A DNA stretch of 32,464 nucleotides from a virus, in IMG/VR virus record IMGVR_UViG_3300042892_000176, positions 1 through 32,464 of that record. One strand, written 5' to 3'. The first letter of the stretch is position 1. Every line of letters starts with the position of its first letter. Position numbers and translations under genes: made by a program. A model generated the notes under the pieces. The model did no database searches and had not been told where the DNA came from. It saw nothing but the letters and a program-made list of their open reading frames with translations. Below are positions 1 to 32,464 of this stretch, piece after piece.

Positions 1-744
1 CTGACGAACGAAGTCCCCACATCCACTCCTTTAGAGTTGAACATTGACCAAGGTCAATACTTCTCCGTAGTGTTGGATGACGTTGATGCCGTTCAAGCAG
101 ACGTTAAGTTGATGGACATGTTCACCAACGATGCCAGCGAGCAAATGAAGATCACTATCGACACTGATGTGTTGAATGGTGTGAAAGCAGGCGCAGCCGC
201 AGCAAACAAAGGCGCAGCAGCCGGTGCTCTTTCTGGCAACATCAACTTGGGCGCTACCTACGCTACCCGTGCTATTAGCAAGACCAACGTGTTGGACTTG
301 ATTTTGGACATGGGTCAGGTGTTGGATGAGCAGAACGTCCCCGAGACTGGTCGTTGGTTGGTCATTCCTTCTTGGATGGCTGCAATGATTAAGAACTCTG
401 ACCTGAAGCAAGCGTACTTGACCGGCGACAGCCAGTCTCCCTTGCGTAATGGTAAGTTGGGTATGATCGACCGCTTCACCCTGTACGTCTCCAACAGCCT
501 GCCTACAGCCACCGACTTGGGTTCCGACTCAGCCACCGGCGGTACAGGTACTGCTGCTGACGTTGCTGGTTGGAACATCCTTGCCGGTACACGTGACGCA
601 ATCTCCTTTGCTTCACAAATGGCAAACGTCGAGACCATCCGCGCTCAATCCACATTCGGTAACATCGTTCGTGGTTTGAATGTCTACGGCTACAAAGTGA
701 CCAAGCCCGAAGCTTTGGTCAATGCACTGGTTTCCAAAGCCTAA
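1..744 (+). CDS. Major capsid protein, 5'-truncated (P22-type coat-like)
   Basis: The frame is open from base 1, so the gene begins upstream and only the last 247 residues are visible; the TTG at 37 is internal. The protein would form the capsid shell in the HK97 fold. Seen: a well-packed alpha/beta protein with an Ala/Gly loop (about residues 60-80), a segment GRWLVIPSWMAAMIKNSDL (about 117-135) and a C-terminal part with regular strands (GWNILAGTRDAISFASQM). These features resemble P22 gp5-type coat proteins, and the position just upstream of connector genes fits. A strong intrinsic terminator follows 17 bases after the stop, as expected for a very highly expressed capsid gene. I recognise the class rather than a specific homologue. 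Confidence 0.85.
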   Translation: MTNEVPTSTPLELNIDQGQYFSVVLDDVDAVQADVKLMDMFTNDASEQMKITIDTDVLNGVKAGAAAANKGAAAGALSGNINLGATYATRAISKTNVLDLILDMGQVLDEQNVPETGRWLVIPSWMAAMIKNSDLKQAYLTGDSQSPLRNGKLGMIDRFTLYVSNSLPTATDLGSDSATGGTGTAADVAGWNILAGTRDAISFASQMANVETIRAQSTFGNIVRGLNVYGYKVTKPEALVNALVSKA

Positions 745-761
745 GCAGTTGCCGAGGAATT

Positions 762-789
762 GGGGGAGGCTTCGGCCTCCTCCCTTTTT
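762..789 (+). terminator. Rho-independent terminator after the capsid gene
   Basis: A nine-pair stem (762-770 with 775-783, one G-U pair) closes on a TTCG tetraloop (771-774) and is followed by five T at 785-789. This is a textbook intrinsic terminator 17 bases past the capsid stop. The next ATG starts at 790, directly after the T run. Confidence 0.9.
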
Positions 790-1818
790 ATGCGATACAT
801 CCGCAATATACAAACCAGCAAGCTTCATGCTTACGATAGATCCTTATTTGAGTTTGGATACTTCGTAGAGTATGAGGACGATCCACGAGACCCGCCAAAG
901 AAGACGAAGGACATCACGTTCTACAACTCTGCGTTGGGTATCGGAGATGCTGTTTGCGGAATGTATGCGGCTTGCGGGATAGCAGATCAAGGTTTTAATG
1001 TCACGTTCCATACCAGACATGTCGACTGGCTCTCTGCTGTTTCGCATCCTAATGTCAGTGTTTGTCAGGAGTCAGATCTCTTCGCAAATGCAAATCTTGA
1101 TTACGGCGGACAGCTTAAATCTGGTGTTGTCGGCGGATCAAGGCCAAACTGGTACATCAAAAGCCTCCAGCGTTATTACGAGATCCCTGACTGCACGGCC
1201 AAGAGGCCAGCAAATGTGGTCGAGTACCCCAAAATTAAGAAGTTGGCGGTCATCGCCCCCCTCAGTGTTTGGTCAGTCCGGTCGTGGAATGCAGAAAAAT
1301 GGACAGATCTGTCGAATCTGTTGACAGAATCTGGTTATTCAGTGGTGGTCATAGGCTCCGGCAGGGGTAGAGAGCTTGTCGAGAAGCTTCCTGCGGACAG
1401 ATTTCTTTGGGATATGCCAATCAAGGAAGTGATTGAGTTGATCGGCAGTGCGACAATCCTGTACGGCAATGACAGTGGCATGGTTCATGTGGCCGGAATG
1501 CTCGGAACGCCAGCAGTTGTTGTTCTTGGCCCGACCAACAAAAACTTTGTTTTTGATTGCGGAGAATCTATCGTTGGGATAAGCTCCGACATGCCATGCA
1601 CTGGATGCTATTGGCAGCGAGATCGAGGTTGGGACGAGCGATGCTCAAAAAACTGCGAGTCTTTGCAGTCAATCAGGCCAGAATCAGTATTCCAGTTGGG
1701 AGAATCACATGTTCATGAGAAACAAGCGCACGGGCAGGATAGTGGTCTACGACGAGAAGCTGCTGGAGCTGGGGTACGAGGTGGTCGTAGACGAGCCAAA
1801 GCCAAAGAAGCCAACTGA
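790..1818 (+). CDS. Glycosyltransferase family 9 (heptosyltransferase-like)
   Basis: GT9 enzymes such as LPS heptosyltransferases move a sugar from a nucleotide donor to lipopolysaccharide core. Seen in the 342-residue product: a first Rossmann strand and loop ITFYNSALGIGDAV (42-55); a second-domain start KLAVIAPLS (151-159); the GT9 hallmark YGNDSGMVHVAGMLGTP (225-241) followed by LGPT; and a cysteine cluster CTGC...C...C (270-289), also common in this family. A TTG at 760 would extend the frame, but it lies inside the terminator stem, so ATG 790 is preferred; no Shine-Dalgarno precedes it. The last 37 or so residues are Arg/Ala/Gly-rich and overlap the next gene out of frame, so they look like a read-through tail. 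It is probably a late-acquired cargo gene that alters host surface glycans, perhaps to block superinfection (inference). Confidence 0.8.
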   Translation: MRYIRNIQTSKLHAYDRSLFEFGYFVEYEDDPRDPPKKTKDITFYNSALGIGDAVCGMYAACGIADQGFNVTFHTRHVDWLSAVSHPNVSVCQESDLFANANLDYGGQLKSGVVGGSRPNWYIKSLQRYYEIPDCTAKRPANVVEYPKIKKLAVIAPLSVWSVRSWNAEKWTDLSNLLTESGYSVVVIGSGRGRELVEKLPADRFLWDMPIKEVIELIGSATILYGNDSGMVHVAGMLGTPAVVVLGPTNKNFVFDCGESIVGISSDMPCTGCYWQRDRGWDERCSKNCESLQSIRPESVFQLGESHVHEKQAHGQDSGLRREAAGAGVRGGRRRAKAKEAN

Positions 1819-1876
1819 CGACGAGGTTTCCGTGCAGGACGAGATCACCATCAAACTGTTTAAAGAGGCCGCATGA
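1709..1876 (+). CDS. Small conserved-type phage protein, 55 aa
   Basis: ATG 1709 opens a 55-residue frame with a good GGGAG Shine-Dalgarno about seven bases upstream. The product starts MFMRNKRTGRIVVYDEKLLE, carries a Pro/Lys stretch (EPKPKKP) and ends in an acidic/hydrophobic tail. Its TGA overlaps the next ATG as ATGA at 1873-1876. The first 110 bases overlap the end of the glycosyltransferase frame. Codon use and composition look genuine in this frame, whereas the overlapping GT tail looks like a shadow. Function unknown; its place in the head region suggests a minor structural or assembly role. Confidence 0.7.
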   Translation: MFMRNKRTGRIVVYDEKLLELGYEVVVDEPKPKKPTDDEVSVQDEITIKLFKEAA

Positions 1877-2184
1877 AGGCAAAGGACATAAAGCGCGAAG
1901 GTGGCAAGCTCGTCTATCGCGGACAAGAGTTTGATGGCTTCAACAAGCCAAAGAATGCCCCTGCTGGCGCAAAGCAAAAGAAGGTCGTTCTTGCCAAGAA
2001 AGGCGAAGAAGTGAAGCTTGTTCGCTTTGGTCTGCGCGGGATGGAAGACTTCACCCAACACAAAGACCCTGAGCGCCGCAAGAACTACCTTGCGCGATCA
2101 GCAGGCATCAAAAATAAAAGCGGTCAGCCCACCAAGGATGATGTGTTCAGTGCAAATCACTGGGCTAGAAAGGTACTTTGGTAG
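1873..2184 (+). CDS. DUF5754-like small protein
   Basis: A 103-residue, strongly basic protein. Residues 40-103 contain FGLRGMEDFTQHKD, ERRKNYLARSAGIKNKSG and a C-terminal SANHWARKVLW. This pattern of a basic YLARS-type helix followed by a SANxWxRxxLW ending matches, from memory, DUF5754, a family of unknown function found in phages and large eukaryotic viruses. It starts in an ATGA overlap with the 55-residue gene and sits between the capsid and connector genes. A DNA-binding or head-associated role is possible but not shown by sequence. Confidence 0.75.
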   Translation: MKAKDIKREGGKLVYRGQEFDGFNKPKNAPAGAKQKKVVLAKKGEEVKLVRFGLRGMEDFTQHKDPERRKNYLARSAGIKNKSGQPTKDDVFSANHWARKVLW

Positions 2185-2189
2185 TATAA

Positions 2190-2537
2190 ATGGCAACATT
2201 TCAAAATGTAATGGACGATGCGCGAGTTCTCCTCAATGACGAAACCACTGAGTTGAACCCAATCCCTCGCTATACGGAGACCCAGTTGATGAGCTACGCT
2301 CGCTCGGCTCTTATCGAGGCTCGTCGAGTCAGGCCAGATCTGTTTCTGTCAAACCTAACTACGTCTTTCGCAAGCTATACGGCTGCTTCCACGATCCCAA
2401 TCTCTGACGACTACCTTCTTGCAATGGTCGATTACGTTGTCCACCGCGCCGAGTTGCGGGATGATGAGTTTGCTGTGGACGGTCGGTCTGCCACCCTGTA
2501 CCAAAAATTTAAGTCTGCACTGCTGGGAATCACATGA
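2190..2537 (+). CDS. Head-tail connector/adaptor protein (DUF6682-like)
   Basis: A 115-residue mostly helical protein. The N-terminal half reads as a D-x-x-x-LLND...RYTETQLMSYARSALIEARRVRPDLF pattern, shared (from memory) with the DUF6682 family and gp6-type connector subunits of podoviruses; the C-terminal half ends in helices carrying YVVHRAELRDDE. Such proteins form a ring under the portal that extends the DNA channel. It overlaps the following connector gene by four bases (ATGA), so the two are probably co-translated. The connector assignment is inferred from fold pattern, size and position. Confidence 0.7.
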   Translation: MATFQNVMDDARVLLNDETTELNPIPRYTETQLMSYARSALIEARRVRPDLFLSNLTTSFASYTAASTIPISDDYLLAMVDYVVHRAELRDDEFAVDGRSATLYQKFKSALLGIT

Positions 2538-3184
2538 AGACACTCGAATCATTCCTGCCAGAGATCCTTCCCGATGTACCCGGATGCCCGTCAGACATGG
2601 CTATCCGCGCTCTACGCAACACAATCATTGAGTTCTGCGAGAAGAGCCTGATCCATCAGGACACAATGGACGCGATCACCGTCTTGGAAGGGATAACAGA
2701 TTACGATCTGGAGCCTCCCAAAAACTACCGTATTCAGAAGATCATGAAGGTTTGGTATCTGGGGCAGGAGCTTGAGGCTTTGGCTCCTGATGGTATTGGT
2801 GTGCCGGATGCCTATCGAACCAACATAACTGGCTACAACCCCAGCAGTGGCCCACCCGCCGGATATACCCAGAAGGATGTGGACACCTTCACAATTCTGC
2901 CAATTCCGGATCAAAAGTACACAAGCGCCCTTACAATGAGGGTGGCTCTCGTTCCCCTGCGAACAGTGACAGAGGTTGCTGATTTTTTGTTTGAGATCTG
3001 GGGCGAGACTCTTGGGTTTGGCGCAAAGGCAAGGCTGATGCTGACACCTGGAAAGCCTTATTCAAACAACGAGGCAGCAAACTTTAATCAGGTTCGCTAC
3101 ATGACAGGATTGAATGACGCTAGACAGAGAGCCTTGCGCGGCAATGTGCGATCTACTTTACAAGTCCAGTTGAGGAAGCCATGA
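2534..3184 (+). CDS. Tail tube / head-tail connector protein (T7 gp11-like position)
   Basis: A 216-residue protein. It starts with LESFLPEILPDVPGCPSDMAIRALRNTIIEFC, a pattern typical of podovirus tail tubular A and related connector proteins, in which an N-terminal helix bundle senses the portal/adaptor ring. A beta-rich middle (VLEGITDYDLEPPKNYRIQKIMKVWYLG) and a helical C-terminus with an asparagine-rich NNEAANFNQVRYM stretch follow. It starts in an ATGA overlap and ends in another. It most likely builds the short tail's upper ring. The assignment rests on general pattern and gene order; a close homologue was not identified. Confidence 0.65.
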   Translation: MKTLESFLPEILPDVPGCPSDMAIRALRNTIIEFCEKSLIHQDTMDAITVLEGITDYDLEPPKNYRIQKIMKVWYLGQELEALAPDGIGVPDAYRTNITGYNPSSGPPAGYTQKDVDTFTILPIPDQKYTSALTMRVALVPLRTVTEVADFLFEIWGETLGFGAKARLMLTPGKPYSNNEAANFNQVRYMTGLNDARQRALRGNVRSTLQVQLRKP

Positions 3185-3513
3185 CAGACAAAATTAAACT
3201 TGTTCAAGGCGACACTCGTCCAGCCATTGTCTGCACGATCACCGATGAGACCACAGGAGATGCGGTCAACATCACTGGAGCCACTGTCGTTTTGAAATTC
3301 CGCCCAGTCGGAAGCACGACTCTCCAAGCTACCGTAACGGGAACGGTGACATCTGGCTCTGCTGGACAAGTCGCCTTCTACCCAGCCTCCGCTCCAGCAA
3401 TGCTGACAGGTGACGCAGGAGATTATGAGGGTGAGATTGAAATCACGTTCAGCGATGGGCAGATTCAAACCGTCTACGATCTTTTGAAATTTAAGATCCG
3501 CGAGGACTTCTAA
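3181..3513 (+). CDS. BppU-like beta-sandwich tail protein
   Basis: A 110-residue all-beta protein. It begins KIKLVQGDTRPAIVCTITDE and continues VNITGATVVLKFRPVGS, DAGDYEGEIEITFSDGQIQTVYD and LLKFKIREDF. This is the recognisable pattern of the N-terminal domain of phage baseplate upper proteins (BppU_N type): an immunoglobulin-like sandwich that usually anchors receptor-binding proteins. Here it is a free single domain, so it is probably an adaptor or decoration protein near the tail fibre attachment site. It is joined to its neighbours by ATGA (5') and TAATG (3') overlaps. Confidence 0.7.
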   Translation: MTDKIKLVQGDTRPAIVCTITDETTGDAVNITGATVVLKFRPVGSTTLQATVTGTVTSGSAGQVAFYPASAPAMLTGDAGDYEGEIEITFSDGQIQTVYDLLKFKIREDF

Positions 3514-4199
3514 TGGTTACGGTCGCGGTTACAAAAATAACCGTCTCGTCAACAGACGTTAAGCTTCGTGCAGCCGTGTCTGTTGTAGATCCAGTTGTTG
3601 ATGTATCGAGATCAATACCAGTTTCAGAAATATCATATATTTATTTGCAGGTTCTTGCCAGCCTAGATAGCACAGGAAGGTTTGCCTTCATAACAGACTC
3701 CGCTGTAGTGTCTGATGGTAAGGCTTTTTCTTTTTCTAAGTCATTAGCAGACAGCGCACTGATTACCGATTACGTATTTGAGTCTTTTGAAAAACCACTA
3801 TCTGATACGGTGACGTTGCTGGATAGCCTAACAAGGACTTTGATTCTAATTAGAAGCTTTGCGGAAACTCAGGGAGTTGATGACGTATTTGCAAAGGTAT
3901 TTGAAAAATTTGTATACGAGTATGTCACGCCAGAAGATGTAATTGCCAAAAGCTTCTCTAAGCAATTCCAAGATGGGTTTGCGATGAACGACTCATCGGA
4001 AGCCACTGACGGAATAACATTTGCATTTGCTCACGCTGTTCAAAACATTGTCACTGCTTCGGATGCAAGCATTCGAGGATTCACAAAAACAAGAACAGAT
4101 TCTGTTTCCACAAGTGACTCGGGCATTTTGGTGCAGCAAGACTATGTTGACTTAACGTATTTTGCTGAAGACTACGTTGGTGTAGGTTATGTTTTTTAA
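3513..4199 (+). CDS. Repeat-containing virion protein of unknown function
   Basis: A 228-residue protein with no recognised enzyme motif. From residue 65 on it consists of loosely repeated segments of roughly 20-30 residues built on F-x-K/E followed by D-[ST]-x(4-6)-D, for example FSFSKSLADSALITD, SFEKPLSDTVTLLD and GFTKTRTDSVSTSD. The C-terminus is aromatic and acidic (DLTYFAEDYVGVGYVF), an ending I associate with phage structural proteins. Such proteins are probably elongated beta-solenoid or fibre components. The start overlaps the previous stop as TAATG. Function is inferred only from the repeats and the location. Confidence 0.6.
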   Translation: MVTVAVTKITVSSTDVKLRAAVSVVDPVVDVSRSIPVSEISYIYLQVLASLDSTGRFAFITDSAVVSDGKAFSFSKSLADSALITDYVFESFEKPLSDTVTLLDSLTRTLILIRSFAETQGVDDVFAKVFEKFVYEYVTPEDVIAKSFSKQFQDGFAMNDSSEATDGITFAFAHAVQNIVTASDASIRGFTKTRTDSVSTSDSGILVQQDYVDLTYFAEDYVGVGYVF

Positions 4200-4211
4200 A
4201 CGAGGTTAATC

Positions 4212-4661
4212 ATGGTTAATGAAGAAATCAAAATTACGGGTCATGTTGACATTGTGGTCACTGACAAGCATGGGTTTGTCAAAGATACTCGTAGCGTCAA
4301 AAACCTTGTCCTGACAGCAGGCAAGGAATTTATTGCTTCAAGTATGCTGAAGACAACCACCAACAGTCCTGTTGCGATGAGTCACATGGCTATTGGATCT
4401 GGAACCACTGCGGCTGCGATTGGCGATACAGGCATGGAAAGCCAGCTTGGTCGTGTGGCTCTTGCAAGTGCAGCATCTTCCGGCGCTGTTGTTACCTACA
4501 CAGCTTCATTCCCTGCTGGCACTGGCACTGGCGCGGTAACAGAGGCTGGCATTTTGAATAACAGCACTGGCGGAACAATGCTTTGTCGAACCGTCTTCTC
4601 TGTTGTCAATAAGGGTTCAGACGATGCAATGTCTGTCACTTGGACTGTAACCGTAAGCTAA
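4212..4661 (+). CDS. Small tail-associated beta-rich protein
   Basis: A 149-residue protein with an AGG Shine-Dalgarno before ATG 4212. The pattern EIKITGHVDIVVTDKHGFVKDTRSVKNLVLTAGKEFIAS, followed by MSHMAIGSGTTAAA and EAGILNNSTGGTMLCRTVFS, recurs next to tail fibre genes in many phages. Those proteins are beta-rich and thought to belong to the fibre or its attachment. No catalytic motif is seen. It sits just upstream of the S74 tail fibre, which supports a role in the adsorption apparatus. The exact role is unknown. Confidence 0.65.
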   Translation: MVNEEIKITGHVDIVVTDKHGFVKDTRSVKNLVLTAGKEFIASSMLKTTTNSPVAMSHMAIGSGTTAAAIGDTGMESQLGRVALASAASSGAVVTYTASFPAGTGTGAVTEAGILNNSTGGTMLCRTVFSVVNKGSDDAMSVTWTVTVS

Positions 4662-4665
4662 TCAC

Positions 4666-7008
4666 ATGGCCGCAATTACAACTCGCTCGGGCAAGGGTTC
4701 TCCGCTAACCAATGCGGAGATGGATGCCAACCTAACCAGTCTCAATGAGTCGCAGACTGTCATGGGCGAGCCTATGGGCCATGCCGATAAAACACAGTCA
4801 ACGATTTCGTTTGATGCGGGTACACGCACATTCACGATTACCCCTGTTGGCGCGAACTTTGTTGTCTGGTGTAAGGGCGAGAAGTACACCTACACAACAG
4901 CACAGACAGTTGTTATTCCAGACACTGCTGGCCTTCATTACATTTACTTCAGCTCGTCTGGCGTGTTGTCAACAAAGATGTCATTCTTCACGTGGGATGA
5001 AGATGCGCCAACATCTTATGTTTATTGGAACGCAACAAACAACGAGGCTGTTTACTTTGCCGATGAACGTCATGGTGTTACTCTTGACTGGCAAACACAC
5101 GAGTACCTTCACAGAACTCGCGGCGCAGCAATAGCAAATGGATTTGCAGCCAGTGGATACACCTTGTCTGGGGACGGAAGTGCAGATGCAGATGCACAGA
5201 TAACGATAGAAGGCGGCACGTTCTTTGACGAGGACATGCAGATTGACATTGTTTCGTCCAACACTCCAACAGCAAATACATTTGAGCAAGATCTCAACAG
5301 CCCAGCTCGCATACCAATTCTGTATCTTGAAGGAAGTGAGTGGAGAATCACATCTCCAACCGACTATCCCGTTAAGCAGGGAACAGCTAGGCCACAGTAC
5401 AACCTGTTTATTGGCGGTGTTTGGACTCTTGTTGATGTAGCCAATACAGACTTCACGTGTACATGGATTCTTGCAACCAACAACCTTAACTATCCGGTAG
5501 TTGGAGTAATCAGCCAATCAAATCTGTCCACGCTAAACAATGCAGAAGCTGCCGTGTTTGAGGATTTGGACTTGCCAGGATTCCCATCTGTTGAGTTCAG
5601 GCCGCTGTACAAGCTTATATTCCAGTCTAACAGCCCCTATTCAAATACTCCCCACGCAAGATTAAGGGGCATCACGGACATCAGAAGTATCTCTTCTGTT
5701 GGAGTGGCTGCGGCTCTTGTCACAGATCATGGGAACTTGTCTGGGTTAACAGATGATGACCACCCACAGTATCTGTCCACATCAGATGCTCGATCTGGAG
5801 TTGCTTCTGCTGTTAAGAAGAGTCTGATACCCTCAGCCCCAGTTGCTGGTGGTATTGCTTACGGAACAGCAGACTCTTTTGATTTCTCTGTCGCTGGCAC
5901 TGCTGGACAAGTTCTTACATCTGGCGGCGCATCTGTTCCGACATGGACAAGTTCGACAAACGCAAACACGGCTCTGGCAATCGTTCAGAGAGATGCGAGC
6001 GGCAACTTCACCGCAGGAACAATTACAGCGGCATTGGTGGGTAATGCAGATACGGCGACAACAGCAACAAATCTTGCTGGTGGTGGAGCCAATCGTATTG
6101 CTTATCAAACAGGATCTGGGGCATCTGCATTTGCAGTTGCGCCAACAACAACTGATACGTTTCTGAAGTGGGATGGATCAGCATTTGCATGGGCTAGTGC
6201 AGGGTCAAATATCACCGACGATACGACAACCAATGCCACGTATTACCCAGCACTGTCTACATCAAACTCAGGTTCATTCTCCTCGGTCAGGACTTCCAGC
6301 ACTAAGCTTTCATTTAACCCAAGCACTGGACTGCTCACAGCCACAGCGTTTGCTGGAAACTTAACAGGTAATGTTACCGGCAACGTCACAGGATCATCAG
6401 GCTCTTGTACTGGTAATGCGGCTACTGCTACAACAGCAACAAACCAATCAGGCGGTACAGTAAGTGCAACTACCATTGCAATGTCGGGAACGACATTTAC
6501 AGCAACAGGTGGCTCAAGTGCAACTTATGGGGCGATGACTATAAGGGGAGAAAAGGGAAGTTGGGCGGGTTTAAACTTTAAAGATACTGCTGGCACAAAC
6601 TGTAATACGTTGATGGCTCGATCTTCCGATGGCTATGGTGGCATCTACAACAAAGCAGATAGCACATGGCTAATCCAATGGGATGGTTCCGGCAACGTCA
6701 CCGCCACCGCCAACGTCACAGCCTATTCGGATGAACGCAAAAAGAAAAATTGGCGCGACTTGCAACCTAATTTTGTTGAGCAACTTGCCACTGTAAAACA
6801 CGGAATATATGATCGTATTGATGAAGAGATTACACAAGTCGGTGTATCAGCACAAGCATTACGACCAATCATGGAACACGCAGTTTTAGAAGATGAAAAT
6901 GGCAACCTGTCTGTGGCATACGGAAACGCCGCCTTGGTAGCTTGTGTAAAACTTGCACAACGTGTTGTAGATCTTGAAGCAAGATTGAAGGCATTGGAGT
7001 CTAAATAA
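4666..7008 (+). CDS. Tail fibre with C-terminal S74 chaperone domain
   Basis: A 780-residue fibre. The N-terminal 340 residues are beta-rich and likely the virion anchor. Then comes the common tail-fibre motif HGNLSGLTDDDHPQYL (about 355-370), a Thr/Ala/Gly/Asn-rich repetitive shaft (400-680) with NVTGNVTGSSGSCTGNAATATTATN-type repeats, and from 686 an intramolecular chaperone of the peptidase S74 family. The start motif YSDERKKKN contains the Ser (688) and Lys of the expected self-cleavage dyad, and the protein ends in a coiled coil (VKLAQRVVDLEARLKALESK). In this family the chaperone trimerises the fibre and then cuts itself off. It is the main candidate for a receptor-binding protein. Confidence 0.88.
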   Translation: MAAITTRSGKGSPLTNAEMDANLTSLNESQTVMGEPMGHADKTQSTISFDAGTRTFTITPVGANFVVWCKGEKYTYTTAQTVVIPDTAGLHYIYFSSSGVLSTKMSFFTWDEDAPTSYVYWNATNNEAVYFADERHGVTLDWQTHEYLHRTRGAAIANGFAASGYTLSGDGSADADAQITIEGGTFFDEDMQIDIVSSNTPTANTFEQDLNSPARIPILYLEGSEWRITSPTDYPVKQGTARPQYNLFIGGVWTLVDVANTDFTCTWILATNNLNYPVVGVISQSNLSTLNNAEAAVFEDLDLPGFPSVEFRPLYKLIFQSNSPYSNTPHARLRGITDIRSISSVGVAAALVTDHGNLSGLTDDDHPQYLSTSDARSGVASAVKKSLIPSAPVAGGIAYGTADSFDFSVAGTAGQVLTSGGASVPTWTSSTNANTALAIVQRDASGNFTAGTITAALVGNADTATTATNLAGGGANRIAYQTGSGASAFAVAPTTTDTFLKWDGSAFAWASAGSNITDDTTTNATYYPALSTSNSGSFSSVRTSSTKLSFNPSTGLLTATAFAGNLTGNVTGNVTGSSGSCTGNAATATTATNQSGGTVSATTIAMSGTTFTATGGSSATYGAMTIRGEKGSWAGLNFKDTAGTNCNTLMARSSDGYGGIYNKADSTWLIQWDGSGNVTATANVTAYSDERKKKNWRDLQPNFVEQLATVKHGIYDRIDEEITQVGVSAQALRPIMEHAVLEDENGNLSVAYGNAALVACVKLAQRVVDLEARLKALESK

Positions 7009-8069
7009 TGGTAATGCCAGCAAGTGGGCCATTGAACATGGGCGGTACATCCAGCCCTGTTAGTGTTGCTCAAGAACTTGGTTTGGGATTGACATCAACA
7101 ATCACAATGGATCAAGCCAACGTGCGTACTCTTGCTGGTGTTGGTGGCAGTGGAACAGCTTGGAGCATGAGTTCGCTTTACGGAAAAGCAAATAGAGTTG
7201 CTATTTCATTTACATATTCATCAAACACCGCAGATGCTTCTTTAAACTTATCCGCTATTGGTGGATATATCGCTGGTAAATCAGATATAACGGTAACTAT
7301 TGGTTCAGGTGTTTATGTTTATGCAAGTACAAGTAACACATCGGCTGTGCCAGGAGTTGGGTTAACACTTTCGGGCGGCACAACTGGTGACACATTAACT
7401 ATTGTCAATAATGGATTTATTCTTGGTGGCGGTGGTCGCGGTGGTCAAAACACAACGGTAGCGGGTGGCCCTCAAGCGGGTTCAAATGGCAGCACCGCAT
7501 TAAGTCTAAGCATGTCTGCAACCATAAACAACACAAATGGCGGCGCTTATATTGCTGGCGGTGGTGGTGGTGGATCTGTAGGTGGTATTGCTGGTCAGCA
7601 AGGCGGCGGTGGCGGTGGCGCTGGTGGTGGTTTTGGTGGTAATCCTCCAAACTATAGTGCTTACAACGCCACTGGAGGTGGCCCTGGCGCAACTGGAGCC
7701 AATGGCACTAATGTTACTACAACATCGTCGGGTTTTGGCGGAGGCGCTGGCGGTGGTGGCGGTGGACTGGACAGTGGTAAGGGTGGATTTGGTGGATCAG
7801 GCGGAGCCGGTGGACGAATTTTGCCAGGATCGGGTGGTGCAGGGGGAGTAGGAACTTTATTTACCGGCGGTGCTGGAGGTTCTGCAAACGCTACCGGAGA
7901 CGCTGGAGGCCAAGATGGGGGCGCTGGTGGTGGTGGCTGGGGAGCATCAGGTGGCTTTAAAGGCTTTGGCTACACAAGCGGCGCAGGAGGAAAAGCTGTT
8001 GCGCTAAATGGTTTTTCTGTTACGTGGGTAAGCGGAAACACAACAAGAGTTTATGGAGCAGTATCATGA
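7008..8069 (+). CDS. Glycine-rich adhesin-like tail protein
   Basis: A 353-residue protein. The N-terminal 60 residues (PLNMGGTSSPVSVAQELG, then a short SMSSLYGK) match a module often found at the start of podovirus tail-tip proteins. From about 140 to 335 it is very rich in Gly with few charges, in runs such as GGGGGGSVGGIAGQQGGGGGG. Such segments can fold as packed polyglycine-II helices, as in the gp38-type adhesins of T4-like phages, with variable loops making receptor contacts. It ends with a short beta segment. The start overlaps the S74 fibre stop (TAATG). Receptor binding is inferred from composition and position. Confidence 0.72.
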   Translation: MVMPASGPLNMGGTSSPVSVAQELGLGLTSTITMDQANVRTLAGVGGSGTAWSMSSLYGKANRVAISFTYSSNTADASLNLSAIGGYIAGKSDITVTIGSGVYVYASTSNTSAVPGVGLTLSGGTTGDTLTIVNNGFILGGGGRGGQNTTVAGGPQAGSNGSTALSLSMSATINNTNGGAYIAGGGGGGSVGGIAGQQGGGGGGAGGGFGGNPPNYSAYNATGGGPGATGANGTNVTTTSSGFGGGAGGGGGGLDSGKGGFGGSGGAGGRILPGSGGAGGVGTLFTGGAGGSANATGDAGGQDGGAGGGGWGASGGFKGFGYTSGAGGKAVALNGFSVTWVSGNTTRVYGAVS

Positions 8070-8569
8070 CGGAAAGAGTAAATGCACAAGGCGAAGTGCT
8101 AATGACCAAAGAGCTTCTTTTGCATCTTGGTTCTTGCGGGCTTAGTTTTGACAGGCCAAATCAAAAAAATTACGATCCAGCAAATGAAGATGGATCACCT
8201 GATGACCATTACCACACTGTTGGAAATATGTGGGGTAAAACTGAAGCCGTGTGTCTTGAATATTGTATAAAAAACAATCTAATGAAAGATACTGCTTGGT
8301 ATCTAAAACAAAGAGAAACAGAAAAATTTGTACGTTACACAGGAAAGGTGTTCACAATGGGCAAGTATCAAGTTTTTAATCCGTTGACTGGATTACACAC
8401 GTATTGCGAAACAGAAGAATTGGCAAAAGCCGCTATAGCAGAAATTTCAAAGCAAATTTTAGAAACGCACAAGATTTCTGTTTGCCGAGAATTTTCAAAT
8501 GAGCATGGTCATACAACTTGGGTTGCAGAGCAAATAGTCGATCCAATAACCATTTCTCCAAACATTTGA
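8066..8569 (+). CDS. Unknown protein paired with the di-iron enzyme
   Basis: A 167-residue soluble protein. A GTG at 8024 would extend the frame, but ATG 8066 overlaps the previous stop (ATGA) and is preferred. No domain is recognised. Seen: LGSCGLSFDRPNQKNYDPANE near the start, a His/Asp-rich DDHYHTVGNMWG, several Cys, and a second half with FNPLTGLHTYCETEELAKAAIAEIS and NEHGHTTWVAEQIVD. The base composition is distinctly more AT-rich than in the fibre genes either side, like the next gene. Four bases separate the two, so they probably arrived and act as a pair. It could be a partner or substrate of the di-iron protein, or a fibre cap; sequence alone cannot decide. Confidence 0.7.
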   Translation: MTERVNAQGEVLMTKELLLHLGSCGLSFDRPNQKNYDPANEDGSPDDHYHTVGNMWGKTEAVCLEYCIKNNLMKDTAWYLKQRETEKFVRYTGKVFTMGKYQVFNPLTGLHTYCETEELAKAAIAEISKQILETHKISVCREFSNEHGHTTWVAEQIVDPITISPNI

Positions 8570-8573
8570 ACAC

Positions 8574-9371
8574 ATGCAAATTGAACTGTTCAACAATGGC
8601 AAACCAGTTGAGTGGGGTAAGCCTGATTCATTTGTAACGGCTATCATGTGTGCGTTGTCAATGAGTTTTCCAGGCGGTGAAGATTTTTTTATTGACTCGT
8701 TACAAAGGGGATTTGCCGATCTTTCGCCACAGTTAAAAGAAAAGTGGAAATCTGAAATTGATAGATTTTGTAAAGAAGAAATGAATCACAGTAGGGCGCA
8801 TGTAATTCACAATCAAAAAAACATTGATACATATGGATTTGTAAACAATTGGTCGACTAGGACAGCAAGGCGTGTTGCAAGAATAAAGGGAAAAAACTCT
8901 AGGCACTACGTTGCCTCTACTGCCGCAATAGAGCATCTGACAACAATTTTAGCTTGTTGGGTTTTGCAAAACCAACACATACTTGATAACGCTGATCCTG
9001 CAACCAAAAAACTTTGGGTGTGGCACGCTGTAGAAGAAATAAACCATAGAAAAGTTGCAATAGATTTGTACAGGGACTTGGACGGTTCAGAAGAATGGCG
9101 CATTAAATGGATGCGAGCCATGTATATCTTAAATTTAATTGAGCTTGTTCGGCAGACAACCAGCAATGTTTGGCGCATGGGTGGCTTTTTTAAATTGTCC
9201 ACATGGATCAATGCTTACAAAATTATGTTTTCACGCAACGGTGTTTTTAGATGGTCTTACCCACATTTCATGGCGTATGGACAGCGTGGCTACCATATCT
9301 CTCAGCAAGATGGTTTGATAGGCGCTTGTCTAGAGAATCACCTTAAACGAAATTTAATTCAATCTAAATAA
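8574..9371 (+). CDS. Ferritin-like di-iron protein (PF10118-type metal-dependent hydrolase)
   Basis: A 265-residue mainly helical protein. Candidate metal ligands sit on successive helices: Glu36 (PGGEDFF), Glu69-x-x-His72 (EEMNHSRAH), Glu120 (STAAIEHL) and Glu155-x-x-His158 in WHAVEEINHRKVAIDLY. The last motif is the signature I know from the predicted metal-dependent hydrolases of PF10118, thought to be ferritin-like di-iron enzymes. The family's reaction is poorly defined; di-iron carboxylate proteins are usually oxygenases or hydroxylases. Low-GC composition and its place between two glycine-rich tail proteins suggest recent acquisition. It could modify a tail protein or a host surface molecule (inference). 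Confidence 0.8.
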   Translation: MQIELFNNGKPVEWGKPDSFVTAIMCALSMSFPGGEDFFIDSLQRGFADLSPQLKEKWKSEIDRFCKEEMNHSRAHVIHNQKNIDTYGFVNNWSTRTARRVARIKGKNSRHYVASTAAIEHLTTILACWVLQNQHILDNADPATKKLWVWHAVEEINHRKVAIDLYRDLDGSEEWRIKWMRAMYILNLIELVRQTTSNVWRMGGFFKLSTWINAYKIMFSRNGVFRWSYPHFMAYGQRGYHISQQDGLIGACLENHLKRNLIQSK

Positions 9372-9390
9372 AAATGAAAGAGGAGGCGCA

Positions 9391-10662
9391 ATGCCAGTCT
9401 TATTTACAAACAATGCAACCACAACGCTAGGATCTTCAATCCTCATCGGAGATCTGTCGTTGACTGTTGCTTCAGGAACAGGCGCTCTGTTCCCGGCAAC
9501 AACAAGCGGATTCTTCTACGTTGCTCTTGTCAACTCAAGCAACCAGATAGAGTTTGTCAAAGTCACCACTCGCTCATCTGACACGTTCACTATTGTTAGG
9601 GCGCAGGGAGGGTCGTCTGCTCGCGCATATACGGCAGGTGACAAGGTTGAACTTCGGTTGATTTCAACAGCCCTTGAGAATTTTGTTCAACTCGATGGCA
9701 CTCAAACCATATCAGGCAACAAGACATTTAGTGGAACTGTTGCGTTGAGTGGTGGCGGGTCTATGTCCGGAACCTATACCGGCAGCCCAACACTTTCTGG
9801 CAACCCGACCTTCTCAGGCAACCCCACATTTAGCGGAACTCCTGTGTTCAACACTGCTACAGCTTCTTCTACAAGAACGAGCTTGGGTTCAACAACTGTA
9901 GGTGATGCTGTATTTATTGCGGCAGACGCTGCTGCGGCAAGATCAGCAATTGGCTCTGTAATTGGCACTAATGTCCCTTCACCAACTGGTACTGGGGCAA
10001 GCGGTACATGGGGCATAAACATTACAGGTAATGCCGCCACTGCTACATCAGCTACATCAGCAGGGAGCGTAAGCGGAACAGTTGCGGTAGCAAATGGGGG
10101 AACAGGTACTTCTTCAGGTATTGCAACCAACGTACAAGTATTTACCTCTTCCGGAACATGGACTAAGCCCACTGGTGGTCAAAACATGGCATATATTCAA
10201 ATGTGGAATGGAGGAGATGGTGAAACAGCAGGAAACGGAGGCACTTCTTCTGTTCCCTTAAATACCACTTATATAAACTCATCTACCGTAAGTCCTTTCG
10301 CAAATACTGTTAGCACGGGTACTACCTTTGGCGGTGGAGCTGCCGGTGGTACTAATACAAGTGGAGAAAGTTCAATATTTGGCGGGGGTGGTGGTTCAGG
10401 AGGCGCAGGCGGAGTTGGCGGTACAAGTCAATTTGGTGGCAATGGTGGAGGGCCTGGAACAGCAGGTAGCGCACCTGGCGGTGGCGGTGGCGGTGCTAGT
10501 AGTCTTGGCGTTGCTGGAGCTAAAGGGGGTAACTATGCAGAAGTTACAATTCCATTGAGTTACTTAAATAACGGAATTACAGTTACGGTAGGTGCGGGTG
10601 GGGCGGGAGGCCCAACCAGGTCTGCTGGCGGGTCTGGAAGAGTAATCATAACTAGCTTTTAA
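9391..10662 (+). CDS. Second tail fibre with glycine-rich tip
   Basis: A 423-residue protein with a strong AGGAGG-type Shine-Dalgarno ahead of ATG 9391. Residues 1-90 form a beta-rich head (TTTLGSSILIGDLSLTVASG, then YVALVNSSNQIEFVKVTTRS) of a type that often anchors phage fibres. A low-complexity shaft follows, with SGNPTFSGNPTFSGTP repeats and TGNAATATSATSAGSVSG. From about 300 there is a Gly-rich tip ending ITVTVGAGGAGG...GGSGRVIITSF, typical of glycine-rich phage tip domains. It resembles the 7008-8069 product in its last third but not in its shaft. A branched or second receptor-binding fibre is likely. Confidence 0.8.
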   Translation: MPVLFTNNATTTLGSSILIGDLSLTVASGTGALFPATTSGFFYVALVNSSNQIEFVKVTTRSSDTFTIVRAQGGSSARAYTAGDKVELRLISTALENFVQLDGTQTISGNKTFSGTVALSGGGSMSGTYTGSPTLSGNPTFSGNPTFSGTPVFNTATASSTRTSLGSTTVGDAVFIAADAAAARSAIGSVIGTNVPSPTGTGASGTWGINITGNAATATSATSAGSVSGTVAVANGGTGTSSGIATNVQVFTSSGTWTKPTGGQNMAYIQMWNGGDGETAGNGGTSSVPLNTTYINSSTVSPFANTVSTGTTFGGGAAGGTNTSGESSIFGGGGGSGGAGGVGGTSQFGGNGGGPGTAGSAPGGGGGGASSLGVAGAKGGNYAEVTIPLSYLNNGITVTVGAGGAGGPTRSAGGSGRVIITSF

Positions 10663-10670
10663 AATTAATT

Positions 10671-10868
10671 ATGGAAAAATCAACAGAAACAAAGCTTGCT
10701 GTGCATGAGGCTGTCTGCTCTCAAAGGTACAAGAGCATAGAGGATAAGCTTGATGCGGGTAAAACTCGCATGAGGAATATAGAAATACAACTCTATATTG
10801 TCATCGTAGCAATTCTTTTTGGCCCAGGTGTAGCCGCCGACATAGTAAAAAAATTACTAGGAATATAA
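10671..10868 (+). CDS. Small single-pass membrane protein, holin-like
   Basis: A 65-residue protein. The first 38 residues are charged and helical (VHEAVCSQRYKSIEDKLDAGKTRMRNIEIQ); then comes one hydrophobic segment LYIVIVAILFGPGVAADI (about 42-59) and a short basic end. The layout resembles XhlA-type hemolysin/holin-accessory proteins and small membrane proteins next to phage lysis genes. It opens the block that runs through to the endolysin. It could be a pinholin-type or accessory protein; the assignment is by topology only. Confidence 0.65.
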   Translation: MEKSTETKLAVHEAVCSQRYKSIEDKLDAGKTRMRNIEIQLYIVIVAILFGPGVAADIVKKLLGI

Positions 10869-10869
10869 A

Positions 10870-11559
10870 ATTGATCCAATCTCAATCTGTCTTCTTGCCG
10901 CTGGCCTTGTAAAAAATATACAAGCGGGGTGTGATCTTTATAAGCAGGCCAAAGAGTCATTCGTAGAGATTAGGAATACAGCCAATGAAGTAGTAGCCAT
11001 TGGCAAGGAAGTACATGGAATCTGGGGTACGCTGAAAAATCTATTTAGCGGAACCACTAAGACAGATTCTTTAAAATCTGTTGCAAAGAGTAAAAAGTCT
11101 GAGTATGTTGCTGTTGATGAGACTCAAGTCAAAGCAGACATCGTTAAGAACCTTACTGAGTTCTTTAAACTACAAGAACAACTTGAAGCCCACATTAGAG
11201 ATTCCGAAGAGAAGTCAAGGACAGTAGTCTTTGCTGACGATGTGAACATAATGGAAGAAGCTCTGAACAGAGTCTTGGCTCAACAGGAGATGGAAAGACT
11301 TGTAGTCCAGATCCGAGAGTGCATGGTCTATCAGTCTCCTCCTGAAATGGGTGCTCTGTATAGCGAAGTTTTCAGCATGAAGGACATTATTGCGGCAGAG
11401 CAAGAGAAGGCAAGAAAAAGGCGGGACGCAGAAGCATGGCAACGAAAGGAAAAAGAGCGCCTCCTACAAGAAAAACAGGCATATCTGTTGGTAGCTTTCC
11501 TTTGCCTCCTGTATCTGTGGATGCTAATCGTGTTCGTGACCAAGACTGGGAGAGCGTAG
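10870..11559 (+). CDS. Coiled-coil membrane protein with probable ATT start
   Basis: The frame is open from 10861 (an in-frame TAG is at 10858) to 11559. No ATG, GTG or TTG occurs in it until GTG 11242, yet the sequence before that reads as real protein (DPISICLLAAGLVKNIQAG, YKQAKESFVEIRNTANEVVAIGKEV). ATT at 10870 lies one base after the previous TAA and seven bases after an AGGA Shine-Dalgarno (10859-10862), so it is the best start and gives 229 residues. The protein has a long charged helical body, a coiled-coil region (about 175-205) and a C-terminal membrane segment LLVAFLCLLYLWMLIVFV. Function unknown; its location suggests a role in lysis or at the membrane during DNA entry. Confidence 0.7.
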   Translation: MDPISICLLAAGLVKNIQAGCDLYKQAKESFVEIRNTANEVVAIGKEVHGIWGTLKNLFSGTTKTDSLKSVAKSKKSEYVAVDETQVKADIVKNLTEFFKLQEQLEAHIRDSEEKSRTVVFADDVNIMEEALNRVLAQQEMERLVVQIRECMVYQSPPEMGALYSEVFSMKDIIAAEQEKARKRRDAEAWQRKEKERLLQEKQAYLLVAFLCLLYLWMLIVFVTKTGRA

Positions 11560-11723
11560 TGGGATGGATTGCTGCTTGTGTTCTTGTCGCATTACTGTTG
11601 CCAATCATGGCTATGCTGTTGCTTGAGACCCTTGAGGCAAAGCACGAAGTAAAGCAGCAAGTCGAGAAGGTTGAGAAAATGAGAAGACAGATTGAACAGA
11701 AAGAAAGGGAGAAACAAAAATGA
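11436..11723 (+). CDS. Single-pass membrane protein overlapping the ATT-start gene
   Basis: A 95-residue protein whose first 124 bases overlap the end of the previous gene in another frame. The N-terminus is basic and Pro-rich (GKRAPPTRKTGISVGSFPLPPVS), followed by RDQDWESVVGWIAACVLVALLLPIMAMLLLETLE, with a membrane helix at about 44-63, then a charged coiled coil (KHEVKQQVEKVEKMRRQIEQKEREK). The frame continues alone for 164 bases past the overlap and ends in an ATGA overlap with the lipoprotein gene, which supports it as real. The topology, one helix plus a coiled coil, would fit an inner-membrane partner of the adjacent lipoprotein. Confidence 0.7.
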   Translation: MATKGKRAPPTRKTGISVGSFPLPPVSVDANRVRDQDWESVVGWIAACVLVALLLPIMAMLLLETLEAKHEVKQQVEKVEKMRRQIEQKEREKQK

Positions 11724-11905
11724 ACATTTACTGTATTTGGGGCTTATCAGTCCTGTTGGTTCTGTTGGTTGGTTGTGAGGACAGATTCCGCTATCCTTGC
11801 CAAGACCCACAGAATTGGCAGAATACTGAATGTAAACCGCCAATCTGTACCGCTACTGGTACTTGTCCTGAGCAACTCACTAAATCTGAACCGGAGAAAA
11901 AATAA
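11720..11905 (+). CDS. Small outer-membrane-type lipoprotein
   Basis: A 61-residue protein with a lipoprotein signal: a hydrophobic stretch WGLSVLLVLLVG followed by lipobox LVGC, placing the lipidated cysteine at residue 19. The mature part holds four further Cys (CQDP, ECKPPICTATGTC) and ends in a Lys/Glu tail. It is not the Rz1 homologue, which lies 700 bases further on, so the lysis region encodes two lipoproteins. It could be a second o-spanin-like protein or a superinfection-exclusion lipoprotein. It is tied to neighbours by ATGA and TAATG overlaps. Confidence 0.72.
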   Translation: MNIYCIWGLSVLLVLLVGCEDRFRYPCQDPQNWQNTECKPPICTATGTCPEQLTKSEPEKK

Positions 11906-12225
11906 TGCCAACCATTGGATACAAACCTAACAACCGCCTGACTCCTGAAGAAATTGAAGTCAGGATCTGGGCCATCGTAATCTTTTCGTTGACCATGATC
12001 CTTCTGGGATCTGTCGCTATGTTTCTGTACTCTGTCTCATTTGTAACCCAACCCATGAGCGGTATGGCTGCGATAGACAAGGTGTACACCCAACAGATTA
12101 ATACCATCATGGTGTTCATCACTGGTGTTCTTGGCGGCGTTGCTGGTCGCACTGCTGTTTCTGCAACTGCTAAGGCTATTGCTACGGCAGAGGCAACAGA
12201 TAACGACGAACCCCCAAAGCCATGA
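11905..12225 (+). CDS. Probable holin (two membrane segments)
   Basis: A 106-residue protein with a membrane segment IWAIVIFSLTMILLGSVAMFLYSVSF (about 22-47), a short loop and a second hydrophobic segment TIMVFITGVLGGVAGRTAVSATAKAIATA (about 67-95), then an acidic C-terminal tail. Two segments, small size and position directly before the spanin and endolysin genes are the usual signs of a holin, which permeabilises the inner membrane at the end of infection. Holins share little sequence, so the call rests on topology and context. Confidence 0.65.
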   Translation: MPTIGYKPNNRLTPEEIEVRIWAIVIFSLTMILLGSVAMFLYSVSFVTQPMSGMAAIDKVYTQQINTIMVFITGVLGGVAGRTAVSATAKAIATAEATDNDEPPKP

Positions 12226-12704
12226 GCATATTCAATCCCTACGTCATGCTGGGAATCTTGCTTGCTATTCTTTCTGCCGCTGGCAGTGGGTACTACAAGG
12301 GCCAGCATGATGAGGTTACAAGACAGCAGTTAGAGATTGCCGAGCTTAATGCCCAAGCAAGGGCAAAAGAGCAGGCTCTCATCTCTGCTGTGACCACCCA
12401 AGCAACCAAACTTCAAAAGGCCAACTACGATGCAAAAATTGCTGCAAAGGAGCGTGATGCTGCTATTGCCTCTGGCAGTCTCAAGCTGCGGATTCCTGTC
12501 AAAAGCCCCGTCTGCCCCGTACAAACCGCCGGAGATCCCACCCCTCCCGCCGGAGATAGCGTTCAAACAGGAGGCGAACTTGACGCAACGACTGCTCAAT
12601 CTCTTGTCGCCATCACCGACCAAGGAGATGCCAACACTCGACAGCTCAACGCCTGCATCGATGCCTACAACACCGTCTATCAAACCTTAAGGAGTAAACC
12701 ATGA
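12222..12704 (+). CDS. Rz: Rz-like inner-membrane spanin
   Basis: A 160-residue protein with an N-terminal membrane anchor (YVMLGILLAILSAAGSGYYKG, about 7-27), then a long charged periplasmic helix (EVTRQQLEIAELNAQARAKEQ, about 31-85). A Pro/Gly region and a helical end with NACIDAYNTVY follow. The anchor-plus-coiled-coil layout is that of i-spanins, which pair with an outer-membrane lipoprotein to fuse the two membranes after the wall is cut. An Rz1-like frame is fully embedded in it. It overlaps the previous and next genes by four bases each. Confidence 0.85.
   Translation: MSIFNPYVMLGILLAILSAAGSGYYKGQHDEVTRQQLEIAELNAQARAKEQALISAVTTQATKLQKANYDAKIAAKERDAAIASGSLKLRIPVKSPVCPVQTAGDPTPPAGDSVQTGGELDATTAQSLVAITDQGDANTRQLNACIDAYNTVYQTLRSKP
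12430..12690 (+). CDS. Rz1: Rz1-like o-spanin lipoprotein, embedded in Rz
   Basis: An 86-residue protein entirely inside the Rz gene, in the +1 frame. It has a signal peptide (KLLQRSVMLLLPLAV), a lipobox VSSC with Cys20 as the lipidation site, and a mature chain beginning GFLSKAPSAPYKPPEIPPLPPE, the proline-rich start typical of Rz1. The 67-residue mature part is within the usual range. Complete nesting of Rz1 within Rz is known from several phages, so this is a classic embedded spanin pair. Confidence 0.82.
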   Translation: MQKLLQRSVMLLLPLAVSSCGFLSKAPSAPYKPPEIPPLPPEIAFKQEANLTQRLLNLLSPSPTKEMPTLDSSTPASMPTTPSIKP

Positions 12705-13168
12705 CCCAACTTACAGCAAACTTCAGCCTGCACGAAATGTGCAAATCCGAGACAGCCATGCGTATGGGATTCGACAACACCCCAGACGATGAGGCAACAG
12801 AGAATCTGCGCTTTTTGTGCGAAAAAGTATTACAGCCTGTCCGTGAGCACTACGGCAAAGGGGTCAAGGTGAACTCAGCCTTCCGCAGTCCTGAGTCAAA
12901 TGCAGCAGTGGGAGGGTCAAAAACCTCAGACCATTGCCGTGGGATGGCAGCCGATATTGAGATTCCCGGTGTAGCAAATGCTGACTTAGCGCAATGGATC
13001 ATGGATAATCTCGAATATACGCAGTTGATTCTTGAGTTCTACACTCCGGGCATTCCTGATTCTGGCTGGGTACATGTTAGTTATGATCCGAACAATCTGA
13101 AGAAGCAGGAGTTGACTGCCACCAAGGTTGCCGGTAAGACGACTTACTTGAATGGATTGGTTGCTTAA
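12701..13168 (+). CDS. M15-family endolysin (peptidase M15_3-like)
   Basis: A 155-residue protein matching the zinc peptidases of family M15 that act as phage endolysins, cutting peptide cross-links in peptidoglycan. Seen: NFSLHEMCKSETAMRMG at the start; NSAFRSPESNAAVGG (58-72); the zinc motif SDHCRGMAADI with His78 and Asp85; and WVHVSY with His125 near the end. Size is typical of single-domain forms. It has no signal peptide, so export would depend on the holin, whose likely gene lies two genes upstream. The start is the ATGA overlap with Rz. Confidence 0.88.
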   Translation: MTQLTANFSLHEMCKSETAMRMGFDNTPDDEATENLRFLCEKVLQPVREHYGKGVKVNSAFRSPESNAAVGGSKTSDHCRGMAADIEIPGVANADLAQWIMDNLEYTQLILEFYTPGIPDSGWVHVSYDPNNLKKQELTATKVAGKTTYLNGLVA

Positions 13169-14980
13169 ATGGCCGCACTGAAGATCTCCGCTTTTGCTGG
13201 CATTGCGCCGAGGGTAGGCCCTGCTTTGTTGAAAGACAATGAGGCCACCATAGCAATCAATACAAAACTGTATAGCGGAGAGCTTCGGGCGTGGAATAAA
13301 CCGGGAGTTGTCGAAGGGGCTGCGTCTTTAGCCTCAAGCGTCAAGTCAATATACAAACACAAGAATGTTGCTGGCGATGATTTGTGGTTGTCGTGGTCAA
13401 CAGATGTGAATGTTGTGCCAAGCCCAATCTTTGATACTGGCCTAAATCCAATCTACTACACAGGTAGCGGAACCCCAAAGAAAACAAACTCAACTCTCTC
13501 GGAAACTGGCACAGCACCATTCCCCGGTGATTACTATGAGATGGGAGTGCCTGCGCCAACATCTGCCCCCAGCGTATCTGCTGCCGGAGGATCTGGTACG
13601 GCAGAGAGTCGTGTTTATTTGTTTACGTATATATCAATATTTGGGACTACAGAAGAAGAGTCAGCCCCATCTCCTGCTTCATCTGTTGTATCTGTTCTTC
13701 CTGGTGGAACTGTTACCGTTTCTGGTCTTGGAACAACAGCTCCTGCTGGCGACTACAACATAACAACAAAGAGAATCTATCGAGCTGTATCTGGTACGTC
13801 AACAACCATATATCTTAAAGTTGCGGATGTTGCCATTGGCGCAGCATCTTATTCAGATACAACAACAGCCGCTCAGCTAGGTGGCGCTCTTGAGTCATCC
13901 AGCTACAACACACCCCCATCAGACCTTCAGGGTATTGTGGCAATGGCTAACGGTATATTGGCTGGGTTTAGAGGCAACGAGATATATTTCTCTGAGCCTT
14001 ACATTCCTCACGCATGGCCTGTTGAATACTCATTAACTGTTGAGTTCCCTATTGTTGGGCTTGGCGCATTCGGAGAATCTGTTGTTGTTGCAACAAAAGG
14101 TAATCCATTCATCATCAGCGGATCGACACCATCCTCAATGTCTCAGGCAAAGATACCTCTCTTTGAGCCTTGTGTTTCTAAGAGATCAATCGTCTCAGAC
14201 GACACAGGCGTGATGTATGCGTCACCCAACGGGGTTGTGAAGATCTCTCAGGGCTTTGCTGGGGTAACAACAAATGGATTGTTCACTCGTGACGAGTGGC
14301 AACTTAGATACCCAGCTACCATGCTGGGCGCTGTATTAGATGGAGCGTATTACCTGTTTTGGGAAGATCAAGCAAATGCTGTCCAAGAGTGTTTAATCCT
14401 AGACAGGAACGAATCCGCCTCAGCCTTGACTACAACAAGTATTTTTACAACAGCAGTATTTATTGATCCAACCACGGCGCAGCTTTTCTTTCCATACAAC
14501 GGAGTGGTTAGCGCATGGGAAACAGACGCATTAAACTTTCTCACCTATGATTGGATGTCTAAGTTATACATACTCCCACGACCAGTTAACTTTTCTGCCA
14601 TACAGATAGATGCTGCCTTTGAAGATATTGCTTTAGTTTCTGCGTTGCAAGATGAAGTTGATGCAATCATTGCTGAAAATCAAACAGTTTTTGCATCTGG
14701 CGTTGACCTTCTCTCTACACTAGGTAGTGTTGAGATTGGCAAAATTGTTTTAGGTGGATCAATACTTCAGAAAATCCCCGGCGGCGTGTCGACTCTTAGC
14801 CTGCAAGTAAAGATTTATTGCAACGGAGTGTTGGTGTCAACAACATCTATTACTGACAGATCAACATATCGCCTTCCATCTGGATTCAAGAGCGACAGAT
14901 GGCAGTTCAGACTCAGCGGCAATGTTCCTCTTAGAGCATTCAAGATCGCAGAGACAGCAAAAGAATTGGCGCAGCTATGA
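13169..14980 (+). CDS. Large tail protein (probable nozzle/hub)
   Basis: A 603-residue, mostly beta protein that begins immediately after the endolysin stop. The opening ISAFAGIAPRVGPALLKDNEATIAINTKLYSGELRAWNKP is the characteristic start of a family found in many short-tailed phages; the middle contains a fibronectin-like stretch (VYLFTYISIFGTTEEESAPSPAS) and the blade-like segments GILAGFRGNEIYFSEPYIPHAWP and DGAYYLFWEDQANAVQECLILD. I assign it to the tail nozzle or tube end (T7 gp12 role) by size, composition and order. It is followed by an ATGA overlap. Confidence 0.65.
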   Translation: MAALKISAFAGIAPRVGPALLKDNEATIAINTKLYSGELRAWNKPGVVEGAASLASSVKSIYKHKNVAGDDLWLSWSTDVNVVPSPIFDTGLNPIYYTGSGTPKKTNSTLSETGTAPFPGDYYEMGVPAPTSAPSVSAAGGSGTAESRVYLFTYISIFGTTEEESAPSPASSVVSVLPGGTVTVSGLGTTAPAGDYNITTKRIYRAVSGTSTTIYLKVADVAIGAASYSDTTTAAQLGGALESSSYNTPPSDLQGIVAMANGILAGFRGNEIYFSEPYIPHAWPVEYSLTVEFPIVGLGAFGESVVVATKGNPFIISGSTPSSMSQAKIPLFEPCVSKRSIVSDDTGVMYASPNGVVKISQGFAGVTTNGLFTRDEWQLRYPATMLGAVLDGAYYLFWEDQANAVQECLILDRNESASALTTTSIFTTAVFIDPTTAQLFFPYNGVVSAWETDALNFLTYDWMSKLYILPRPVNFSAIQIDAAFEDIALVSALQDEVDAIIAENQTVFASGVDLLSTLGSVEIGKIVLGGSILQKIPGGVSTLSLQVKIYCNGVLVSTTSITDRSTYRLPSGFKSDRWQFRLSGNVPLRAFKIAETAKELAQL

Positions 14981-15177
14981 AAAAGCCAGCTATTCCAACA
15001 TCTTTATCTATACAAGATGTCTCTATCGCTACGATACTCAGGCCAATGAAAGAAAACATAGAGATCATCACTGGCATCCGTGAGGGAGCAATAACCAAGC
15101 TCCCAACAGATGCAACTCTTGCTGAGACGGTTTTAAAAGTTAACGAGATTATTGCAAGGCTGAATTTCAATGAATGA
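14977..15177 (+). CDS. Small phage protein, 66 aa
   Basis: A 66-residue protein with no recognised domain. It contains ILRPMKENIEIITGIREGAI and ends ATLAETVLKVNEIIARLNFNE, a pattern I associate with small proteins downstream of podovirus tail genes. It is amphipathic-helical and starts in an ATGA overlap with the tail protein; its last eight bases overlap the next gene. It could be a small virion or assembly component. Confidence 0.65.
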   Translation: MKKPAIPTSLSIQDVSIATILRPMKENIEIITGIREGAITKLPTDATLAETVLKVNEIIARLNFNE

Positions 15178-15610
15178 CATAGAGTTTCTTACGTTTGCAA
15201 TGCGCGGAGACATGGATGCAGTTGGTCTTGTAATGTCTGTTGTAAAGATTGTTGATGTTTGGGACAATCTAGTAGATAAAGACAAGCCAGTAGGCGACGA
15301 CGAAATTAACCAAGCATTCTGGCTTGCGCTTGTAGAGATTCCGAAGAACCCTGCATTTCGCAGATACCAGCTAGACGTAACTACTGTCATCAGCACAGGA
15401 ATAATCAACTGGCATGTAGCCAACAAGCTTCAAAAAGGCGACGACCATGCGAAGCAGATCGCTCATGTGATCCGCTATTCAATAGCAGATATTGCTCTGT
15501 ACTTAGCATCGGCAATAGGTGGCCCAGAGTGGGCGGCTGAGGTAGGCCCTGAACTTCGTCTTCGATCACAGAAAGACAAGCTAGAGAACTTCATGAAGGA
15601 AATGAAATGA
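15170..15610 (+). CDS. Helical phage protein of unknown function, 146 aa
   Basis: A 146-residue helical protein. Features: DIEFLTFAMRGDMDAVGLVMSVVKIVDVWDNLVDKDKPV near the start, suggestive of a helical bundle; INQAFWLALVEIPKNPAFRRY; and a C-terminal amphipathic helix before LRSQKDKLENFMKEMK. No signal peptide or metal site is evident. Gene order, between the tail protein and internal virion proteins, suggests a structural or scaffolding role in the ejection apparatus. Its stop overlaps the next ATG. Confidence 0.65.
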   Translation: MNDIEFLTFAMRGDMDAVGLVMSVVKIVDVWDNLVDKDKPVGDDEINQAFWLALVEIPKNPAFRRYQLDVTTVISTGIINWHVANKLQKGDDHAKQIAHVIRYSIADIALYLASAIGGPEWAAEVGPELRLRSQKDKLENFMKEMK

Positions 15611-16776
15611 AAGTTGGAACCAAAAAACAAATCGCTCAATATAAGCTCGACTATCTTAGAGAGCAGAATGGCGCATGTGGGTCATCTGTTTGCCAGCTCG
15701 ATTTTGGCGGTGATACGCCAGCCGCACCTGATCCAAACCCCGGAATGATTGCATCAGCAGAAGCGTCGAGAGAAATTGGTCAGATGCAAAAAGATACTGC
15801 TATGGAGTATCTGAATTTCTCTAAAGAGCAGTATGCAGACTTTAAAGATGATCTGAAAGAGATTGCCTCTGCTCAGAAAAAGATCATGTCTGACACAGCC
15901 AAACGTGCAGAAGAGTATGCAACTTACGAGCGCGAAACATTTCGCCCTTTAGAGAAGAGGCTTGTCGCTGAAGCGGAGGACTACAACACTGCCGCCAAGC
16001 AAGAAGAACTTGCCTCTCAGGGTATGGCTGACGTAGCCAGCGCCTATCAGGTTCAGCGCCAGCAGGCATTAGATACGATGGCGAAGTACGGCATCAATCC
16101 TAACTCTGCTCGCTTTGCAGCAATCAATGCTCAGCTTGGTCAAGGCGAGGCAGCGGCTCGTGCTGGTGTAGCTACTAAATCAAGAATCGCATCTGAGGAG
16201 ATGGGTCGCGCTCGTCTGTACGATGCAGCCGCACTTGGTCGCGGTCTTGCATCCAATGCTACTGCGGCGGCGGGTACTGCTGTGTCCGCAGGAACTTCTG
16301 CGGGAGGAAGCTACATGGCTCCCTCTGAGTTTATGGGTAAGTCCTACGGACAGACTGGACAGATGCTGGGTGGAGCCTCTTCATCTTTTGGCACAGCCGG
16401 AAACATTTATGGACAAGAGTTCAACGCAAGGATGCAGGGCTACAACACACAGATGGCAAACCAGTCAGATGCGTTTGGCGCTCTCGGAGGCATTGCTGGT
16501 ATGTACGCAGGATCTCCGGGCGGCTCTGCGGCTATTGGTAAGTTGTTTAAGGCAGATGGCGGAACTATTAAGCGCCTTGGTCGCGGCGGCAAAGTCACTG
16601 GCCCTGGTGGGCCTGTTGATGACAAGATCCCAGCCATGCTGTCAGACGGCGAGTACGTCATCCCAGCAGACACAGTAAAAGCAATCGGAGTCAAGAAGCT
16701 CGACAAGTTGGTCAAGGCGACTCACACTCCAGCGGTTGTTCAAAAACGCAGAGCACTGAATAAAAGGAGCGCATGA
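15607..16776 (+). CDS. Internal virion protein (smaller)
   Basis: A 389-residue protein. The N-terminus is charged with a Cys pair (NGACGSSVC); residues 50-220 form long Ala/Glu/Lys/Gln-rich helices (EIASAQKKIMSDTAKRAEEYATYERE), then comes a Gly/Ala/Ser-rich stretch. Near the C-terminus is GPGGPVDDKIPAMLSDGEYVIPADTVKAIGVKKLDKL, a signature common in podovirus internal core proteins. Such proteins sit inside the capsid on the portal and leave with the DNA to build a channel through the cell envelope. The two following genes are of the same class, so three ejection proteins are likely. Confidence 0.75.
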   Translation: MKVGTKKQIAQYKLDYLREQNGACGSSVCQLDFGGDTPAAPDPNPGMIASAEASREIGQMQKDTAMEYLNFSKEQYADFKDDLKEIASAQKKIMSDTAKRAEEYATYERETFRPLEKRLVAEAEDYNTAAKQEELASQGMADVASAYQVQRQQALDTMAKYGINPNSARFAAINAQLGQGEAAARAGVATKSRIASEEMGRARLYDAAALGRGLASNATAAAGTAVSAGTSAGGSYMAPSEFMGKSYGQTGQMLGGASSSFGTAGNIYGQEFNARMQGYNTQMANQSDAFGALGGIAGMYAGSPGGSAAIGKLFKADGGTIKRLGRGGKVTGPGGPVDDKIPAMLSDGEYVIPADTVKAIGVKKLDKLVKATHTPAVVQKRRALNKRSA

Positions 16777-18080
16777 TGGCAACAGGATTAGGTAGCTTTG
16801 TAAAAGGCGCTGTCGAGGGATACAAGACCAGCAAAGAGATGTCTCGCATGGATGCCTTGCAGAAGCGCGAAGAAGAGCGAGACGAAAGAGAGCGCCAGCG
16901 TTTTGCCTTGGAACAAACAAGGGCGCAGCGAGAAGAGGAGCAGGCCAAGATTGAGGACTCTGCAAAGCAAGAAGCTATTTCGGCGATGGAAGATCAGAAG
17001 TTTGGTCGTGGTGCTTTTGCGGATCTAGCAGATCCAACGAAAGTTCAGGCTCTTCAGCAGGCCACTCAATCTGTCGAACAGAAGGGTGATCGCAGCTACG
17101 GCCAAGCGGAAATGCAAAGACTTGGGGTTAGACCATCACCGGAGGCCCAGTCAAACTCGGTTACTCCGGAAGAGGAGAACCTCTTTAAGTCAGGCGGTGA
17201 GGGCTTATACGCAGACCAGCGAGCTGCTGACAATCTGAAGTACCAGCTAATTGGCAATGCTATGAAAAAGTCTCTGATTGCAAAAGGAGACTTTGGTCGA
17301 GCCATTATGGTGGACAGAGATATTGAGAAGTTCAAAGAGGAGGGGTATGACTTCCAAAGGAAAAAGGCGGCAGCTCTTATTGCGGCTAACGCCCCTCCTG
17401 AGCAGGTAGTACCCGCGCTGCAAAAGGTTTATCAGTTCATTGATGATGGAAAAAGCATCGACGCAAAAAGAACCACGCAAGATCCAAAGACAGGGACATA
17501 TAACCTAGCTGTTGTTGACGACAAAACTGGTGCTGTTCAAATGCGACCAATGGATCAACAATCTTTGTATGCTTCATTAAAGTTGCTAGATCCAGTTAAG
17601 GCTCTTGAAATAAACATGAGCACAAAACGCTACGAAGAGGAACGTGCGACAGCAGCAGCCAACCGCAAAGAAGACGTTGCTCTCCAGAGAGAGAAGATTG
17701 GTGTCGAGCGCATAGGTGCTCTTGCAACAAGAGATCTTCGTTCCGCTCAGAGGGCTGCTCTAGACGATCAAGTCAAAGGTGCTGATGTCAGGGCCAAGGT
17801 AGAGAGCATCACAAAGAGCTTCCCGAACGCCGACAGGGTTCTCAAGCTAGAGGAGAGTGTTGGGCCAGATGTCGAGGCGACAAAACTATCTATCCAAAAT
17901 GATACTGTTGGTAGAAATATCGCAGTCAATCTGGCCTCTTTGAATCCAAAAACTGATCCGCAGATTTTGATTGGTGCTGCCAAGGCCGCCGCATCAGGCA
18001 AACTGCCTGCGAGAAAGTCTGATCCAAAAACAGGGCGTTCGTATTTTGACTACGGCGGCGTACAAATCTTTGCTGATTAA
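16776..18080 (+). CDS. Internal virion protein (second, coiled-coil)
   Basis: A 434-residue protein. ATG 16776 is preferred over ATG 16773 because AGGAG at 16765-16769 is then spaced six bases. It begins ATGLGSFVKGAVEGYKTSKEM and moves at once into a highly charged coiled coil (MDALQKREEERDERERQRFALEQTRAQREEE). Later parts are helical with RFQ- and DPKTGTY-type loops. The C-terminus (ILIGAAKAAASGKLPARKSDPKTGRSYFDYGGVQI) reads as a compact end domain. Composition and place between two other internal proteins support a role in the DNA ejection complex. No enzyme motif was found. Confidence 0.72.
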   Translation: MATGLGSFVKGAVEGYKTSKEMSRMDALQKREEERDERERQRFALEQTRAQREEEQAKIEDSAKQEAISAMEDQKFGRGAFADLADPTKVQALQQATQSVEQKGDRSYGQAEMQRLGVRPSPEAQSNSVTPEEENLFKSGGEGLYADQRAADNLKYQLIGNAMKKSLIAKGDFGRAIMVDRDIEKFKEEGYDFQRKKAAALIAANAPPEQVVPALQKVYQFIDDGKSIDAKRTTQDPKTGTYNLAVVDDKTGAVQMRPMDQQSLYASLKLLDPVKALEINMSTKRYEEERATAAANRKEDVALQREKIGVERIGALATRDLRSAQRAALDDQVKGADVRAKVESITKSFPNADRVLKLEESVGPDVEATKLSIQNDTVGRNIAVNLASLNPKTDPQILIGAAKAAASGKLPARKSDPKTGRSYFDYGGVQIFAD

Positions 18081-18091
18081 AGAGGCAATCA

Positions 18092-21000
18092 ATGGCAACA
18101 GGTCTTTCGTTATTTGGCGATGAGGACATCGACAGAGAAAATGACTCTCTCTATCTGTCAAAAGATGAAGCTCTAAGAACTGAGGTTCTTCCTAGATCTT
18201 ACGGCGGGGACGTAAAACCCAGAACCGCCATCTCTACCCCGTCATCATCGGCTTCAATGCAACAGACTGGCTCGGCCAATCTTTTCTCTTTGGACGATCT
18301 CATGGGATCTGCTGTCCGTCAACCACCTCCATCGGAGACTGCGACAGCAAAGCCCAGCGAGATGTTCAGCGTCAATGATCTGATGGGCATAAAGTCTTCT
18401 CCAACAACTACGCCAGTTGAGAAGGCTCCAACCGAAGATACCGGCGACTTCATGCGAGGCGGCGGCACAGCACTGGCACAGACCCCAGCTTTAGCATTTG
18501 GCGCTCTTGGCTTTGCCGGAGCCGCTGGCGAGAAAGCCTTTGGTACTGGCGGAGCCATGACTTCGCTGAAGAACTATGGCCTGAGAGAGTACGGCAGCCG
18601 AATGAAAGAGATCGGCGCAACAGCCAAGGACACAGACGATGTGACCAAGGCTTGGGACAAGGCTAAGCAGGGCGATCTTGGTGCTTTGGTTGATTGGGCG
18701 CAGTATGGCGTTGGTTATCTTGGCGGCAGCATCGTCGAGACGGTCGCCACATCCGCCCTCGGATCTGCCATCGGTGGACTTACTGCTGGCCCTGCCGGTG
18801 CTTTGGCTGGTGCTGGTGCTGGTGCTGTTGGAAAGCAGGCCGTTCAAGGTGTTGCCAAGAATCTGATCGAAGGCATGGTCGCCAAGGAAGCCGCTAAGCT
18901 GGCTGAAAAAGAAGGCGCTGAGTTTGCAACGGAGCAGATGCTCAAGCAGGCTACAAAGACTGTCGCCAAGAACATTGGCTCTGGTACTGCTCTGGTTGGC
19001 TCCGGCATCATCAAGTCAACTGGCGGCATTTATGGCGAGGCAGAAGAGCAGGCAGGGAAAGAAGGCCGCGAACTGACTGGCGGTGACTTGGCTCGAATCT
19101 TTGGATCTGGCGTTGTTGCCGGTCTGTCTGAGGCGGCGGTTGATCGTCTTGGCTTGGGCGTTGCGGCTGGCAAGATCAATATCCCCGGCGCTGGTCGCCC
19201 CGGTCGTGCGCTGATTGGCGGTGCGGCTGGTGTTGGTATTGAGGGTGGTCAAGAACTATTCCAGACAGCCATTGAGCGTTTCGGCGCAGGCAAAGATCTC
19301 ACTGGCGAAGATGCCATGAACGAGTACATCAATGCCTTTGCGTTGGGTGGTTTAGGCGGCGGCACTATTGGTGCTGCGGTCGGCGCTTTCCGTGGAGGCA
19401 AGACATCCCCCGACAGAGTTCGACAGATTCTGGAGCAGGCTCAGGCTGATATGACCTCCGATGATGGTCGTCAGGAACTGTTCGACTCCATGTTCGACGA
19501 CCCCAATCTTGGCCCGATTCTTCAGGCCAACGGTATTGAGTCTGGCGACGATCCAAGATTCCAGAATGTAGTCACCAAGGCACTGGCTACCCAGCGCATG
19601 TTGGTTGACCTTGAGGCTCCAACTCCTGAAGCCAGAGCTGAAACCAGAAAGCAGCGTGAGGCTGATGTCCTTGCCGCATTTGGCGAGACAGCATCTACCG
19701 CAGTCGGTGGGTCTACAGGCGCAATCGAGCCTGTCATCCAGCGAGCCAGCGTAACTCCCAATCTTGAGACCCGCACCCTCGAAGGTGAAGCTCAACCAGT
19801 GATCCTGCCAGAGACAGCAGGCGGTCAGGCTGGTACGGTTGCTCTGTCGCCTGAAGACTTGGTTGCCAGACAGCAAGGCTTCGAGCCATTGATCGGCATC
19901 ACAACAGACAAAGGCCCAGTCGGGAACAGATTCCCATCACCCCAGGCTGCCGAGACTTTTCTGTTCGGCCCGAAAGACGCAAAGACAGGACAGCGCAGCG
20001 GAGGCTACGCCCAAACAAACTTGGTCGGACAGGGACTTGAGGCGCGAATCCGTCAGGGTAAACGCTCCAAAGCCGAAGGCGGCGGCACGTTCTATTTTGT
20101 GGAGACTCGTAAGAAGCCAGCAGAGGTAACTCCTGCGGCAGCTCCGGTAGTAACACCATCTGCTCCGGTAACAACCGCTGCTGCTCCGGTAGTGACTCCT
20201 GCCGCTCCAGTAGTAACGCCAGCCGTTATCCCTACCGCTCCAGCAGTTCCAACTGTCACAGCAGCAGCGCCAGCAGTCATCGCGCCGAAGGCGGTAAAGG
20301 GCAAGAAGGGGAAGGCGGCAAAAGCTCCTGCCGCAGTAGCCCCTGCTGTCACAACCCCTGCTGTCGAGGCGGGTGCTCCGGTTCAACCACAAAGAGCCGA
20401 ATTTGCTGGTGTCGCCAAAACAAATTTTGATACAGCAATTGACCAAGTTGGGGAGTACGCCTCACTAGATGAGGCTCTGGACGCATACCGACAAAACACG
20501 ATTGATACCCTCACTGACAGCGGAGAGACAGACCAGCTCGTTCTTCAGCAGGCCGGTGATGCGTTTGATAGATTGGTCAATGACTACAAATCAAAACAAG
20601 GAGAAGCAGATGCCACTCAAACAAGGCAAGTCACAAAAGGTGGTAAGCAGCAACGTCAAGGAGCTGGTGAACAAGTTTCAGCGGTCGGGGAAGATCGGGG
20701 AGTCAAGGCCGAAGAGCAAACAGGCGGCGGTGAAACAGGCCGTGGCGATCAGCCTGTCGAAGGCGGGACTCAACCGCAAGAAGTAAAACCAGCAGTTGAC
20801 CCTGTAATGCAGGCTCGTGTTAAGGAGCGCATTAACAGAGCAGACGAAGACGGCGGACTTGACTTTGAGGACGTTGTTAAGCTGAACAAGATGGTTGATG
20901 ACGGCGACCTTATGGGCGCAATCAACAGCATGAAAAAGATTGTTGAAAGCAATATTGGGGCAGGGGCTGGCGCAAAGTACAGCCTAAGCAGAACTCCGCA

Positions 21001-24000
21001 GGCAGCTACAACAGGAAGGGATTTTGCATATGGCAACCTCAAAACCGTTGACGACCTCAACAAAGATGTCAGAGGATACCTTGCAAGACAAGGAGGAGAA
21101 GGCGGGACGTTTACCGCAACGCGAGTACCTCTCGGCAATCTTGCTGGAAAGGTTCCCGGCCTCCCTGCCATGCAACGCATTGCCGATCTGTTCGGAAAGA
21201 AGCTCGTATATTTTGCAGTGGAGAAGGGAAGTGTTGACCTCATAGACGGCGCTGTCCTCAGTGGGTCAGACACAATCTTCGTCAATGTAAATAGCACTCA
21301 ACCACACATTCGGGTATTGGGCCACGAGATGGTTCATGCTTTGCGGTTCAGCCATAAAGAAATTTATACTGCGCTCACAAAACATCTGACTCCCTATCTG
21401 GATCAGGGCGGCATGAATGCCTATCGAGCGCAGCTCAGCAAAGAGGGCATGAAAGACCCAGCATTGATTCTGGAAGAAGCTATTGGCGACATCGTTGGAG
21501 ACAGATTCGGTGAATCCTCCTTCTGGCAGATGATGGCCGATGAGAATCCAAGCATGTTCACACAGCTCGCAAGAATTGTTGTGGACTTCCTTGATTCAGT
21601 AATGAACAAGATCCGCAGCAAGCAGACTCTGGACTCCAAAAATCTGTTGACAGATGTCGCTGCTGCACGCCAAGCAATCGTCAGCGTTCTGGCAGACTTT
21701 GAACAGAAGCAGCCAGCAGCACCAGCTCAACCAGAAGCTCAACCAGTCGCAGAGCCTGCTCCAGTGCAGGCGGAACAAGAGCGTCCTTCACCCATGTTCA
21801 GCCGCAAGCCAGAGGGTGAGATCTTCTACTCTGCACTCGAACGTGCATTTGTTAATCCCAAAATCAGCCTCGATAAAAATGGTGCAACAACTGGTCAGCA
21901 GTGGAAAGCTTGGCTTGAATCCAATCGCTCAAATATTGGTGTCAAGAAGGAAGAGATTGAATACGTAGGAATAAACGACTGGCTGAGCTTAAATGAAAAA
22001 GAAAAACTTACGCCAGATCAGGTTCGCACATGGGTTATAGCAAACAAAGTTGGCATCAATGATGTTCTGTTGACCAGTGATAGGCCAGATGGTGCGCCAG
22101 TTGCAGAGTTTAGGGAGCCTACTGCCGATGACATGCGTGAGTTTATTGATGAATGGGTTGCCGAAAATCAGTTTGAAGATAACATCGGTGACGTAGACGA
22201 GTCTATTTTTGAAACTGGCGCAGACGACATGACAGAGCTGGAGATGCGCCAGTGGATTACCGACAACTTTGGTTGGCAAAACTTTTTGCATAAGCACCGC
22301 CGCCTTATGGAAAGATTCCAACGGGGTCGTGTCACCAACATGCTAAGACCAAAGCATGGGGATGATTGGCTTGTACTGCCCGGCGGGAAAAATTATGTTG
22401 AGCTAGTTCTTTTCGATCCCACGATTGCCAAATACAAAGAAGACGATGACGTTCACTTTGGAGATGTCTCCCAAGGAAGGGCCATTGGCTGGCTTCGCAT
22501 GAATCAGCGCAAAGACAAAGATGGAAACGATGTCTTATTCATTGAAGAGATTCAAAGTCAGAGAGCGCAAGAAGGAAGGAAACGAGGCTTCGCCAATAAA
22601 AGCGATAGTGCTTTATCTGCTCGTGCCGCAAGCTTGAAAAAAGAAGCCGAGTCTCTTGAAGATCGACTTGACGATCTTGTCATTGACATTGAGAACATGC
22701 GCGAAGACAGAGAAGCGTATGAAGACATGGATGATGACGTTTTTGAGGCGACTATTTCGGGGTTTGAAAAGGAAGCTCAAGAAAAAGAAGCAAGACTCTT
22801 CGAGGTAGAAAATGAACTCAGCACACTACCTGCTATTGGTGAAGTGCCGATGGCTCCGTTTGTAGAGAAGACAGAATCTTGGACGGCTCTTCTTTTAAAG
22901 AGGGCAATGGCTTATGCCCAGAAAGTTGGCATTGATACGGTTGTCTGGACAACAGGTGAACAGCAGAACGAGCGTTACCAGTTCAAGGGCGACGAGCTTG
23001 CCTACGTCAAGGACAACAATACAAACACATACACCCTAACCATAAAAAAGAGTGGCACACCAGATAGATCTGCGCCAGGAATCTCAGAGAATGATTTGCC
23101 TGACTATGTTGGCGATAAAGTGGCTCAGCGCATACTCGAAGGCAAGGGTGCAAAAAAGAGCAAAAAATACAACACAGTTAGCGGATCTTTCACTGGCGAG
23201 GAAATGAAGTTGATGACTGCAAATCTGCGTCCATACTACAACCAGACACTTCCGTCTGTTGCCAAGGATGTCATGAAGAGCCTCAAGGCAGACGGCAAAG
23301 TTGAGGTCTTTGACATAGAGTCAACAGGACAGCAACTTGGTTTTGTCATTCCTGAAAGTGTGCAAGAACAGGTTGCAAACGATGGCTTCCCTATGTTCAG
23401 CCGTAAGAGATACGAAGATCAATTCTCTGATGTCAGCCCAGACACCCGCGAACGTGCGTTGAATAAAGGCTTCTACTCTCCTCCCACAATCAAGGAGAGA
23501 CTGGATCACCTTCGTCCAAACTTTGCGCTGCGTATCGTTCAGGGTACGTTCGACAAGTTCCGTTCTGTCCGTGACATCAGCCAGAAAGCCTACCTCATGC
23601 TTCGCATGTCTGCTGGTTCTCAGGATGGTGCTGTCTCCGCTCTTCTGCATTACGGTCAAGTCTTCAATGATGACGGCGCACTGAATGTGAAGAAGGGAAC
23701 ACAGGGATTGCTGGAGGTTCTTGATCCTGTCGGTGGAGAGGTTGATCGCTTCCTGCTTTGGATTGCAGCCAACCGTGCGGCAGCTCTGTCGAAGGATGAG
23801 CGCGAGCGTTTCTTCAGCCCCGAAGACATTAAGTCTTTGCGTGGCCTGAACATGGGTACGATGAAGAATGGCAAGTCTCGTCTTGCTGTTTACGCCGAGA
23901 CCCTGAAGAACATGAACGAGCTGAACAGATCTGTTCTGGATGTCGCCAGGGACACCGGGTTGATTGATGCAGAAGGGTACAAACGCTTCTCCGCAGACAT

Positions 24001-25996
24001 CTGGTACATCCCGTTCTATCGACAGATGGAAGATGACGGCAGCCTGTCGGCAGCCCAGACCAGCTCTGGAGCTGTTGGTCAGTATCTGTCCAAGAAGCTA
24101 AAGGGCAGCGAGCGTCCGCTCAACGACCTGATGGAGAACGTCCTGATGAACTGGACGCACATCCTGTCAGCCTCGATGAAGAACCAAGCCGCCGTGGAAG
24201 CATTGACATCCGCTACAGCTATGGGCGACATCGTGACCAAGCTGGAGAGGCAGGAGAAGGGCGCTGTCAAGGTTATGGAGAAGGGCAAAGAAAACTTCTA
24301 CCGCATCGACGACGAGTTCCTTCTGACATCACTGTCTGCTGTTGCTCAGATGCCCAGCTACGGATGGGGCATGGACATCATGCGTGGCTTTAAAACTACG
24401 TTGACTCGCTTCATCTCCTTGTCTCCCACCTTCAAGATCAACAACTTGATCCGAGACTCGATCCAGTCTATCGGTCTGTCTGAACTCAGCAGCAGCCCAA
24501 TGGGTAACGTGATGCAGGGCTGGAGAGCCTACAAGACAGAACGTGCCGAGGCTCTTGCTGGTGGTGGCCTGTTCGCTATGGGCAACGCCTTCGACGGAGA
24601 TCAGTCCGCATCAGTGAAGCGCCTGCTCAAGACCGGCGTGAACAAAGCCGACATCTTGGACACACCAGAGAAGGTGGCCTCCTTCTTTGGAAAGATGCAA
24701 GACAAGTACGACGAGGTGAGCGATGCCTCTGAGAATGCCAACCGCCTTGCTCTGTATCAACAGCTCCGCGCAAAGGGAGCCTCGCACCTTGAGGCATCCT
24801 ACGCCGCAAGAGATTTGCAGGACTTCAGCTTGCAAGGTAGCTGGTCTGCTATCCGCTATGCAGCTCAGGTTCTGCCGTACTTCAATGCCAGACTTCAGGG
24901 CTTGTACAAGCTGGGCCGCGATGGACTCGACCCCACCATGCAGGTGCTGACAGGCAAGGCTTCAGACACCGAGAGACAGAAGGCGGCAAAGTTTGCCACT
25001 GTCACCGGAGCTGTCGTGACTGCTGCCATGATCCTGTATCTGTCGCAGAAGGACGATGAGGACTGGAAGAAGCGTGAAGACTGGGATCGTGATGCCTTCT
25101 TCTGGTTCAAAATCCCCGGAACAGATAACGCCGTCCGCATCCCCAAGCCATTCGAGATGGGTGCGATTGCGACTCTGGTTGAGCGCATGACAGAACAGAT
25201 GGTTGACTCGCAGGTTGAGGGCAAGGTCTTTGGTAAGCGATTGCTGGCTGTGTTGCATGACACCTTCGCCATCAACCCAATACCACAGGCCATCCGTCCT
25301 CTCTACGACATCGCCCGTAACAAAGACGGATTCACTGACCGGCCCATCGAAAGCATGGGCATGGAAAGAATATCTGTCCAGAACCGTGTCTCCCCTGGAA
25401 CTTCTGGAGCTGCTGTTGCACTTGGAACTGTCAACAGTCTGTTCGCTGAGTTTGCTTCTAAGGCTACCGGCGGGGCTATCGGCACACAGTCCACGCAGCT
25501 ATCGCCAATTCAGTACGACTACTTGCTCAAGGGATACCTTGGCTGGGTCGGAACAGTAATTCAGACAGCATCCAATGTGGCGGCTACTCCATTCAAAGAT
25601 GGCGCATCGTCACGGTACGAGCGTATTGATGACTTCTTGGTTGTGGGCAACTATGTCAAGACAGTTCCTCAGTCACAGTCTCGCTATGTCACATCGTTCT
25701 ATGAGAACGCCAAGGACATCGCAACCGCAACATCAGATGTAAGCCACTTCCTGAACTCAGGTCAGCTTGAGAAAGCCAAGGAAGCGTTCGTGGAGAAGAG
25801 CGACAAGATTGCCCTAGCCAAGCTGTACACCAAAGGAACCAACATGATGTCAACCATTGGCAAACAGGTGAAGATGGTGGAAGACGATCCCAAGATGAGT
25901 GGCGCAGAGAAGCGGCTTGAGATTGAAAGACTGCAACAGCTTCGCATCCAGATAGCCAAGGATGTCGAGGACATTCGTATCGCAGCCAAGAAATGA
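18092..25996 (+). CDS. Giant polyvalent internal virion protein, 2634 aa, with zincin motif and LPD38-like end
   Basis: By order and composition this is a DNA-ejection protein. Modules: disordered start (1-120); Gly/Ala-rich hydrophobic segments (about 200-440) able to enter membranes; Pro/Ala/Val linker (about 674-765); linker overprinted by a nested gene (840-899); a metallopeptidase-like domain with HEMVH (His1078, Glu1079, His1082) and downstream acidic LEEAIGDIVGD (1127-1137). Next comes a module with LFIEEIQSQRAQEGRKRGF (from about 1482) and VWTTGEQQNERYQF (from 1618), a pair I recognise from phage large polyvalent proteins. A long helical region from about 1790 to the end resembles LPD38 and includes a hydrophobic VTGAVVTAAMILYL. 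PMFSRK recurs at 1234 and 1767, marking module borders. The size is comparable with the largest phage ejection proteins; family names are from memory. Confidence 0.82.
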   Translation: MATGLSLFGDEDIDRENDSLYLSKDEALRTEVLPRSYGGDVKPRTAISTPSSSASMQQTGSANLFSLDDLMGSAVRQPPPSETATAKPSEMFSVNDLMGIKSSPTTTPVEKAPTEDTGDFMRGGGTALAQTPALAFGALGFAGAAGEKAFGTGGAMTSLKNYGLREYGSRMKEIGATAKDTDDVTKAWDKAKQGDLGALVDWAQYGVGYLGGSIVETVATSALGSAIGGLTAGPAGALAGAGAGAVGKQAVQGVAKNLIEGMVAKEAAKLAEKEGAEFATEQMLKQATKTVAKNIGSGTALVGSGIIKSTGGIYGEAEEQAGKEGRELTGGDLARIFGSGVVAGLSEAAVDRLGLGVAAGKINIPGAGRPGRALIGGAAGVGIEGGQELFQTAIERFGAGKDLTGEDAMNEYINAFALGGLGGGTIGAAVGAFRGGKTSPDRVRQILEQAQADMTSDDGRQELFDSMFDDPNLGPILQANGIESGDDPRFQNVVTKALATQRMLVDLEAPTPEARAETRKQREADVLAAFGETASTAVGGSTGAIEPVIQRASVTPNLETRTLEGEAQPVILPETAGGQAGTVALSPEDLVARQQGFEPLIGITTDKGPVGNRFPSPQAAETFLFGPKDAKTGQRSGGYAQTNLVGQGLEARIRQGKRSKAEGGGTFYFVETRKKPAEVTPAAAPVVTPSAPVTTAAAPVVTPAAPVVTPAVIPTAPAVPTVTAAAPAVIAPKAVKGKKGKAAKAPAAVAPAVTTPAVEAGAPVQPQRAEFAGVAKTNFDTAIDQVGEYASLDEALDAYRQNTIDTLTDSGETDQLVLQQAGDAFDRLVNDYKSKQGEADATQTRQVTKGGKQQRQGAGEQVSAVGEDRGVKAEEQTGGGETGRGDQPVEGGTQPQEVKPAVDPVMQARVKERINRADEDGGLDFEDVVKLNKMVDDGDLMGAINSMKKIVESNIGAGAGAKYSLSRTPQAATTGRDFAYGNLKTVDDLNKDVRGYLARQGGEGGTFTATRVPLGNLAGKVPGLPAMQRIADLFGKKLVYFAVEKGSVDLIDGAVLSGSDTIFVNVNSTQPHIRVLGHEMVHALRFSHKEIYTALTKHLTPYLDQGGMNAYRAQLSKEGMKDPALILEEAIGDIVGDRFGESSFWQMMADENPSMFTQLARIVVDFLDSVMNKIRSKQTLDSKNLLTDVAAARQAIVSVLADFEQKQPAAPAQPEAQPVAEPAPVQAEQERPSPMFSRKPEGEIFYSALERAFVNPKISLDKNGATTGQQWKAWLESNRSNIGVKKEEIEYVGINDWLSLNEKEKLTPDQVRTWVIANKVGINDVLLTSDRPDGAPVAEFREPTADDMREFIDEWVAENQFEDNIGDVDESIFETGADDMTELEMRQWITDNFGWQNFLHKHRRLMERFQRGRVTNMLRPKHGDDWLVLPGGKNYVELVLFDPTIAKYKEDDDVHFGDVSQGRAIGWLRMNQRKDKDGNDVLFIEEIQSQRAQEGRKRGFANKSDSALSARAASLKKEAESLEDRLDDLVIDIENMREDREAYEDMDDDVFEATISGFEKEAQEKEARLFEVENELSTLPAIGEVPMAPFVEKTESWTALLLKRAMAYAQKVGIDTVVWTTGEQQNERYQFKGDELAYVKDNNTNTYTLTIKKSGTPDRSAPGISENDLPDYVGDKVAQRILEGKGAKKSKKYNTVSGSFTGEEMKLMTANLRPYYNQTLPSVAKDVMKSLKADGKVEVFDIESTGQQLGFVIPESVQEQVANDGFPMFSRKRYEDQFSDVSPDTRERALNKGFYSPPTIKERLDHLRPNFALRIVQGTFDKFRSVRDISQKAYLMLRMSAGSQDGAVSALLHYGQVFNDDGALNVKKGTQGLLEVLDPVGGEVDRFLLWIAANRAAALSKDERERFFSPEDIKSLRGLNMGTMKNGKSRLAVYAETLKNMNELNRSVLDVARDTGLIDAEGYKRFSADIWYIPFYRQMEDDGSLSAAQTSSGAVGQYLSKKLKGSERPLNDLMENVLMNWTHILSASMKNQAAVEALTSATAMGDIVTKLERQEKGAVKVMEKGKENFYRIDDEFLLTSLSAVAQMPSYGWGMDIMRGFKTTLTRFISLSPTFKINNLIRDSIQSIGLSELSSSPMGNVMQGWRAYKTERAEALAGGGLFAMGNAFDGDQSASVKRLLKTGVNKADILDTPEKVASFFGKMQDKYDEVSDASENANRLALYQQLRAKGASHLEASYAARDLQDFSLQGSWSAIRYAAQVLPYFNARLQGLYKLGRDGLDPTMQVLTGKASDTERQKAAKFATVTGAVVTAAMILYLSQKDDEDWKKREDWDRDAFFWFKIPGTDNAVRIPKPFEMGAIATLVERMTEQMVDSQVEGKVFGKRLLAVLHDTFAINPIPQAIRPLYDIARNKDGFTDRPIESMGMERISVQNRVSPGTSGAAVALGTVNSLFAEFASKATGGAIGTQSTQLSPIQYDYLLKGYLGWVGTVIQTASNVAATPFKDGASSRYERIDDFLVVGNYVKTVPQSQSRYVTSFYENAKDIATATSDVSHFLNSGQLEKAKEAFVEKSDKIALAKLYTKGTNMMSTIGKQVKMVEDDPKMSGAEKRLEIERLQQLRIQIAKDVEDIRIAAKK
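20112..20395 (+). repeat. Pro/Ala/Val-rich repeat linker within the polyvalent gene
   Basis: The coding DNA carries degenerate repeats of a GCTCCGGTAGTAACACCA-like unit, encoding APVVTP and its variants several times, then a Lys-rich GKKGKAAKAP island. The protein segment is probably an extended, flexible linker joining the membrane-active half to the downstream enzymatic modules. The repeats are imperfect, so slippage is probably old. Confidence 0.75.
20610..20786 (+). CDS. Nested small basic protein (DUF6496-like), out of frame in the polyvalent gene
   Basis: ATG 20610 opens a 58-codon frame, +1 relative to the surrounding giant gene, with AAGGAG six to seven bases upstream. The product begins MPLKQGKSQKVVSSNVKELV and ends KQAVAISLSKAGLNRKK. 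The layout (MPLKxGxSxKxxSxN, then PKSKQA...QAVAIxLSKAG) is what I know as DUF6496, a small basic family of unknown function common in phages. The enclosing frame there reads Gln/Gly/Glu-rich low-complexity sequence, so the recognisable protein is the nested one. Either an independent gene was captured inside a linker, or the linker arose by reading through it. Confidence 0.75.
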   Translation: MPLKQGKSQKVVSSNVKELVNKFQRSGKIGESRPKSKQAAVKQAVAISLSKAGLNRKK

Positions 25997-26619
25997 AAGA
26001 GTGCAGTAAATCCATGACCCGCAGAGTTCGTGACCCGAACTTTGCGAAGCGTTACTTTGTTGGGAATGGAGTAGACATCGGCGGTAGGCCAGATCCAATC
26101 TCAGCGCATCGAGATATGTTCAGCGGCATGGGCGATGTCAGGATATGGGACTTAGAAGATGGGGACGCACAGTTCATGGCTGGCGTTCCTGCTGAGTCCC
26201 TAGACTTTGTTCACAGCAGCCACTGCCTAGAGCATCTTGTCAATCCACGGGCTGGCCTCAAGGCTTGGTTCAATCTCTTGAAGCGTGGAGGCCACCTCAT
26301 TGTCACCGTCCCCGACGAGGATCTGTATGAGCAGGGTGTATTCCCAAGCACCTATAACTCAGACCACAAATGGACGTTCACCACACACAAGAAATACTCT
26401 TGGTCAGATCAGTCCATCAACGTGACAGATCTGTTTGTCGATCTTGGCGAGGCGGCGGAAGTAATTAAGATGGAACTCATAAGCGATGGCTATGAGTACG
26501 GGGCAAAGCGTTTAGACCAAACAATGTTCCCCGGAGTCGAGTGCGCCATTGAGTTCATCATCAGGAAGAGAACAATACAAGAGCTTGCAGACAGAGGAAG
26601 ATGGAGGAGATCATCATGA
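25993..26619 (+). CDS. Class I SAM-dependent methyltransferase
   Basis: A 208-residue methyltransferase of the Methyltransf_11 type. Seen: the SAM-binding strand and loop NGVDIGGRPDPI (25-36); an acidic residue after the second strand (VRIWDLE); LDFVHSSHCLEHLVNP (70-85), the usual fourth-strand motif; and LLKRGGHLIVTVPDEDLYEQG (95-115). The substrate cannot be read from sequence. Related forms occur in O-antigen and other glycan gene clusters and in phages, so sugar or small-molecule methylation is plausible; no DNA-methylase target-recognition motif is seen. The start overlaps the giant gene's stop (ATGA). Confidence 0.82.
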   Translation: MKECSKSMTRRVRDPNFAKRYFVGNGVDIGGRPDPISAHRDMFSGMGDVRIWDLEDGDAQFMAGVPAESLDFVHSSHCLEHLVNPRAGLKAWFNLLKRGGHLIVTVPDEDLYEQGVFPSTYNSDHKWTFTTHKKYSWSDQSINVTDLFVDLGEAAEVIKMELISDGYEYGAKRLDQTMFPGVECAIEFIIRKRTIQELADRGRWRRSS

Positions 26620-27005
26620 CGACATATACAAAGCCTGAGTTGCGTGATCGCATCAAGAAGCAGGTAATGGCTGGCAGCAAGGGCGGTGACGCTGGCGAGT
26701 GGTCTGCCCGTAAAGCTCAACTGGTAGCTCAGAAGTACGAGGCTGCTGGCGGCGGGTACTCTGGCGGCAAGACTGGAGAACAGAAGTCTCTGTCTAAGTG
26801 GACGAAGGAGGATTGGAAGACCTCCGATGGCAAGCCTTCCGAGGGTAAAAAAAGATACCTCCCCGCAAAAGCTTGGGACAGCTTGTCACCCAGCGAGAAG
26901 GCTTCAACAAACAAAGCCAAATCGCAAGGCGACAAACAAGGGAAGCAGTTCGTGTCACAGCCTAAGAAGATTGCTCAGAAGACGAAGGTGTTTCGCCGCC
27001 CGTAG
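26616..27005 (+). CDS. DUF5872-like basic protein
   Basis: A 129-residue basic protein. ATG 26616 is chosen because it overlaps the methyltransferase stop (ATGA) and is preceded by GGAGG, rather than ATG 26601. Motifs: YTKPELRDRIKKQVMAGSKGG, then GEWSARKAQLVAQKYEAAGGGY, KSLSKWTKEDWKTSDGKPS and KRYLPAKAWDSLS. From memory this matches DUF5872, seen in phages and large DNA viruses of algae and amoebae, function unknown. It is the last plus-strand gene of the late block, and its final 44 bases overlap the convergent minus-strand gene. Confidence 0.78.
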   Translation: MTTYTKPELRDRIKKQVMAGSKGGDAGEWSARKAQLVAQKYEAAGGGYSGGKTGEQKSLSKWTKEDWKTSDGKPSEGKKRYLPAKAWDSLSPSEKASTNKAKSQGDKQGKQFVSQPKKIAQKTKVFRRP

Positions 27006-27177
27006 GGTTGCGATGTCCGTCAATCCAATCTGCTATATCTTCTCGGTAGGCTTTCCACCGACCGTTCTCATCGAACCGAAATGCCGGAATCTTCTTTGAG
27101 ACGCACCACTGTCGGGCTGTCTCAGGTACAACCCCAAGCATTCGTGCAATCTCACCGACTCCGATCACTTCTTTCAT
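26962..27177 (-). CDS. HTH DNA-binding protein (excisionase/MerR-type)
   Basis: A 71-residue protein with a winged helix-turn-helix: IGVGEIARMLGVVPETARQWCVSKKIPAFRFDENGRWKAYREDIADWID (about 5-53). This is the HTH_17/excisionase layout, in which a short helix pair is followed by a beta wing ending in residues such as RWKAYREDI. It is the last gene of the minus-strand operon. It may act as a transcription regulator, possibly on the divergent region upstream of the operon (inference). An excision role is less likely, since no integrase was found in the window. Confidence 0.78.
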   Translation of the reverse strand: MKEVIGVGEIARMLGVVPETARQWCVSKKIPAFRFDENGRWKAYREDIADWIDGHRNPTGGETPSSSEQSS

Positions 27178-27380
27178 AGCTCTAACTCCCCTTGTTCTCC
27201 ATCGGAGGCATTCTCTACTGCGATCTGTCGGCCAAGAGCCTCCACCAGTTCGTCTTGGTTTGCAACCTTGACGTTAATCAAAGACTTGGCGACATGGCTC
27301 AGTGCTTGTGAACGATGAGAGGCACGAACCAAACGAATGGTTTGGCCGTGGCCTACGATATAGATGCGTTGCTGTTTCAT
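27174..27380 (-). CDS. Small conserved phage protein, 68 aa
   Basis: ATG 27380 is chosen because it overlaps the stop of the upstream gene (ATGA); a longer frame from 27491 would lie within that gene. The 68-residue product reads QQRIYIVGHGQTIRLVRASHRSQALSHVAKSLINVKVANQDELVEALG. I recognise the pattern 'LVRA..R.QAL.HVA......VA.QDELV' from small phage proteins of unknown function. It ends in an acidic tail. Its stop overlaps the start of the HTH gene, so the three small genes are translationally coupled. Confidence 0.72.
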   Translation of the reverse strand: MKQQRIYIVGHGQTIRLVRASHRSQALSHVAKSLINVKVANQDELVEALGRQIAVENASDGEQGELEL

Positions 27381-27697
27381 TTCTGTTTTACTTTCTTGGT
27401 TTCTCGGTACTCCCACATCCCCACATAGTGAGGGAACATAAGGTCGAACAGTCGCGCTAGGTACGGACTGTGGTTGTTGTTGATCTTCCACTCGCCGCCA
27501 GTCTCAGCGACAGCAGAGTGGTGTCTCAACACATGGATGATGGTTCGGGCAGAGTAGTGTTTGAATCCTTTGCCGCGAACCTTGTTGGCCTCTCCAACAA
27601 ATGCGTCCCATACATGGAGATTCTCAGGGAGCCACGCAATGAAGTCATCACTGAATAGCTCCTTGTTGTCGGACATGACTTGAACGATTGGGTGCAT
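27377..27697 (-). CDS. Conserved phage protein of the recombination operon, 106 aa
   Basis: A 106-residue protein. Central motifs are HVWDAFVGEANKVRGKGFKHYSARTIIHVLRHHSAVAE and NNNHSPYLARLFDLMFPHYVGMWEYRETKK. This arrangement (SARTIIxxLRHxS...NNxxxPYLARLF) recurs in small phage proteins encoded near replication and recombination genes; its activity is not known to me. The start lies two bases past the SSB stop. An alternative start, M8, cannot be excluded. Confidence 0.72.
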   Translation of the reverse strand: MHPIVQVMSDNKELFSDDFIAWLPENLHVWDAFVGEANKVRGKGFKHYSARTIIHVLRHHSAVAETGGEWKINNNHSPYLARLFDLMFPHYVGMWEYRETKKVKQK

Positions 27698-27699
27698 GG

Positions 27700-28092
27700 T
27701 CAGAATGGCAAGTCGTCGTCTTGCTCAGGGAATTCTTTTTCCGGCGCAGGCTTTGAGTCACCAGACTTCTTTGTCCCGCCAGAGATAAGCTCAATCTCCC
27801 CGACAGATCCGGCCATCTTTACGCCAGCTCCGCCGTCCTTCTTCTTGAACTCCTCGATGTGAGGGTCATTGATTACGGCATATATCAACTGGCCTTTGAC
27901 TAGGTACTGGGCAAGAGTGGATGCACGTTTGCCCCATAAGCTTGCGTCCAGCCACTGGGTTGGTCGGCTTCCGTCTTCACCCTTGCGCCCGTGGTTATAG
28001 GCTAGGGATAAGTTGCAGACATCCTCGCCGCTGGCGGTTTTGCGGATCTCTGCGTCACGACCGATACGGAAAACACCTGATAGATTTGCCAT
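27700..28092 (-). CDS. ssb: Single-stranded DNA-binding protein
   Basis: A 130-residue OB-fold protein. ATG 28092 has a GAAGGA Shine-Dalgarno, so the upstream extension to 28197 is rejected. Seen: FRIGRDAEIRKTASGEDVCNLSLAYN (about 8-33), WLDASLWGKRASTLAQYLVKGQLIYAV (about 47-73) and an acidic tail that ends EFPEQDDDLPF. The tail with terminal D-D-D-L-P-F is diagnostic of SSB and recruits partner proteins. It protects single strands during replication and recombination. It lies with the exonuclease and annealing protein in one operon. Confidence 0.92.
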   Translation of the reverse strand: MANLSGVFRIGRDAEIRKTASGEDVCNLSLAYNHGRKGEDGSRPTQWLDASLWGKRASTLAQYLVKGQLIYAVINDPHIEEFKKKDGGAGVKMAGSVGEIELISGGTKKSGDSKPAPEKEFPEQDDDLPF

Positions 28093-28094
28093 TT

Positions 28095-28715
28095 TTAATC
28101 CTTCAATTTGTAAATAAAAGTTGCATGTGATTTGAGCTTTGGTGGTTGGGATTTCTTTTCTCTTGGTGGCTCTACTTGGGCTACCACCCAACACCAAAAG
28201 TCAGCCAGCCGCAGATGCAGCCAGTCCCAATACTCTTCCGATCTGTCCACTCTTGTGACAGACATCATCTCCGGCGTCCATACCACGAAGTCGCAGTAGG
28301 ATCTCCCTGTGATTTGCATCCCGCCTTGGATCTGCGCCATGTAATACGATGGTATTTCGGGGTAGAGGATTTGGGAGTATGGGCATTTGACCTCGCCATA
28401 CCCCGCACCCCCAACAAGAAAATCGGGTGAACCACCAAGCCAAGCCATCTCCGGATGCGGTACGAACCCCACCAAATCGAGGGAATCACCCGATTCCAAA
28501 TGCCGATTACGGTATTCCTCAATCGCCGTAGCCTCATTCTGTTCACCCCAATCTGTTGCCGTGTTTCCAACGAATGGCTCTTCCAACCCCATCATCCTTC
28601 GCCACAACAGTTGCCGTGACCCAGGCCCGAGTCCTGCCGCCTGACCGAAAGCAGAAGCTGTCAGCTTCCCCTCTCTGTCCTTGTGCCACTGTTCTGTCTT
28701 TTGGTTCGGGTTCAT
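28095..28715 (-). CDS. YqaJ / lambda-type exonuclease
   Basis: A 206-residue nuclease of the PD-(D/E)xK superfamily. Seen: the N-terminal QWHKDREGKLTASAFGQAAGLG (about 9-30), typical of YqaJ-like phage recombinases; a catalytic GGSPDFLV; and YGEVKCPYS, giving the Asp and Glu-x-Lys pair. A segment AQIQGGMQITGRSYCDFVVWTPE completes the fold core. It would resect double-strand ends 5'-3' to expose a strand for the annealing protein encoded directly upstream. The start overlaps that gene's stop as ATGA. Confidence 0.88.
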   Translation of the reverse strand: MNPNQKTEQWHKDREGKLTASAFGQAAGLGPGSRQLLWRRMMGLEEPFVGNTATDWGEQNEATAIEEYRNRHLESGDSLDLVGFVPHPEMAWLGGSPDFLVGGAGYGEVKCPYSQILYPEIPSYYMAQIQGGMQITGRSYCDFVVWTPEMMSVTRVDRSEEYWDWLHLRLADFWCWVVAQVEPPREKKSQPPKLKSHATFIYKLKD

Positions 28716-29488
28716 TCCAAACCCTTGGCGAGAGCTTTGCAGAACTCCTCGGTCACAGCCTTCTCATCTTCAGACAGAAGAGCGAACTGACCACGGAGGG
28801 TATCTTTTGACTTGCACTCGGACAGCCTGCGCTTCAATGCGTCCACCTGTTCGGCTGTCATCTTGGCCTTGATCTCAGCTTTGGGTGCGCCAGCTTTGGC
28901 GGCTTCTGCCTTGCGGTCATTGACATACTTGTTGTCGTCGAACAAGCCGAGGTAGATGTCGGCAGAGAATCCCAGCATTGACAGAGCCTTGCCGATAGCA
29001 TCTGTTAAGGATTTCTTTGGGGCTTCCTCGTCCGTGAAGTAGCCGTTCTTGTTCTTGCCGACGAATGTGGTCTGACCGAAATGCTCTACCTCACCTTGTC
29101 GGATGTGGACATCCTGACCCGAGTCGTTCTTTGCAAAGACTGGGTAGTTCAGTTTTATCCTGACGAAATGAACAGACTCGTTGGCTACAGAGTGCTTGTG
29201 TACGATTGATTTAGTTAGTACACGCTCCCCTTTTTCATCCAGCGTCCACTCTTCGTTGACATCCTCGACGATGATGGGTGCGCCGTTCATCAAACCTTGC
29301 TCGATGATATGCACCCCCCACATACCGCCCATTGGCCCCCACATTTCAGTGGCTTTGCGGAGTTGGTAGGTGTGATTGATGGCTGTGCCGGAGAAGCCGC
29401 CGCCCCTGCTGAATGATTTAACGTGGCGCGGGTCGGTTGTGCATGAGGCGTTCCATACGCTCAAAAACTCATTGTTTTGGTCTGACAT
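28712..29488 (-). CDS. Single-strand annealing protein (RecT/Erf/Rad52-like recombinase)
   Basis: A 258-residue protein. ATG 29488 has AGGA six bases upstream; the 85-codon extension reads through the promoter region and is rejected. Motifs: VWNASCTTDPRHVKSFSRGGGFSGTAINHTYQLRKATEMWGPMGGMWG (about 10-57), and APKKSLTDAIGKALSMLGFSADIYLGLFDDNKYV (about 170-203). The pattern 'TDA...AL..LGF.AD.Y.G.FDD.KYV' belongs to phage annealing proteins of a Rad52/Erf-like type. The C-terminal part is charged and helical. With the exonuclease and SSB it makes a Red-like system for recombination-dependent replication or repair. Confidence 0.8.
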   Translation of the reverse strand: MSDQNNEFLSVWNASCTTDPRHVKSFSRGGGFSGTAINHTYQLRKATEMWGPMGGMWGVHIIEQGLMNGAPIIVEDVNEEWTLDEKGERVLTKSIVHKHSVANESVHFVRIKLNYPVFAKNDSGQDVHIRQGEVEHFGQTTFVGKNKNGYFTDEEAPKKSLTDAIGKALSMLGFSADIYLGLFDDNKYVNDRKAEAAKAGAPKAEIKAKMTAEQVDALKRRLSECKSKDTLRGQFALLSEDEKAVTEEFCKALAKGLE

Positions 29489-29560
29489 AGTGTTCCTTTG
29501 TTGACGCATTGTAAAGAGATTGCAGTTTAAATCCAGCAAATAATGCTGTCTTTCACCACG

Positions 29561-29589
29561 ATTATACAATGTATTGTAGTTTTCTACAA
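29561..29589 (-). promoter_or_regulatory. Minus-strand sigma70-type promoter of the recombination operon
   Basis: Reading the minus strand, TTGTAG (29589-29584) and a perfect TATAAT (29566-29561) are separated by exactly 17 bases. Transcription would start near 29553 and give a leader of about 65 bases before ATG 29488. The -35 matches only half the consensus, so the promoter may depend on an activator or be moderate. Confidence 0.7.
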
Positions 29590-29591
29590 TA
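29572..29591. promoter_or_regulatory. Perfect inverted repeat, probable operator
   Basis: Eight-base arms TATTGTAG and CTACAATA flank TTTT. The repeat covers the -35 and much of the spacer of the minus-strand promoter. Just outside, ACAATGTATTGT (29567-29578) forms a second, imperfect, overlapping palindrome. The arrangement is that expected of a repressor or activator site; the local HTH protein is one candidate ligand. As RNA it is a weak hairpin with a poor T run, so a terminator is unlikely. Confidence 0.65.
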
Positions 29592-29650
29592 AAGACCAAG
29601 TAAACCACATGGGTATGCTTGCTTTTTATTTTCAGATGCGTGACACTCCG

Positions 29651-29737
29651 TCCCGCAGGGTAGGTTCTTGGTCGCTCTAAGAACTGAAAGCACTGGTAGT
29701 TTGTTCCTTTCGACCAGTGTTCCCTGCCCCTTCGGGG
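29651..29737 (+). other. Structured leader upstream of replication genes
   Basis: Consecutive hairpins can be drawn: a CCC/GGG mini-stem at 29652-29660; GTTCTT (29664-29669) with AAGAAC (29679-29684), loop of 9; a nine-pair stem 29689-29697 with 29713-29721 (one G-U pair), loop of 15; and a short stem with a TTCG loop (28-30 with 35-37 of 297xx). There is no T run. It could be a 5' leader element or a small RNA; it matches no RNA family that I know. Confidence 0.4.
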
Positions 29738-29765
29738 TATCAAAAGAAAGGTGAGAAAGGATTAA

Positions 29766-30443
29766 ATGTTCAGCTATCAATTTCATATCAGGGACTACCT
29801 GACGAAGACAAGGCATCTCAGCCAAACCGAAGACCTCGCGTACCGCAGGCTGATGGATGTGTACTACACAGAAGAGAAGCCACTCCCCCTCGAATCAGAA
29901 GACTGCGCTCGTTTGATCGCAATGCGTGACCATGCCAAAGACGTTGATCGTGTGTTGCATGAGTTCTTCACGAAGGCCGATGATGGCTGGAGGAATGATC
30001 GTTGCGACTTCGAGATCGAGAAGTACCACGGCAAGGCTGAGTCAGCGAGACGAGCCAACAAAGCCAAGATCAGCAAGAAGGAATCTCTGAAATCAGAACT
30101 GAAATCAGAACAGATTACAGAACCGATTCAGGATGCAACCCATAAACCTAAGAACCCAAGAACCCTTAAACCCACCTTACCTACGGAGTGGTTCGATTCC
30201 TTTTGGTCAGCATACCCACGCAAGGTAGCAAAGGCCGAGGCATTGAAGGCGTTCACAAAGATCAATCCTGATGAGACCGTCCTTGCCAAGATGCTTGATT
30301 CTGTCAACGCATCCAAGCAATCAACCGACTGGACAAAGGACGGTGGGCAATTCGTTCCATTCCCCAGTACGTGGTTGAACCAGCGCAGGTGGGAGGATGA
30401 ATCATCAGAACAAACCAGTGTTCATTTTGAGGGGATGCTATGA
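29766..30443 (+). CDS. Replication initiation/helicase-loader protein (DUF1376)
   Basis: A 225-residue protein. The N-terminal domain FSYQFHIRDYLTKTRHLSQTEDLAYRRLMDVYYTEEKPLP (2-41) is a clear DUF1376 pattern, a phage replication-associated winged-helix-like domain. After a charged, repetitive linker (about 95-135), the C-terminal part has FDSFWSAYPRKVAKAEALKAFTKI and QFVPFPSTWLNQRRWED, a motif pair common to phage replication proteins that bring in the helicase. It heads the plus-strand operon that includes a helicase, so an origin-binding or loader role is likely. A 12-base tandem repeat lies in the linker region. Confidence 0.82.
   Translation: MFSYQFHIRDYLTKTRHLSQTEDLAYRRLMDVYYTEEKPLPLESEDCARLIAMRDHAKDVDRVLHEFFTKADDGWRNDRCDFEIEKYHGKAESARRANKAKISKKESLKSELKSEQITEPIQDATHKPKNPRTLKPTLPTEWFDSFWSAYPRKVAKAEALKAFTKINPDETVLAKMLDSVNASKQSTDWTKDGGQFVPFPSTWLNQRRWEDESSEQTSVHFEGML
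30087..30110 (+). repeat. Tandem 12-base repeat within the replication gene
   Basis: CTGAAATCAGAA occurs twice head to tail and is followed by the related CAGATTACAGAA at 30111-30122. It encodes the charged linker of the DUF1376 protein. Iterons within an initiator gene are known from lambda O, so the site may be part of a replication origin, but only two to three units are present. Confidence 0.4.
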
Positions 30444-30652
30444 AGACAGAGACGCAATTAAAGTTTGAGGCTGACTTGCTTCGGCTGGAGCAAGAGATGG
30501 ATGGGATTCAAAGATGCCTTGATAACGTCCGAGATGAAATCATTGAAGAGGTGGCACAGCACGTTGAAAAGATGTCGCCAATTGTTGCGGGTTATTTGGC
30601 AATGTACATAAGAAATGATTTGGCAAACTACATAAGGGGTATGAAGCAATGA
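30440..30652 (+). CDS. Small coiled-coil protein, 70 aa
   Basis: A 70-residue, helical protein with an acidic coiled-coil first half (LKFEADLLRLEQEMDGIQRCLDNVRDEIIEEVAQHVEKM) and a C-terminal SPIVAGYLAMYIRNDLANYIRGM. No family recognised. It is coupled by ATGA overlaps to both neighbours, so it probably works with the replication proteins or at least shares their expression. Confidence 0.68.
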   Translation: MKTETQLKFEADLLRLEQEMDGIQRCLDNVRDEIIEEVAQHVEKMSPIVAGYLAMYIRNDLANYIRGMKQ

Positions 30653-31113
30653 AATTATTACCTGATGGAGCAGACAGGATTTGGGAATCAAGGATGCTTG
30701 GCTTTAAGCCAAACGAAATGGTTCTTGTGTCATTGGTTGGGGATCTTGTTGATGGCAACTGGCAGATCTTTCTGTCGTCATCTGTCCACCCCAGAGATTA
30801 TGAATGGCGATGGGTTCGTGACCTTCAGATATGTTTGGTCTACGACAGCACCTGTAGTCAGGAGCGAATCAAAGATACCGCGCTTGCGATTGCTGAGAAC
30901 AAATCTATTGGTGAGGATTCCTTCAGCAATGGATTTCATGGATCACTGTTTCTGTGGAACGTGAGCGTTGAAAGAGGCGCACACATGAAGCACACACCTG
31001 AGATATATGGCGACCCATACTTATCTCTTCCATCCCACTCTGAGGAAATCAAGTACAGAGGTTTGTACCCATACGAGATACCTTTCTTTCAAGGAATAAA
31101 AAATGTCATCTAA
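30649..31113 (+). CDS. Unknown protein of the replication operon, 154 aa
   Basis: A 154-residue soluble protein with no recognised domain. Motifs include NEMVLVSLVGDLVDGNWQIFLSS, WRWVRDLQICLVYDST and GSLFLWNVSVERGAHMKHTPE, an alternation of strands and helices with several Trp. It starts in an ATGA overlap and its end overlaps the helicase start by 11 bases. Its function cannot be inferred beyond sharing the operon with replication genes. Confidence 0.68.
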   Translation: MKLLPDGADRIWESRMLGFKPNEMVLVSLVGDLVDGNWQIFLSSSVHPRDYEWRWVRDLQICLVYDSTCSQERIKDTALAIAENKSIGEDSFSNGFHGSLFLWNVSVERGAHMKHTPEIYGDPYLSLPSHSEEIKYRGLYPYEIPFFQGIKNVI

Positions 31114-32050
31114 CATGATCTTCTCGGCTGACAGCATTGACTTCGCTGAGTACGCCAGTGAGCCGCACGACAAGGACAAGATCTCTGAGCCAAAGGCATA
31201 CAGAGACGAGACCATCGAGCTACTGAATGGCGGGGAGATGGTCAAGGGGGCTACTCTTCCTTGGGTCAAGACGCATGACCATATCAGGTTCAGGGCTGGC
31301 GAGGTGAGCTTGTGGATGGGTATCAATGGTCACGGCAAATCCCTGTTGACCAGTCATGTCATGCTGGACTTCTTGCATCAGAACCAAAAGGTTTGTATCG
31401 CAAGCTTCGAGATGAAGCCAAGAGCCACTCTCGCTCGCATGTGTAAGCAGGCGGCTGGCGCTCCTCAACCAACGAATAGATTTGTGGATGCGGTAATCAA
31501 CCATGCAACTGGGAGACTCTGGCTGTACGACAAGATGGGACAGACAGATCCGACACATCTGTTGGCAATCATGAGGTACGCAGCGAAGAAGCTTGGCATT
31601 CAGCACTTCGTAGTTGACTCACTCATGAAGGTTGTTAAAGGCGAGGACGACTACAACGGTCAGAAGAATTTCGTTGACAGCGTGTGTGCGTTTGCTTTGG
31701 ACTACAACGTCCATGTCCACATCATTCACCACAGCCGCAAGCTTGGAGATGAGATGCAGATACCAAACAAGATGGACGCAAAGGGTAGTGGCGCAATCGT
31801 AGATCAGGTGGATCAGTGCTTTACTGTGTGGCGTAATAAGCGCAAAGAGCAGCAGGTTCAGGCTGGCAAAGAGGTTGACGAAGGTATGCCTGATGCCATC
31901 TTGGTGTGCGACAAGAATCGACACGGAGATTGGGAGGGTAAGGTTGGCCTGTTCTACAGGGCTGGCGCTTGCTCATATTCTCAGTCACCCAGTCACCCGA
32001 CTTATTACAGGTACGACAGATACATGCAGGAAGAAGGAGTAGCAATATGA
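31103..32050 (+). CDS. Replicative helicase, DnaB/Twinkle-like, without primase domain
   Basis: A 315-residue RecA-fold ATPase. Seen: Walker A GINGHGKS (73-80) after EVSLWM; CIASFEMKPRATLARM (98-113), the H1a-type element with a catalytic Glu; Walker B-like FVVDSLMKV; and VHIIHHSRK followed by KGSGAIVDQVDQCFTVWRNK, which is the characteristic helicase H3/H4 region of the DnaB and gp4/Twinkle families. The N-terminal 55 residues are short and contain neither a primase nor a DnaB N-terminal domain. It would unwind DNA at the phage fork, with priming supplied elsewhere. Shine-Dalgarno AGGA precedes ATG 31103. Confidence 0.87.
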   Translation: MSSNMIFSADSIDFAEYASEPHDKDKISEPKAYRDETIELLNGGEMVKGATLPWVKTHDHIRFRAGEVSLWMGINGHGKSLLTSHVMLDFLHQNQKVCIASFEMKPRATLARMCKQAAGAPQPTNRFVDAVINHATGRLWLYDKMGQTDPTHLLAIMRYAAKKLGIQHFVVDSLMKVVKGEDDYNGQKNFVDSVCAFALDYNVHVHIIHHSRKLGDEMQIPNKMDAKGSGAIVDQVDQCFTVWRNKRKEQQVQAGKEVDEGMPDAILVCDKNRHGDWEGKVGLFYRAGACSYSQSPSHPTYYRYDRYMQEEGVAI

Positions 32051-32367
32051 CTAGACCAGTAGAAGACTTACTCATGGAACTTGAGTCAGCCCACATGATG
32101 CTGGATGCCTATAAACAGGCTGTCCACCAGCTTTCGTTTGATCTTGAGATGACCAAAGAGAATCCAAACAAGTTTGCGAATGTTGCCGCAATAAGAAAGA
32201 TTGCCCTCAATCAAGCCGCAGATTTTGTTTCTGACTGGGGGGTTCCAACGTCTGGGGAAGACTTTGTTAAGTTGTGCGATCAGATAAGGTCGCTTCACGA
32301 AACAAAGGCAGCCGCCGTAGCAAGAGGGTTGGCTGCCATCGGAATTCAATACGGAGATAAACCATGA
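32047..32367 (+). CDS. Small helical protein downstream of the helicase, 106 aa
   Basis: ATG 32047 overlaps the helicase stop (ATGA) and is preferred over the longer frame from 31969, which lies in the helicase gene. The 106-residue product is helical: VEDLLMELESAHMMLDAYKQAVHQLSFDLEM, then FVSDWGVPTSGEDFVKLCDQIRSLHETKAAAVARGLAAIG. No domain is recognised. It could be a helicase accessory protein, judged only by its position and coupling. Confidence 0.68.
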   Translation: MTRPVEDLLMELESAHMMLDAYKQAVHQLSFDLEMTKENPNKFANVAAIRKIALNQAADFVSDWGVPTSGEDFVKLCDQIRSLHETKAAAVARGLAAIGIQYGDKP

Positions 32368-32464
32368 AAGATGTTGCCGACATCAAAGACCAGATCCGAG
32401 AGGAGCAAAAGAAAAAGAACAGAGAACAGATGCCGGAGATAGCCAAGTTGATGGATCAGGTTAA
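32364..32464 (+). CDS. Start of the next gene, truncated by the window edge
   Basis: ATG 32364 overlaps the preceding stop (ATGA) and opens a frame that runs off the right end after 33 codons. The visible part (MKDVADIKDQIREEQKKKNR, then EQMPEIAKLMDQV) is charged and helical. It is too short for a family call. Confidence 0.6.
   Translation, partial: MKDVADIKDQIREEQKKKNREQMPEIAKLMDQV

Follow-up and report, generated by a model that had tools for sequence, protein, structure and literature searches.

A PF10118 enzyme as candidate third part of a host-recognition cassette exchanged among uncultivated phages

Host recognition by phages is generally explained by the sequence of an adhesin and by the chaperone that folds it. 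Alteromonas phage V22, with gp26/gp27, is a precedent for a fibre chaperone encoded downstream (PMC7289586), and in adhesins of the T2/S16 gp38 type the host-recognition protein combines glycine-rich motifs with hypervariable parts (PMC12892980). In T5, the receptor-binding gene (pb5) adjoins llp, which inactivates the receptor in superinfection exclusion (PMC9586334). Our searches of the literature returned nothing relevant on tail-fibre hydroxylation or on glycine-rich fibres with cupins or oxygenases, and no tested function for PF10118, a family named in one paper, or for COG3687.

Here we analyse one IMG/VR virus record of 32,464 bases, the whole of which we call the window. A preliminary description had singled out in it an AT-rich pair of genes, an unknown and a PF10118-type redox enzyme, between two glycine-rich adhesins.

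Three genes in a late tail operon

The window has head, tail, internal-virion and lysis genes with PHROG matches. Because its internal virion protein (13169-14977) is ~30-33% identical to counterparts in Pseudomonas phage Itty13, Burkholderia phage BcepIL02, Erwinia phage PEp14 and Serratia phage Parlo, we describe the phage as a Bcep22-like podovirus. Elsewhere in the window are a glycosyltransferase family 9 gene of heptosyltransferase type right behind the major head protein gene (760-1818, + strand; PF01075, E=1.8e-16), a 2634-aa ORF for a giant polyvalent-type protein with an LPD38 domain and a C-terminal phrog_18222 match (18092-25996, + strand), and, overlapping the end of this ORF, a gene for a methyltransferase-domain protein (25993-26619, + strand; Pfam E=1.5e-9). 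The pair is part of the late tail operon and precedes the lysis genes:

4666-7008, + strand: upstream tail fibre with a Peptidase_S74 chaperone domain (Pfam PF13884, E=2.4e-6; phrog_25788), given as context
7008-8069, + strand: glycine-rich adhesin of 353 aa, 31% Gly (ORF; aligned with L007 and L008)
8066-8569, + strand: partner protein P0001, 167 aa, an orphan gene (ORF with a 4-bp overlap with the adhesin stop)
8574-9371, + strand: PF10118 enzyme P0002, 265 aa (Pfam, ligand conservation, AF2, Foldseek)
7979-9284, + strand: exchange unit of the adhesin 3' end, P0001 and most of PF10118 (blastn against L015, L025 and L048)
9391-10662, + strand: second glycine-rich tail fibre gene, 423 aa, 21% Gly (phrog_8469 tail fibre, E=4.8e-19)

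As the preliminary description had it, both reading frames of the pair are present at 8066-9371 and are AT-rich; their GC content is 0.38 and 0.39 against 0.49 for the whole window. Third-codon GC of the adhesin (0.29) matches that of the pair (0.29 and 0.37), so the adhesin seems to belong with them. The placement between two glycine-rich adhesins stands only in part: both flanks are rich in glycine, but the relevant one is the upstream adhesin, and the downstream fibre type was not seen behind the trio in the related contigs L008, L015 and L048. The upstream adhesin has a non-glycine N-terminal region of ~130 aa, a variable glycine-rich middle and a conserved C-terminus ending in AVxLNGxxVTWVSGNTTRVYGAVS.

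P0002 scores 175.4 bits against PF10118 (Metal_hydrol), where the cut-off is 33.2 (E=2.2e-51), over model positions 10-247 of 247 and 240 residues, which bears out its earlier assignment; it has no PHROG match. The full ferritin-like ligand set that had been read from it (E36, E69xxH72, E120, E155xxH158) is kept in 87-88 of 88 aligned phage and bacterial relatives. All 88 keep E36, E120, H121, H151, E154, E155, H158 and H241, and E69, H72 and H76 are kept in 87, the lone exception (L110) looking like a gene with a local frameshift. The AlphaFold2 model of P0002 is all-helical (pLDDT 94.3) and places the ligands on four long helices, with E36 predicted in H32-48, E69xxH72 in H52-87, E120 in H109-132 and E155xxH158 in H142-168. 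Its top Foldseek matches in the PDB are R2lox, aldehyde-deformylating oxygenase (ADO), AurF and UndA, with probabilities up to 1.00 yet E-values of 0.08-0.4 and TM of ~0.5; nearly all top matches belong to the ferritin-like di-metal oxidase class, at E-values that are weak, 0.08 at best. No sequence relative with a solved structure was found in the PDB. We infer that PF10118 is a family of ferritin-like di-metal oxidases or oxygenases and not of hydrolases, and P0002 is most likely a di-iron (or Mn/Fe) oxygenase. The proposed di-iron redox enzyme is in this way supported as a probable fold, from AF2 and Foldseek. PF10118 is only one of several enzymes at that position, as described below. Bacterial relatives are chromosomal and common in Burkholderiales, the best at ~42% identity; scanning their neighbourhoods by eye revealed no clear recurrent operon, no recurrent phage context and no adhesin link.

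P0001, which had been taken for an unknown, indeed has no significant match in Pfam, PHROG, NCBIfam or PADLOC. The family alignment and AF2 model suggest an N-terminal helical module and a C-terminal beta-beta-alpha-beta-beta core (Y.VFNP.TG....E.EA....NE.G..TW); the core is modelled with confidence (pLDDT ~94), and its fold search against the PDB gave no usable match. Neither Pfam, PHROG nor the PDB fold search links P0001 to a known chaperone family (Tfa, gp38), and tail-fibre-assembly or chaperone PHROGs are matched by just 2 of 15 members of the partner family, so we leave it out of the Tfa class, although its function may be similar. In position it resembles a chaperone, being encoded immediately downstream of the adhesin, and among 32 loci the partner gene overlaps the adhesin stop by 4 bp in 26 and by 1 bp in two, and starts within 15 bp of it in four. 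By analogy with V22 gp27, the likeliest role of P0001 is that of chaperone or adaptor to the glycine-rich adhesin.

Recurrence of the trio and the enzyme slot behind the partner

Co-occurrence of the pair with glycine-rich tail genes in other phages, the check that the preliminary description had put forward, is found, and the adhesin that recurs in distinct phages is of the upstream type. Together with the conserved ligands, this goes against both refuting outcomes, on conservation and on co-occurrence, that the same description had named. In L008/L025, L015 and L048, the adhesin, a P0001 homologue and PF10118 stand in the window's order. In L008/L025 and L015, the P0001 homologue is 65% and PF10118 60-63% identical, and in L048 PF10118 is 54% identical (E=6.5e-52). 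This group appears T4-like, unlike the window's phage, because a gp32-like protein is encoded in L008 and matches to gp32 and gp59 occur among the genes pooled from these loci. The sole DNA of the window that blastn aligns to L015, L025 and L048 is 7979-9284, at 65-70% similarity, a block that begins ~90 bp before the end of the adhesin gene, covers P0001 and takes in almost the whole of PF10118. The four cassette copies of PF10118 group together as a single clade (SH-aLRT 100), whose long stem lies next to Burkholderiales sequences and away from the remaining phage PF10118 genes. Judged from these alignments, adhesin end, partner and PF10118 have been exchanged as a unit between distinct phages. 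Between L008 and L015, dN/dS is 0.21 for PF10118, which is under purifying selection in the T4-like contigs, and 0.24 for P0001. With this dN/dS and the recurrence in order in distinct phages, the association of the trio is more than chance. The enzyme is not constant in it, since L007/L009 have the adhesin and P0001 and no PF10118.

In T4-like contigs, phage tmRNAs of the betaproteobacterial permuted type (Rfam RF01850/RF04321) lie near the cassette at L025:7298-7664 (- strand), L048:22-332 (+), L015:4758-5104 (+) and L053:3656-3989 (-), two of them with readable tags (ANDESYALAA and ANDSRFELAA). These and the nearest bacterial PF10118 sequences suggest betaproteobacterial hosts for the T4-like cassette group. 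Also near the cassette are genes for a phosphate-binding (PstS)-like protein and a Gram-negative porin in L015 (5064-7379, + strand; Porin_4 in the pooled control) and for a TctC receptor in L048 (2772-3719, + strand).

The adhesin C-terminus, searched as the DNA pattern TWVxG[N/D]TTR[V/I]YG, was found in 35 IMG/VR stretches, metagenomic contigs of which many are short; 28 distinct loci remained once near-duplicates were removed. In nearly all of these, a gene for the same small partner overlaps the adhesin stop or begins at it. The position behind the partner acts as a slot for enzymes of several kinds. Among 53 genes behind the partner, Pfam at E<0.01 called PF10118 and methyltransferase and Cupin_2 proteins four times each, and a 2OG oxygenase, a fatty-acid desaturase and a glycosyltransferase 2 once each, in ~14 loci; cupins, 2OG-like proteins and a weak GNAT match recognised by homology and visible motifs, which are softer calls, bring the loci with an enzyme to ~22 of 28. 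The other six have none, so the enzyme is dispensable for adhesin function in some phages. A control set of 125 other genes of these loci yielded mostly families of virion structure, lysis and replication, plus two 2OG oxygenases and two GT9, as judged from the 25 commonest families. Homologues of slot enzymes elsewhere in the loci are limited to three 2OG proteins just upstream of the adhesin, a count that is partly circular because the query set was drawn from cassettes.

Enzyme class follows the partner: from the pairwise similarity of partners it can be predicted if two loci have enzymes of one class, with an AUC of 0.87 that 0 of 500 label permutations reached, whereas similarity of the adhesin N-terminus has no predictive value (AUC 0.52) and that of the adhesin C-terminus little (AUC 0.61). 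Linkage between neighbouring genes accounts for part of this tracking, although the adhesin C-terminus also adjoins the partner. The enzyme thus co-segregates with the partner, and L041 and L058 each encode partner and cupin as one fused protein.

Searches outside these metagenomic contigs were negative. Among 50,697 isolated-phage records there was no match to the N- or C-terminal pieces of the adhesin or to one slot cupin, although low-complexity filtering may hide some matches, so we have no cultured relative with the adhesin. In 399 genomes belonging to the order of a Comamonadaceae genome that carries PF10118, neither the adhesin motif nor P0001 had a match, and so no prophage host was obtained.

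PF10118 also occurs in other surroundings. In a 259-kb contig (L029:10339-11594, + strand) a 2OG-Fe(II) oxygenase gene (PF13759, E=1.5e-11) shares one base with a different PF10118 gene, another pairing of both oxygenase types, and in a 331-kb contig (L020:8556-10249, - strand) a glycine-rich protein of another type is followed by a PF10118 from the other phage clade, possibly a second, independent pairing. In L022, L028, L033 and L035, PF10118 is packed tightly between the gene for a 402-aa protein and a nucleotidyltransferase-like gene, with no glycine-rich neighbour. Several other matches of P0002 were rejected as evidence of carriage by phages. Most of its matches in phage records, the 'Acinetobacter phage MD-2021a' records (CAKLQH02/CAKLQF02), are bacterial contigs that appear misfiled as phage (gltB, trpA, accD, pyrG, kdsA); in H1 (OQ658364) the relative is unannotated, has no annotated neighbour within several kb and is possibly host flank; and the IMG/VR matches L019, L021 and L036 look like host flanks.

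What the enzyme may act on

Since enzyme class follows the partner and the enzyme can be fused to it, the enzyme most likely acts on the complex of adhesin and partner. Our main reading is that the partner is the adhesin's chaperone or adaptor and that the enzyme modifies the complex, its putative substrate; we hold it tentatively, at a probability of about 0.36. P0002 would then be the enzyme of a mobile three-part host-recognition cassette of adhesin, partner and enzyme. P0001 would be made by translational coupling with the adhesin, would serve it as chaperone or adaptor, and would bring P0002 to its target. While virions assemble in the infected cell, P0002 would work on the adhesin-partner complex and oxidise a side chain in one of the two proteins. 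In other phages the same slot is filled by a cupin, a 2OG-oxygenase-like protein or another enzyme. That many uncultivated phages pair an adhesin with a dedicated adaptor and a swappable, mostly oxygen- or metal-dependent enzyme that oxidises the adhesin complex post-translationally, so that binding is set partly by modification and not by sequence alone, is a broader claim that we consider doubtful. With the trio recurring in unrelated viruses and different enzymes in its third position elsewhere, host recognition appears to have an enzyme activity coupled to it in a way that the literature searched does not describe.

The chemically mixed nature of the slot enzymes speaks against modification of the complex, and the membrane fatty-acid desaturase of L064 would hardly act on a protein. 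So do the six loci that lack an enzyme, the weak Foldseek E-values and the co-segregation that linkage by itself produces between adjacent genes. The main rival, somewhat unlikely in our estimation, is that the enzyme alters the lipid or LPS of the host envelope that the adhesin sees, so that infected cells and debris stop binding progeny virions; this would be superinfection exclusion, and the enzyme would travel with the adhesin because the two must match. The best structural relatives of P0002 include enzymes that bind fatty acyl chains (R2lox, ADO, UndA), which points to lipids. A glycosyltransferase, methyltransferases and the weak GNAT match share the slot with the desaturase, the window itself carries the GT9 gene and the methyltransferase gene noted above, and T5 offers a precedent in its receptor-blocking gene llp, adjacent to and downstream of the receptor-binding gene (PMC9586334). 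An enzyme of the envelope would sit less easily in a late tail operon, however, or be tied by partner-cupin fusions to a protein that looks like one of virion assembly. L015 and L025, moreover, keep the same enzyme (PF10118 90% identical, partner 84%) despite differing in the variable middle of the adhesin (58%).

As the null explanation, the junction between tail fibres and lysis genes may be a hotspot that tolerates insertions, in which unrelated auxiliary metabolic genes have settled without any functional tie to the adhesin. The slot's enzyme types other than 2OG oxygenases are ordinary phage cargo. Six of the 28 loci do without an enzyme, and the T4-like relatives have other cargo nearby (PstS-like and porin genes in L015, TctC in L048, tmRNAs). 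Phages that infect marine bacteria commonly carry 2OG oxygenases (PMC12774648). Insertion of unrelated cargo nevertheless fits poorly with relatives of the slot enzymes sitting, within the loci, directly behind the partner or (the three of 2OG type) just upstream of the adhesin, with enzyme class tracking partner class up to the point of fusion, and with a single block of adhesin end, partner and PF10118 common to distinct phages, and we judge it rather improbable. Still less probable is a small-molecule or stress role, in which P0002, taken from a betaproteobacterial host, would be a stand-alone oxidase or a scavenger of oxygen or iron and would target a metabolite of the host as the phage infects it: the chromosomal Burkholderiales relatives with no recurrent phage context, and PF10118 genes away from glycine-rich genes in other T4-like contigs, would suit it, but the four copies in the cassette are a clade of their own and stay next to adhesin and partner, and P0002 seems to bear no sign of a storage-ferritin cage. 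A role in anti-phage defence was set aside because neither P0001, P0002 nor the adhesin has a PADLOC match.

Comparison with described systems

If modification of the adhesin complex is the correct reading, an exchangeable enzyme that is inherited with a chaperone-like partner would give host recognition a further, chemical level; the envelope alternative would make it a built-in receptor change. It would also give PF10118, a widespread family, its first functional setting. The question is directly testable, since the three genes are small, can be co-expressed and can be read out by mass spectrometry.

Within PF10118, the 'predicted metal-dependent hydrolases', P0002 is a member with all invariant residues, but its predicted fold is that of a ferritin-like oxidase, in contrast to the family name, which is probably wrong, and the bacterial members lack the adhesin link. 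With the ferritin-like di-metal oxidases (R2-like ligand-binding oxidase, aldehyde-deformylating oxygenase, AurF/CmlI and UndA) it appears to share ExxH...ExxH on long helices; it differs in having no sequence similarity to them and in its additional conserved His76, His121, His151 and His241, and its fold matches to them stay at a TM of ~0.5 and an E of 0.08 at best. Among phage systems, T5 pb5/llp would fit modification of the envelope, although Llp is a lipoprotein and not an enzyme, and no adaptor lies between the two genes. The gp38 adhesins of T2 and S16 are glycine-rich with variable parts like the adhesin at 7008-8069, which no Pfam or PHROG match connects to them. Closest in layout are T4 gp37/gp38, Mu Tfa and V22 gp26/gp27, where, as with P0001, a small gene stands immediately downstream of the receptor-binding gene; P0001 matches no Tfa or gp38 family, and here the gene for an enzyme follows as the third part.
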